A stretch of DNA of 42,053 bases from a virus. The stretch spans positions 1 to 42,053 of the IMG/VR virus record IMGVR_UViG_3300021092_000080; one strand, written 5' to 3'. Numbering within the stretch: the stretch's first letter is position 1; every line of letters begins with the position of its first letter. The notes beneath the pieces are model-generated. The model had not been told where the DNA came from. It did no database searches and saw nothing but the letters and a program-made list of their open reading frames with translations. Below, piece after piece: positions 1-42,053 of this stretch. The position numbers and the translations under genes are program-made.

Positions 1-1709
1 GCGTAGGTATAGGGGCTATTTTGATTGGCAACATTATCGCTACCAACAGTAAATCCGTCACTATTAAACGCCGTCAATCCAGAGACAGTTTGCTCGGATC
101 CAGTTCCGTCGTAAACATCAAACGTAGTGCCATTAGTTGACAAAAGTTTTGTCGCACCACGTACAGTATCGTAAACATTATTATCTCGCCCATGACTGCG
201 ATTCTTAATCCACACCCAATCAGGCGAGAAGTTCAGCCCACTGATGGTCTGCGTCGAGCCATTGCCGGTGTAGAGCTTCACGTCGAAGTAGTCCGAGCCT
301 TTGGCAATCGTCGGCGTCGGCAGGTTGGCGGTGCAGAGTGCTTTGTAGCCGCTGGGGGCGGGGTGGGCGAAGGGGCGTTGGCCGAAATTGACAATCACAC
401 TGAAAGTCGAGCCATAACTTCCGGCCATTGCAAATACGCCGGTGGGAACACTTGACCACGATTCGTTAGTCCCAGCAGATGGACTACCCGAGTTGTACCA
501 AGTGCCGTTTTGACCAGTCCAAAGTTTGCCGCTATCTGCATCAAAAGCAAACATCACAATATCGTTGGCGACAAGCGTCGAGAATGTTGTGGTTACTGTT
601 CCATTTGCATACTTGGTTTGGTGCTGCCTTGTGTAGAAACCAGTGGAAGCACTATTGGGATCTGCCGTGTTGGAAGCAGCGCCAGTCAAAACACCCATTT
701 GATAGCCATTGCTGGCATCAGGCGCTCCGGGCACTACATATTCCCAATACCATTTACCTGAAGACATAGCCAATGTTGAACGGCAATGTTTCCAACTAGA
801 TGCTCCTGAAGTGCCGGATTGAAGGTTCCCGTTGTTTAGTCCAGTTAGCGCAGAATCCAGTGGGTTAAGCGTGCAGTAGTTCCCCCGCACCTCTCCGCCA
901 ACGCCTGTATCCGTCCCGTAATTAGAGGGGGAGTCAACTGTGCTGTCGTTTCCTGCACCTGCCGTGACCGATAGGTTGTACGGATCCCAGTTGTTCCCCA
1001 GCCCCGAAGTGTCCTTCCCTAATGTGCTGGCGGTGTTGTTGCTGTTGTCGGCAAAGTCGAGGTGAAAGGAGTTGCCGGGATACGTGCCGGTGTATGCCTT
1101 CGGGTTCCACGCGCCGGTGGTAGCGTCGGTTTCGGCGAAGCTGCTGGGGGTTAAGGCTTGGCCGTCGATGAAGTGGATATCAGCGAGGTAGCCGTTGAAA
1201 AGTCCGTATACGCTGCTTTCTTGCCCGATGTATCTTGTGTCATTAGTAAATAGCAACGTATCCTGCGGGCAATAGCTTACAGAAGAAAACGTTTGCTCTA
1301 TGCCATTTACATAAACTTTGAGTCGGTTGGCTGCAGTAGATTGAGTAGTGTCAAATGCAATGACAACGTGATACCAAGCAGAAGGATCTCTAAAAACAGC
1401 GTTTGTGCTCCAGAAATAGTTAGTTCCTCCAGTCCCTCTCAAGTTGCCCGATAGTTTGTTGTCAGAGCCGTCTAAGCCAAACAGTACAGTTGTGTTTGTT
1501 GACGAAGAATCGTAAAAATACTGAACCGTACTTAAAGTTGTGCGCTTTAACCAAAAAGCAAATGTTGCAGTCTTCTGATTGCCAGTTGAACTGAAGGCTC
1601 TGGACAAGTAGGCACTGTCACTACTGTTGAATCTCAAACTTCTGCTGACCTGATATCCGCCTGCAGCAGAAGGATTTAATAAGAAGGGATTACCGACAAG
1701 AATACTCAT
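1..1709 (-). CDS. Lectin-domain (LamG/SPRY-like) tail adhesin, 3' end missing
   Basis: The reading frame opens with ATG at 1709 (MSILVGNPFLLNPSA) and stays open, without a stop, to the window edge, so about 569 residues are seen and the C-terminus is missing. The N-terminal 250 residues have a concanavalin A-like lectin (LamG) pattern: SLRFNSSDSAYLSR, then TFAFWLKRTTLSTVQYFYD, then DIHFIDGQALTPSSF. A middle section (GKWYWEYVVPG, then GVLTG) looks SPRY-like. The last section (LNFSPDWVWIKNRS followed by YDTVRG) resembles repeats of phage DUF7483-type proteins. Such multidomain proteins are usually virion adhesins that bind host surface glycans. It is the last gene of the minus-strand fibre cluster. 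The family is clear; the receptor role is inferred. Confidence 0.85.
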   Translation of the reverse strand, partial: MSILVGNPFLLNPSAAGGYQVSRSLRFNSSDSAYLSRAFSSTGNQKTATFAFWLKRTTLSTVQYFYDSSSTNTTVLFGLDGSDNKLSGNLRGTGGTNYFWSTNAVFRDPSAWYHVVIAFDTTQSTAANRLKVYVNGIEQTFSSVSYCPQDTLLFTNDTRYIGQESSVYGLFNGYLADIHFIDGQALTPSSFAETDATTGAWNPKAYTGTYPGNSFHLDFADNSNNTASTLGKDTSGLGNNWDPYNLSVTAGAGNDSTVDSPSNYGTDTGVGGEVRGNYCTLNPLDSALTGLNNGNLQSGTSGASSWKHCRSTLAMSSGKWYWEYVVPGAPDASNGYQMGVLTGAASNTADPNSASTGFYTRQHQTKYANGTVTTTFSTLVANDIVMFAFDADSGKLWTGQNGTWYNSGSPSAGTNESWSSVPTGVFAMAGSYGSTFSVIVNFGQRPFAHPAPSGYKALCTANLPTPTIAKGSDYFDVKLYTGNGSTQTISGLNFSPDWVWIKNRSHGRDNNVYDTVRGATKLLSTNGTTFDVYDGTGSEQTVSGLTAFNSDGFTVGSDNVANQNSPYTY

Positions 1710-1720
1710 CTAAATAACCC

Positions 1721-2431
1721 TCAACCAACAGTGCCGGAACCGTAAGCCAGCGTAGCTACAGTATTAATTCGACTTGGATTAGCGACGTAATAAGCCAAAA
1801 TATCCACGCCGCTTGCAGTAGTCGTAAGTGTAGGTGCCGTATTACTTTGGAAAGCCCAGGCACCGCTGTAAGTAAGAAGACGGTAGCCAGCGCTGTCCTG
1901 ACGAACAATGATCGTGCCGGTTTGGCCGCCGCTTGCGTTGGTGGGGCTAGCCAGAGTTTGAGTGCCACTAGTTAAAACGATCTCAAAGTTATTGCCAGCG
2001 CCGAAATTTAAAATGATGACACCAGAGGCACTTACAAAAGTCGGAGTTCCGATTGCCTGAGACTGTACCGTCACAGGACCAGAGATCGGACCACCGGCTT
2101 TGTCGTACTTATTAGCCAGCGAGCTGAGCGCCGCGTTGCCGGAAGCTTGAGCGGTGGCAGCACTGGAGAGCGCAGCGTTACCAGAAGCTAAGGCGGTGGC
2201 GGCGTTAACTAAAGCAGCGTTGCCCGAAGCAAGAGCTGCAGTACCAGAAGACAGGGCCTGATTAGCGGTATCCTGAGCGGCGACACCACTAGCAGCAGAT
2301 GTATAACGAACGTCTAAAACACCAACTTCAACACGCTTGTTTGACGTGCCTGAAGCTTGAATTACAGGAAAATAATCACCACTAGCTAACGTCGTGATCG
2401 CTGTAAATTGCGATATCTTTTGGCTAGCCAT
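1721..2431 (-). CDS. Tail-fibre-like structural protein with ASGNAAL repeats
   Basis: A 236-residue protein starting MASQKISQFTAITTLASGDY. Residues 45-105 hold Ala/Ser/Gly-rich repeats of the type ALASGNAAL and ALSSAATAQASGNAAL, which probably form an extended or trimeric coiled stalk. The C-terminal half is beta-rich and ends TLAYGSGTVG. The opening resembles the attachment segment of many phage fibres (KISQFTA...SGDYFPVIQ). It lies 3 bases after the next upstream gene and 12 bases before the lectin adhesin, so the genes are probably co-transcribed. Tail-fibre or spike role is inferred from composition and neighbours. Confidence 0.75.
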   Translation of the reverse strand: MASQKISQFTAITTLASGDYFPVIQASGTSNKRVEVGVLDVRYTSAASGVAAQDTANQALSSGTAALASGNAALVNAATALASGNAALSSAATAQASGNAALSSLANKYDKAGGPISGPVTVQSQAIGTPTFVSASGVIILNFGAGNNFEIVLTSGTQTLASPTNASGGQTGTIIVRQDSAGYRLLTYSGAWAFQSNTAPTLTTTASGVDILAYYVANPSRINTVATLAYGSGTVG

Positions 2432-2433
2432 TT

Positions 2434-2910
2434 TTATACAGTCTCTAGGTCAATTGTAGACCCATCTTCTTGAAGCATAGCATCGAATATGACGCTAACG
2501 CTGGATTCAAGAATAATAACTGAGGTGGGGTTAGATATAAACTTGGGTTTGGACGGTTCGACCTCCACGCCGGATGAGGTTACGGCGCGACCCAGAATTG
2601 TCAGATATGCACCGCCGTAACCAGTAAGCGCTAGATCCGTTTCCCAAGTACTGTAAGGAACTGTGGTTCCCGAGGTAAGCAGGGAGACATACCGGTACTC
2701 GCCTGGAGTTAAACCACTAGCGGCGGTATAAAGAAAGTCACCATTGACTCGAACTGAACTGCCAGCAGCGCCCGAATCAATGGCGACACCAATGGTTGCG
2801 GCTTGATCGCTAAGAATAGCAAGGGATTTATATATAAATCCCGTTGAGCTTAAGTAAACAGCATCGCCAGCCGAAATAGCTTCACCTGCTTTAAAAGAAG
2901 TAACCGCCAT
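2434..2910 (-). CDS. Small virion protein of the fibre cluster
   Basis: A 158-residue, beta-rich protein (MAVTSFKAGEAISAGDAVYLSS) followed by GVAIDSGAAGSSVRVNGDFLYTA. The pattern of AGDAVYL, then G+A, then V+VNG resembles small capsid- or fibre-decorating proteins of the DUF2190 kind, but I cannot assign a family firmly. It sits between two fibre-like genes on the same strand. A purely structural role is inferred from context. Confidence 0.7.
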   Translation of the reverse strand: MAVTSFKAGEAISAGDAVYLSSTGFIYKSLAILSDQAATIGVAIDSGAAGSSVRVNGDFLYTAASGLTPGEYRYVSLLTSGTTVPYSTWETDLALTGYGGAYLTILGRAVTSSGVEVEPSKPKFISNPTSVIILESSVSVIFDAMLQEDGSTIDLETV

Positions 2911-2934
2911 CTCGACCCTTTAGATAACTACAGT

Positions 2935-3060
2935 TTAGCGCCCTTGGCCAACTGTTTTCTTTTTACCGCGTCGGTTGGGACGCGAATTAACGCCTTGTCC
3001 AATCGAAGTCGTCTTAGGTTTGGACTCGATTTTGTTTTGTGTGTTTTTGGGCTTAGACAT
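2935..3060 (-). CDS. Small basic 41-residue protein
   Basis: ATG at 3060 and TAA at 2935-2937 define a 41-residue, strongly basic peptide that begins MSKPKNTQNKIESKPKTTS and ends NRRGKKKTVGQGR. It contains two GQG motifs (SIGQGVNSRPN and TVGQGR). It fits the gap between the 2434-2910 and 3086-3994 genes without overlapping either, which favours it over a longer ORF in another frame that runs into the 3086 gene. No function is recognised; the charge suggests nucleic acid or capsid binding. Confidence 0.55.
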   Translation of the reverse strand: MSKPKNTQNKIESKPKTTSIGQGVNSRPNRRGKKKTVGQGR

Positions 3061-3085
3061 AGTGATCCGTCAGGGCGAAGCAAGC

Positions 3086-3994
3086 TTAGATTTGATTCCA
3101 GCTCGTACCGTCCCAAACAAATAAATGTTGACTAACAGTGTCATACCAACCAGCACCCTGCGTAGAGGGAGGAGGAGAAACAGCACTATAAGCAAACGAA
3201 CGAGAGGGACCGGCTTCATACCAGCCACTGCTTGTTGCGTCGTAAACAAAGAGGTTACCAACTAAGGTATTAAACCAAAGCAAACCATCACGCTCAGGGG
3301 CGTTTAAACCAGTGCCGGAGGGCGGCAGCTCACCTTTATTGACAATGGCATCAGCGTTGGTTTGATACCACGCGGGTGAAGCAACCCCGTTACCGCTGGC
3401 ATAAACGAACAGCCGCCCCTCGTTGGTATCAAACCAAAGCGAACCATTGGTGTAATTCGCGGCAGGAGCACCAGACACAGTAACCGAAGTGCCGCCACCG
3501 CCGGTGCTCGCTGTACCGCTACCGCTAATTGTTACCGTATTGCCACTATAAGAAACAGTATTATCACCAGCACCAAAAATATGTCCAGAGACAGAATTTT
3601 GGAAAACATTGTCGTAGTTAATATTGAACTCACTTCCATTAATAAGATATAAACCGGACCCTGCTGTATAAGTAATACCAGAAGCAGAAGTTACTGTCGC
3701 ATTAATGACAGTAGCGGTCCCGCTAGCGGTGAAGTAAATACCGGAGCCCGCTTGAATATCCGACGCTCCGCCGCCACCCTGAATCCCACTTATAGTCGTG
3801 TTTAAATCTTCTAACGCTCGCACAACCCCATCAAAGTTAGGGGTATAACCAGTAGCGCACCTAGAGTAACTTGTAGTTCCCACTCCAGATACCGTATCTA
3901 AAAGGAGTTCGATGACATCGACAATGCCACGGAAGTTTGGTTCGTGTAGAGCACGATATGTACTCCCGTGTGTCGGGCAGGGAGCTAGTGTCAT
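3086..3994 (-). CDS. Tail-fibre-like protein with LW(F/Y)DT...LFVYD repeats
   Basis: 302 residues. The N-terminus has two copies of a PNFxGVVxxLEDL-like unit (PNFRGIVDVIELL and PNFDGVVRALEDL). A Gly/Ser/Thr-rich middle with repeated SGxxYTAGSG follows. The C-terminal third carries three copies of a beta unit: GSLWFDTNEGRLFVYAS, DGLLWFNTLVGNLFVYD and GAGWYDTVSQHLFVWD, each ending in a W-x-x motif. These repeats are typical of phage fibres and were probably made by internal duplication. An SD-like GGAGG lies about 20 bases upstream, too far to be ideal, so the exact start is less certain than the gene. Confidence 0.8.
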   Translation of the reverse strand: MTLAPCPTHGSTYRALHEPNFRGIVDVIELLLDTVSGVGTTSYSRCATGYTPNFDGVVRALEDLNTTISGIQGGGGASDIQAGSGIYFTASGTATVINATVTSASGITYTAGSGLYLINGSEFNINYDNVFQNSVSGHIFGAGDNTVSYSGNTVTISGSGTASTGGGGTSVTVSGAPAANYTNGSLWFDTNEGRLFVYASGNGVASPAWYQTNADAIVNKGELPPSGTGLNAPERDGLLWFNTLVGNLFVYDATSSGWYEAGPSRSFAYSAVSPPPSTQGAGWYDTVSQHLFVWDGTSWNQI

Positions 3995-4045
3995 CTATAA
4001 AGTCTAAAGCTAGCCTCCTCTTTCGATTCTACAGCATTGTTGAAA

Positions 4046-4384
4046 TTAAGCGGAACGTTTTTGTTTGTTGTACTGAGCGGACAGGCGTTTAATAGAACTT
4101 ACGGAAACACCCAAAATCTGTGAAACTTTTGAGCAACTGTTGCCAGCGTTTAAAAGGTTTAGAGCTTCGGTTGTCTGCCAGGTTCTCGACCGCCGGCGAT
4201 CTGCAGCAGCCTTAATAACTTTAAATTCTTCAGCGGTCGAACCTTGCCGGAGGATTTGCCTGACTCGTTCGTGCGAAACACCAACCTTTAAACCAATCTC
4301 ACGCAGGCTCAGACCATCAAGATATAAATCGTAAATTTGGCAATAACGAGTACGCCGCTGGTCTGCGGTTAAGGTTTCAGTCAT
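4046..4384 (-). CDS. Helix-turn-helix DNA-binding protein (sigma-region-4-like)
   Basis: 112 residues. Residues 21-50 (LDGLSLREIGLKVGVSHERVRQIL) closely resemble the sigma-70 region 4 HTH, including the RVRQI recognition helix. A second HTH-like segment follows (ALNLLNAGNSCSKVSQIL and GVSVSSIKRLS), similar to resolvase or Trp-repressor-type helices. No sigma region 2 is present, so this is a regulator with a sigma-like HTH and not a complete sigma factor. It is the first well-supported gene on the minus side of the divergent region before 4956 and could control either direction. Target unknown. Confidence 0.75.
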   Translation of the reverse strand: MTETLTADQRRTRYCQIYDLYLDGLSLREIGLKVGVSHERVRQILRQGSTAEEFKVIKAAADRRRSRTWQTTEALNLLNAGNSCSKVSQILGVSVSSIKRLSAQYNKQKRSA

Positions 4385-4411
4385 TTAAAAGTTTTTGGGT
4401 CGTTTCGGGTC

Positions 4412-4585
4412 TTACTGACCGTACCGACCTTCTGATCGGGTGTCAACCCGTTCATGAAAAAAACCGTCTTCTGCTAACTGCCATGCAGGGACTCCAAGCT
4501 CCTCAGCACGCTGACGGCACTCCTGCCAGAATTGCACTTCAGGATTTTCTAAAAACACTGAAGTTTTAGTGGGTACTGAAGCCAT
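4412..4585 (-). CDS. Hypothetical 57-residue protein
   Basis: ATG at 4585 and TAA at 4412-4414 give a 57-residue protein starting MASVPTKTSVFLENPEVQ and containing WQECRQRAEELGVPAWQL. It is acidic and probably helical, with a helix-turn-helix-sized segment but no recognised motif. It lies 27 bases upstream of the sigma-like HTH gene on the same strand and is probably co-transcribed with it. Confidence 0.6.
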   Translation of the reverse strand: MASVPTKTSVFLENPEVQFWQECRQRAEELGVPAWQLAEDGFFHERVDTRSEGRYGQ

Positions 4586-4955
4586 TGGGCTTTAGCAGCG
4601 TTTAATGTCTATAAGGTAGCACACAAAATAAAGAAATTGTTGTATTCCGTGTTTCCACAGTGCTTCTGCGCGACAATCGAGATCAAAAACTGAAGCTTTA
4701 AAACCGTTTATTTAACGCGAGTTTCAAGTAAGTGGAGTTAGATAAAAAGTTTAAAATTAATTCTTATATAACTGTGCGCACACCGTAAAGCTGCGATTGT
4801 GCTGGATTTTTAAATAAGCAAACCTAAAAACCCCTTATAAAATTCAAAGATACGGTAAAACCCGTTAAGAAATCCCTCCTAGAGAAAAAATAATTTCTAA
4901 AACACCGACAGCCATGCTATCCTCAGATGAGCACCAGATCACTAGGTACTAATAC
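4586..4955. other. Divergent AT-rich intergenic region
   Basis: About 370 bases with no convincing gene on either strand, between a minus-strand regulator pair and the plus-strand operon that begins at 4956. It is distinctly richer in A and T than its flanks. It contains a perfect 10-base palindrome TGTGCGCACA (4773-4782) and, near the plus-strand gene, a TGCTATCCT element. On the minus strand a TGTGCTACCTT element (around 4608-4618) lies upstream of the 4585 start. It most likely holds divergent promoters and an operator. I see no RNA gene in it. Confidence 0.6.
4915..4923 (+). promoter_or_regulatory. Putative extended -10 promoter element of the plus-strand operon
   Basis: TGC-TATCCT reads as an extended -10 box (TGN followed by a TATAAT-like hexamer). 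It lies about 33 bases before the GTG at 4956. No good -35 box is visible 16-18 bases upstream. The same TGC-TAT core occurs at other putative promoters in the window. Confidence 0.35.
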
Positions 4956-5615
4956 GTGCGCTCTTTAGACCTCGTTGCGGTCTTTGGTCTGCTGGAACCG
5001 GCTCCAGTCGAATCCTTAGACCCAGTAGTACAGAAAACCTATACTCTCGACTCCTTTGCCGTCTCCCTCCACGGTGCGGTCGCTTCGTTTGAATGCGCTT
5101 GCAAGCGCTCCGAGCCCTATCTCCTCGCTGTTTCGGACCTAGACCGGATCCTCCCACCATCAGGTCATTACGCCTGCGCGCTTTGCCTGAATGAATTAAG
5201 AAACGCCCGTACCACTGCTGAGAGGGTCGCGGTATGGTTTCTTCAGAACCGCCCTTCGATAACCAGAGATCAACATCTTTATCTTCCTGAAACGTTTAAG
5301 CGTCTTATCGACGCCGAGGAAGGAGTGATCATGCGGCCTCGACGGTTCGTCTACGCCAAGTTTCATAACGTGGCGTTAACACAACGCGATAAAGTGCTCA
5401 GCACGTGCGGCGATCCGCACTGTGTGAACCCTTATCACATGATGCTGGCTGCAAGCACAGCAACCAAAATGACACCCGACATGAAAAAGGACGTAAAAAC
5501 ATGGCACTCCAATCAAGTCAGCCCACGGGTTATCCAACAACTGCTCGAAATCAAATACAGCCGTTCTTTCTCTCTGCGGACGATTACAAATCTAAAAAAA
5601 TCGTTGCCTGCATAA
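4956..5615 (+). CDS. HNH-like zinc protein with degenerate catalytic motif
   Basis: 219 residues from a GTG start. There is a CxxC-type cluster in the middle (HYACALCLNE) and a C-terminal motif CGDPHCVNPYHMMLAAS, which matches the second half of phage HNH endonuclease motifs (C-x4-CVNPxH). The preceding catalytic His, usually three residues before the first Cys of this motif, is Ser here (KVLSTCG), so nuclease activity is doubtful. A basic tail with LRTITNLKK follows. The protein opens the plus-strand operon, overlaps the next gene by 115 bases in another frame, and has a paralogue at 6246. It may be a DNA-binding regulator built on an HNH fold. The start has only a weak AGG upstream and is the least certain part. 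Confidence 0.7.
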   Translation: MRSLDLVAVFGLLEPAPVESLDPVVQKTYTLDSFAVSLHGAVASFECACKRSEPYLLAVSDLDRILPPSGHYACALCLNELRNARTTAERVAVWFLQNRPSITRDQHLYLPETFKRLIDAEEGVIMRPRRFVYAKFHNVALTQRDKVLSTCGDPHCVNPYHMMLAASTATKMTPDMKKDVKTWHSNQVSPRVIQQLLEIKYSRSFSLRTITNLKKSLPA

Positions 5616-5833
5616 AAACGCACACAGAATTACTGCACCTGCTAAACTTTCGTCAACCGTTGTCGACAAAAGAGCTTTTAAGTGAAATTGGGTACTCGAA
5701 GCAAAAGCTTCTAAGAGACCTAAAACAACTTCAAAAGAATGATTTGGTGAAGCGCATCTCATTTGAGTCACACATTCTCTACGTCATCAATGGCAATTTC
5801 AACACCCTTATTAAGCAGACTTTAGGTTTATGA
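5501..5833 (+). CDS. Winged-helix DNA-binding protein
   Basis: ATG at 5501 is preceded by AAAAGGA (SD-like, about 10 bases away) and gives a 110-residue protein. Residues about 48-100 form a winged helix: PLSTKELLSEIGYSKQKLLR as the HTH, then LKQLQKNDLVKRI and a beta hairpin (HILYVING). The fold is that of MarR/ArsR-type or archaeal-type regulators, with no metal-binding signature. The gene overlaps the end of the HNH-like gene out of frame and shares ATGA (stop/start) with the next gene, so translation is probably coupled. Its role is regulatory by inference. Confidence 0.65.
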   Translation: MALQSSQPTGYPTTARNQIQPFFLSADDYKSKKIVACIKTHTELLHLLNFRQPLSTKELLSEIGYSKQKLLRDLKQLQKNDLVKRISFESHILYVINGNFNTLIKQTLGL

Positions 5834-6249
5834 CTTTTACACAAGAAACAAAGCCATGTCTCTGGTCTCGTGAGCACGTCATTGAGAATCTTCCGGTCTG
5901 GATTTACTCTGACAATCCTGAGCCCACGTCGATCTCTGAATGCAAAGCTAAAGTCTCAGCCATTGAGTACACCATTCGGGACATCGAACTTCAAATCGAG
6001 GTGCGCGAATTGGAGTTACAGACCGGTAATAGCCGGCACACTTCTAATTTTGACTTTCAAAAATGGCGTACCCAAGCTCTGCGAGCTAAACAAACGCATC
6101 TGTATTTGTTAAACGCCTACAAGTATTGGCTTTTGCTTAACGAGCGCGAAAAACTGAGCGATAACGTGGAGCATAAGCTTCAACAAGTTATTAAACTTCT
6201 AATTGAGGAGCCAAAAGACTTCGTAACCCAGCTTGAAGCACTGCTTTGA
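5830..6249 (+). CDS. Hypothetical helical (coiled-coil) protein
   Basis: 139 residues with a four-base ATGA overlap to the upstream gene. Residues 37-70 are a long charged helix (IRDIELQIEVRELELQ), a likely coiled coil. A second helical stretch carries many Leu and Tyr residues (YLLNAYKYWLLLNERE). No catalytic motif is seen. It belongs to the small-protein operon that starts at 4956 and may dimerise or bind one of the HNH-like neighbours. Function unknown. Confidence 0.7.
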   Translation: MTFTQETKPCLWSREHVIENLPVWIYSDNPEPTSISECKAKVSAIEYTIRDIELQIEVRELELQTGNSRHTSNFDFQKWRTQALRAKQTHLYLLNAYKYWLLLNEREKLSDNVEHKLQQVIKLLIEEPKDFVTQLEALL

Positions 6250-6671
6250 TCTGTATAAGAAATAAGTATCACCATAAAACAGACACGGTGTGTGAAGATT
6301 GCTTGAAAACAATCGACGAACCACCGTGTAAGCCAGATTTAAATCAAATGTCACCTGAACTACGAGCCCTTTTTGTTCAACTAACTGCTCAACACCACGA
6401 TTTAACTGAGTGTTGGCGTTCTAGTTACACAAACATTCATATAAAAAACAGAAAATTACGTATACAGAACCTGCTTTATGCCTTTTATAAAGGCGATATC
6501 GGAAATTTCAAACTAAAACGCATCTGCAACACCATAGATTGCGTCAATCCTGCGCACCACAGGTCTCGATTTGAGTCACCAAATGTTTTTAAATCTGTAC
6601 GCGCCGGTTTTCAACGCAAAATAACAAAGCTAGCTGATTTATCAGACTCACAATGGTTACAGCAGCCTTAA
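6246..6671 (+). CDS. Second HNH-like zinc protein, paralogue of the 4956 product
   Basis: 141 residues from a TTG start that overlaps the upstream TGA. The N-terminus has two Cys pairs (TVCEDCLK and PPCKPD). The motif CNTIDCVNPAHHRS near residue 98 matches the C-x4-CVNPxH part of HNH endonucleases, as in the 4956 protein. The first catalytic His of HNH is again missing (LKRIC), replaced here by Arg. The two proteins share the layout of N-terminal Cys pair plus CVNPxH and probably arose by duplication. Activity as a nuclease is unlikely; zinc-dependent DNA binding is a reasonable guess. Confidence 0.65.
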   Translation: MICIRNKYHHKTDTVCEDCLKTIDEPPCKPDLNQMSPELRALFVQLTAQHHDLTECWRSSYTNIHIKNRKLRIQNLLYAFYKGDIGNFKLKRICNTIDCVNPAHHRSRFESPNVFKSVRAGFQRKITKLADLSDSQWLQQP

Positions 6672-6674
6672 ACT

Positions 6675-6818
6675 GTGACTACTGGCTCTTGTAAGAAAGG
6701 TCTGGTGCCAGTACCGTGGGGGCGCATACCGTTTTCACCTTTTCCGGTGTGCCGTAAGCGATCCGGAGTGCTTGGCGCTAAGTGCTCAGGCGGCCCTCAC
6801 ATTATTTCTTTAAGATGA
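6675..6818 (+). CDS. Small Cys-containing 47-residue protein
   Basis: GTG at 6675 opens a 47-codon frame ending in a TGA that overlaps the ATG of the next gene as ATGA (6815-6818). It begins 3 bases after the stop of the HNH-like gene. The peptide starts MTTGSCKKGLVPVPWGR and ends CSGGPHIISLR, with three Cys and several Arg/Lys/Pro residues, so a small zinc-binding peptide is possible. Tight spacing on both sides is the main support. Confidence 0.5.
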   Translation: MTTGSCKKGLVPVPWGRIPFSPFPVCRKRSGVLGAKCSGGPHIISLR

Positions 6819-7123
6819 TCAACAAAGAAACACTTGATCTGCTACGAAGCATCGACACAAGTCTGCAAATAATCGCAAACTCAAAGTCATCGAACATAAC
6901 CACGGCGTTTGTCAATAAAAAAGCGGTCGCTGCTCGGTTAGGGGTTTCTCCAGTAACGATCGACAAACTGATTTATCAAGGAATTACATCTAAAGGTTCG
7001 TCTGGTTTAGTGGAGGGGCGTCACTACTGCAAACTTGATCCTTCGGAAAGCAACACAAGTAATTTTTTGTTCGATAGCGCTAAAGTGCTACAGGATGCTT
7101 GGACCTCTTTTACAGGTTATTAA
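6815..7123 (+). CDS. MerR/AlpA-like helix-turn-helix protein
   Basis: ATG at 6815 is preferred over a more distant GTG because it forms a four-base overlap with the upstream small ORF. The 102-residue product has an N-terminal helix (MINKETLDLLRSIDTSLQII) for dimerisation, then an HTH of the MerR/excisionase type: NKKAVAARLGVSPVTIDKLI, followed by the wing (GRHYCKLDPSES). Proteins like this act as excisionases or transcriptional regulators. No integrase is nearby in this window, so a regulatory role is more likely. Confidence 0.7.
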   Translation: MINKETLDLLRSIDTSLQIIANSKSSNITTAFVNKKAVAARLGVSPVTIDKLIYQGITSKGSSGLVEGRHYCKLDPSESNTSNFLFDSAKVLQDAWTSFTGY

Positions 7124-7124
7124 A

Positions 7125-7544
7125 ATGCCGAAAAGCAACACAGCTAACAACCTCGCCAAAAAGATCTTTAGCAAGAGCGAAGTTCAGAATCAAATCGCCG
7201 TCAACGTCGTCAAGATGATCGTGGGCGATATCGTAACGCTCTACGAAGAATTTAGAAGTGCAGAGGGTTTAGGGGCACTTTTTTTTAATCCGATTGCTCC
7301 TGAGAACAGTTCTTATATGACCATAAAAGACATTAAGAACGACATAATTCTTGCGGAGGAAATAATGGATGAAGACTTAAAAGACTTCTTAAAAAAATTA
7401 CTGAATATTGTTGATAAGGAACAAGATAACAAGCAAGCGATTGTTATCCTCATCAACAACCAAACGATGAGTATTCATCTAATCGATCTAAATTCTGTCG
7501 ACACTCAAATTAAAGAACTTGTAGATGCCCTTAGCCGCGATTGA
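7125..7544 (+). CDS. Hypothetical acidic protein of the plus-strand operon
   Basis: ATG at 7125 sits 1 base after the preceding TAA and gives 139 residues. The protein is helical, begins basic (MPKSNTANNLAKKIFSK) and becomes acidic (EEIMDEDLKDFLKKLLNIVD), then ends with a beta pair (AIVILINNQTMSIHLIDL). No family is recognised. It overlaps the start of the Dam-like gene by 20 bases, consistent with coupled translation. Confidence 0.65.
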   Translation: MPKSNTANNLAKKIFSKSEVQNQIAVNVVKMIVGDIVTLYEEFRSAEGLGALFFNPIAPENSSYMTIKDIKNDIILAEEIMDEDLKDFLKKLLNIVDKEQDNKQAIVILINNQTMSIHLIDLNSVDTQIKELVDALSRD

Positions 7545-8103
7545 TTTTGTATCTCCGCCGGAAGTTGTTGGCGTAACGACTTCATTTTTTAATGGGTCTA
7601 TTGATTTAGACCCAGCGTCGAGTGAAGACGCAAATACTTTAATTAACGCCAATCGATTTTTCACGCACGAACACAACGGTTTAGTCCAGGATTGGCGCGG
7701 TAAGAACGTTTATCTTTATCCACCACGCGATGTTTTGCTTTCGGGGGAACAACCAAAAGAGGTTTTGTTGTTTAACCGTCGCCGAAGATTTCAAAAGTCA
7801 GCTCAGCGAGTGTGGCTCGAAGAGTGTCTTAGACGTTATCGAAAAGCTGAATTTGACGAAGCAATCATTTTTTTAACTTCTTCGCAAGTTGCGTTATTAG
7901 TTACGCAGAAGTTAAATATTGATCTGCCTATGTGCGTACTGAAGCATCACCCTAATTTGCACTTAGATAGTCCTGGATTACCAAAACTAGAGAGCACTCG
8001 ATGCCTTGGTTTTGTTTTATATTTACCTTCTCCTTTTAATACAGAAGAAAGGATTATGGAATTCGCTAGGTTATATAGTCAGCTGGGCCGTGTATATTGC
8101 TGA
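7525..8103 (+). CDS. Dam-like (phage DNA N6-adenine methyltransferase family) protein with altered catalytic motif
   Basis: 192 residues. Residues 24-62 match the phage DNA N6-adenine methyltransferase family (PF05869-type): SIDLDPASSEDANTLINANR, then FFT and NGLVQDWRGKNVYL. In active members the next residues are N/D-PPY, the catalytic motif IV. Here they are YPPR (65-68), so both the Asn/Asp and the aromatic residue are replaced. The rest of the Rossmann pattern (FDEAIIFLTSSQ and TRCLGFVLYLPSP) is kept. The family is clear, but methyltransferase activity is doubtful; a DNA-binding or regulatory remnant is possible. Last gene of the plus-strand operon, converging on the 8066 gene with 38 bases of overlap. 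Confidence 0.7.
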   Translation: MPLAAIDFVSPPEVVGVTTSFFNGSIDLDPASSEDANTLINANRFFTHEHNGLVQDWRGKNVYLYPPRDVLLSGEQPKEVLLFNRRRRFQKSAQRVWLEECLRRYRKAEFDEAIIFLTSSQVALLVTQKLNIDLPMCVLKHHPNLHLDSPGLPKLESTRCLGFVLYLPSPFNTEERIMEFARLYSQLGRVYC

Positions 8104-8368
8104 GTGATTCGACCGTACCGTAGGTATTGTCCGGTCCGTAAGAATCGCGGTTTGCAAATCCAAGGCCCACGGGGGTGTTCTTCATCTGAGCGAACGTGCG
8201 CTCGCGGCGCAAACGTTTTTGTCTTTCATCTGAGCTTTCCGCCCAGACTTGTCCCGCTAAACGAATTACGTTTCGGCTGCGATACCGATAGTCGTGTTTA
8301 GCAAAGGGCGCCTCCCCGTGGAAGCGAATTTTACGTTCGTGCCCAGATTCCCTAATGGAATCAGACAT
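8066..8368 (-). CDS. Hypothetical basic protein
   Basis: 100 residues starting MSDSIRESGHERKIRFHGEA, rich in Arg, with an RQKRLRRER patch at about residues 49-57. No domain recognised. Its start overlaps the end of the upstream 8361 gene by 8 bases, and its 3' end overlaps the convergent Dam-like gene by 38 bases. It belongs to the minus-strand virion/lysis block. Confidence 0.55.
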   Translation of the reverse strand: MSDSIRESGHERKIRFHGEAPFAKHDYRYRSRNVIRLAGQVWAESSDERQKRLRRERTFAQMKNTPVGLGFANRDSYGPDNTYGTVESLSNIHGPADYIT

Positions 8369-8909
8369 TGTACGTATATAACTGACGGAAAGAGTCTACA
8401 TCGCTAGTTACAGTAGGAGGCTTTTTAGCTAACTCCATGTAAGTCGGATCATAGAGTTTATTGAAAGCCGGTTTACTGGCAATAGCTTCAAAGCCAATTA
8501 CTGGCGCTGCCAGAGCTTCATAGAGACGAGATTGAGCTTTAGTCGACGCTTTATCCATGCCTGCGGTGTATTCGCCTGCGCTGCCACGGAGCACATCGGC
8601 TAACAGATTTATAGAACTACCCGGTGTTTGAATATCTAAAACTCCGGGACGGAAATACTTTTGCTTCGCCTCGTATTCACCTTTAAGCGCAGGAACTCCG
8701 ACAGCAAAACGTTTTTCGTATTCGGTCCGAGCTTCCGTGCCGGTACGACCGAAAATTTTATCTAATTCCGCTTGCGAAGTTTCGCGCTTAGCTTCGTAAG
8801 TTTCAGCCCGAGCAAGAACATCTTTCGCAAGTTCTTTCTGTTTATCTAAAGCATCATTTACGGCACTACGTGCCATGGCAGCGTAATCAGGTTGTTGCCG
8901 AGCGCCCAT
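8361..8909 (-). CDS. Probable virion-associated protein
   Basis: 182 residues, mainly helical and charged, starting MGARQQPDYAAMARSAVND. Residues 20-60 are a likely coiled coil (KQKELAKDVLARAETYEAKR). The composition, rich in Ala, Lys and Glu without Cys, is like that of the internal virion proteins further downstream. It begins 2 bases after the lysin gene. Role inferred only from composition and position. Confidence 0.6.
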   Translation of the reverse strand: MGARQQPDYAAMARSAVNDALDKQKELAKDVLARAETYEAKRETSQAELDKIFGRTGTEARTEYEKRFAVGVPALKGEYEAKQKYFRPGVLDIQTPGSSINLLADVLRGSAGEYTAGMDKASTKAQSRLYEALAAPVIGFEAIASKPAFNKLYDPTYMELAKKPPTVTSDVDSFRQLYTYNV

Positions 8910-8911
8910 TG

Positions 8912-10261
8912 TTAAAACACTGGTTGTCCTTTAGCCAGTCTATCGCGAATTTGATAGCCTATCTTCAAAACTTCAGGACTGGTCTTGTTCTCACCTGGAT
9001 TATAGAAATCAGCGGAAACGTGAGCTCCAGTAGTAGAACCACTGCGACCTTGTGTACCGATAAATGTTCCGGGATCAATAACGGCGCCAGGTTTTAGACC
9101 GGGATTAAGTTTATCGAAATGAGCCAGACGCACATCGAATGCTCGTCCCGTCTGCGGGTCGACGCCACGGAGATCGACGTAATTCCCGTAGCCTCTACGG
9201 CCTGGACCTTTTTCTAAATTAGTTTCCCAAGGATCGTTAACTACCTTTAAAACTTGGGCTTTAAATGGGAGGTTGAATGCCGCCCCACGACCGCCGGGAA
9301 TCACAAAGTCAAATCCTGGCTCACCAGAAGTATCAACGGCAGAGGTGATTTGAACCCCCGGAATTGTTGTTCCTCCAGAAGGAGTCAGTGCCCCGGTGGA
9401 CATAGGCTGAGCACCTATGGATTTATTTAGCTGACTTTCTAAAGCTTCAGCTTGTTGGTTGAAAACTTTTTCGGTTAATTTTGCCTGCAGAATTTGTGTT
9501 GCTAAGGCTGTTGGATCAGCGTTCGGCGTTACAGATTCCATCGAAGCCGATAAGGCTTCAGCTCGATACTTTTCAGCTAAGTCAGTAATACCCTGTTCAT
9601 CTAAAGCATTAGCTAGCTCTAAGTATTTAGTTGCTTGATCCCCCGTCGATGCGGGCTGTTCTGTTTTGGTAGCAAACTCACTAACAATATTTTTAAGCGC
9701 TCCTTTGAAATCAAATCGAGGTATAGAAACCGGACTTACAGAAGAAGTTTCGGTTGTACTCTGATCCTGAACTACGGGACTGGGTACGCGCCCGTAAACC
9801 TCCTGAATCGAACTTAAGGATTTGACGGGCTGACCATAATAGCTTTTACCCGATTCAGTCGGGAAAGATGCCCACGCGGGGGATAAAGCGGCGGCAACTC
9901 GTGGACTTAACCCCTCTTGCTTTAAAGCAGCGAGACCGCCAATCTTCATCAGCTTGTCCCGAGCCAAAGCCAAGGCGGCAATATCCTGCTCTTTGGGTCC
10001 GAAAGAGCCCAGTCCTAATCGAGACGCATAAGAACCCCAGGTATAAGGCATGAACTGATATGCACCTGCCGCTGCGCTCTTATATCCCCCGCTAGAAATA
10101 ACAGTATCGGGGTGCTTACTCAGATCGCTAAAAGTGCCGCCACCAAACATAGTTTGGTAACCTTTAGGTCCTGCAGTCCCTTCAGCAAAACGAATCGCCT
10201 GTAATAACCGCTGCCCCTCAGGAGTCTGGCGAAACTGTTCCAGTAATTGCCGCTCATTCAT
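8912..10261 (-). CDS. Lysin: GH104-like muramidase plus degenerate M23-like domain
   Basis: 449 residues. Residues 15-150 match lambda-R-type muramidases (GH104): AIRFAEGTAGPKGY with E27 as the likely catalytic acid, FGGGTFSDLSKHP, GAGxYQF-like AAAGAYQFMPYTW and FGPKEQDIAALAL. Residues 150-310 are a linker with helical segments. Residues 312-420 resemble an M23 (LytM) peptidase fold: GFDFVIPGG, NYVDLRG, RLAHFDKL (H381) and TGAHVSADF. The M23 zinc ligands are only partly kept: HxGxD is E314-P-G-F-D318, and HxH is H414-V-S416. The first domain should cut peptidoglycan glycan strands; the second probably binds rather than cuts. The protein could be an endolysin or a virion-associated wall-degrading enzyme. 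Confidence 0.8.
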   Translation of the reverse strand: MNERQLLEQFRQTPEGQRLLQAIRFAEGTAGPKGYQTMFGGGTFSDLSKHPDTVISSGGYKSAAAGAYQFMPYTWGSYASRLGLGSFGPKEQDIAALALARDKLMKIGGLAALKQEGLSPRVAAALSPAWASFPTESGKSYYGQPVKSLSSIQEVYGRVPSPVVQDQSTTETSSVSPVSIPRFDFKGALKNIVSEFATKTEQPASTGDQATKYLELANALDEQGITDLAEKYRAEALSASMESVTPNADPTALATQILQAKLTEKVFNQQAEALESQLNKSIGAQPMSTGALTPSGGTTIPGVQITSAVDTSGEPGFDFVIPGGRGAAFNLPFKAQVLKVVNDPWETNLEKGPGRRGYGNYVDLRGVDPQTGRAFDVRLAHFDKLNPGLKPGAVIDPGTFIGTQGRSGSTTGAHVSADFYNPGENKTSPEVLKIGYQIRDRLAKGQPVF

Positions 10262-10323
10262 CAGGTATTACTGGAACTAAATTTCCAATAACTTAGTTTA
10301 AATGATCCTGACTAAAGAAGAAC

Positions 10324-10575
10324 TTATTCCTCTGCGTCAAGCTCATCATCAAATAAACTCATGTTGGTATCCATAGCAATACCAACCTCACTCATTACAG
10401 TTTTATAAGCCCGTTCGCGACAAATTAACTTAAATACCGTGGCCCACAGAAACTGATCGCGGTCTTTGTCCTTCAGTGAGTGAGCCGTGGTGCGGATACG
10501 GGTCAGAACAAATTCATCTTCGAGAGTAAGCCCGCAATCAAGGCTTTGAGACTCATTTGACTTACGGGAAGCCAT
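10324..10575 (-). CDS. NblA-like small protein (candidate phycobilisome-degradation adaptor)
   Basis: 83 residues. Residues 16-66 align without gaps to the cyanobacterial NblA/Ycf18 pattern: LTLEDEFVLTRIR corresponds to the LSxEQxFxLxxxR start of NblA, a two-helix spacing follows, then DQFLWATVFKLICRERAYK corresponds to the xFLxxLYxxMxxRExxY part. NblA is a small helical adaptor that delivers phycobilisome proteins to the Clp protease; some cyanophages carry it. Identity is low and the first 15 residues are extra, so this is a candidate. It has its own putative promoter about 55 bases upstream, with TATAAC and TGN. If real, it would act on host light harvesting. Confidence 0.5.
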   Translation of the reverse strand: MASRKSNESQSLDCGLTLEDEFVLTRIRTTAHSLKDKDRDQFLWATVFKLICRERAYKTVMSEVGIAMDTNMSLFDDELDAEE

Positions 10576-10628
10576 CGCGGTGAGCCGACTAATTAAAGTC
10601 TAGCTCTACTCACAAAAAAGCTCTTAAA

Positions 10629-10639
10629 GTTATAGCACA
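10629..10639 (-). promoter_or_regulatory. Putative extended -10 promoter (TGTGCTATAAC) of the NblA-like gene
   Basis: On the minus strand the sequence reads TGTGCTATAACT, an extended -10 box (TGC followed by TATAAC). The identical 12-mer recurs upstream of the 17205 gene. No strong -35 is seen. It would give a leader of about 50 bases before the ATG at 10575. It lies just inside the intergenic gap, which supports a regulatory rather than coding role. Confidence 0.5.
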
Positions 10640-10660
10640 GAATGTCTTAATCGTTCTGTA

Positions 10661-10909
10661 TCACCAGTTTTTGCAGCTCCAATAGCCTGGAGTTAACTTA
10701 CTCTTTTTCTCGTCACAGCTATGCCTAGATCTAAACGCAGCGCGTCGTTTAGGATCATCGCTACGATTTTCCATATTCGGATCACCAAAGCGAACTAAAC
10801 GAACAGTATCGCCTTCTTTAGCCGCCACGGAGTATTCCTTACCGCTCTGAACGTCACGCTTGGGCTGGTTATACCTTTTGAAAACTTCTCCTGCGATACG
10901 AATTGTCAT
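10661..10909 (-). CDS. Conserved phage-type small basic protein
   Basis: 82 residues starting MTIRIAGEVFKRYNQPKRD. Residues 30-47 (KEGDTVRLVRFGDPNMEN) form a small beta unit. The C-terminus carries RRAAFRSRHSCDEKK followed by LTPGYWSCKNW. This RHxC...YWSCxxW ending with an IAGExxxxxNxPKR start is a pattern I know from small uncharacterised proteins of phages and large DNA viruses. Function unknown. Divergent from the HTH/Dps cassette at 11037. Confidence 0.65.
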   Translation of the reverse strand: MTIRIAGEVFKRYNQPKRDVQSGKEYSVAAKEGDTVRLVRFGDPNMENRSDDPKRRAAFRSRHSCDEKKSKLTPGYWSCKNW

Positions 10910-11036
10910 AGAACTAAACGCTGCAATTTAATATTAGCCGACCGAAAAATAAAGAACACCTTTAATCGGATAAGACTGAGCGTGCACAGAAGAAACAGAG
11001 CTAATATACAACCGTCACATTTTCTCCGCATATACA

Positions 11037-11306
11037 ATGTCGGACGGTAAAGCACTTCTTACCATCGCTGAAACCGCTGAACTTCTTAACTGCAGCTCCG
11101 GCTTTGTGCGTAAGCGCATCGCGCTGTCTGAAGCTAATCAGCCTGGCGGGTGGCCCAAATCTGTGTACGTGAACCTGCAACCTAACGGTGCAAAATCTCT
11201 GTACCGGGTAAACAAAACTGCGCTCGAAGAGTATCTCCAAAGTTCCCCTACCGCTAAAGTGGAGGCAGAAGAAACTCCGATGGCGGCTGTTGCCTGCACT
11301 TTCTGA
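11037..11306 (+). CDS. HTH protein of the Dps cassette (excisionase/AlpA-like)
   Basis: 89 residues. Residues 7-32 form an HTH of the MerR/excisionase type (LTIAETAELLNCSSGFVRKR), followed by the wing YVNLQPNGAKSLYRVNKTAL and a helix ending EEYLQSS. Upstream, TAATAT at 11002-11007 could serve as a -10 box. The gene is immediately followed by dps (1-base gap), so the two are a two-gene transcription unit and this protein may regulate it. Both genes lie on the plus strand inside a minus-strand region. Confidence 0.7.
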   Translation: MSDGKALLTIAETAELLNCSSGFVRKRIALSEANQPGGWPKSVYVNLQPNGAKSLYRVNKTALEEYLQSSPTAKVEAEETPMAAVACTF

Positions 11307-11307
11307 T

Positions 11308-11841
11308 ATGACGTTCTCCGGCTCTTTTGAGGCAGCTCCCACCCCTATGCCGGGTGAGGCAATCGTCATTATCGAAGAGCAGGAATTGAAGCCTGTGGCC
11401 ACGGCTGACGAGCTTATTAGTCAACTTGTGGCCCTCGCCTCTTATACCAATCAGCTGTATTTACAGGCTCACCTCATTCATCTGAATGTGGAGGGGCCTA
11501 TTTTTCTGCCGATCCACGAGTTCCTTAAAGAGCAGTACGATGCGCATATTGCGCAGTTCGATGCGCTGAGCGAGTTTGTTCGCTCAATGGATTATTTAAT
11601 GCCTATGTGCGCAAAAGGTCTTCAAGGCGCCTACAAAAACTTTAAGCACATTAAATCATACGAAGCCCGCGAGATGCTGACGGTGTACGTCAAAAATCTC
11701 GAAGCTGCTGGTTTCATGGCTAAAGATGTCGGTATGACTGCTAAGGAAGTGCAAGCACCCGACATCGAAAATTACCTGGCGGAACTTGTGGGGATGATGT
11801 TCAAAGCTGCCTGGTTCCTCAAAGCGACTCTGCGCGATTAA
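11308..11841 (+). CDS. dps: Dps-family ferritin-like DNA-protection protein with intact ferroxidase signature
   Basis: 177 residues from ATG at 11308, chosen over a TTG 18 bases earlier because it lies 1 base after the upstream stop. Dps proteins form dodecamers that oxidise and store iron and protect DNA from peroxide. The Dps signature is clear: HLNVEGPIFLPIH (H58 and H70, 12 apart), then D85 and E89 at +15 and +19, exactly the spacing of the ferroxidase centre residues of E. coli Dps (H51, H63, D78, E82). The last helix (GMMFKAAWFLKATL) also fits. The N-terminal 40 residues are longer than usual and acidic. Convergent with the 11838 gene, sharing TTAA. Confidence 0.8.
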   Translation: MTFSGSFEAAPTPMPGEAIVIIEEQELKPVATADELISQLVALASYTNQLYLQAHLIHLNVEGPIFLPIHEFLKEQYDAHIAQFDALSEFVRSMDYLMPMCAKGLQGAYKNFKHIKSYEAREMLTVYVKNLEAAGFMAKDVGMTAKEVQAPDIENYLAELVGMMFKAAWFLKATLRD

Positions 11842-12494
11842 ATTGCAGTCCAGGTATTAGAGAACTGAATATATAGACCCGCCGCGTAAACACCGGAGGT
11901 TTGTATTTGGTAAAACAAAGCTCCAGAACCATAACTGCTCGGACTAGGTAATCCGCTTAGTCCTATATCGGCACTTTTAACTGTGCCCGAGGCCAAGATC
12001 GCCCCTGACGCCAAAGTGGCTGTATTAGCTGTGATTGCTCCCGAGGCCAAGATCGCCCCTGACGCCAAAGTGGCTGTATTAGCTGTGATTGCTCCCGAAG
12101 CCAAGACAGCGCCGGAAGCTAATACTGCTACGTTTGCAATACCAGCAACGGAAGCTGAGTCTGCCGTGGTTGACGAATCAGAAAAAGACGCTCCGATCTT
12201 TTGCCACGCTGAGCCTGTCCAAACTTTTAAATAGTAAGCAGACGTAGAGCTGTCGGACCACAGTTCACCAACTGAGTTACCCGCTACTCCAACGGGAGTT
12301 GAGTTAGGCGCCGTGGCCCCATAATGCGAGGGACCGATCTTCCTGATAGCACCAGCTGAGTCTTCGAAATAAAGCCCTGGATCGGCGGCACCCACTGCCA
12401 TAGCCAGTTCACCGTTCTGAATAACAGTTCCGCTAGGGCGATCAGACGATTGACCGGAACGCTTTAAAAGAAGAACAACAGGTGTTGAAGTCAT
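11838..12494 (-). CDS. Tail-fibre-like structural protein with 18-residue repeats
   Basis: 218 residues. The N-terminus reads MTSTPVVLLLKRSGQSSDRP, then SGTVIQNGELAMAVGAADPG and LYFEDSAGAIRKIGP, a common N-terminal segment of phage fibres. A central block has tandem repeats of LASGAITANTATLASGAI, 18 residues each. The unit VGELWSDSST...YLKVWTGSAWQKIG matches the W-rich repeats of the 3086 gene product. Fibre or capsid-fibre role inferred. Confidence 0.75.
   Translation of the reverse strand: MTSTPVVLLLKRSGQSSDRPSGTVIQNGELAMAVGAADPGLYFEDSAGAIRKIGPSHYGATAPNSTPVGVAGNSVGELWSDSSTSAYYLKVWTGSAWQKIGASFSDSSTTADSASVAGIANVAVLASGAVLASGAITANTATLASGAILASGAITANTATLASGAILASGTVKSADIGLSGLPSPSSYGSGALFYQIQTSGVYAAGLYIQFSNTWTAI
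11986..12100. repeat. Tandem 54-base direct repeats inside the fibre-like gene
   Basis: Two identical 54-base units (starting at 11986 and 12040, both CCCGAGGCCAAGATCGCC) are followed by the diverged start of a third at 12094. The period of 54 bases is 18 codons, so the repeats keep the reading frame of the minus-strand gene. The perfect identity suggests a recent duplication, and copy number may vary between isolates. Confidence 0.85.
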
Positions 12495-12495
12495 A

Positions 12496-14031
12496 TCAGT
12501 ACGTACCGCCGTTGATCAACGAAGGGAATCCAGCGGGCGGAATTAAGACCCCGTTAGCATACTGCCCTCCAACAAAAGTGTTAATAGGTTGCGATACTAA
12601 AACCCCGTTGGCGTATGTACCGCCGTCATACACCTGAAGTTGATCGAAGTTAATCGGAGCGAATGGGTCGAATTCCTCGATGGTAAACATCTCGAAATTC
12701 TCCGCCTCCATTGGCGTCAAAGAATTTATATTTCCAAAGTTCAGTGTTTTACCCATCATGTTGTACATGTCGGGGTACATCATGTGCGTAGGCATATCGT
12801 TTTTCGCAGGGCTATACCTCTGCCACCACACGAGATTTCGCTCGCGTTTAAAAAAGTCTGTCTGTTTAGCTAAATCAATTTCGAATTTTTCTCTGTAATA
12901 CTCGTTCATCGGTTCGTCGTTTGGTTGAGCTAACCACATCGATGTTGTAGTGGTCTGCCCAAATCGCAGCTGAAGATCCCACATAGCCGCATAAATATGC
13001 TTACACCAACGCGGCTGATAATAAAAAACGTTTGGATCTGAGTACACGGCTTCCGTATACTCAGGGATGTTATAAATTTCGTTTAGATATATAAAACCAA
13101 ATGTCCGAGCAAAACCAGGGTTGTCATTAGAAGGAACCTGCCGCACAGTCGAGTCGGGACCGGCATCGTAAAAACCTGGATTGGTATTCTGGACTCGGGT
13201 AAACGGATATTTACGACGCAACGAGGCTTCATAAAGATTGAAACCTTCTCGGGCTAAGAAATCCGGGCAAGTGCATTGAGACCGCATTTCGGTAGTCAAA
13301 TATTCCCCGACTGCCGGAGGACCTGTAGCAGGAACTGCCATGGTCGTGGAATTAACCACGGCCCAGCTATTAGCTTCGGTATGGGATAAAAACAGAGTAT
13401 TAAATATGGGCAGAAAACCCGGAGCTTGAGGAACCCCGTTAATTCCTACAGCGGTAACCGTATAGTTGTTATATCCGTACGCTTTTTCTGTGCCGTCTGC
13501 GTTATATCTATTTGATAAAACTTCTCCAGCAAAGAATGAAATTGGTGCGCCAAAGTTAGAACTCAACCGAACCGCATAAGTGTTTGCGTCGTAATCAGTG
13601 ACGGAAACGACCGAATAACCAAAATTCAGGAAGTTAAATGAATCCCTAGGTCGAATTCCAACCATCCACATGCGCATGTCTGCACGCGTGGTTGGATACA
13701 TAAAAGCAATACCAGGCAAAAATGTCCCAACACCGGGAGCACCTGATACAAAATATTTAAAGCTATACGTCAGACCTTCATATGCTTGCTGCGAGTACAT
13801 CGCAAGCTCATACCCACGTCTCCAACGAGCCCAAAGGGACGCGTAATCGTAGTCACTTAAAAGACTAAAGTTTTTAGTCCCCGTGACAGGACGAAAGCGT
13901 CTTTTAAACGGTAGAGGACGTAATAATTCGCCTGCGTTATCAGAACCGCGAATCGTGCGAGGTTGATTTACAGGGTTAGTGGCTTTAAAATCTCGAAAGC
14001 CAAAATTATCAGATCCTCTTTTTCTTGCCAC
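12496..14031 (-). CDS. Large virion-type protein with SWIM zinc finger
   Basis: 511 residues, aromatic-rich (many Tyr, Phe, Trp), starting MARKRGSDNFGFRDFK. It contains a SWIM-type zinc motif, CxC...CxH, as C253-T-C255 (QCTCPDF) and C343-K-H345 (RWCKHIYAAMWDLQ), with an insertion of about 87 residues between the two halves. SWIM fingers usually bind DNA or proteins. The C-terminus carries tandem GGxYANGVL(V/I) repeats (GGTYANGVLV, GGQYANGVLI) and ends NGGTY. It is followed by fibre-like and preceded by other virion genes. A structural or DNA-ejection role is likely; the SWIM finger is direct sequence evidence, the role is inferred. Confidence 0.75.
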   Translation of the reverse strand: MARKRGSDNFGFRDFKATNPVNQPRTIRGSDNAGELLRPLPFKRRFRPVTGTKNFSLLSDYDYASLWARWRRGYELAMYSQQAYEGLTYSFKYFVSGAPGVGTFLPGIAFMYPTTRADMRMWMVGIRPRDSFNFLNFGYSVVSVTDYDANTYAVRLSSNFGAPISFFAGEVLSNRYNADGTEKAYGYNNYTVTAVGINGVPQAPGFLPIFNTLFLSHTEANSWAVVNSTTMAVPATGPPAVGEYLTTEMRSQCTCPDFLAREGFNLYEASLRRKYPFTRVQNTNPGFYDAGPDSTVRQVPSNDNPGFARTFGFIYLNEIYNIPEYTEAVYSDPNVFYYQPRWCKHIYAAMWDLQLRFGQTTTTSMWLAQPNDEPMNEYYREKFEIDLAKQTDFFKRERNLVWWQRYSPAKNDMPTHMMYPDMYNMMGKTLNFGNINSLTPMEAENFEMFTIEEFDPFAPINFDQLQVYDGGTYANGVLVSQPINTFVGGQYANGVLIPPAGFPSLINGGTY

Positions 14032-14034
14032 GTA

Positions 14035-14589
14035 TTAATAGAACCCGCCTTGGGCCCAGATCGTGATTCCGGAAGAGCTAAGACCGCCAGAAACAGAAGT
14101 AGGACCGTTGCCGAGATAGCCGGCGCAAAGGATATAACCTTTTTCAAGGTAAAGACCTTCTCCTTTACCGATTTGAATCGGAGCAATGATGTTTGTGTCA
14201 CCGGTTTTGGGCACCGGAGCATTAACAGCAAACAGCTGTACGGGAAGCGGATAACCAAAGGTACTTCCGCTCAGCCCCACCTCGAAACGACCCACCATAA
14301 GAGCCGCCGACGTAGAAGGTGCGGCCTGGTTAGGAGCGTAAACGTAAAGCCCAATGTCAGCGGTTCGAATACCGCTCTTATCAGGGTAATCTTCGTTGCT
14401 AACAATCGTGATGTCCTCAACGAGAGCCGCGTCTTCTGAAGGCAGGTCACCCACGCGGACTAACTGAATCAGATCAGTCAGATTCGGGTTCGTCGGATCG
14501 CATTGTCCCGTGCCGCTGGTAATGCGCGCGCCGCGAAGAAACGGGCGGTCAATCAGACAGGGCTGCTTGTTTGTGCTAGTCGAGGCCAT
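14035..14589 (-). CDS. Virion structural protein, beta-rich
   Basis: 184 residues starting MASTSTNKQPCLIDRPFLRG. Beta-rich and neutral, with segments like DIGLYVYAPNQAAPS, LMVGRFEVGLSG and the glycine-rich ending SSGITIWAQGGFY. The composition fits a capsid or tail-tube type protein, but no family can be named. Lies between the SWIM-finger gene and small virion genes with short gaps. Role inferred from context. Confidence 0.65.
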   Translation of the reverse strand: MASTSTNKQPCLIDRPFLRGARITSGTGQCDPTNPNLTDLIQLVRVGDLPSEDAALVEDITIVSNEDYPDKSGIRTADIGLYVYAPNQAAPSTSAALMVGRFEVGLSGSTFGYPLPVQLFAVNAPVPKTGDTNIIAPIQIGKGEGLYLEKGYILCAGYLGNGPTSVSGGLSSSGITIWAQGGFY

Positions 14590-14607
14590 TGTATGCGCTC
14601 TGTAATA

Positions 14608-14943
14608 TTAGAGAAGCAGACCCTTGAGGGGATTGAAGGAATCGGCTTCCTTCGTAGATTTATCAACAATCGATTTCAGTAAATCAGCTAGGTAACTCTC
14701 CTGACGCTGGGTCTGCAGATATTCCTGCAAACGTGATCCGGCCATGCGCGGAGCTTCGCCACGGATGCCTCGGATTAAATCACCAACTCCACCAAACAAA
14801 TCTTGGAGACCGGCGCCAGCAGCTAAATAGTCAAAACCGGGTTTAGAAGGACTCGGAGCAGTACTACTCCCGACGCCGCCAAAGTCACTAATAGTTGCTT
14901 GATCCGACGGAGTGATGTAGTCCGTGTATGAGTAGTTAGGCAT
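14608..14943 (-). CDS. Small probable virion protein
   Basis: 111 residues starting MPNYSYTDYITPSDQATISD, with a glycine-rich middle (DYLAAGAGLQDLFGGVGDL) and a charged helical C-terminal part ending NPLKGLLL. Glycine-rich amphipathic stretches like this occur in internal virion proteins. Function unknown. Confidence 0.6.
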   Translation of the reverse strand: MPNYSYTDYITPSDQATISDFGGVGSSTAPSPSKPGFDYLAAGAGLQDLFGGVGDLIRGIRGEAPRMAGSRLQEYLQTQRQESYLADLLKSIVDKSTKEADSFNPLKGLLL

Positions 14944-14984
14944 GGTCAGCGTCCGCTTGTTTAAGTTTACTTGGAAATAAACAA

Positions 14985-16490
14985 TCAGATCAGGTTTCGG
15001 CCCTGCAGCGCATAAATAAGCGCCGGATCTAACCCACGGACCTCATCGATGATCTGCGGCGTGGTAAACGACCGTAAATCAGATGCCCCTTGAGTACCGT
15101 CAATAGCGGCCTGAGCAGCTGCCGAAGTGTTGCCAATAATATTGTTGGCGTTATTCGAACCAGCGGGTGCGGTAATAACCTTCTGGGTTTGTTGAGGAAT
15201 TTGCTGACTAGGTAACGTATAAGAACCAGTCGCTTTACGCAGCAGTTCGTAAGCAAGCTCCGGATTAGCGTTAGCCCAAGTAACGAGCTGAGGGCTGTCT
15301 AACACGCCGCGCTTAGTTAACTCTGAAACAATCTCAGCTTTGTTAGCCGGGAACGAAGCATACTGCTCACGTTGACCGTAATACTCACGCAGTTGAGCCT
15401 GAGGCTTGGTGTACTGTTGCTTCGCCGCACGAAGCGCTTCGTCTTCACCGCGAGTTGTGATGACGGTCTGACCCTCGGCACCCCGATAAACAGGGGCAGG
15501 CATAATGGCCCGCGCAGCGGGGCTCATGCTCTCAGCAATTTGTTGAGCGGTATTTGCTTGCCGATTTTGAGCAGCTTGGGGATCATTAACTAATCCGCCG
15601 GCATCAGCGCTTTCGGTTGTGGGACCCATCGGAGTCTCCAACGGAGCCTCAGGAACAGCCGTAGGAGCAGTGAAACGACCAGCAGCAAAAGCTGCAGCTA
15701 AACCGCCAGGAATACCTAAAGCCAAACCGAGTTTACCGAGGTTGCCTTGGCGCACACCGCCCATGGCGTTGGAGAGTTCGCGAACATCAACATCCACAAC
15801 GTCTTCCACACCACGGCGAGCACCGCCGCGTTGAATAAACTCGTCGAGCAGACCGCCGGGAGACGGCACAACAGCACCGCCTTTTTCGGTCATTTGGATT
15901 GCTGCTGCACCGGCGGGAGGACGCATCCCACCACCAGGGCTACGCACCAATGCGCTAGCGCCGGAAAGATTTTCTTCTAAATTGCGAAGAAAATTGGTGC
16001 CGGCGGGGGACACCAAATCATCAACAGAAACGGGCTTACCGTAATAAGCCGTGGCACGCTTAGCTAACTCATTAATTGCCCGGTAAGTGCCGGGGTCATT
16101 AGCGTAAAGCTCCTCAGCAGTTTTACTCACAGGACCCTGCATTGGGGTCGTCTTAAAAGCAGGAGCTGGAGCCGGAGCAGTTTCAAATAAATTTAATTGA
16201 TCCCGGCTAGGGGCTGCAGGAATCTGAGGGGCATCCACAGCCCTAGGGTTCGGACGAAGCATCGCCCGATAATCCACATCGGCAGGAGAAATCTTAGGGC
16301 CGTAAATAGAACGACCGGGTTGAGTGCTTTGAAGAGCAGGGAGTAAGGAGCCCTGCCGAGCAGCGGGTTTGGCTGCTTTAATGGCCGCCTCTCCAACTTC
16401 CCGAGTTACTGCGCCGCCGGGCTTCAGCATCCCGCTTTTTACTAAACCAGAACCAAAGATTTTTAGAATCTCTAATAACTGACGGTTCAC
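14985..16490 (-). CDS. Internal-virion-like protein with glycine-zipper segment
   Basis: 501 residues. Basic N-terminus (MNRQLLEILKIFGSGLVKSG) with an amphipathic helix, Pro/Ala-rich linkers, and a hydrophobic glycine-rich segment near residue 255-270 (GLALGIPGGLAAAFAAGRF) that could insert in a membrane. The C-terminal region has YYGQREQYASF and LVTWANANPELAYELLRK, which is also found in the 37366 gene product (EFYGAQEAI... and LMEWVKANPALAYRELVRR). This pairing suggests paralogous ejection proteins. The role in DNA ejection is inferred. Confidence 0.7.
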   Translation of the reverse strand: MNRQLLEILKIFGSGLVKSGMLKPGGAVTREVGEAAIKAAKPAARQGSLLPALQSTQPGRSIYGPKISPADVDYRAMLRPNPRAVDAPQIPAAPSRDQLNLFETAPAPAPAFKTTPMQGPVSKTAEELYANDPGTYRAINELAKRATAYYGKPVSVDDLVSPAGTNFLRNLEENLSGASALVRSPGGGMRPPAGAAAIQMTEKGGAVVPSPGGLLDEFIQRGGARRGVEDVVDVDVRELSNAMGGVRQGNLGKLGLALGIPGGLAAAFAAGRFTAPTAVPEAPLETPMGPTTESADAGGLVNDPQAAQNRQANTAQQIAESMSPAARAIMPAPVYRGAEGQTVITTRGEDEALRAAKQQYTKPQAQLREYYGQREQYASFPANKAEIVSELTKRGVLDSPQLVTWANANPELAYELLRKATGSYTLPSQQIPQQTQKVITAPAGSNNANNIIGNTSAAAQAAIDGTQGASDLRSFTTPQIIDEVRGLDPALIYALQGRNLI

Positions 16491-16525
16491 AAACCTAGGG
16501 CGCAGTCCTTATCTAACTATAGCTT

Positions 16526-17152
16526 TTATCGCCAATTTGCGTAGAAGTATAAGCGGTCTGCACGTGAAGTATCTGGTGGTCCAGGAATAGCCTGAATAAA
16601 CTCACCGCCACTGCGCTCAAACCGATACCGCGCTGCCACGGGGTCCCGATAGTTAGGCACATACAGCATGTGAGCTAAACGGTCACACTCATAAAGGTAA
16701 TTTTCCCGCCAGATCCGGGCGGTCTCACGCTTGTCCTGAATATTAATCGAACGACTAACGTCGCCCAGAATCGTTTCTTGACGACTGGTTGCCCGCCCCG
16801 TGGCCAATTCCGTCAGGCGCTCTGCTTCTTCGCAGCGCTCAATCTGCTGAACTATTTTGTCGTAATAATATTCACTTGGAATGCTATTACAAGCCTCCAT
16901 TAATCTGGCGTAATCGCCAGCCGGCACAGTCGCAATATTGTATCCAAGGTGATACGCAACACGACTAAAGTTAAAGTCGTCAAGCCTATAACCAAATACC
17001 TGCGCAGGGTTGCGAGTAAGTTGATTAATTGCGGCGTATATAACTTCACGCTTTGTGGCGTCAGTTGTGTCGGGCTGAAAGACAACACCTTGACCCGCAA
17101 GGTAACTTTGTATCTGTTGAAGTTCTTGCGTGCTTAACTGAGCCACTACCAA
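16526..17152 (-). CDS. Hypothetical virion/neck-type protein
   Basis: 208 residues, helical, starting MVVAQLSTQELQQIQSYLAG. It contains RLMEACNSIPSEYYYDKIVQ and a long charged helix (ERCEEAERLTELATGRA), and ends RADRLYFYANWR. The size, the position between head and tail-type genes, and the helical content would fit a head-completion or neck protein, but I cannot name the family. Confidence 0.6.
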   Translation of the reverse strand: MVVAQLSTQELQQIQSYLAGQGVVFQPDTTDATKREVIYAAINQLTRNPAQVFGYRLDDFNFSRVAYHLGYNIATVPAGDYARLMEACNSIPSEYYYDKIVQQIERCEEAERLTELATGRATSRQETILGDVSRSINIQDKRETARIWRENYLYECDRLAHMLYVPNYRDPVAARYRFERSGGEFIQAIPGPPDTSRADRLYFYANWR

Positions 17153-17204
17153 AGCCTGCTACATATTTAGATTCTAATTCTTTATTTAAAAGACCTCTAC
17201 GTGA

Positions 17205-17642
17205 TCACTCAACGTAAACGTGATCGCCCTCTAAAACAGAATCCCAATCCACACGGGAAATCGAGCGAAGCTGATCAAGTTTAGTAAACCGCTCTCCCGG
17301 CATTGATTGCTGCAGTTCTTTGATCTCAGTAGCGGTCTTTAAACCAACTCCCTTGAGCACTTGCGTCAAAAGTTGCGGGGTGGCCGAATTAATGTTGACT
17401 CGGTTAAAAGCTTGGACCTCAGGTTTTACGATCTGTCGCCCACGACGCTGCTTAGCTGGTTTTTCAGTAGGTTCAGGAGCGTCTACAAGATCCTCAGAGA
17501 TTTGATTTTTATGTGCGAAAAATACTTTCCCCGTGGTTAGGGAGCGAACCATTTTATATTCACCGTCATCGTGCTCACTTAGAATTTCAATCTTTACGCC
17601 ATTAGGAGTAAAGGTGAACTCTTTAACAGACACGGCAGTCAT
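17205..17642 (-). CDS. Helix-hairpin-helix (ComEA-like) protein in the capsid region
   Basis: 145 residues. The N-terminal 50 residues form a small beta unit (FTPNGVKIEILSEHDDGEYK, then TTGKVFFAHKNQI). A Lys/Arg-rich linker (KPAKQRRGRQIVKP) follows. Residues 82-132 are a ComEA-type helix-hairpin-helix: VNINSATPQLLTQVLKGVG with GLKTATEIKEL, then ERFTKLDQLRSISRVDW. HhH units bind DNA non-specifically. The gene has its own putative promoter, 12 bases downstream of the terminator of the 17736 gene. It may be a DNA-binding virion or packaging factor; that is inference. Confidence 0.75.
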   Translation of the reverse strand: MTAVSVKEFTFTPNGVKIEILSEHDDGEYKMVRSLTTGKVFFAHKNQISEDLVDAPEPTEKPAKQRRGRQIVKPEVQAFNRVNINSATPQLLTQVLKGVGLKTATEIKELQQSMPGERFTKLDQLRSISRVDWDSVLEGDHVYVE

Positions 17643-17666
17643 TATGTAGACAGTGATCTGTTGTTA

Positions 17667-17677
17667 GTTATAGCACA
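17667..17677 (-). promoter_or_regulatory. Putative extended -10 promoter (TGTGCTATAAC) of the HhH gene
   Basis: The minus strand reads TGTGCTATAACT, identical to the element upstream of the NblA-like gene. It lies directly after the terminator at 17687-17710 and 25 bases before the ATG at 17642. The position between a terminator and a gene start strongly suggests a promoter. Confidence 0.55.
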
Positions 17678-17686
17678 ACAGGCAAT

Positions 17687-17710
17687 AAAAAACCCCCTCC
17701 GAAGAGGGGG
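17687..17710 (-). terminator. Rho-independent terminator after the 17736 structural gene
   Basis: On the minus strand: CCCCCTC-TTCG-GAGGGGG followed by TTTTTT. A 7-bp GC stem closed by a cUUCGg tetraloop and a six-base U tract is a textbook intrinsic terminator. It ends the highly expressed capsid transcription unit. Confidence 0.9.
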
Positions 17711-17735
17711 TAAGCACTCCGATAAAACAAGTTTA

Positions 17736-18599
17736 TCAGGAGGGCACAGTCGAGGTGTACACGTTGGATTCCACCACGCCGCCGGGCTGCAGAGCCAGAT
17801 CGTCGCGCTTGGGCGCTTCGTCGGGGATGAGCCAGCAGACTTCGCAGATACCCAGAGCCTTGTTCTTGCCAGACAGTTTGTTGGCTTGAGCACGGGGATC
17901 GTACACACCGGAACCGAGACCCAGGCCGGAGCCAGGAACAGTAGCGGTGCTGTACAGACGGTACTTCACATCGCGAGTAACGGCGTGCATGCTGGCATCA
18001 CTCCAGGCGTTGCTGGAAATGTAGCTACCGTTCTCGATGCGGCTGTTCGAACCAACGAGGTTGGCGAAGAAGCCACTGGGGCTAGGCGCGGTGGTGAGAC
18101 CGGAGGACAGAGCAGGACCCACGCCGAGGGCGGGGGCGCTCTGAGCACCAGCAATACCGCTGCTGATCACGTCGCCGCCGTCGAGACGCACGGACACGCG
18201 ATACACGTATGCACCGGAAGGCACGGTAATGCCGTCGGTGATGTCAGCACGGACATCCTTAGACGCGTCAGGAGACGGAATAATAATGTCAGCAGCCCGG
18301 AAAGGCTGGTTCGCGCTGTTCTGACCCGAACCATAAGGCTGGGTGTAATAATCCAGCTGGTTGGTGCTAGAGCTGGCCTGATAAGACAGGTCAACGTAAC
18401 CCACGGCTTGCTGAGCAATCCAACCGGGGCGGAAGACCACGCCCACCGGGCCGCCAATCGGCTGGTTGGTATAGGTCTCGCTGGTGCCGTTCTCATTCAG
18501 GAAACTGAAGTTGCTGGTGGAGTGCCAGTAACGGAGAACGTTGGTGTAGTTGCCAGGATAAATCTTGGCGACTGCGATCTGATCGGGATTAATTGCCAT
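17736..18599 (-). CDS. Capsid-associated major structural protein (decoration-like)
   Basis: 287 residues, neutral, beta-rich, with Ser, Gly and Thr residues abundant, starting MAINPDQIAVAKIYPGNYTN. It follows the major capsid gene directly and its SD (AGGAGG) overlaps the capsid stop codon. The strong SD and terminator suggest very high expression. It ends YTSTVPS. Codon use is GC-rich and even compared with the flanking genes, as is the capsid gene. A decoration or second head protein is most likely, but I have no family match. Confidence 0.75.
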   Translation of the reverse strand: MAINPDQIAVAKIYPGNYTNVLRYWHSTSNFSFLNENGTSETYTNQPIGGPVGVVFRPGWIAQQAVGYVDLSYQASSSTNQLDYYTQPYGSGQNSANQPFRAADIIIPSPDASKDVRADITDGITVPSGAYVYRVSVRLDGGDVISSGIAGAQSAPALGVGPALSSGLTTAPSPSGFFANLVGSNSRIENGSYISSNAWSDASMHAVTRDVKYRLYSTATVPGSGLGLGSGVYDPRAQANKLSGKNKALGICEVCWLIPDEAPKRDDLALQPGGVVESNVYTSTVPS

Positions 18600-18608
18600 C
18601 GTTAGTTA

Positions 18609-18614
18609 CCTCCT
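18609..18614 (-). promoter_or_regulatory. Strong Shine-Dalgarno (AGGAGG) of the 17736 gene
   Basis: The minus strand reads GAGGAGGTAACTAACGATG, giving a full consensus SD 9 bases before the ATG at 18599. It overlaps the last base of the capsid gene, so the ribosome site is built into the capsid gene end. It is the strongest SD I see in the window. Confidence 0.8.
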
Positions 18615-19729
18615 CAAGCGTTAAAGGAGTAAGCCACGGTGGCGAAGTCAGCGTTCAGAAGTTCGAAACCTGCGTACAGGCTCCAAATCATCATGATGAA
18701 ACGGCTGAAATCGTCGTTGTTGTTCAACAGCACCTGAGCGTTGTTGCCGCCGATACCGACGCCAACGCTCTGGGGACCGAAGAACATACCGATTGCGGTT
18801 TCGTAGGAAGCCGAGGTGCCGCCGATAGAAGCGGTGGCATTCTGAGATGGCATGTTGGTGGATTCGAAGAAGCGAACGCCTTCGAACACGAAACCGGTGG
18901 GCATAATCGGCTCACCAGCCACAAAGGTGGCTTGACCAAAGCCCTGACCCATGTACAGCGCAGCGTTGGGCTGCATTGCCGACATTAGGGGGTTGATCTG
19001 ACCGTTGCCGGGGTAACGAGCAACTTCGCGGAAGTCGCTGTTCTGGCGCAGGTGCATTAGGAAGGTAGGATCGCAAACACAGCGATAGAAACCGTCCTGG
19101 AAGGTAGGAACGTTACGCTTACGCAGGCTCTTCACCACGCGCAGCAGGTCGTCCTTAACGTCGAACTTAGCTTGTTCGGCGTTGGTGTAGGTGAGGCTAC
19201 CAACGGCGAGATCACCGGGGTAGTAGTAACCACCTTGGGAATCGGAAGCCTTACCCTTGGAAACAGCTTTCAGGAGTTCGTTGATGAACACTCGATCGCG
19301 CCAACGACGATAGTCGTCGAGCAGAGTCAGCGAACCGATGGACTGGTGAAAGGCAGTCAGGTTGCCGGTATCCAGCAGAAGACGCTGCGCGGTGATCAGA
19401 GTCTCGCGAGCAATCTTGAAGGTGCTGGGCTGAGTGGGATCAGTCGGGTCGGCAGGACCGGTGTACTCGCGGAGGGTCACGAGCACCTTGTCCTTGACGA
19501 TGTTTCGGCTGTTGGCAGTACCGATGGTCTGCTCAGCAGTGCGCTCCCGAGACTCCTTAGAGCCGGGGTTGCCCCAGAAACGATAACGGTCAAGCTGTAC
19601 GGTCTGGCCAGGTTGCTTCGAAAAATCGTGAACAACCACCGGCTCAGCAGCCATCTCTACGACGTACGCAGGATGGGGACGGTATAATTCCGCACCGAGC
19701 AGCTTCGGAAAATCATTGTCGACGAACAA
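18614..19729 (-). CDS. Major capsid protein
   Basis: 371 residues. The N-terminus FPKLLGAELYRPHPAYVVEM and the core segments TVQLDRYRFWGNPG, TIGTANSRN, LREYTGPADPTDPTQPSTF and DDYRRWRDRVFINELLK match capsid proteins of the N4-gp56-like type. Later segments (FYRCVCDPTFLMHLRQNS, ARYPGNGQINPLMSAM and GFVFEGVRFFESTNMP) also fit. A TTG start is used at 19729, 8 bases after a GGAGG SD; no ATG lies in a better position. The gene lies with a strong downstream structural gene and forms the HK97-fold shell with the portal and scaffold 2-5 kb upstream. Confidence 0.85.
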   Translation of the reverse strand: MFVDNDFPKLLGAELYRPHPAYVVEMAAEPVVVHDFSKQPGQTVQLDRYRFWGNPGSKESRERTAEQTIGTANSRNIVKDKVLVTLREYTGPADPTDPTQPSTFKIARETLITAQRLLLDTGNLTAFHQSIGSLTLLDDYRRWRDRVFINELLKAVSKGKASDSQGGYYYPGDLAVGSLTYTNAEQAKFDVKDDLLRVVKSLRKRNVPTFQDGFYRCVCDPTFLMHLRQNSDFREVARYPGNGQINPLMSAMQPNAALYMGQGFGQATFVAGEPIMPTGFVFEGVRFFESTNMPSQNATASIGGTSASYETAIGMFFGPQSVGVGIGGNNAQVLLNNNDDFSRFIMMIWSLYAGFELLNADFATVAYSFNA

Positions 19730-19749
19730 AGCGTCAACCTCCGAAGAAC

Positions 19750-19779
19750 TACATATTTAATTTAACTAAAAGATTGCAA
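19750..19779 (-). promoter_or_regulatory. Possible promoter of the capsid gene
   Basis: The minus strand has TTGCAA (19774-19779) and TATGTA (19750-19755) separated by 18 bases, in the AT-rich gap before the capsid gene. The TTGCAA box is one base off the -35 consensus, but TATGTA is a weak -10. A modest candidate only. Confidence 0.3.
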
Positions 19780-19809
19780 AAACAACACACCGCTGTTGCA
19801 TTCTTAGCG

Positions 19810-20937
19810 TTAAATCGCTTTTTGGTTGCTGGAATTTACCGTGGGACTAAAAACCCTCACCATGTTGCGCACAGACTCAGCACCCTGCATATAAACAGAG
19901 CCATAGTTGTAGGCATAACGCGTGGACTTACCGCGATATACGTACCGCAAAGCAGAAGACATTAAGCCAGGTGTTCCCGACCGGATAGTTTCTGTGTAAG
20001 TCTTGCAATAAACAGGAGAGTTATAAACCCACTCAGAACGATCAGAAGTGCCTTGAGAACCTAAGGCGTTTGTTAAGAGTGTGCCCTCATAACTCCGATG
20101 AGTAACACCGCCTCCTGTTTGCCCCTGCGCTGCGCTGTTGGCTTCTGGAGTGTTATAAGGATTGTAATTTTGATCAGCCGGCGCAACCCCGCCATAATAC
20201 GTGTAAATACCTTCGTTACGAAGGCCGTATTCTGGTCCGGTCGACGTAACAACTTTTACATTTGCAATCGTCGTTACGCTTAGAGGGCGATAACCGTTAT
20301 AAGAACTAAGAGAACCGCTTGGCAAATAGTCTGTGTTCTGATAATCAACCCAATAACCAGAAACAGCTTGAGGAACAGTCCTAAAAGCAGTGCTCTTATA
20401 CCACTGAGTGCTATTTACTGTTGCGACTACAGCAGAGCTGCCCATATTAGAGTGGTGATCACAGTAGTAATACAGAAAAGAAGGTGCCGAATCGGCAACA
20501 ACAATTTGAATGTAACTATTCGGCGTCCCTGGTGTTCCGCTAGTTGTTACGCCGACTGTATATTGAACCCCACCACTGTGCGTGCCATTGCTGGTCGTGG
20601 AAAATCGAAAAGGATGTCCCGCGTTTGACGGATCAGATAGATTAAAAATAAAAGTCTGACCTCGCCTTAGCTGAAGCACAGCTTGAGGTTGATTATTTAC
20701 ATAAAAAATATTTCCCGTGCCAGGATTAGCAACTGTTACATTTAAATAAGTCGTTATTTGTGCGTTATAGATATCCGCGTAACTCTGATCAGGAGGTCCG
20801 GGAACAGTTACACCGAGGTCAGCCCCAGTATCGCGGATACCCGAGCTAAGGACGATGTAGCCCTCGTGGTTAGGACCGGATTGAATCCGATGAAAACCCG
20901 TGTCGTATTTGTAATTAGATAGCGGTGTATAAACCAC
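19810..20937 (-). CDS. Virion protein with cupredoxin-like domain
   Basis: 375 residues. Residues 65-172 match the cupredoxin-type domain known from cyanophage structural proteins: VNNQPQAVLQLRRGQTF, NLSDPSNAGHPFRFS, GVTTSGTPGTPNSYIQI and FLYYYCDHHSNMGS. Candidate type-1 copper ligands are H108, C159, H162 and M165. The rest is Tyr/Asn/Ser-rich (YTYYGG, then NYNPYNTPEANS), typical of virion proteins, and ends VNSSNQKAI. Its place directly before the capsid gene supports a structural role; whether copper is bound is unknown. Confidence 0.75.
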   Translation of the reverse strand: MVYTPLSNYKYDTGFHRIQSGPNHEGYIVLSSGIRDTGADLGVTVPGPPDQSYADIYNAQITTYLNVTVANPGTGNIFYVNNQPQAVLQLRRGQTFIFNLSDPSNAGHPFRFSTTSNGTHSGGVQYTVGVTTSGTPGTPNSYIQIVVADSAPSFLYYYCDHHSNMGSSAVVATVNSTQWYKSTAFRTVPQAVSGYWVDYQNTDYLPSGSLSSYNGYRPLSVTTIANVKVVTSTGPEYGLRNEGIYTYYGGVAPADQNYNPYNTPEANSAAQGQTGGGVTHRSYEGTLLTNALGSQGTSDRSEWVYNSPVYCKTYTETIRSGTPGLMSSALRYVYRGKSTRYAYNYGSVYMQGAESVRNMVRVFSPTVNSSNQKAI

Positions 20938-20971
20938 GGTGAGTACGCGGGCCTACACCAAGTATAGGATT

Positions 20972-21166
20972 TTAACTAACGACTTCCGTATCGACGGAAG
21001 TGGGGGGATCCACTTTTTGACTCAGGTTGTTCATATCCGCGCTGATATTTTGCATATCTTGCACGTAGGCAGCGCGCAGAGATTCAAGCTCAGCTTTTAA
21101 TTGCTCAACTTCACTGGAAGATGAGGAAGCGCCGCTATCGCGACGACGGCCAAGAGAATTAGGCAT
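20972..21166 (-). CDS. Small coiled-coil protein
   Basis: 64 residues starting MPNSLGRRRDSGASSSSSEV, with a heptad-like helix (EQLKAELESLRAAYVQ) and ending SVDTEVVS. It lies 1 base after the 57-residue gene upstream. Small coiled-coil proteins with a basic N-terminus occur near scaffold genes, but no function can be given. Confidence 0.6.
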   Translation of the reverse strand: MPNSLGRRRDSGASSSSSEVEQLKAELESLRAAYVQDMQNISADMNNLSQKVDPPTSVDTEVVS

Positions 21167-21167
21167 T

Positions 21168-21341
21168 TCAAGAAGTCTTCTTAGATTCAGTATACTTCCG
21201 AGCTTTTTTCTTCGCTTTTACTCGTTCGGGTAAATTCCCTTTAGTTTCTTTTTCGTACTCAGCCACCTTGGCTTTTGAAATCTCGCCGCGTTCAGCCATT
21301 GCGTAAAATTTACGACGCTGACTCTCTGACGCAAAAGGCAT
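21168..21341 (-). CDS. Small basic phage protein (57 residues)
   Basis: ATG at 21341, TGA at 21168. It begins MPFASESQRRKFYAMAERG and continues EISKAKVAEYEKETK, ending in a Lys/Arg-rich tail (KAKKKARKY). The SExQRRKFYAMA start is a common motif in small phage proteins of unknown role. It lies between the scaffold gene terminator and the coiled-coil gene and fits the gap exactly. Confidence 0.7.
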   Translation of the reverse strand: MPFASESQRRKFYAMAERGEISKAKVAEYEKETKGNLPERVKAKKKARKYTESKKTS

Positions 21342-21375
21342 CAGTTTAAATAACTCTAATTAACTATAAATAAAA

Positions 21376-21399
21376 AACCCCGCCTGTGAAGACGGGGTT
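21376..21399 (-). terminator. Terminator after the scaffold gene
   Basis: The minus strand reads AACCCCG, a 10-base loop, CGGGGTT and then further T residues (GGGGTTTTTTATTT). A 7-bp stem with a U tract directly follows the stop of the 21421 gene. It separates the portal/scaffold unit from the small genes and capsid genes. Confidence 0.8.
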
Positions 21400-21420
21400 C
21401 CGAAGTTCCTGATTACTGTA

Positions 21421-22332
21421 TCAGGCGTTGTCCATGAACAGAAGCTTGCCACGGAAGGCGTCAGGGCTCATCTGAGACAGATAGCGCCAAGCCTGCTCGG
21501 GGCTACGGTTCATAGCTTCGCTAAAACCGTTCCACTGAGAATCGGAATCCACGTTGGGAGCGCCGGCCATAGCCGAAGCAGGAACAGCAGGCAGCTGATC
21601 GTAACGAGGCTGATAATTCTGGGTATCAGCTTCGGTGTCCACCGGGTAAACCTCAGTAAAGAAGCGGTTGGTGTAGTCAGCTAACTGATCGGGATCGGTC
21701 AGGATATGCTCCATAGCCATCCCACGAGCAGCGATGTTCTCCAGAACACCGTGTTGTTCGATCAGGGCATCCTCAAGCACGGTGGCATACTGATTCAGAA
21801 TGCCAGGAGCTTCGATACCGAAGTGATTAACGACGGCGGCGGTTGCCTCGCTTAGGGCCGGAGCTTGTTGCTGCTCCGTAGAAGTCGGATAAGAAGTCTG
21901 GGTTGTAGAGTCGCTGCTGTACGAGGTCGGCTGAGCCGTAGGCGCTTGGTAAAGATACGGTTGGGCCTGTAAACTCTGACTGTACAGTTGAGTATCCTGC
22001 GGCGCCGTCTGGTACTGCGGATACTGTGCTGTCTGGCTGGGGGACGGGGAGAGGCGCGAAACCACCCGCTCCAGGCTGCCCATTGCCGCCTCCCAGGGGT
22101 TGGACGGGGAGGACGTTGACGGAGACTGGCTGAACTGGCTGTTGGTAGAAGGGACCGTAGCCGGTGCCACCTGCAACGGCGCTTGCGGCATAGTTGCCGA
22201 AGGTGCCGCCTGGGTAGTTGCTACCCACTGGGGGTAGGCTGTAGAGCCCTGGTCCGCCGAGGGCGCCGCCTGCGGGGCTGCTACCGCCGGGGAGACCGGG
22301 CTCGGGATCGAAGCTTGGATCTGCTGGCTCAT
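21421..22332 (-). CDS. Scaffold-like protein, overlapping the portal gene out of frame
   Basis: The frame is 303 residues if it starts at ATG 22332 (MSQQIQASIPSPVSPAVAAP). The N-terminal 160 residues are Pro/Gln/Ser/Ala-rich. The folded part begins near residue 165 (EATAAVVNHFGIEAPGILNQ), is acidic and helical, and ends RGKLLFMDNA; this is the profile of capsid scaffolds. An internal ATG at 22083 has a strong GGGAGG SD and would give 220 residues. Either way the gene overlaps the portal 3' end in another frame (506 or 257 bases), because no start codon lies between the portal stop and the folded part. A segment just before M84 (NPWEAAMGSLERVVSRLS) looks scaffold-like, favouring the longer form. 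Confidence 0.65.
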   Translation of the reverse strand: MSQQIQASIPSPVSPAVAAPQAAPSADQGSTAYPQWVATTQAAPSATMPQAPLQVAPATVPSTNSQFSQSPSTSSPSNPWEAAMGSLERVVSRLSPSPSQTAQYPQYQTAPQDTQLYSQSLQAQPYLYQAPTAQPTSYSSDSTTQTSYPTSTEQQQAPALSEATAAVVNHFGIEAPGILNQYATVLEDALIEQHGVLENIAARGMAMEHILTDPDQLADYTNRFFTEVYPVDTEADTQNYQPRYDQLPAVPASAMAGAPNVDSDSQWNGFSEAMNRSPEQAWRYLSQMSPDAFRGKLLFMDNA

Positions 22333-24061
22333 AGCTGCCCGAGTAAGTCAGTTCTTGCGCAAGGTGGTCAAACGTCCTATAGAGCAAGGGCGTTATGTTT
22401 AGCCGAGGATCAGCCGCAAGCGGTTGATTCGGCGCAAGTGGATGTGGCGCTTGCAACATCTGATTTAATAATACTAGAAATTGTTGAAACGCGCCTTGTG
22501 TTTGTTGAATCATTCGGAAGGGAAATCCCTTCAACATTTCGGCTCGTTCAGAATCGGTTTTATCGGGGAAGAGATACTTAAGAGCTTCGACGCTATCCAC
22601 GCCGAGTTCTTGTAAGTTCCGAACGACGATAGATTTTTGGTTTACGTCATACGCCGTATCTTCGTAAACGTCTCCTTGGAAGCGATACGAAACGTCGCGA
22701 TCACCGTTAGGCGGTAAACCAAAAACACCCCGTGGGACCTTATTTTCTTGTAACGCAACCTGCATCGCAGCAGTTACGTCACTTTCGTACTTGGCTAGCT
22801 TTTTCTGATAACGAGCTAAGGCTTCTTCCGTTTGTTCCTTAGGTTCTTTAGGGGGCTCAAGCCCCATAACCTGAATGAAGCTTTCGCGGAAAACTTGCTC
22901 TTGATGATAGAGAATCATCTCAAGCAAACGACAGAAACCGTAGGTCAAGAAGCTCTTGTTCTTGCGCAGAGCCGTGGCCTGAGCCCGACCCATAAGACCT
23001 TTGATTTCGGTTGCGGTAGCGCCGGCAGAAATAGATATTTCGTCAACGCCGCCCAAAGCTGTACGAATTTCTTCCCGCAGTAACAAAGCGTAACGGTTCA
23101 TATCCCCGTTAACCGGGTCGGGCGTCATATAGCCCACGCGGTCAGACGGTTCGACGTTGGCAATAACCCGAGGAACTCTCAGGCCGCCAAGCATCGCAGA
23201 TGAACCAAACGGTTCCGACACTCGGGTCGACGGAGTATCGCGTCCGGCAAAACCGCTTTGACTACTAATAGTCGGACGGAATGTACGATCCGCATCCGAA
23301 GCTTCGACCAGATCGCTTCGAGGACGCGAACTGATCAGCGTGGGATTACCAAAGAACTCAATATTCTTAGCGATATTTTTCATCATGCTGTCGTGCAGCA
23401 CGATTTGCTCCATGAAGGGCTCAAACTCGCCTTCGCCCTCAGTACCGCTGCTATTGGGTTTGTTTAAAACCTCAACCGCAGGAATAAAACCTAATTCATT
23501 AACGCGACTGTTCCTAGGAGTCAGAACAGTGCCGGGTTCTAACTCAAAACTAAGTTCACTATTAGATTCAAATTCATTGATTTTGTCTGCAGTTATAGAA
23601 ATGCGGACGTAGCGCTTATTTTGTCCGTAGGTATCCGCAGGCAAACCTAAAGTCGAATTTCGGACTTTATAGCTATATAAAATGACGACTTCTTCGATTT
23701 CACCGTTGATATCGTGATAAACCCGGTATTGATTTTTCGCAAAGAAATAAATTTGATACTTCAGCTTCTGATCCGGACGAAAATAGAACAGCCCACACCC
23801 ATCGATCAAAAAATTACGGATAATCGCTGGAAAGCGAATATCCATCCGGTTGAGACTAATTAAAGAGTCAATAAATTTGCTTCTTGACTTATAAGTATCC
23901 TGCTCACAGTAAAAAAACAGCCCTTTTTTGATCATAAGCAGCGTCATCTGCTGCAAATGACTCAAAACGACCATCGTGGCAGATTGCTTACTGCGATCCT
24001 GCGTCCGAGAAGCTTCGAGAATCTCGTTAAAACGCTGACGAACGCCTAATGAATCTGCCAT
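21827..24061 (-). CDS. Portal protein
   Basis: 744 residues. The N-terminal two-thirds has the portal pattern: ILEASRTQDRSKQSATMVVL, FIDSLISLNRMDIRFPAIIR, DGCGLFYFRPDQKLKYQIYF, a clip/wing stretch VLHDSMMKNIAKNIEFFG, and a crown-like helix RYALLLREEIRTALGG. The C-terminal 190 residues are Pro/Gly-rich, end SSGPKRGNRRRR and overlap the scaffold gene in another frame. The portal forms the dodecameric DNA channel and binds TerL, encoded about 3.6 kb upstream in this block. The family is inferred from size, order and these helices. Confidence 0.8.
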   Translation of the reverse strand: MADSLGVRQRFNEILEASRTQDRSKQSATMVVLSHLQQMTLLMIKKGLFFYCEQDTYKSRSKFIDSLISLNRMDIRFPAIIRNFLIDGCGLFYFRPDQKLKYQIYFFAKNQYRVYHDINGEIEEVVILYSYKVRNSTLGLPADTYGQNKRYVRISITADKINEFESNSELSFELEPGTVLTPRNSRVNELGFIPAVEVLNKPNSSGTEGEGEFEPFMEQIVLHDSMMKNIAKNIEFFGNPTLISSRPRSDLVEASDADRTFRPTISSQSGFAGRDTPSTRVSEPFGSSAMLGGLRVPRVIANVEPSDRVGYMTPDPVNGDMNRYALLLREEIRTALGGVDEISISAGATATEIKGLMGRAQATALRKNKSFLTYGFCRLLEMILYHQEQVFRESFIQVMGLEPPKEPKEQTEEALARYQKKLAKYESDVTAAMQVALQENKVPRGVFGLPPNGDRDVSYRFQGDVYEDTAYDVNQKSIVVRNLQELGVDSVEALKYLFPDKTDSERAEMLKGFPFRMIQQTQGAFQQFLVLLNQMLQAPHPLAPNQPLAADPRLNITPLLYRTFDHLAQELTYSGSYEPADPSFDPEPGLPGGSSPAGGALGGPGLYSLPPVGSNYPGGTFGNYAASAVAGGTGYGPFYQQPVQPVSVNVLPVQPLGGGNGQPGAGGFAPLPVPQPDSTVSAVPDGAAGYSTVQSEFTGPTVSLPSAYGSADLVQQRLYNPDFLSDFYGAATSSGPKRGNRRRR

Positions 24062-24092
24062 GGCCTTATTCTCCGATTTTTAAGGCCGAAAA

Positions 24093-24266
24093 TCAAGCTT
24101 CGGCGCCTTTCTCTTCAGCTTTACGCTTCATTTTGGCTTTCTGAGCCTTCCGAAGCGCTTCTTTGCGCTTCATTTTGGAGTGCTCTTCCGATTTCTCACC
24201 GTGCTCGCCGCCTTTTTCCTTCGATTCAAAGTGCTTCCGGAGCGCTTCGGGCATTTTCTCAGCCAT
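24093..24266 (-). CDS. Small Lys/Glu-rich protein
   Basis: ATG at 24266 (MAEKMPEALRKHFESKEKGG) is preferred to a start 60 bases upstream, which would lie inside the glycosyltransferase gene. 57 residues, very charged, with KRKEALRKAQKAKMKRK near the end. MPEALRKHFE-type starts are common in small phage proteins of unknown function. Overlaps the end of the GT17-like gene by 8 bases. Confidence 0.6.
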   Translation of the reverse strand: MAEKMPEALRKHFESKEKGGEHGEKSEEHSKMKRKEALRKAQKAKMKRKAEEKGAEA

Positions 24267-25101
24267 TTGGTAAAAGATACTGGCGGACTCTCTCAAGTTT
24301 AAACAATTCTGACGGCAAAAGCTCATGCGGATAAGCTTCTAGGATGTGATCGCAGCGCCCCAGAGGGTCTGTACCGCCAGCTTTTGCTTTGTAGTTGTCT
24401 AAATGCGACAACATTTCGTCACTGTTAGCCGGAGCCACGGAGTTCGGGATGTCGTCGAAGCAATGGGAGAAGGAAGTGACTTTGCGCTTCATCCGATCCG
24501 CATCGCCCATCCAAGAAAAATGCCAACCAGCGTCGCAATCGCCCACAACGAGATCGTTGGGGTTCATCCGAATTTGAGAAGGAGTCTGCTCTAGATGCTC
24601 ATAGAGCACAACGGTGCCGCAGGTCCAGTTATTGGGAGCCTTGGAGTTATCGCCATGAGGATCTTTCACACGCAGATCAGCGCGCCCGTAAAACATCGGC
24701 ATTGACAGACGAACGCAGCGCGACGCGTCGGCTTTAGCGATTTCCACAGCCTCAAGGAGTTTCTCCGGCTTGGGAATTTCGTCTACGTCGCTGAAGAAAA
24801 ATACAGAGTCCGGGGGACACATCCGCATACCGACTCCAAGTGCGTCCCGTTGGGCGTATTCCCGAGACCAGGGAATAGAGCATTCTTCAGGCGTGGGCAG
24901 CTCGACGTGCAGTACCTGAAGCTTTTCCTCAGGCAATCCGAGTTCACGGATGGTGTCTACGCAAGTAAACGGTTTAGGGTCTCCACGGAACGTGCGGTTC
25001 CCATCGGTGATAATGAAACCGTCAACGACATCTTTAAGAATGTTGTAACGGAGCTCTAAGAGCTCCTTTTCGTCAAAATATAAAAAGCAATCAAACAGCA
25101 T
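24259..25101 (-). CDS. GT17-like glycosyltransferase
   Basis: 280 residues. The start MLFDCFLYFDEKELLELRYN and VVDGFIITDGNRTFRGDPKP match GT17 (beta-1,4-N-acetylglucosaminyltransferase-like) proteins, as do IPWSREYAQRDALGVGM and FFFSDVDEIPKPEKL (DVD at residues 105-107, the likely metal-binding motif). It lies between the portal and small virion genes, so it could modify a capsid protein or host surface sugar. The upstream region contains a TTAGCATACT motif also found before the other glycosyltransferase gene at 35386. Confidence 0.8.
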   Translation of the reverse strand: MLFDCFLYFDEKELLELRYNILKDVVDGFIITDGNRTFRGDPKPFTCVDTIRELGLPEEKLQVLHVELPTPEECSIPWSREYAQRDALGVGMRMCPPDSVFFFSDVDEIPKPEKLLEAVEIAKADASRCVRLSMPMFYGRADLRVKDPHGDNSKAPNNWTCGTVVLYEHLEQTPSQIRMNPNDLVVGDCDAGWHFSWMGDADRMKRKVTSFSHCFDDIPNSVAPANSDEMLSHLDNYKAKAGGTDPLGRCDHILEAYPHELLPSELFKLERVRQYLLPNG

Positions 25102-25126
25102 CTGGAGCTAAAAAGCTGCCAGTATG

Positions 25127-25453
25127 CTAACTCTTAATGGCGGTGTTGTAACCCCCACCCGCGCGAATCACTAAAGAGCCGTTCGAAGGGCGGCGACGCT
25201 CACGAGCAGCGCTCAAAAGATCTTGCTTAAGGCTTTCTAAGTCAGGTGCAGGTCCCTGATCCTCACCATAAGGACCAGACTTAGGGGGAACAGCACCCTG
25301 CATGTACGAAGCATCGTACCCGGCGTCGTAGCGAGTATCATCCATACCCGTGCCTTGGATACGCTCCTGCATCTGCGAAGCGCGCTCCATATCGTTAAAA
25401 GCAGCGCCGAAAAATTCGCTTGCTCGACCGAAGGGGCTAGATGGGCGCATCAT
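25127..25453 (-). CDS. Hypothetical virion-block protein
   Basis: 108 residues starting MMRPSSPFGRASEFFGAAFN, with many charged residues and Tyr-rich DDTRYDAGYDASYMQG, and ending GGGYNTAIKS. No motif recognised. Overlaps the upstream 25450 gene by four bases (ATGA type). Function unknown. Confidence 0.6.
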   Translation of the reverse strand: MMRPSSPFGRASEFFGAAFNDMERASQMQERIQGTGMDDTRYDAGYDASYMQGAVPPKSGPYGEDQGPAPDLESLKQDLLSAARERRRPSNGSLVIRAGGGYNTAIKS

Positions 25454-25665
25454 GAGCTTTTACGTTTAATATACTCGGAAGCTTTACGTCTAGCTTCCCG
25501 AGCTTTTTCAGTATTAGGAACCTGAGTATTAACAGGTTTATCTCCACGCGTGGCAGCTTTTTTACGCTCGTCGGTAGCGCGACGTTCCTCTGGACTTAAA
25601 GCTGCCCAAGCTGCCCGAGGAAGATAACGTTCAGTTCTTCCTTTTTCACGAGCTATGTCAGCCAT
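25450..25665 (-). CDS. Small basic phage protein
   Basis: 71 residues, Arg/Lys-rich: MADIAREKGRTERYLPRAAW, then ALSPEERRATDERKKAATRG, ending ASEYIKRKSS. The RYLPRAAWxALSPxERRATDxxK pattern recurs in small phage proteins, but no function is known to me. Overlaps the upstream 25658 gene by 8 bases. Confidence 0.65.
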   Translation of the reverse strand: MADIAREKGRTERYLPRAAWAALSPEERRATDERKKAATRGDKPVNTQVPNTEKAREARRKASEYIKRKSS

Positions 25666-25879
25666 AAAGATTGCCCGCCATTAGGGCTCTATCCGTTAAA
25701 GGTTTAGCTAACAAAGCATCTTTCGTGTAATCAACTAAACCGCTCATAATCGAAGTTTGAGTCGGTGTTGTAGCTGAGCTCAACCACGAAGCAAAATCTT
25801 TGGCTTCAGGAAGAGCTCGTTCCCGAAATGTTGAGCCTCCGCTTAAAGCGGTAATTAAATCCGACGCCGAATAGTTCAT
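25658..25879 (-). CDS. Hypothetical protein
   Basis: 73 residues starting MNYSASDLITALSGGSTFRE and ending RALMAGNLYG. Mainly helical, no motif. Overlaps the next upstream gene by four bases. Part of a run of small genes between the GT17-like gene and DUF3310. Confidence 0.55.
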   Translation of the reverse strand: MNYSASDLITALSGGSTFRERALPEAKDFASWLSSATTPTQTSIMSGLVDYTKDALLAKPLTDRALMAGNLYG

Positions 25880-26109
25880 TTTTTATCTTTCGATTTTTCG
25901 TACTCTTCGCGAGTTTGCCAATCTTCCTTACCCCAACGGGTAAGACGGTTCTCCGAAGATTTTTTACCTTCGTAAGATCCACCCATTTCTTTATAGTACT
26001 TAGTCGCTAGCTGCATCGCACGAGCGCTGTGGCCACCGAGTTTTTTGCGGGCTTTTGCTTTAGCGCGAGCCCATTTCTCAGGGTCTCTTTTTTTAGCAAT
26101 CTCAGCCAT
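25876..26109 (-). CDS. DUF5872-like small protein
   Basis: 77 residues. MAEIAKKRDPEKWARAKAKA, then LGGHSARAMQLATKYYKEMG and SYEGKKSSENRLTRWGKEDW match a conserved phage/virus small-protein family (DUF5872 as I know it): DPxxWxxxKxxxK, a WSARxxQLAxxxYKxxGG segment, and a KSxxNxLxxWxxExW ending. It is basic and probably nucleic-acid-associated. Function unknown. Confidence 0.6.
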   Translation of the reverse strand: MAEIAKKRDPEKWARAKAKARKKLGGHSARAMQLATKYYKEMGGSYEGKKSSENRLTRWGKEDWQTREEYEKSKDKK

Positions 26110-26111
26110 GA

Positions 26112-26396
26112 TTAGTACAGTACGTAGCAGTGATCAATAGTCGAGGTGCCACTAATTTGAGTAATCGATATTGGCAACAAAACGTCCGTACGGATGTGGT
26201 TAAATGTAATAGGCGATTTAGAGTCCGCCAATAACACAACTAAAGTTTTGTCCGTGTTCTTGTTTGCATTCTCAACATAAACTGCACGACAAGCAGCAAA
26301 GTTGACGTTAGCTCCCGATGCGTTTACAAGGAAACCACTGGTATAAGGCAGCGAAGCTGTCTGCCCGTAAACACCCCCAAACGCTCTAACGTCCAT
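26112..26396 (-). CDS. Small beta-rich virion-type protein
   Basis: 94 residues starting MDVRAFGGVYGQTASLPYTS and ending TSTIDHCYVLY. Beta-rich with a SGFLVNASGANVNFAACRAV stretch. It resembles small capsid-associated proteins in composition. Close spacing with both neighbours (2 bases on each side) places it in the same transcription unit. Confidence 0.6.
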   Translation of the reverse strand: MDVRAFGGVYGQTASLPYTSGFLVNASGANVNFAACRAVYVENANKNTDKTLVVLLADSKSPITFNHIRTDVLLPISITQISGTSTIDHCYVLY

Positions 26397-26398
26397 AT

Positions 26399-26704
26399 TT
26401 AATCCAGTGTCTCTATCAGTTTAACCAAATATTCGACAGCTTTTTCCAAATCTTGTTTTCCGTTTTTTTCTTCCCACCGCCATAGATATTTTTGCGCACA
26501 GCCCTCTAGGTAACCTTGGTATTTAACCAAACCCATAGATGCGTTCTGTGCATCATAACATTCCAGACCTCCTTTTTTGTAATAAGAAGGGCGGACTGCA
26601 GGATCCTCACTCCGCAACGTTAAACCACCAAATTGTGGCTCCGCGCTGCTCCAAAAATCGTCGAAGTCTGTAGGCGTCGCGTCGGTGTAGGGTTTGTCGC
26701 TCAT
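26399..26704 (-). CDS. DUF3310-family protein
   Basis: ATG at 26704 is preceded by GAAGG, an SD-like site, and is preferred to the more distant GTG/ATG options. The 101-residue product has the DUF3310 pattern: RPSYYKKGGLECYDAQNASM, GLVKYQGYLEGCAQKYLWRW and KNGKQDLEKAVEYLVKLIE. DUF3310 proteins are widespread in phages; some are annotated as nucleotide kinase-like, but the role is not settled. Here it lies next to packaging genes rather than replication genes. Confidence 0.75.
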   Translation of the reverse strand: MSDKPYTDATPTDFDDFWSSAEPQFGGLTLRSEDPAVRPSYYKKGGLECYDAQNASMGLVKYQGYLEGCAQKYLWRWEEKNGKQDLEKAVEYLVKLIETLD

Positions 26705-26765
26705 TTTTACCTTCAAAGTAGTAGCAGATGTGGACATACTCCGCACCGCGTGGGACCAATCTAGG

Positions 26766-27638
26766 CTACAAAATAAGCATCTCCTCTATACATAGTAAAT
26801 CTTTTTCGCGTTCTTTAAACTGTCTTGAGTATTTGTCATCGTCATGACAAATCAACCCACACTCTAGAATGCAATAACTGTCTTTACGTTTTACAACAGG
26901 CACACAACGTCTGTGCTCAAAGTTTATCGGTAAATATTCAAACGCTAATCCCATCGAACTACGGTCCGCAATTGGCCAATTTCTAATGCCCGTTTTGGCG
27001 TAACTTTTTTGAGGATCAAAGCTATCGGAGCGAATATATAGTTCTCCGTCTTGCTGATCTAAGATCATCCCGCAGTAATAAGGACTGCCTAATTGAATAA
27101 AGAAATCAATCTCATGATCAACAACAAGAATTTTTGGAACCGTGAATCCAATATTGTGCCAGACATTAGGAGTTTCTTTGGTTAAAAGCCATTTTTCATA
27201 GTTACCAATCGGGATTCGTTTCCCTTCAAAATTTTCATAAAGGGCAAACCCAGGCTCTAACCCATATCGGTTTAATACTGGTTTCCATTTTCTGTAATAG
27301 TCAAAATTATCTTTCCGAATTAAAACGTCATTTTCTTGATAAATGTAATAGTCCGCCGCGCGGTTCAAAATCGCTAAAGCTAAATCAGTTTTGTGTGCCC
27401 AGGTCAGATACCAACCCTCATACTCTGGACCGGCAACTTTAACCTCGACAGTAATATTTTTAAATTGCTCAAACAGCGTATCTAATGTCTCAATATTATC
27501 CTGAGCTTCATAATTTATATAAATATGTATATGAACGTCCTGTTTAAATTTATCGTACTCTGTTAAAACATTTAAAAGCGGGTTAATCCGCTCCAACGGA
27601 TTGTGAGCCGTAATCGCAACCCAGATTTTCTTAGTCAT
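26766..27638 (-). CDS. Glycosyltransferase-like protein (GT-A fold)
   Basis: ATG at 27638 lies 1 base after the terminase stop (a TTG 12 bases earlier is possible). The 290-residue product starts MTKKIWVAITAHNPLERINP and has a likely nucleotide-sugar fold: VHIHIYINYEAQDNIETLD, then AILNRAADYYIYQENDVLI, where END is a DXD-like metal motif. The C-terminal part is Cys-containing (YCILECGLICHDDDKY). The fold is inferred; sugar and acceptor are unknown. It is one of four glycosyltransferase-like genes in the window. Confidence 0.65.
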   Translation of the reverse strand: MTKKIWVAITAHNPLERINPLLNVLTEYDKFKQDVHIHIYINYEAQDNIETLDTLFEQFKNITVEVKVAGPEYEGWYLTWAHKTDLALAILNRAADYYIYQENDVLIRKDNFDYYRKWKPVLNRYGLEPGFALYENFEGKRIPIGNYEKWLLTKETPNVWHNIGFTVPKILVVDHEIDFFIQLGSPYYCGMILDQQDGELYIRSDSFDPQKSYAKTGIRNWPIADRSSMGLAFEYLPINFEHRRCVPVVKRKDSYCILECGLICHDDDKYSRQFKEREKDLLCIEEMLIL

Positions 27639-27639
27639 G

Positions 27640-29160
27640 TCAGTATTCAATGCTGAAGTTGCCTCGACGCTGTAAATACTGGATCAACCACGTGTAGGCG
27701 TCTAGCAGGTCGTCATGAGCTGTTGCGCCGACGTTGATCAACTGATCGAACAAAGCGTCGAATTTTCGGTATTTATTGAACACAATTTTCTTGTTTTCTA
27801 GCAAACCTAAAGTTCCGCGAAAACGAGCGATCTTGTCCCCTCTAAAACCTTTAACTTCATGAATATTTAAGTTACCTAAGCCGCGCTCATTTATCAGCAC
27901 TCGTCGAAGATCTGCCGCGAGAGATGCTTGATACGCCACGGATTCCACAACCAGCGTCACCGTGGAATAAGTCGGCATAAACTGATTGTCGTGCTGAGTG
28001 AGGATACCCCACTCCAAGAGCATGTCGCAGAGTAAATCAATTTTCTCCAGGTTTCCGATTGAGCGGCATTGGTGAGCGTCAATGATGTAGTATTTATCGC
28101 CTAAACGACCACCAAGAACAAAAGCTGTGTAATCGCTCGTTTCGTTTTTGCTAGCCGAAAGGTCAATACCGACTGCAAGTGAATCAAACTCGGTAACAAC
28201 TTCCCCTTTAACTAATAGATCTGGTGAAACAACCAGATCGGAAGTCATCACAGGTTGTTGCTGATACTGGAACGCAAACGCCACGGGGTCCAGTTCTTTC
28301 TGGGTTAATAAATACTGCGACGACCACTGCTCCGGCCAATAGCTCACGGGTCCTCCATTGTTGTCGTATGTAATAGCCTCTTGGGTCACCTGTTTCCACC
28401 CTTTCTCAGGCACAAACATTGTCTTGTGGATGTCTAACGGGTGGAATCGAGTTCCTAGGCAGATTGATCGGCCACCTTCAAACACAATCGGCGCAATAAC
28501 AGAAGACCAGTTGGTATTCATCTCGTCTCGAATCGCTGGGTTTTTAATATCTGCGCTGGATTTAATAGGGTCATCAACGACAACTAAGTGTGCGCGCTTA
28601 GACGTAATAGAACCACGCAGGCCCGCAGCACGCAGCGTAAACTCTTCGTCGCCAAGCCTGGGAATACCGGCGTAATCAAAATCAATCGACCAGCCGATGT
28701 CCGATTGCATCCCGGACTTCAACTGCACCCGGGGAAAAACTTTTCTAAATTCTGGAGAATCAATGAGCTGACGGATGATTCGGCTCTTAGGAATGGCCGT
28801 GGCGATGTTGTACGAAACATAAATAATCTGTAACGGCATCTTCGCCGTCGTGTGTTTTCCAATAATCCACGCGGTAAACATGTTGAGGCAGGTGCTCTTG
28901 GCGCTACCCCGTGGAGCCAAAATGTCTAAATTTGGTCCAGCAATATCAAGTAGATACTTATTGGACTCACCAGTGATCAGGTGCCGATGCCATTCCAGCA
29001 TGTGTTTTGCCGGAGGTTTATCGAGAAGCGTACAGAACGTATGAAAGTCATCTGCTGCTTTTTTGTATATCGTGTCGACGCCAGATCCAGTGTCCTCACT
29101 AGCACGTAGTGCACGCATTTGTGCTGCACGACGATACGCGGATGTTTCCCGGCTAGGCAT
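27640..29160 (-). CDS. terL: Terminase large subunit
   Basis: 506 residues. ATPase domain: Walker A APRGSAKST (82-90) and Walker B LVVVDD (192-197), with the coupling-type motif CLGTRF at 234-239. Nuclease domain (RNase H fold): D333 in AVGIDLSASK, E406 in LVVESVA and D483/D484 in AHDDLLDAYTW. It packages DNA into the prohead with the portal. The gene is at the upstream end of the minus-strand morphogenesis block, head-to-head with the plus-strand glycan genes at 29214. Both active sites look intact. Confidence 0.9.
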   Translation of the reverse strand: MPSRETSAYRRAAQMRALRASEDTGSGVDTIYKKAADDFHTFCTLLDKPPAKHMLEWHRHLITGESNKYLLDIAGPNLDILAPRGSAKSTCLNMFTAWIIGKHTTAKMPLQIIYVSYNIATAIPKSRIIRQLIDSPEFRKVFPRVQLKSGMQSDIGWSIDFDYAGIPRLGDEEFTLRAAGLRGSITSKRAHLVVVDDPIKSSADIKNPAIRDEMNTNWSSVIAPIVFEGGRSICLGTRFHPLDIHKTMFVPEKGWKQVTQEAITYDNNGGPVSYWPEQWSSQYLLTQKELDPVAFAFQYQQQPVMTSDLVVSPDLLVKGEVVTEFDSLAVGIDLSASKNETSDYTAFVLGGRLGDKYYIIDAHQCRSIGNLEKIDLLCDMLLEWGILTQHDNQFMPTYSTVTLVVESVAYQASLAADLRRVLINERGLGNLNIHEVKGFRGDKIARFRGTLGLLENKKIVFNKYRKFDALFDQLINVGATAHDDLLDAYTWLIQYLQRRGNFSIEY

Positions 29161-29169
29161 ATCACTAAG

Positions 29170-29198
29170 TTGACACTATCGCTATATTACTCGTATCT
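29170..29198 (+). promoter_or_regulatory. Putative sigma-70-type promoter for the glycan gene pair
   Basis: TTGACA (29170-29175), a 17-base spacer and GTATCT (29193-29198) lie in the 53-base gap between the divergent terL and GT4-like genes. The -35 is consensus; the -10 matches three of six positions. The GT4 start is about 16 bases downstream of the -10. Confidence 0.5.
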
Positions 29199-29213
29199 GA
29201 ACACCTTTCAGGA

Positions 29214-30386
29214 ATGGCCAAAATTCTTTGGTACGGTGATGCTTGCTGTAATACAGGGTTTGCCCGAGTAACACACAGTGTATTAGAGCAGCTGCAAAAA
29301 GAGCACGAGATCTATGTGCTCGCAATCAATTATTCTGGCGATCCTCATAACTACCCCTATACCGTTTACCCCGCGTCGAACGTCAACTGCGGAGACCGGT
29401 TTGGTATTCCACGGATTCCGGAAATTTTAGAAAAAGTAAAACCAGATATTTTTATCTGCCTACAAGATATTTGGGTTTGCAATCAGGTATGGGAGCGCTG
29501 CCAATTCCTTAAAGATTCCTTGAAATTTAAATTTATCTGCTATTTCCCTATCGACAGCGAGTCCTACATGCCGGACATGCTGCGCAATATCCCTGAGTGG
29601 GACATGGCCATCACGTTTACCATTGAGTGCGCTCAGCGAATTTTAAAACACGATATTAAACCTTCTCGTTTAGGTGTTCTTCCCCACGGGGTGGACATCG
29701 ACAAATTTATGCCCGGCTCTCGATCAGAAGCACGTAAAGCTTTTGGGTTGCCCGAAGATAAATTTATCGTTCTTAACGCCAATAGAAATCAGCCTCGTAA
29801 GCGCATTGATCTAACGATTAAAGCGTTCGCAAAATTTGCGGTCAATAAACCCGACACCATGCTGTACCTCCACATGGGGGCCAAGGATATGGGATGGGAC
29901 GTTATTCCGCTCTTTAAATACGAAATGCAAAAGCTGGGACTTGACGGAACCAACCGTCTGATCCTGACTTCGAACCAAATAAATTACTTAGACGCGCCGT
30001 CAGATGCCATGCTTAACCAGATTTACAACTGTTGTGACGTAGGTATAAATACAGCAGATGGTGAAGGCTGGGGTCTTGTTCCCTTCGAACACGCAAGCTG
30101 CAAAAAACCTCAGGTCGTACCCAACCACACGGCGTGTAGTGATATTTGGGAAGGCGCTGCTCAGCTTGTGGACATCGCTACGTGGTACGTCGATAAAGAT
30201 CTCGGCGTGGAGCGCGGCCTAATTGACGTAAACGATGCTGTTAAGAAATTAGACGAGCTCTATTACGACAAAAATATTTACGACGAAGTAGCCGAAGCAT
30301 GTTACACCGTAACCCGCCGTCCGGAATACCGCTGGCAAAGCGTAGCCGCTGGATTCTCTCACGCTATTAAAGACCTCACCGCTTGA
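29214..30386 (+). CDS. GT4-like glycosyltransferase
   Basis: 390 residues, GT-B fold. The start MAKILWYGDACCNTGFARVT has the GT4-type nucleotide-free loop pattern (GxxxxxTGFARV). LPHGVDIDKFMPGSRSEARK and NANRNQPRKRIDLTIKAF are typical, and the EX7E motif is present as E284 and E292 (GEGWGLVPFEHASCKKP). It forms a two-gene unit with the GH130-like gene, 3 bases apart. Sugar donor not determinable. Its strand is opposite to the terminase and virion genes around it. Confidence 0.85.
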   Translation: MAKILWYGDACCNTGFARVTHSVLEQLQKEHEIYVLAINYSGDPHNYPYTVYPASNVNCGDRFGIPRIPEILEKVKPDIFICLQDIWVCNQVWERCQFLKDSLKFKFICYFPIDSESYMPDMLRNIPEWDMAITFTIECAQRILKHDIKPSRLGVLPHGVDIDKFMPGSRSEARKAFGLPEDKFIVLNANRNQPRKRIDLTIKAFAKFAVNKPDTMLYLHMGAKDMGWDVIPLFKYEMQKLGLDGTNRLILTSNQINYLDAPSDAMLNQIYNCCDVGINTADGEGWGLVPFEHASCKKPQVVPNHTACSDIWEGAAQLVDIATWYVDKDLGVERGLIDVNDAVKKLDELYYDKNIYDEVAEACYTVTRRPEYRWQSVAAGFSHAIKDLTA

Positions 30387-30389
30387 TCC

Positions 30390-31469
30390 ATGCAGTCAAC
30401 CACACGCTTTTTTCACGCTCACAGCAGCGTCCTTTATCCGATCAAACGTCAAACAACGGGTATACCCGATGTATATACACAAGCAAACAACTTAAACGGC
30501 GTATTCACACGCATCAATTACGGGTTGCCTGAGGGCTCGGTCGCTAACTTCAGCTCCTCGATCCTCAAGCACAAAAACAAAACCTACCTCGCGTGGCGCT
30601 CTCAGCCCGAGCCTTTCGGTTTCCGGTGGGACAACAACTACTTTTATCTAAACGATAAGCCAACCGATATTTACCTTGGCCTCCTTCACGACGATCAAAC
30701 TGTCGTAGGTGCTAAAAACCTGCGCCCCAACAAGCACCGCCTTAGCTACGAAGACCCGCGACTCTTTGTCGGACCTGATGATGAACTCTATGTTCAATTT
30801 GTTGCTTCAACTTACGCAAGTCGTCATAACAAGCATGGGCGCAACTTTTTTGATAATCCTAAAGTCGTTGTTTGTTACGTTGATGAACTAGGAGAAGCAG
30901 TTCAAGCTGCTATTCCGCCTATCGGCGAAAACCGCAGCAAAGAAAAAACGGAAAAAAATTGGTGCTTCTTTAGTCATAAAGAAGAACTTAAGTGTTTGTA
31001 CTCGACACGCCCTCTTGTGATCGAGTGCGAAAAGAGTTCTCGTGTTGAGATTGATTCATCAGCGTTGGACGCTGTTACGAATGGGTCGCCCACTTTTAAC
31101 TCCACGGCACCGATAAACCTAGGTTACGCTCACTTAGTTTTCTACCACTGGAAGCACATGGCTAGAAAACAAAACGGAGCACCGTACCTTCAGTATCATC
31201 TGAGCGCATACTTAGTCGATAAAGAGTTTAAAACTATTACACATGTTATTAAAAAGCCTCTGTTCTCGGGATCTTTAAACGACGAGCTCATCTACTGGAC
31301 GGATTACGGCGGCGCCCCTCTGTCCAATCAACCGGCAGTTATCCTTCCGTTCGGGGCATACATCGAAAACGCGAACCTCGTGATGTCTCTAGGCGTAAAC
31401 GACGCGTTTATGGGCATTATGCGCTGCCCACTTGAGTCCGTTATGAAACAACTTGAGCGCGTAAGTTAA
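30390..31469 (+). CDS. GH130-like (beta-propeller) protein
   Basis: 359 residues. SYEDPRLFVGPDDELYVQF (EDPR at 121-124) and EKNWCFF (EKNW at 188-191) are motifs of the GH130 mannoside phosphorylase/hydrolase family, with YSTRPLVIECE and HLVFYHWKHM in the expected order. The fold would be a five-bladed propeller. It may process or bind beta-mannosides or related glycans together with the adjacent GT4-like protein. Convergent with the 31466 gene (four-base overlap). Catalytic function is not proven by what I see. Confidence 0.6.
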   Translation: MQSTTRFFHAHSSVLYPIKRQTTGIPDVYTQANNLNGVFTRINYGLPEGSVANFSSSILKHKNKTYLAWRSQPEPFGFRWDNNYFYLNDKPTDIYLGLLHDDQTVVGAKNLRPNKHRLSYEDPRLFVGPDDELYVQFVASTYASRHNKHGRNFFDNPKVVVCYVDELGEAVQAAIPPIGENRSKEKTEKNWCFFSHKEELKCLYSTRPLVIECEKSSRVEIDSSALDAVTNGSPTFNSTAPINLGYAHLVFYHWKHMARKQNGAPYLQYHLSAYLVDKEFKTITHVIKKPLFSGSLNDELIYWTDYGGAPLSNQPAVILPFGAYIENANLVMSLGVNDAFMGIMRCPLESVMKQLERVS

Positions 31470-31996
31470 CTCTTTTCCTCGCGCTCAATTGTCGACCACA
31501 CGAGGAAAGAAGAATCGTCTAAGAGAGTTTGAATTGCAGGTTGTCCATCAAACGTCTGCATTAACTCTCTAAGGCACCGATCAGCTCCGGCAAGAAGTAA
31601 GCCGCGTCGATCTAGGCCATCGGAAATGGACCGAACAGCCTGGATGTGAGAACGCAATTCTTTCTGAAGAGCAGAAAGCTTAGTAGCTGCTGTGGCATGA
31701 TCTAACATGCCGGTTATAGTCATGTTGCGTACGTTATCAATATCCTGCTTGATACCATCAATCTCTATGAGCAAGATCTTGCGAAGATCCTCTTTAGGAT
31801 ATTTCTCCTGGACCCAGGCAGTCAGATCAGAAATACTGCCTGTGTAACTCGGCTGGAGAAACCGAGCATAAAGATACGCTTCGATATCGCTGGTTGCGTT
31901 CTTGGCGTAAAAAACAAAAGCGTCCTTTTGAGATTTATCGAGCGAAGCTAACCAGGAAGCGACAGTGGTCGAATCACCTATTTGAGATTTAATCAC
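31466..31996 (-). CDS. Hypothetical helical protein
   Basis: 176 residues, helical and acidic, starting MIKSQIGDSTTVASWLASLD. Coiled-coil-like stretches occur at residues 80-125 (IDGIKQDIDNVRNMTITGML and LSALQKELRSHIQAVRSISD). The size and place near terL would fit a small terminase subunit, but no HTH or other family sign is visible and it is 2.3 kb from terL behind opposite-strand genes. Function unknown. Confidence 0.6.
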   Translation of the reverse strand: MIKSQIGDSTTVASWLASLDKSQKDAFVFYAKNATSDIEAYLYARFLQPSYTGSISDLTAWVQEKYPKEDLRKILLIEIDGIKQDIDNVRNMTITGMLDHATAATKLSALQKELRSHIQAVRSISDGLDRRGLLLAGADRCLRELMQTFDGQPAIQTLLDDSSFLVWSTIEREEKS

Positions 31997-32754
31997 GCAA
32001 AAGCTCGTTGACCTGCAAGAGCCATTCCAGCACCAAAACGCTTAAGTGCCAACTGGCCTTCAATATTTCCACGCTGAAGAGCAAGTTGATTGCGAGTCTG
32101 CTCTTGCTGGCGGCGGATATCTAAATTCGTTGATGCGATATCGCCGGCAAGTTTGTTCGAAGTGCGTTGCGCTTCGGTAGCCATTGTGGCCAAAGCAGTC
32201 GCAGCTGGAGTCAGCAGCGTGGTTTGACCCTTGAGACCCTCGGTAGCTAACTCTTGAACACCCTGAGCGTATTGACGAGTTAATGCGGAAGCTGTCTCGG
32301 GACCGAGCATCTCAGTAGCCAACCGAGCTTTACCAGCTAAATCACCCAAACCAATTGCGCTGCTAGCGTACTGCGAAGCGATCCCGGCTTGCAAACCAGA
32401 TAAAGTTTGCTCTTTTTGTTTAGCAATATCAAACTGATCGTACGCAGCCTGACCCAGCACTTTGGATTTGATCGCTTCAGTTCCTGTATAAGGAGCCATC
32501 AAAGAAGCAAGCTCGACGGCGGCAGTCGTAAGGGGAGTTACACCTGCGGTAAGGCCACCATAAAGACTCGCGTAGTCAACGCCCGGTCCTTGATCTCTGC
32601 CTCCTCCAAAAGCACCCAGTATAGAACCTAGGCCAGAAAGGGCCATACCCCCGCCAGCCAATAAACCGGCAGCGCCTAAACCTCCGGCAGCAGCGGCAGA
32701 GCCACCACCCGCTAATAAAGGAGCAGCAAAAGCAGCGGCAATAGGTACAGGCAT
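31993..32754 (-). CDS. Internal-virion-like protein
   Basis: 253 residues. The N-terminal 60 residues are a Gly/Ala-rich hydrophobic segment (AAAFAAPLLAGGGSAAAAGG, then GLLAGGGMALSGLGSILGAF), a likely membrane-inserting part. The rest is helical and Gln/Ala-rich (QQEQTRNQLALQRGNIEGQL). This combination is typical of DNA-ejection proteins of short-tailed phages (gp14-like position). It overlaps the 31466 gene by four bases and is followed upstream by two more such proteins. Confidence 0.7.
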   Translation of the reverse strand: MPVPIAAAFAAPLLAGGGSAAAAGGLGAAGLLAGGGMALSGLGSILGAFGGGRDQGPGVDYASLYGGLTAGVTPLTTAAVELASLMAPYTGTEAIKSKVLGQAAYDQFDIAKQKEQTLSGLQAGIASQYASSAIGLGDLAGKARLATEMLGPETASALTRQYAQGVQELATEGLKGQTTLLTPAATALATMATEAQRTSNKLAGDIASTNLDIRRQQEQTRNQLALQRGNIEGQLALKRFGAGMALAGQRAFA

Positions 32755-32758
32755 AACC

Positions 32759-33544
32759 CTACTTTAAGTTAAAAGTGCCGAAGGGAGACAGAGCAGCTTG
32801 ATAAACAGTGCCAAGGGCACCCATCATTCCTTGATTGGGCATCATCGAAGCAGCAATAGTGGAACCCAACGCAATCTGCTGTCGAGTATTTGCTTCGATA
32901 CGAGCGCGCTCTAATTCTTTCCACGCTTCGATGTTCTGAAGCTCAATCTGACGCCGCGAATTTTCGCGGGTTTGACGCATAGAGAGTGCACTGGTGAATA
33001 GCGCACGCTTAATTGCCTGCTCGGTATCTTGTGCAGCAAGCTTCGCGCGAAGCTCAGGATCTAAAAGGCGCTCAAGAACCTTGTTGTAGTAATCCGTCTG
33101 AGGATCGGTGCTCTGCGTCGCAGGCGGCTGAGACGGAATACCTGTTGCAGTCGGTGTAGAGGGGCCGCGAGTTTCCACAGTGCTAGGCGGTTTTTCGGCG
33201 GGCTTTTTAACGCTACCAAAACGGGATTCTAAAACCTGCTGAAGACGGCGGAATTCAGCCTGTTCAGCAGCATCAGGAGCTGCTTGCTGAGGCTTCATGG
33301 TTCGAGCAGTATCAATAGTTTGATACCCGTAGCGAGGTCCGGTATAAACCTTCGTACCAATATTCGGCCCAAAATCTCTCTCTGACCCAATCTGGATTTC
33401 TTCTTCAGACACAGGTTTCGCAGTCGGCGGTTTAGTACCGCCTCGCATAGCCTGAGCAGCTAAAGCAAGCGGGGCTAAGGGAGGAGCAAGATAAGGTGCT
33501 GCCTGAAGAGCCCAATTAGCAAAATCGAAGGTCGGGTCGGCCAC
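32759..33544 (-). CDS. Internal-virion-like protein
   Basis: 261 residues: hydrophobic N-terminus (FANWALQAAPYLAPPLAPLA), a Pro/Thr-rich middle (RGPSTPTATGIPSQPPATQS), and a helical part with RENSRRQIELQNIEAWKELE and RARIEANTRQQIALGSTIAA. The design is like that of the neighbours at 31993 and 33554. A role in DNA ejection or capsid-internal structure is inferred. Confidence 0.65.
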   Translation of the reverse strand: MADPTFDFANWALQAAPYLAPPLAPLALAAQAMRGGTKPPTAKPVSEEEIQIGSERDFGPNIGTKVYTGPRYGYQTIDTARTMKPQQAAPDAAEQAEFRRLQQVLESRFGSVKKPAEKPPSTVETRGPSTPTATGIPSQPPATQSTDPQTDYYNKVLERLLDPELRAKLAAQDTEQAIKRALFTSALSMRQTRENSRRQIELQNIEAWKELERARIEANTRQQIALGSTIAASMMPNQGMMGALGTVYQAALSPFGTFNLK

Positions 33545-33553
33545 GTGATCTCC

Positions 33554-34306
33554 TTAGATTGCCTTGGCTAATTCAGAGAGAGTCGCGTTATTCTCATAAC
33601 GCTCCCGTGCAACAACATCCTTAATTGCCTGATTCAGCAAGTTAGATGCAGTTCCGTAACTTGATTCTACACGCTGACGTTGAATATCACCCAGCGATTT
33701 TTCCCGCTGAGCAGCAACTTCAGCTTGAGAAGCAATACGCTGACGCTCAATTTCGGCTTGGCGAATAATGTTCTCAAGCTGAATACGGATGCCGCCCTCA
33801 GCTTGAAGTTTCTGAATTTCGCGAGCAGTAGCGCCAGATAACTCACGCTCTTTACGAGCGGAGGATTCTTCAATAAACGCGCCGGCATCAAACGATTCGA
33901 GAGGCTCTAAACCAGCAGCACCTCGAATAGCGTTATATAAATTACGACGAAGACTTAGTTCTTGTTCGCGGGCGTACTGCTCAGCAGCAAGAGCTTCGCC
34001 AGTAGTAGTTAAAAACCCACGGCCAACAGGAGCGACCGAAGCTTGAGCGTAGCTCGGTTCCTTAGCTCCAAACAGTTTGCTACCGATAAACTCGGTTCCT
34101 AATGCCGTGGCCAACGTGGCCAAAACACCAGGGGTTCCACCCGCAGCACCCGCAACACCCGCACCCCCAGCTAAAAACGGAAGGATCTTGGCAATATCAC
34201 TGCCCTCTAAACCGGCTTTCCGAAGTTCGGTAACCTGACCTAGCAGATCATCGACTTGCTGAACACCAGCGCGGGCACCGCCACCGAAGAAAGGAAGTCT
34301 AGGCAT
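33554..34306 (-). CDS. Internal-virion-like protein with long coiled coil
   Basis: 250 residues. An Ala/Gly-rich part (FLAGGAGVAGAAGGTPGVLA) precedes a long charged helix from about residue 120 on (ARKERELSGATAREIQKLQA, then RQAEIERQRIASQAEVAAQR). This suits a rod-like internal virion protein. It starts with TGATG coupling to the 34306 gene. Confidence 0.65.
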   Translation of the reverse strand: MPRLPFFGGGARAGVQQVDDLLGQVTELRKAGLEGSDIAKILPFLAGGAGVAGAAGGTPGVLATLATALGTEFIGSKLFGAKEPSYAQASVAPVGRGFLTTTGEALAAEQYAREQELSLRRNLYNAIRGAAGLEPLESFDAGAFIEESSARKERELSGATAREIQKLQAEGGIRIQLENIIRQAEIERQRIASQAEVAAQREKSLGDIQRQRVESSYGTASNLLNQAIKDVVARERYENNATLSELAKAI

Positions 34307-34539
34307 CAGTAACCTGCCGGATTATCGAAAGATGTGCCTGATAAAGGCTTCTTGTTATAGTTTACACCTTCTGTTTCTGCTTGCGGCATTACACCCATCA
34401 GCTTTTGTTCAGCCGAAGGAAGAGCAGCAGTTTGCGGAAAAGTAGATTGAATATATAAAGTTAAGAACACCGAAGGATCTAACTCCGGCGCAGTTTTACG
34501 AACATCACGTTCGTGCAGCTGACGTTCCCGTTCGTTCAT
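34306..34539 (-). CDS. Small hypothetical protein
   Basis: 77 residues starting MNERERQLHERDVRKTAPEL, ending SGTSFDNPAGY. Its stop overlaps the start of the next gene (TGATG). Basic N-terminal helix; no family recognised. It lies 3 bases after the 34543 gene, so it is translated within the internal-virion gene group. Confidence 0.6.
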   Translation of the reverse strand: MNERERQLHERDVRKTAPELDPSVFLTLYIQSTFPQTAALPSAEQKLMGVMPQAETEGVNYNKKPLSGTSFDNPAGY

Positions 34540-34542
34540 CGA

Positions 34543-35058
34543 TCAACCAATCTCTTGGAAGCGAACCGAAGCAGGGATCGTGGAGCTACTAGGAGCATTC
34601 AGAAGAGAATACTGACCGCCGTAATTGGGCAGATCATACTCAAGAGGGCGTTGCTGACTGAAATACTCGCCAGCGTCATCAGCTTGTTCATTCATGTTCT
34701 GCAGGAAGTCCATGAACATAGCCATCACATTGGCGTCGTTCAAGATCAACATGATCAGATCTTCAACTTCTAATTCGTCAGCTTCATTAACCACACCAGC
34801 TTGTAAACGTCGGCCAAGCTGTACGCGAGCTTCTGGCTGAGTATTAGCGGGGTAAGCATTTAAGGAACGGGTGGGGCTGGTGTTCATGCCCTCGCCCTCA
34901 CGACCAGGCATCGGGGGCGCGGCTTTATAAAAATTCTTAAGGATGACCGCAGTCATCGGCGTAGCTGCTGCGCGCTCAGCCGGAGTTTGCGGACAAGGCA
35001 AACCGACGATGCGGGCCGCTAACTCATAATCCTGAGGAGAGAACACCGGAGCACACAA
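34543..35058 (-). CDS. Hypothetical virion-block protein
   Basis: 171 residues from TTG at 35058; GTG at 35046 (MFSPQDYELAARIVG) is an equally plausible start. Pro/Ala/Met-rich middle (KAAPPMPGREGEGMNTSPTR), then an acidic helix (VNEADELEVEDLIMLILNDA). The first part overlaps the XRE regulator gene out of frame. No motif. Role unknown. Confidence 0.6.
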   Translation of the reverse strand: MCAPVFSPQDYELAARIVGLPCPQTPAERAAATPMTAVILKNFYKAAPPMPGREGEGMNTSPTRSLNAYPANTQPEARVQLGRRLQAGVVNEADELEVEDLIMLILNDANVMAMFMDFLQNMNEQADDAGEYFSQQRPLEYDLPNYGGQYSLLNAPSSSTIPASVRFQEIG

Positions 35059-35308
35059 CTACGTCTAACTCCAGTTTAGACCTAATCTCTAAAATATCGC
35101 CAGGCTGAACTTGCAGGCCAATACAGATTCGCTCAAGCACATCAGGAGACGGAATGTACTCTTGATCAGTGTATATCTTACGTGTGGTTGTTGGCGAAAG
35201 CTCCGCCATACGGCTTAAACGAAACGAGGATAACCCACGTGCATCAAGAACGTCCTTAAGCCGATTAATCAACCTACCGCAGCTTGGGTAAGACGAATAG
35301 AAAGGCAT
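35024..35308 (-). CDS. XRE-family (Cro/CI-type) helix-turn-helix regulator
   Basis: 94 residues. Residues 13-72 form the XRE HTH: RLINRLKDVLDARGLSSFRL, SRMAELSPTTTRKIYTDQEY, and DVLERICIGLQVQPGDILEI. The last motif (L-x-x-xP-x-D-ILE) is characteristic. Two perfect palindromes lie 7-47 bases upstream, so autoregulation is likely. As the first gene of the minus-strand internal virion group it could time expression of that group. It overlaps the next gene by 35 bases. Confidence 0.75.
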   Translation of the reverse strand: MPFYSSYPSCGRLINRLKDVLDARGLSSFRLSRMAELSPTTTRKIYTDQEYIPSPDVLERICIGLQVQPGDILEIRSKLELDVVVCSGVLSSGL

Positions 35309-35314
35309 CTTTAT

Positions 35315-35355
35315 ACCAATATATTGGTCTGTTGCTCCCGATCATAAACGTTTAT
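35315..35355 (-). promoter_or_regulatory. Paired palindromes upstream of the XRE regulator (putative operators)
   Basis: ACCAATATATTGGT (35315-35328) and ATAAACGTTTAT (35344-35355) are both perfect palindromes, with centres 28 bases apart. A TATGAT (minus strand, 35341-35346) partly overlaps the second and may be the -10 box; no strong -35 is seen. The position 7 bases before the ATG suits a repressor site for the XRE protein. Confidence 0.5.
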
Positions 35356-35385
35356 TAAACAGTATTCATCCAGCGCCCATTTAAC

Positions 35386-36153
35386 TTAAAACCCAAGATT
35401 TTTACTACGAACAAAGTGCAGATCATAAGTGGTGAAATCAATAGGAAGCGTTGGGTTATTAAAAGGAGTTTCATAAACCTCGCCCTCAACGTGAGCCTGC
35501 CACGCAGGGTTCCACTTAGCGTGCAGATATTGTTTATTCATCTCATGGGCGTAATGGATGCCAGCCGCTAGCTCAGGCTCACTCCTCCAAGTCTGAGACC
35601 CGTCCTTATAATCGCCTGCGGTTTCACCGTGGTAATAGGGAACCCCTACAGACATATGACGTTTTAGTTCCTGGTGCTTAAACCGCATCCCGTAGTCCAT
35701 ATCCTCGCAATAAGCCGGGTACAGATTCTCATCGAATAACCCGAATTTCTGCACAACCCAATCTTTTAAAAGGAAGAAATCCCAGCTTCCGTTCTCTCCG
35801 TGGACGATACCTGTTTCCGCATCTCGGGCGTGATCCACAGCTTTAGCCAAGAAGCCCGGCGTAAACATAAGGTCGTGGTTTGTGATGATCCAATAAGGCG
35901 CAGTCATGAACGACTTGATAATCAAGTTCCACGCACCCGAACATCCGATGTTGGAAGGCATGTGCGTGACAACCACGCGCTTTACATATTTATGCGGGAT
36001 TTTTGTAAGTAGATCAAGCTCCTCGGTTATTTGGTTACGACCATTGTTATTAAAGACAATAAACGTATCTACAGGGTAATCGATGCTGTAGAACAGCCGA
36101 TAGACCCAATGAGGCGCGTTAACAACAGCAGTGCCAATAACCGGTATCGTCAT
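35386..36153 (-). CDS. GT2-like glycosyltransferase
   Basis: ATG at 36153 is preceded by AGGCGGAA (SD-like) and is preferred to ATG 30 bases further up. 255 residues. MTIPVIGTAVVNAPHWVYRL, then TFIVFNNNGRNQITEELDLL, PYWIITNHDLMFTPGFLAKA and DENLYPAYCEDMDYGMRFKH are typical GT2 segments: HDLMF has the DXD-like position and YCEDMDYGMR matches the ED catalytic-base motif. The upstream TTAGCATACT element is shared with the GT17-like gene. It is head-to-head with the FkbM methyltransferase. Acceptor unknown. Confidence 0.8.
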   Translation of the reverse strand: MTIPVIGTAVVNAPHWVYRLFYSIDYPVDTFIVFNNNGRNQITEELDLLTKIPHKYVKRVVVTHMPSNIGCSGAWNLIIKSFMTAPYWIITNHDLMFTPGFLAKAVDHARDAETGIVHGENGSWDFFLLKDWVVQKFGLFDENLYPAYCEDMDYGMRFKHQELKRHMSVGVPYYHGETAGDYKDGSQTWRSEPELAAGIHYAHEMNKQYLHAKWNPAWQAHVEGEVYETPFNNPTLPIDFTTYDLHFVRSKNLGF

Positions 36154-36198
36154 TTCCGCCTGTGGCTGGTAGTATGCTAACACTAAATCCTAGCGCTA

Positions 36199-36918
36199 AT
36201 GGCGACTTACTTCTGGGGCCCGGAGAAACGGCTTATTGTTCCCACACCTGACCTGGCTTTTCTGATGCACGATGACGACTCGGGTCGTTGTCAGATGCAC
36301 CAAGTTGGTGTGCCCGAACTCACCATCATCCAGTGGGCCGCCCAGCAATTCGGCAATAAAGATAAAACCTTCATCGACTGTGGCGCACACATGGGCGCCT
36401 ACTCCATATTGCTTTCAGAGCACTTCAACACAGTTCATGCTTTTGAAGCTCAGACGCGCACGTACTACCAGCTCTGCGGCAATATCTTTATTAATGAAAA
36501 ACAAAACATCGTTCCTCACCACGAGGCTGTCACAAACATTACCGAGGCCAACCAAACCGTAACCCTGCACGTGGTTTCAGAAGATGGCGGCGGTTCCACA
36601 ATTCGTGTTCCGCAAAAAAACCAAAACGTTCTGGGCCACGAGAAAGTACGAACTGCAACTATCGACCACTACCACTTCAACCATGTGGGGTTGATCAAAC
36701 TCGATATCGAAGGCAACGAGCTCAAAGCTTTACACGGCGCACAATATACGTTGCAACGCAATCATTACCCCCCGATCATCTTCGAAGCCAACAACGATGC
36801 GTGGTTCGAATCCGAAAAGAAAGACCTCTTCGACCACTTAAAATCTTTAAATTATCAGATCGCCGAAATCCGCCCCTTCGACAACATGTACGTGGCGATC
36901 AACAATCCGAATCAATAA
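36199..36918 (+). CDS. FkbM-family methyltransferase
   Basis: 239 residues. Residues 56-70 (KTFIDCGAHMGAYSILLSEH) are the SAM-binding motif I, followed by FNTVHAFEAQTRTYYQLCGN and NIVPHHEAV; residues 162-178 hold VGLIKLDIEGNELKALHGA and YPPIIFEANND, the FkbM signature. FkbM enzymes O-methylate sugar hydroxyls or small molecules, so this may act with the adjacent GT2-like enzyme, which is divergently transcribed. Its last 20 bases overlap the dCMP deaminase gene on the other strand. Confidence 0.85.
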   Translation: MATYFWGPEKRLIVPTPDLAFLMHDDDSGRCQMHQVGVPELTIIQWAAQQFGNKDKTFIDCGAHMGAYSILLSEHFNTVHAFEAQTRTYYQLCGNIFINEKQNIVPHHEAVTNITEANQTVTLHVVSEDGGGSTIRVPQKNQNVLGHEKVRTATIDHYHFNHVGLIKLDIEGNELKALHGAQYTLQRNHYPPIIFEANNDAWFESEKKDLFDHLKSLNYQIAEIRPFDNMYVAINNPNQ

Positions 36919-37339
36919 GGGTCAGCTCAAGCCCCGCTTCCTTAAACATCGCGCGGGACATCTCGAAACTGTCGACCCAACGGTCAGGTATTTCTATATC
37001 TGGAGCCACGACGCGCTTGACGCCTGCTTGGATCAATAACGTCCCGCAGGAATTACAAGGCAAAAAGGGCCAAACGTACACCGTGGCCCCATTCAACGAA
37101 ACCGCGTTGCGCGCAGCCTGTGCAACTATGTTCGCTTCAGCGTGCACAGTGCGCATCAGTTTTTCGTTTCGGTCACGCAGCCGACCCGGTAGGTCCGCGA
37201 CGCCGCGCGGAAAACCGTTGTAACCAGTGGCTAAAATCCTGCGATCACGCACAGCTACGGCGCCAACCTGCGTAGAGGGATCTTTACTCCACGCGGAAAT
37301 ATGCTTGGCTAAATCTAGAAATCGCTGATCCCAGGACAT
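36899..37339 (-). CDS. dCMP deaminase
   Basis: 146 residues. Deaminase motifs HAEAN (H66, E68) and PCNSC (C95, C98) for zinc, with SKDPSTQVGAVAVRDRRIL and GYNGFPRGVADLP, as in dCMP deaminases. The enzyme converts dCMP to dUMP to feed dTMP synthesis. It is the only nucleotide metabolism enzyme clearly seen in this window and is convergent with the FkbM gene. No thymidylate synthase is seen nearby. Confident family call; allosteric regulation cannot be judged. Confidence 0.85.
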   Translation of the reverse strand: MSWDQRFLDLAKHISAWSKDPSTQVGAVAVRDRRILATGYNGFPRGVADLPGRLRDRNEKLMRTVHAEANIVAQAARNAVSLNGATVYVWPFLPCNSCGTLLIQAGVKRVVAPDIEIPDRWVDSFEMSRAMFKEAGLELTLIDSDC

Positions 37340-37365
37340 AAAATAGAAAAAGAACTCGTTTTAAG

Positions 37366-38142
37366 ATGGGCGACGACGTAGGGTTAGGTCTGTTATCTAC
37401 AATTCTGGGCGGTTTGTTGCGTGGCGCACAAGTAGCAAAACCTGTTATTCAGCAAGGAATCACTAAAGGCATTAGGTTTGCTGACCCGCGTAGATTAGCA
37501 CCCCTTATCCAGCAAGTTCAAAAAGGACCTCTGTTTCGCCCGATCCCTTTAGTAGAGAAAGCTATACAAAAAACGCCCATCATCAAAGATCTTCCTGAGT
37601 GGGCTCGCGGTCTGGTTGGTATCAATACCAGCCCTGCTGGAATTGGAGGCGCCATCGCAGCGTCTGTTTTATTAGATAAATTTTTAAATCAATTCGAAGC
37701 CGCACCGACAACCGCAGCGCCACATGGGACAACTTTACAAGGAGAAGGCAAAACACCCGAACCAGCAGCAGGTCCCCGCGTAGATGCTTCAACAACACAG
37801 CTGCTCGACATCGGCGCACCAGCACCCCAACAGGCGCGTCGGCTTGTTCCCGTTACACCCACGGCACCGCCCGCACCGGCCATCAGTCAAGCTGCGTATG
37901 ACGCCGCCCAAGCCGGATTTGGGGCACCGACTTCAACGCCTCTTGCCGAGTTTTACGGTGCGCAGGAAGCCATTGGACGATACGCAGAACAAGGCGGTGA
38001 ACTTCAACGCAGACTCAAAGAAGCAGGCGGCGCTGCTGGGATGAGCGATACTGCGCTGATGGAGTGGGTCAAGGCAAACCCCGCCCTTGCCTACCGCGAA
38101 TTAGTCCGACGCGAAAAACGGCCTGTGCCCAACGTAGATTAA
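37366..38142 (+). CDS. Internal-virion-like protein, paralogue of the 14985 product
   Basis: 258 residues. Hydrophobic glycine-rich stretches near the start (GLGLLSTILGGLLRGAQVAK) and at residues 82-110 (GLVGINTSPAGIGGAIAASV) could insert into membranes. A Pro/Ala-rich linker follows. The C-terminal EFYGAQEAIGRY and LMEWVKANPALAYRELVRR correspond to EYYGQREQYASF and LVTWANANPELAYELLRK in the 14985 gene product. The gene is isolated on the plus strand and converges with the 38139 gene. Confidence 0.65.
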   Translation: MGDDVGLGLLSTILGGLLRGAQVAKPVIQQGITKGIRFADPRRLAPLIQQVQKGPLFRPIPLVEKAIQKTPIIKDLPEWARGLVGINTSPAGIGGAIAASVLLDKFLNQFEAAPTTAAPHGTTLQGEGKTPEPAAGPRVDASTTQLLDIGAPAPQQARRLVPVTPTAPPAPAISQAAYDAAQAGFGAPTSTPLAEFYGAQEAIGRYAEQGGELQRRLKEAGGAAGMSDTALMEWVKANPALAYRELVRREKRPVPNVD

Positions 38143-38426
38143 TCGCGCTCGTCGAAAAGCGGAAAGTCAACAAGCTCTTCTTGGTTTGCTTCAACGTGAC
38201 GCACAAGCTCTTGCAAGTGCTCTAAAAACTCAAAGCTGTAAACATTATCTGCATTGATTTCCCACCAAAACCAGCAATAACATTCATAAAACGCACAGTC
38301 ATCTGGCAACAGAACGTAGTCCTCATAGTTACCACGCATCAAATCGCACCAGATCCTGAACGTGCTGAAAATAGTCCGCCACCCCGTGGGAATGCAGTGC
38401 TGAAGGTAGTATTTTAAAAGCTTCAT
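38139..38426 (-). CDS. Hypothetical aromatic-rich acidic protein
   Basis: ATG at 38426 shares ATGA with the stop of the upstream gene. 95 residues, starting MKLLKYYLQHCIPTGWRTIF, with a Cys/Trp/Tyr-rich stretch (CAFYECYCWFWWEINADNVY) and an acidic helical end (ELVDFPLFDERD). No family recognised. It is the last gene of a four-member coupled chain that starts at 38930. Confidence 0.6.
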   Translation of the reverse strand: MKLLKYYLQHCIPTGWRTIFSTFRIWCDLMRGNYEDYVLLPDDCAFYECYCWFWWEINADNVYSFEFLEHLQELVRHVEANQEELVDFPLFDERD

Positions 38427-38776
38427 TTGGGGTACAGAGGGCGCCACTCAGCAGGGTTTGCGTTAGCGGCGGGGCCGAGTTTTGGAAAGTCTGAAGGTTC
38501 CTTGATCCGTGGAGGCACCTCGCCCTTCAAACGAGCCAAGTCCGGTTCATAACTTGCTGTACGAACGTCCGGATGGTCCTTCACAGCGTCAAGAAGACGG
38601 CGCCGAAGCCGCACTGCATCAATAAAAACTTCTAAGTTCCCGTTGTAATGGTTCGGAAAAGCATCTCGAATCAGTTCTTCCGCCAAATATTCCAGCACCG
38701 CACCCATTTTCTCAGCCGATGAACCCGGCGAGGACGTAAATTCATCCACGCAGCGGTCCAGAATCGGATCAATCAT
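38423..38776 (-). CDS. Hypothetical acidic helical protein
   Basis: ATG at 38776 is preferred to a TTG 15 bases earlier because it overlaps the TGA of a tiny upstream ORF (ATGA). 117 residues, starting MIDPILDRCVDEFTSSPGSS; helical (AVLEYLAEELIRDAFPNHYN) and ending WRPLYPK. Function unknown. Translationally coupled to the 38139 gene. Confidence 0.6.
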   Translation of the reverse strand: MIDPILDRCVDEFTSSPGSSAEKMGAVLEYLAEELIRDAFPNHYNGNLEVFIDAVRLRRRLLDAVKDHPDVRTASYEPDLARLKGEVPPRIKEPSDFPKLGPAANANPAEWRPLYPK

Positions 38777-38838
38777 CGAAAAAAGCGCCAAAAACGCCTA
38801 AAGGTCACAAAAGCGAGCGCGGCTACCCCTCCAGACAT
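38773..38838 (-). CDS. Possible 21-residue cationic peptide
   Basis: ATG at 38838 shares TAATG with the stop of the 30-residue membrane peptide, and its TGA overlaps the ATG at 38776. It starts MSGGVAALAFVTFRRF and ends with further Arg and Phe residues, so it is amphipathic and could associate with membranes. Overlap on both sides supports translation, but such a short ORF may only serve reinitiation. Confidence 0.3.
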   Translation of the reverse strand: MSGGVAALAFVTFRRFWRFFR

Positions 38839-38930
38839 TAGAAGAAGGAGTAAAAAATAACCGAGAGGGTCATCTGCAACAGGAATAAAACCGTAATACA
38901 CCCTATAAGCAGCAGACCCTCGTCTCTCAT
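38838..38930 (-). CDS. 30-residue single-span membrane peptide
   Basis: ATG at 38930 and TAA at 38838-38840. The peptide begins MRDEGLLLIGCITVLFLLQM and continues hydrophobic to the end (VIFYSFF). It is a clear single transmembrane helix with a charged N-terminus. It lies in an otherwise empty gap and is coupled by TAATG to the next ORF. Size and form would suit a small holin-type or regulatory membrane peptide; no SD is visible, so translation is not certain. Confidence 0.4.
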   Translation of the reverse strand: MRDEGLLLIGCITVLFLLQMTLSVIFYSFF

Positions 38931-38980
38931 CTTAAATTTTTTTGTCGCAGGCAACAAAAATGTCTGGGGAGCCTAAAAGC

Positions 38981-39376
38981 TCAAACTTTTTCCCGCTCGA
39001 ACATTGAACATTCGCTTGCGAAGGTCCCTCCTGCGTCAGGGAAGTCGAAGCTGCATCCAGAGGAGAGCATGTAAACGCAGTCATCACAAGCGTCAGAAGA
39101 GAACTCATGTGTCAATAGCGGCATCAGATTTAAGTTTAGGCTTTTTGTGAAATTGTCAATCGCGCGCTGGTTTGCCAAAGCAGTTTTATAAAAATTTTCA
39201 GACACTTCATATGCTGTACACCGATGACCGCACTCAGTGCACTCTTTCCTGCGGCGCCGACTATTATCTTTATTAATACGACTTTCTATTGTTATACAAG
39301 TTTGTTGTTTACATTTAGGGCATGTAGAGCCGATTTGCTTAGGAAAACAACCTCTAGCTGACGGTGAGCAAGCCAT
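38981..39376 (-). CDS. Zinc-ribbon protein (NrdR-like ribbon plus second Cys cluster)
   Basis: 131 residues. Residues 17-58 match the NrdR zinc ribbon: TCPKCKQQTCITIESRIN, then RRRRKECTECGHRCTAYEV (Cys pairs 19/22 and 46/49, with the basic RRRR before the second pair as in NrdR). No NrdR ATP-cone follows. A C-terminal Cys cluster is present instead (CDDCVYMLSSGCSFDFPDAG, then ECSMF; C96, C99, C107, C122), similar in type to the 39697 protein. DNA binding is likely; NrdR function is not. Confidence 0.65.
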   Translation of the reverse strand: MACSPSARGCFPKQIGSTCPKCKQQTCITIESRINKDNSRRRRKECTECGHRCTAYEVSENFYKTALANQRAIDNFTKSLNLNLMPLLTHEFSSDACDDCVYMLSSGCSFDFPDAGGTFASECSMFEREKV

Positions 39377-39700
39377 TTAAAAAAATAGATTCGAAAATCC
39401 TTCAATAGTTTCTGGTACGCGGTGCTTCGGCTCCTTCCAAACGACAGACTGCAAATACTCACTTGCGTCGCGGAATCCTTCGCGGCTTAGTTGCTCGGCA
39501 ACGACCTCAATAGAACGAATGGCTCTATCCACGTGGATCGGCCAATCAGCTTCGCTATGCCAGTCGGAAATAGCTCGGGCTGTTTTTTCGACAAGAGGAT
39601 GGGAGGTGGTTTCCTGAGTCATAGCTTTGCGGAGAACAGAATCACGAACAATGGGTTTAGCGCGCTTTAAGTAAGCAAGCTTGAGATCCGAGTCCGTCAT
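39377..39700 (-). CDS. Hypothetical protein
   Basis: 107 residues starting MTDSDLKLAYLKRAKPIVRD, helical, ending IEGFSNLFF. No motif. Its start overlaps the end of the 39697 gene by four bases (ATGA), and its stop is directly before the zinc-ribbon gene. Probably translated as a coupled three-gene unit. Function unknown. Confidence 0.6.
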   Translation of the reverse strand: MTDSDLKLAYLKRAKPIVRDSVLRKAMTQETTSHPLVEKTARAISDWHSEADWPIHVDRAIRSIEVVAEQLSREGFRDASEYLQSVVWKEPKHRVPETIEGFSNLFF

Positions 39701-39903
39701 TCGTTCATTTCGGTTGATCCAGAATAAGCAGGTTTGAAGGGATCCATGTGATTTCGGGTGTCATGTATGAAGTACTCGCAATCTTTGCCGGGGCTAGGCG
39801 GCGCAAAATAACTCTGACGAGTACTGGGTTTAGCTAAATACCGATGACAATTGAAGCGTAAGCAACACGTCTCGCCATTAGCGCATTTAGAGACATCAGC
39901 CAT
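39697..39903 (-). CDS. Small Cys-rich protein
   Basis: ATG at 39903 (MADVSKCANGETCCLRFNCH) is preferred to a TTG at 39909. 68 residues with C-x6-CC-x4-C, then QSYFAPPSPGKDCEYF. I know this pattern (C...C.R..C.R......RQSY......C.YF) from small phage proteins; it probably binds zinc. The start codon lies in the arm of a hairpin that joins it to the tRNA-Leu gene, so translation may be controlled. Confidence 0.65.
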   Translation of the reverse strand: MADVSKCANGETCCLRFNCHRYLAKPSTRQSYFAPPSPGKDCEYFIHDTRNHMDPFKPAYSGSTEMNE

Positions 39904-39920
39904 GTTCAAAAAATGAACAT
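39902..39920 (-). promoter_or_regulatory. Perfect hairpin covering the start codon after tRNA-Leu
   Basis: The sequence ATGTTCA, five A residues, TGAACAT is a perfect 7-bp inverted repeat with a 5-base loop. One arm starts at the tRNA discriminator base and the other includes the first two bases of the ATG at 39903. In the transcript it would hide the start codon. It might also guide tRNA 3' processing. Confidence 0.5.
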
Positions 39921-39992
39921 ACCCGAGGTGGGATTTGAACCCACGCTGGGACGATTTTAAGTCGTCTGCCTCTTCCGCTGGGCTACTCGGGC
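39920..39992 (-). tRNA. tRNA-Leu(UAA) with short variable loop
   Basis: 73 bases, minus strand. Acceptor GCCCGAG pairs with CTCGGGT, discriminator A. The anticodon stem GACGA/TCGTC encloses the loop CTTAAAA, so the anticodon is UAA (Leu, codon UUA). T arm GTGGG-TTCAAAT-CCCAC is standard. The variable loop is only CCAGC (5 bases), while bacterial tRNA-Leu normally has a long variable arm. No CCA is encoded. The D arm has GG and the expected A14. Confidence 0.85.
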
Positions 39993-39996
39993 AAGG

Positions 39997-40069
39997 TGCG
40001 CGTCGTCAGGATCGAACTGACCTGCGGCGATTTATGAGATCGCTGCCTTCACCAGATGGCTAGACGCGC
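39997..40069 (-). tRNA. tRNA with CAU anticodon (Met or Ile2)
   Basis: 73 bases, minus strand, 4 bases from tRNA-Leu. Acceptor GCGCGTC pairs with GACGCGC, discriminator A. Anticodon stem GCGAT/ATCGC encloses CTCATAA, so the anticodon is CAU. T arm GTCAG-TTCGATC-CTGAC. The G1-C72 pair excludes the usual initiator form. Elongator Met and lysidine-modified Ile2 (reading AUA) cannot be told apart here. CCA is not encoded. Confidence 0.85.
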
Positions 40070-40112
40070 TGTGGGAAGATGCTAAGAGCAAAACTGGGTC
40101 ACGCGCTGCTTC

Positions 40113-40322
40113 TTAAGCATCATCACGCTTTTTTCTTTTTGAGTTTGCCTTTTGTATGTTGCTGTGGCTCGAACACTTGTAGTTACAGTAAGGCCCCAAA
40201 ACATCAGTACGGTCCTTTTTGTATTCAATCCACCGGCGTAAACGAGATCCTTTGATGACAAATGATGTTTGGCACGTGGGACAAACGCAGTGTAAAAAAT
40301 TTAGAGGCACCGGAGAGAACAA
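40113..40322 (-). CDS. Small zinc-finger-like protein
   Basis: 69 residues. LHCVCPTCQTSFVIKGSRLR and LGPYCNYKCSSHSN form a C-x2-C ... C-x3-C zinc-binding unit with a basic C-terminus (KANSKRKKRDDA). Phage proteins of this kind bind nucleic acid. The start at 40322 (MFSPVPLNFLH) is followed directly by the first Cys pair. Function unknown. Confidence 0.6.
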   Translation of the reverse strand: MFSPVPLNFLHCVCPTCQTSFVIKGSRLRRWIEYKKDRTDVLGPYCNYKCSSHSNIQKANSKRKKRDDA

Positions 40323-40387
40323 CTCCGCACCCAGTAAACCTCGTGCGCGCTAGGTCCGCAACCCATTCCCAAAATCTTTTTTGAGTC

Positions 40388-40714
40388 TCAGCGATTTTGC
40401 TTGCGCTGGTAAGCCGCCAAAGCAGCGGCATAGCACCGGTCGCTACCAGCATTGAGCTCACGATTGGTGGTCCACTCGCCGCGAGCACGGAACTCGGCGA
40501 AGCACAGACTGTATTCTTCCATCATGACGCGCTTGTCGTTATTAACTAAGGTGCTTTTGGAAATAGCCACGAGGCTGGCACCGGTCAGTAGTACGACGAA
40601 ATACGTTTTAAGAGAAATTCCAAAAAGGGTCTTTAAAATTTTCGGAGCTTGCCAAACTGCGAGAGCCGGAACAAGGTGAACCGTGTTGACGTTGATTTTG
40701 GTGTGAGAAGTCAT
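40388..40714 (-). CDS. Membrane protein with one predicted span
   Basis: 108 residues. A hydrophobic segment spans about residues 33-53 (GISLKTYFVVLLTGASLVAI), after a basic part. The C-terminal 55 residues are polar with two Cys (EEYSLCFAEF and GSDRCYAAALAAY), which could form a disulfide outside the cytoplasm. Size and topology would fit a lysis-related protein, but nothing here proves that. It has the strongest promoter in the window just upstream. Confidence 0.6.
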   Translation of the reverse strand: MTSHTKINVNTVHLVPALAVWQAPKILKTLFGISLKTYFVVLLTGASLVAISKSTLVNNDKRVMMEEYSLCFAEFRARGEWTTNRELNAGSDRCYAAALAAYQRKQNR

Positions 40715-40736
40715 GTGATGTTTTTCGACCGCTCAC

Positions 40737-40765
40737 ACCATAGCACTCTGTGCGCTAAGTGTCAA
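40737..40765 (-). promoter_or_regulatory. Sigma-70-type promoter of the membrane protein gene
   Basis: The minus strand has TTGACA (40760-40765), a 17-base spacer and TATGGT (40737-40742) preceded by TGC. This is a consensus -35, an acceptable -10 and an extended -10 TG. It lies 23 bases before the ATG at 40714 and overlaps the end of the DUF4278-like gene. Confidence 0.65.
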
Positions 40766-40926
40766 AAAACGCGCGAGCCGTCAACAACGATCGCAGCGGG
40801 GCGATATTTGATTCCCCGATACGAAAGCCAGAGAGTAGCACGGTGAACAAAAGCCCACCACTTAAGATGATTGGCCTGATGAGCTTCGCGATCATATTTG
40901 CAACCGCGATACGTAATTTTAGTCAC
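40762..40926 (-). CDS. DUF4278-like small protein
   Basis: GTG at 40926, TGA at 40762-40764; 54 residues. It has two YRG motifs: TKITYRGCKYDREAHQ at the start and LSYRGIKYRPAA near the end. (L/I)TYRGxxY is the signature of DUF4278, a small protein family of cyanobacteria and their phages. Between them lies NHLKWWAFVHRATLW. This supports a cyanobacterial host. Function unknown. Confidence 0.6.
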   Translation of the reverse strand: MTKITYRGCKYDREAHQANHLKWWAFVHRATLWLSYRGIKYRPAAIVVDGSRVF

Positions 40927-41018
40927 GACTTTTAACCGACTAAAAATACAATAGGAAGCTTGTAGCTATTTATACAGTTTATGCCGTTACAGTAGTTGTT
41001 AAAAAATAGTTATAAGAA

Positions 41019-41198
41019 TTACCTTACATCTAACTCACCATTGGCGTCCCAAGTCAAATTGGCTATCAAATAGTACTTGGGTGTCCGACTAACACCTTCT
41101 GCTGCGCGAACAAAACTATTAACTTCAGTTCCCGAAGACAAAGCAATCAACTTCTGAAGCTGATCTGCGACTTTATCGGACGGGAACTCTGATCCCAC
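41019..41198 (-). CDS. Short ORF, possible gene remnant
   Basis: GTG at 41198 gives 59 residues beginning MGSEFPSDKVADQLQKLIAL and ending YYLIANLTWDANGELDVR. The sequence reads like a protein C-terminus, but no SD is visible and an in-frame TAG lies only a few codons upstream of the GTG. It may be a real small gene or the tail of a broken gene. Function unknown. Confidence 0.35.
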   Translation of the reverse strand: MGSEFPSDKVADQLQKLIALSSGTEVNSFVRAAEGVSRTPKYYLIANLTWDANGELDVR

Positions 41199-41306
41199 GG
41201 GGGGTTTGCGATTGCTAGGAATCTACAGGCAGCCTTTGGTCAGGACTCCCAAACTTTGGGATCTTTTAAGAATATAATTTTCCTTCATACTTTTGTTTAA
41301 ATTTTA

Positions 41307-42050
41307 TTAAAACCGTGCGTTTATTTGACCACCAAATTGATTGCCCATCTGAGGCGTACGACGATAAGTGGCATTAACCCCTACACCTGGGGTCTGAAAA
41401 GAACCATACATTTGATAACCCTGCCCCACATTTAAACCATCTTGTTCGTAAGCAGGGTTAAAACCGCCACCCAGACGCAAAATATTTTCCCTACCCAAAG
41501 GAATGTTGACGCTTCCGCCAATGGATTCAAGACGATCATCCACTGCATTAATGTCGATATTTAAAGGCTTAGGTCCGTATTGAGGTCCCATTTGCATTGG
41601 CCCCCCTAACCCACCTGCCGGTCCAACAGGTTGATGTGTCGGGTAAGCCTGAGCAAGTTCAAAACCAGAAAAACCTCTATTGGCTCCTCGCACTCCTGTT
41701 TTCATAATCCGATCAACTTCTACAGGAGAAAGTTCACGACCTCCAGGACCGACATAATAAGTTGTTCCATCAGGTCTTCGATACAACTTTAAACTTTCTG
41801 CTGCATCCATTTTTCCTCTTACAGTTGGAAAAGCCATTGCTAAATCCTGGCTTTGGGACTGATTAAGGGAAGAGTCGTTCAAAACTCGAGCAAAATCAGC
41901 ATCCGAAATACCTCTGCTAGCGCCTTTAAAGTGTTGACGCATAATTGGAATAATCGTGCCGCCATAAGGCTCTAATGCTCTACGCATCTTTGTGCCTCCA
42001 CGACCTTCAATCCGTCCCCGCACATAATCATTGAACTGTTCTTGTGACAT
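41307..42050 (-). CDS. Virion-type protein with beta-strand-rich C-terminus (start at window edge)
   Basis: 247 residues if it starts at ATG 42050, three bases from the window edge, so the true start may lie outside. The first half is charged (MSQEQFNDYVRGRIEGRGGT), the middle has Gly/Pro/Met-rich segments, and the last 75 residues are alternating beta strands (GGSVNIPLGRENILRLGGG, then GVGVNATYRR and QFGGQINARF) ending in Phe, as in outer-membrane-barrel-like segments of some internal virion proteins. The role is inferred. Confidence 0.6.
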   Translation of the reverse strand: MSQEQFNDYVRGRIEGRGGTKMRRALEPYGGTIIPIMRQHFKGASRGISDADFARVLNDSSLNQSQSQDLAMAFPTVRGKMDAAESLKLYRRPDGTTYYVGPGGRELSPVEVDRIMKTGVRGANRGFSGFELAQAYPTHQPVGPAGGLGGPMQMGPQYGPKPLNIDINAVDDRLESIGGSVNIPLGRENILRLGGGFNPAYEQDGLNVGQGYQMYGSFQTPGVGVNATYRRTPQMGNQFGGQINARF

Positions 42051-42053
42051 CGG

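Follow-up and report, generated by a model that had tools for sequence, protein, structure and literature searches.

What the small minus-strand gene A of the virus record IMGVR_UViG_3300021092_000080 encodes, and whether its product could act on the light-harvesting antenna of the host, is the question raised by the 42 kb of DNA analysed here, the whole stretch of 42,053 nucleotides being referred to as the window. The product of A (translation of 10324-10575, minus strand) is MASRKSNESQSLDCGLTLEDEFVLTRIRTTAHSLKDKDRDQFLWATVFKLICRERAYKTVMSEVGIAMDTNMSLFDDELDAEE. A preliminary description of the window had quoted two segments of this protein, both of which are present in the minus-strand reading frame, and had compared them with NblA, a small helix-loop-helix adaptor that as a dimer connects phycobiliproteins to ClpC (PMC7966870; PMC7760959). 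Phage NblAs, though strongly diverged, make cyanobacteria that express them lose phycobilins (PMC9602691).

The portal protein, major capsid protein and TerL of the virus record clearly correspond to proteins of Synechococcus phage S-EIV1 (48% identity for TerL), and the cyanophage lineage that carries A is, as judged from such sequence comparisons, related to this phage. A near-identical relative is the 75 kb IMG/VR contig G002/L001, with which the window shares 98.4% identity across 17.7 kb. As psbA was not found, the host assignment gets no support from this gene, and a cyanobacterial host is proposed solely from the kinship with S-EIV1.

Table 1. Coordinates of the features discussed, given for the window unless another record is named
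Feature	Position	Strand	Evidence and remarks
NblA-like gene A	10324..10575	-	83 aa, ATG start, stop included; ORF, IMG/VR relatives, pN far below pS
A residues 16-61, PF04485 (NblA) match	10393..10530	-	Gapless to profile positions 2-47 of 50
A C-terminal extension, residues 65-83	10327..10383	-	G-[IV]-x-[VM]-D-T-N...FDDE, acidic, not in NblA; alignments
Lysozyme/endolysin-like gene, downstream of A	8912..10261	-	PHROG 90 endolysin, 2.7e-27; beside A in 73/82 loci
Gene upstream of A, phrog_7595, no assigned function	10661..10909	-	Its S-EIV1 homologue identifies the equivalent slot there
Excisionase-like HTH gene, opposite-strand neighbour	11037..11306	+	82/82 loci
Dps/ferritin-like gene, opposite-strand neighbour	11308..11841	+	82/82 loci; search anchor
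TGTGCTATAAC, promoter proposed in the preliminary description	10629..10639	-	Present, not conserved in relatives
Octamer GCTAGACT upstream of A, -29	10597..10604	-	Conserved in relatives
tRNA gene	39920-39992	-	Rfam RF00005, 57.7 bits
NblA-like ORF AHV82245.1 with long acidic tail	L065 43903-44223 = S-EIV1 73902-74222		Not annotated as NblA
Gene B, related records	L223-L238; L250 10001-10234; G002 18103-18348 (-), L242		PF04485 scan

Remote resemblance of A to NblA

The sole Pfam match of A is PF04485, the NblA family (E = 0.013, 16.4 bits, without gaps), a score that falls short of the curated cut-off of 25 bits, and NblA is likewise matched by 23 of 36 and 43 of 64 members of the A family, far ahead of other families and with a best E value of 0.0005. 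An independent profile built from 30 diverse cyanobacterial NblAs, when run against the 15,354 ORFs of 82 phage loci, retrieved nothing but ORFs of the A family at E < 0.01. The profile–profile comparison that the preliminary description had proposed as a check yielded an NblA hit, the A family aligning with the 30 cyanobacterial NblAs at an hhalign probability of 88.7 over 51 gapless columns in a single register. In the corresponding controls, 200 column shuffles scored at most 16.7 against 33.5 for the A family. When 101 further ORF families from these phages were compared, the best reached 13.7, with 34.2 for A; other helical families of these phages, including Dps, showed no resemblance to NblA. 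With both the shuffles and the other families left so far behind, a chance likeness of A to NblA is unlikely. The gap-free fit to NblA claimed at the outset is thus real and well above chance (46 columns in Pfam, 51 in hhalign), and the proposal of a longer, diverged NblA-like branch is borne out by several profile methods and their controls, at the level of remote homology.

Against the PDB, a deeper A profile found NblA (1ojh) as its top match, weakly (E = 0.12) and in the same register; PDB profile matches of A to Hsp104 and rhodanese were rejected as chance. PHROGs and NCBIfam contained no match for A, and the A profile did not recover NblA from 291 cyanobacterial genomes, the five fragments retrieved being chance-like and four of them containing internal stops. 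A is, by its profile relationships, a highly diverged NblA-like protein and a remote homologue of the family, from which in all likelihood it descends.

The low Pfam score has parallels among other viral NblAs. The freshwater cyanophages Ma-LMM01 and PaV-LD also encode a small NblA-type protein, which differs from A in that the EQ motif is kept (LEQQ in Ma-LMM01) and in that PF04485 scores of 52 and 45 bits, respectively, are reached; the nblA gene of Ma-LMM01 moreover adjoins nrdA, unlike A. S-CBP1, on the other hand, gives a partial PF04485 match only, and S-SCSM1 and S-TIM5, for both of which predicted NblAs have been published, yield no match to this family at all, so that scores below the threshold are normal for viral NblAs and the cut-off should not decide on function. 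The NblAs predicted for marine cyanopodoviruses and cyanomyoviruses (Nadel et al., 2019, 2025; S-SCSM1, S-TIM5) resemble A as distant homologues seen only by sensitive profile methods (PMC9602691), but they belong to other lineages, and no match between their sequences and A was found.

Compared with NblA/Ycf18 proteins such as Anabaena NblA (PDB 1ojh), A shares the gapless stretch of 46-51 residues, a helix hairpin predicted with modest confidence, the L-[ST]-L-E-x-x-F at the start of helix 1, whose L16, E19 and F22 fall on the L, E and F that NblA keeps without or almost without variation, and an R-E-x-x-Y in helix 2 that compares with Nostoc NblA. Besides the sub-threshold Pfam score, A differs in its length of 83 aa versus approximately 55-65 residues, the matching core being preceded by an N-terminal extension that varies and followed by an acidic C-terminal segment that is conserved. 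The invariant Q of the NblA motif L..E-Q.F at the start of helix 1 is replaced by D in 64 of 64 A proteins; conversely, A alone has W44, R39-D40, R55-A56, V60 and G65 as invariant residues. Since A lies below the Pfam cut-off and lacks the invariant Q, it is named NblA-like and not assigned to PF04485.

The AlphaFold2 monomer of A (models were built with 36 and 64 sequences) contains helices at residues 21-33 and 37-64 and a short terminal one, at a modest mean pLDDT of 66. The two-helix hairpin foreseen in the preliminary description is therefore predicted, with modest confidence; NblA is not among the chains listed by Foldseek and VIA-align 2 for this small and uncertain model.

Conservation and gene neighbourhood of A

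Over 100 loci in IMG/VR contain relatives of A. In 50,697 phage records, tblastn with A and with one divergent member of its family found no relative, and none was detected in 84,980 prokaryote species. Comparison of the window with close relatives gives a pS of 0.7-0.9 versus a pN of 0.03-0.15 and thus indicates strong purifying selection on A. A is short and unannotated, as would be expected of a chance reading frame or a pseudogene, but the frame is uninterrupted in over 100 diverged loci and its pN is far below its pS, which refutes this explanation, the probability of which is negligible.

A sits in the late virion/lysis module. In the A-containing loci examined, all of which had been found via A itself, the HTH–Dps pair flanks A on one side in 82 of 82 and a lysozyme-like gene follows on the other side in 73 of 82; the search was therefore repeated with Dps as the anchor. 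A was then present in 55 of 80 loci, and of the 25 loci without A, 23 lack any of the checked neighbour genes and two end with the contig before the place of A, which leaves A kept in 55 of 55 Dps-anchored syntenic loci where the contig reaches its place. By this Dps-anchored result, together with the constant neighbours across the A-containing loci, A is a core gene of the S-EIV1-related lineage and not a passing auxiliary gene. The HTH gene is followed by the Dps gene (11037-11841, +) in each of the 82 related loci, both being encoded on the other strand than the late genes.

In S-EIV1 itself, the hypothetical protein AHV82245.1 of 106 aa has an NblA match as marginal as that of A (E = 0.014) and is encoded directly after the lysozyme, between homologues of the window genes 10661-10909 and 7525-8103, that is, in the slot syntenic to that of A. 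The two genes have in common this slot beside the lysozyme and the marginal score, but AHV82245.1 is distinguished by its greater length, its long acidic tail and the swapped order relative to the lysozyme, and no direct alignment was obtained between the two proteins. In a tblastn search of phage records AHV82245.1 found S-EIV1 only, upon which an assignment to a known cyanomyovirus family was dropped. A cyanophage genome survey, in which the S-EIV1 group accounts for about 3% of the marine cyanophage signal, lists hli and ptoX and no nblA for this group (PMC5332604).

Interspersed with the virion genes of the window are genes at 24259-25101, 26766-27650, 29214-30386, 35386-36183 and 36199-36918 that, from a reading of their sequences, are glycosyltransferase-like in several cases and FkbM-like methyltransferase in one.

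A second NblA-like gene and the probable role of A

A PF04485 scan of the related records uncovered a second NblA-like gene, B, which typically lies 23-34 kb from A, circular order allowed, and an example of which encodes LTLEQQFTHRAFLDGMDKLSRKEAREVLEVVYANYLIRAKLLENIIKYC. B exceeds the 25-bit cut-off in five records, with up to 35.8 bits, and stays below it in the others; the B family compares with NblA at an hhalign probability of 96.7, and E, Q and F of the EQxF motif are invariant in 15 of 15 aligned sequences. Both A and B are present in 12 of 14 related records of at least 65 kb. In G002, which is nearly identical to the window, B is located by alignment approximately 15 kb beyond the window start, the absence of B from the window being due to the partial nature of the window record. 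In L250 (record G323), B lies in an apparent replication module: genes that from a reading of their sequences are helicase-primase-like, nuclease-like and single-strand-binding-like are found nearby, all on the other strand than B.

B resembles A in being NblA-like and in residing in the same genomes, but differs in its association with the replication module, in the retained EQxF motif with the higher Pfam scores and in ending with a conserved GVxLPxxxELL segment. Compared by hhalign, A and B align poorly (probability 6.7), which suggests either old duplicates or separate acquisitions.

Directly established are the remote homology of A, its conservation, its gene position and the two genes per genome. 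During infection, A probably functions as a proteolysis (Clp) adaptor directed at the phycobilisome: the hairpin would dimerise, the dimer would bind phycobiliproteins and hand them to the host ClpC–ClpP protease, and the dismantling of the antenna would entail less light stress and more amino acids for virus production. Since most of these phages carry B as well, A may be a later-acting copy, as its location in the virion/lysis module would suggest, with B placed in the replication module, or A and B may alternatively form a heterodimer. Synechocystis reportedly needs an NblA1/NblA2 heterodimer (Baier et al. 2014, as cited in PMC7966870). A staged two-component NblA system, in which a canonical-like B is complemented by a remodelled late A, either within a heterodimer or by retargeting of Clp to a non-phycobilisome substrate, can be envisaged tentatively and is somewhat unlikely.

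The main rival to a phycobilisome-directed adaptor is a protein that arose from NblA and would retain the adaptor fold and its contact with ClpC but has taken up a new job, by bringing another protein of the host or the phage to the protease or by serving as a partner or antagonist of B, for example as a subunit that works in the heterodimer only or as an anti-adaptor. The presence in each genome of two NblA-like genes that differ in their conserved residues, the invariant ED in place of EQ, the conserved W44, R39-D40 and R55-A56, the conserved acidic C-terminal extension and the place of A in the virion/lysis module would all be in line with such a change; nothing found points directly to another target, though, and other strongly diverged phage NblAs have been reported to cause phycobilin loss (PMC9602691). 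A new job is considered unlikely. Less likely still is that A is not an NblA homologue at all, but a small helical protein of the lysis/virion module with an amphipathic hairpin convergent with NblA. Its constant location in the late module, the sub-threshold Pfam score, the missing reciprocal hit in cyanobacterial genomes and the fold searches that did not list NblA are compatible with convergence. However, Dps and the other helical families that these phages encode are unlike NblA, the A family is the only one among 15,354 ORFs matched by the NblA profile, an independent NblA-like ORF occupies the equivalent slot in S-EIV1 and the genomes with A also carry B as a further NblA-like gene, which together render convergence quite improbable. 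An adaptor that feeds phycobiliproteins to the Clp protease thus is the preferred explanation for A.

Viral NblA is known, including from Nadel et al. 2025 (Nature, doi 10.1038/s41586-025-09656-x), and is a current topic; a 2026 review cites Nadel et al. (PMC12892361). A, B or the S-EIV1 ORF may already be listed among the viral NblAs. Within the literature covered, a core and strongly remodelled NblA-like family in the S-EIV1-related lineage that is paired with a second NblA-like gene appears to be new. In this lineage an NblA-like gene is core and not sporadic, most of the larger genomes carry two, and ordinary annotation overlooks both A and its S-EIV1 counterpart. Should phycobilisomes be the target of A, viral antenna destruction would be more widespread than counts of recognised nblA genes suggest, an idea that is testable, as S-EIV1 is an isolate.

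Sequence elements upstream of A

The preliminary description had further attributed to A a promoter of its own at TGTGCTATAAC, the TATAAC of which is located at -59. While the sequence is present, its reading as a promoter did not hold: L003, the nearest relative that is distinct (protein 93% identical), no longer has it, nor do the other relatives, a consensus promoter scan of the upstream region of A did not report it, and a sigma-70 promoter at this site was rejected for its lack of conservation. The octamer GCTAGACT or a close variant, on the other hand, starts between -28 and -30 in almost every one of 24 A relatives and fits the TANNNT form of a -10 element, and is possibly a -10-type element or another control site. 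Similar octamers precede other genes of the window, GCTAAACT at -29 of 2434-2910 (-) and GTTAAACT at -29 of 26112-26396 (-), and the G[CT]TA[GA]ACT octamer, located exactly at -29 of several start codons, may be a promoter element of the phage that leaves only a very short leader.

Joint control of A with Dps, which had also been suggested, is unsupported, since Dps and the HTH gene are transcribed from the other strand and a further gene usually separates them from A; nothing was found that links Dps/HTH control to A.

The 12-mer TGTGCTATAACT at 10628-10639 (-), which is unconserved in the relatives of A, recurs just upstream of the gene 17205-17642 (-). Virion-type proteins rich in ASG repeats are encoded at 1721-3994 and 11838-12494 (-), and within 11838-12494 the DNA repeats directly every 54 bp.

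Follow-up and report, generated by a model that had tools for sequence, protein, structure and literature searches.

A resident gene pair of cyanophages related to S-EIV1 encodes a small HTH protein and a divergent Dps-like miniferritin with an altered candidate ferroxidase site

The window analysed here is a virus record of 42,053 bases, taken at full length (IMG/VR record IMGVR_UViG_3300021092_000080). The region around its dps gene contains the following features.

10324..10575, minus strand: NblA-like small protein (weak match), a conserved neighbour
10661..10909, minus strand: conserved small protein of phrog_7595, a PHROGs family without assigned function; divergent neighbour across the control region
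10971..11018, plus strand: conserved non-coding block, putative extended -10 promoter and/or operator, about 20-45 bases 5' of the HTH start
11037..11306, plus strand: HTH_17/MerR-like small DNA-binding protein of 89 aa, conserved operon partner of dps, in which Cys19 is invariant and another Cys lies close to the C-terminus
11308..11841, plus strand: divergent Dps-like miniferritin gene, 177 aa, retaining H58, H70, D85, E89 and W169, with K74 at the canonical site-B acid position
11308..11409, plus strand: N-terminal extension of the miniferritin, about 34 residues with net charge -5, mostly predicted disordered
11838..12494, minus strand: minor-tail/fibre-like protein; its gene converges on dps and overlaps the stop of dps tail to tail by 4 bases

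The HTH frame stops one base before the ATG of dps. Both genes lie on the plus strand and both flanking genes, 10661-10909 upstream and 11838-12494 downstream, on the minus strand. The open reading frames agree on these points with the initial annotation. An in-frame TTG at 11290 is an alternative start of dps; however, the relatives conserve the ATG at 11308 instead. The HTH gene is found directly 5' of dps in 56 relatives, with gaps of 1-13 bases and a single overlap. In one relative (L007, 5730-6089) the HTH frame continues for about 30 residues beyond the usual stop and enters dps, which may be a frameshift or an assembly error.

Several other observations were made in the neighbourhood. 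The phrog_7595 protein, divergent from the HTH gene across a shared control region, is highly conserved and ends with SKLTPGYWSCKxW. The tail-fibre-like gene 11838-12494 contains an imperfect 54-base direct repeat (SGAILASGAITANTATLA) at 11986-12106. The product of 19810-20937 (minus strand), also tail-fibre-like according to PHROGs, has a stretch that is cupredoxin-like by eye (GHPFRFSTT...YYCDHHSNMG) and no Pfam match.

The product of 11308-11841 matches the Pfam Ferritin profile PF00210 (39.8 bits at a cut-off of 24.5, E 5.3e-10) and phrog_3636 in the PHROGs profile search (E 3.7e-24). The cut-offs of the NCBIfam Dps equivalogs are missed by far (23.6 vs 114, 22.7 vs 300 and 20.5 vs 170 bits), and thus the protein is a divergent member. 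The AlphaFold2 monomer model, for which the input was 47 phage sequences, has a mean pLDDT of 84.5. Its helices A, B, BC, C and D cover residues 33-60, 66-93, 102-108, 120-147 and 151-175, and residues 1-26 are mostly disordered. The model, Foldseek and VIA-align agree on a four-helix bundle with a short helix in the BC loop. Every top row of the Foldseek search against the PDB is a Dps, the first being PA0962 of Pseudomonas aeruginosa (8ff9), and the VIA-align superposition on MrgA of Bacillus subtilis (2chp) has Z 21.8 and 1.5 A over 145 residues. Since the Ferritin profile is matched and a Dps fold is predicted, the product neither falls outside the ferritin superfamily nor lacks the four-helix bundle, and the assignment made in the initial annotation holds. 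By its modelled structure it is a Dps-fold protein, and it would be expected to form a dodecamer. The fold, the BC helix and, at exactly the same spacing, four of the five ferroxidase ligands are shared with MrgA, PA0962 and Escherichia coli Dps. However, the identity to canonical bacterial Dps over the structural match is only 16-25%. Unlike them, the window protein has Lys for the site-B acid, a long acidic disordered N-terminus and scores that do not reach the equivalog cut-offs.

The residues H58, H70, D85 and E89 of the window protein have spacing +12, +15, +19, and all four are invariant in 63 of 63 distinct phage relatives. The chance that four positions named beforehand would all be invariant is about 1e-3, given some 30 invariant columns in 177. 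In canonical Dps the fifth ligand is Asp or Glu at E. coli position 67, which coordinates the site-B iron (PMC6675082). This position corresponds to residue 74 of the phage protein, because the distances from H to H and from H to D/E are the same, without gaps. It is occupied by Lys in 57 of the 63 phage proteins and by Q, G, N or R in the others, and is never acidic among the counted residues, whereas in 39 sampled homologues from cyanobacteria Glu or Asp occurs 32 times and Lys never. Further invariant residues specific to the phage proteins are E62, D95, C101 and N130. The initial annotation was therefore right about the four residues and their spacing, and incomplete in calling the ferroxidase site intact, because the site-B acid is Lys: as far as the alignments tell, the candidate iron site is conserved but altered.

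With K74 at the equivalent of position 67, the window protein does not have the five-ligand centre of the E. coli/Listeria type. The cyanobacterial His-type proteins NpDps4 and TeDpsA (PMC6675082) are likewise non-canonical at position 67, and share with it the Dps fold and the cyanobacterial setting. However, they have His at the position of D78 and use His164 as a ligand from a third subunit, whereas the phage proteins keep Asp at the former position (D85, 63 of 63). Replacement by K74 removes the canonical site-B ligand (PMC6675082), and thus the oxidase activity may be weak or absent. On the other hand, NpDps4, which has Asn at position 67, still oxidises Fe2+ (PMC6675082), and thus loss of the acid at this position alone need not abolish activity.

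Among 50,697 records of GenBank phages, a relative of the window Dps was found at E 1e-3 only in S-EIV1, whereas 167 IMG/VR stretches encode a member of the family. The earlier statement that Dps is rare in tailed phages is thus true of isolates at this level of similarity and does not extend to environmental phages; other phage Dps have also been published (PMC8008677, PMC6669764). The S-EIV1 protein, annotated as DNA-binding ferritin-like protein (AHV82153.1 in KJ410740), is 47% identical to the window protein, with 97% of the protein covered, and has the same H/H/D/E residues; the two phages are related. However, the context of dps in S-EIV1 is different: there is no HTH partner, and an annotated sulfate adenylyltransferase comes next. 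The Dps proteins of gut 'Gratiaviridae' (PMC8008677) and Lactobacillus phages (PMC6669764) are also phage-encoded, with a proposed role in handling iron and reactive oxygen during infection, but they belong to a different lineage and have no sequence match to the window protein at E 1e-3. Those of Lactobacillus phages Semele and LP65 match it by fold only.

Related contigs were selected by an unrelated gene of the structural region (16526-17152); they represent the own lineage only and include some near-duplicates. In all 40 of these contigs that reach far enough, the HTH and dps genes occupy the same place on the same strand, and the genes around them diverge to 29-60% identity. Thus the pair has been resident without recent insertion, and it is a resident part of the genome in this lineage of cyanobacterial viruses. 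The suggestion of a recently acquired cassette has to be rejected, since the related contigs retain the pair at a fixed syntenic position.

In the tree all 63 phage proteins form a single clade that excludes 39 cyanobacterial proteins (support 0.865, root uncertain), and the best of 386 cyanobacterial genomes scores just 53 bits against the phage Dps; hence direct descent from a sampled cyanobacterial Dps is unsupported. No close relatives were found in bacterial genomes by a direct scan, a pattern method of limited reach. Twenty phage Dps fall outside the set with HTH genes: one lies on a contig that ends short of its HTH, and the other 19 are true members of the S-EIV1 branch, forming a clade with support 0.994. 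The HTH gene is absent from this branch, where dps is often followed by variable genes; a Pfam search of the genes adjacent to dps in the branch gave no useful family.

The HTH protein scores slightly below the curated cut-offs of HTH_17 (26.4 bits, cut-off 27) and TIGR01764 (27 bits, cut-off 28.8), and the matches span just the first 20 or so residues of the profiles. The 36 distinct HTH proteins have 31 invariant residues in common, Cys19 among them. In each of the 36, a variable acidic linker is followed by a Cys close to the C-terminus. The AlphaFold2 model is of low confidence (pLDDT 58) and has a winged-HTH topology. No homologues were found in GenBank phages. The protein had been described as excisionase-type. 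This is not supported: a tyrosine integrase is present in one of 20 related contigs checked, while the HTH gene is kept in all the marker-selected contigs, and it appears to be a conserved operon partner of dps rather than an excisionase. The contig with the integrase gene is IMGVR_UViG_3300020190_000042, a sibling 99.98% identical to the window over 5308-27152; the gene lies at 9246-10097 (plus strand) among the tail genes, in a part where the sibling departs from the window (left of about 2855 in the latter).

The block at 10971..11018 reads AGCTAATATA...CGTCAC in the window, and the family consensus is TGCTAAtcT...CGTTG. The motif [AT]GCTA[AT] occurs at -65..-30 of the HTH start in 14 of 22 divergent representatives, compared with 0.74 for shuffled sequences and zero for the three other positional windows. 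A scan for consensus sigma-70 promoters and terminators found nothing, and thus the block is just a putative promoter. Tentatively, its conservation suggests a dedicated promoter or operator.

The capsid, portal-like and terminase-like genes of the window match S-EIV1 at 68, 46 and 53%, the latter two roles being assigned by position, size and the annotated terminase of S-EIV1, which infects Synechococcus. In the S-EIV1 record (KJ410740), the plus-strand frame 30860-32011 is an intact 383-aa homologue of the window major head protein, 68% identical, where GenBank instead has a minus-strand hypothetical gene (AHV82227) and a short plus-strand frame; the capsid gene is apparently mis-called.

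Matches to the NblA family were found in 13 of 20 related contigs, seven of them over the cut-off. The conserved minus-strand gene 10324-10575, 0.9 kb and two genes from dps, has a weak match to Pfam NblA (16.4 bits, cut-off 25). NblA is the commonest match in its family (20 of 31 members, best E 5e-4), and the sole PDB match is 1ojh with E 0.25. Several relatives have both a homologue of this gene and a better NblA elsewhere. No psbA or psbD was found in the 20 related contigs. The kinship with S-EIV1 and the NblA matches support a phycobilisome-bearing host, in accordance with the light-harvesting host initially proposed. Phage NblA has been proposed to prevent photoinhibition through removal of phycobilisomes (PMC4103541). 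A miniferritin next to an NblA-like gene would fit the same problem, that of oxidants and freed iron.

Taken together, these data make it slightly more probable than not that S-EIV1-related cyanophages have in this pair a resident operon of the infection stage, whose Dps would control Fe2+ and peroxide without coating DNA. The observations behind this reading are the fold, the residue conservation, the Lys substitution, the synteny, the upstream block and the tail charge. The oligomerisation, iron chemistry, timing, regulation and benefit would be as follows. The second gene of the operon would yield a Dps-type miniferritin, probably dodecameric. The cage would take up Fe2+ freed as photosynthesis and Fe-S metabolism are switched off by the phage, with a further source in phycobilisomes dismantled by NblA-type proteins. 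It would oxidise Fe2+ slowly with H2O2 or O2 at the inter-subunit site, where H58, H70, D85 and E89 are kept and Lys replaces the site-B carboxylate. In this way the cage would protect both the cell and the phage genome under replication from Fenton damage, to a limited extent and with the DNA left uncoated. The HTH protein, which would share its transcript with dps, would regulate the shared intergenic control region, and may be redox-responsive via its conserved cysteines.

Other roles of the cage can be considered. Basic tails are the usual DNA-binding element of Dps, and the window protein does not have the basic N-terminal tail of DNA-binding Dps of the E. coli type. The tail carries a net charge of -3 to -8 in 43 of 43 Dps proteins of the HTH branch, and the core is also about -3.5 net. 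Hence, although the family name and the annotation of phrog_3636 as 'DNA binding protein' suggest that the cage compacts the DNA of phage or host or shields it, such coating is quite improbable, and from sequence it appears the less likely mode in the branch of the window. Tails of the true S-EIV1 branch are different, Lys/Pro-rich and weakly basic (net +1 to +3), which would agree better with coating. The initial annotation had considered protection of phage DNA; it is protection by binding that is disfavoured here, and there are Dps that protect DNA although they do not bind it (title of PDB entry 1o9r). A Dps-fold cage that has lost ferroxidase chemistry, with a structural, metal-buffering (e.g. 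Zn) or regulatory role, would be consistent with the consistently non-acidic residue 74 and the phage-specific invariant residues. We consider it about as improbable as coating: H58, H70, D85 and E89 stay invariant across 47-94% identity, which speaks for selection on metal binding, and the activity of NpDps4 points the same way.

One more possibility is a cage that travels inside or on the virion and either has a protective role or brings in iron together with the genome. The dps gene of the window indeed sits among late structural genes (tail/lysis), and predicted structures in BFVD from other uncultured phages (A0A6J7WPK9, A0A6J7XDU5, A0A6J7WIS1) show a Dps domain within proteins called prohead protease, which sets a precedent for association with capsids. 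In the S-EIV1 branch the next genes, at 0 to -3 bases from dps, encode variable proteins without assigned function. However, in the lineage of the window dps lies on the strand opposite to the structural genes, has its own conserved upstream block and is not fused to a capsid protein, which makes a virion-associated Dps unlikely. The separate strand and control region speak equally against an iron depot for virion assembly or later infections ('Ferrojan horse'-like), in which the cage would supply iron to tail proteins; despite the adjacent tail-like genes and the discussion of iron-binding tails of marine phages in the literature, this is very unlikely.

Thus the infection-stage operon remains the preferred reading. 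A more specific version of it, bold and rather doubtful, is that the lineage has a phage-specific 'Lys-type' miniferritin (H-H-K-D-E), timed by a co-transcribed Cys-bearing HTH protein that would sense the redox state or iron of the collapsing photosynthetic host, and that may also control the divergent NblA-like gene.

Phage-encoded Dps has been published before (PMC8008677, PMC6669764); what is added here is the fixed operon, the Lys substitution, the split in tail charge and the NblA-like neighbour. How phages affect the iron and reactive oxygen of their hosts is often debated, but rarely linked to a defined gene set. Here there is a conserved pair with a named active-site change and a conserved partner regulator. 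Related chemistry can be tested in S-EIV1, a cultured relative that grows on Synechococcus. If Lys at site B still supports oxidation, this would bear on how miniferritins choose between O2 and H2O2.
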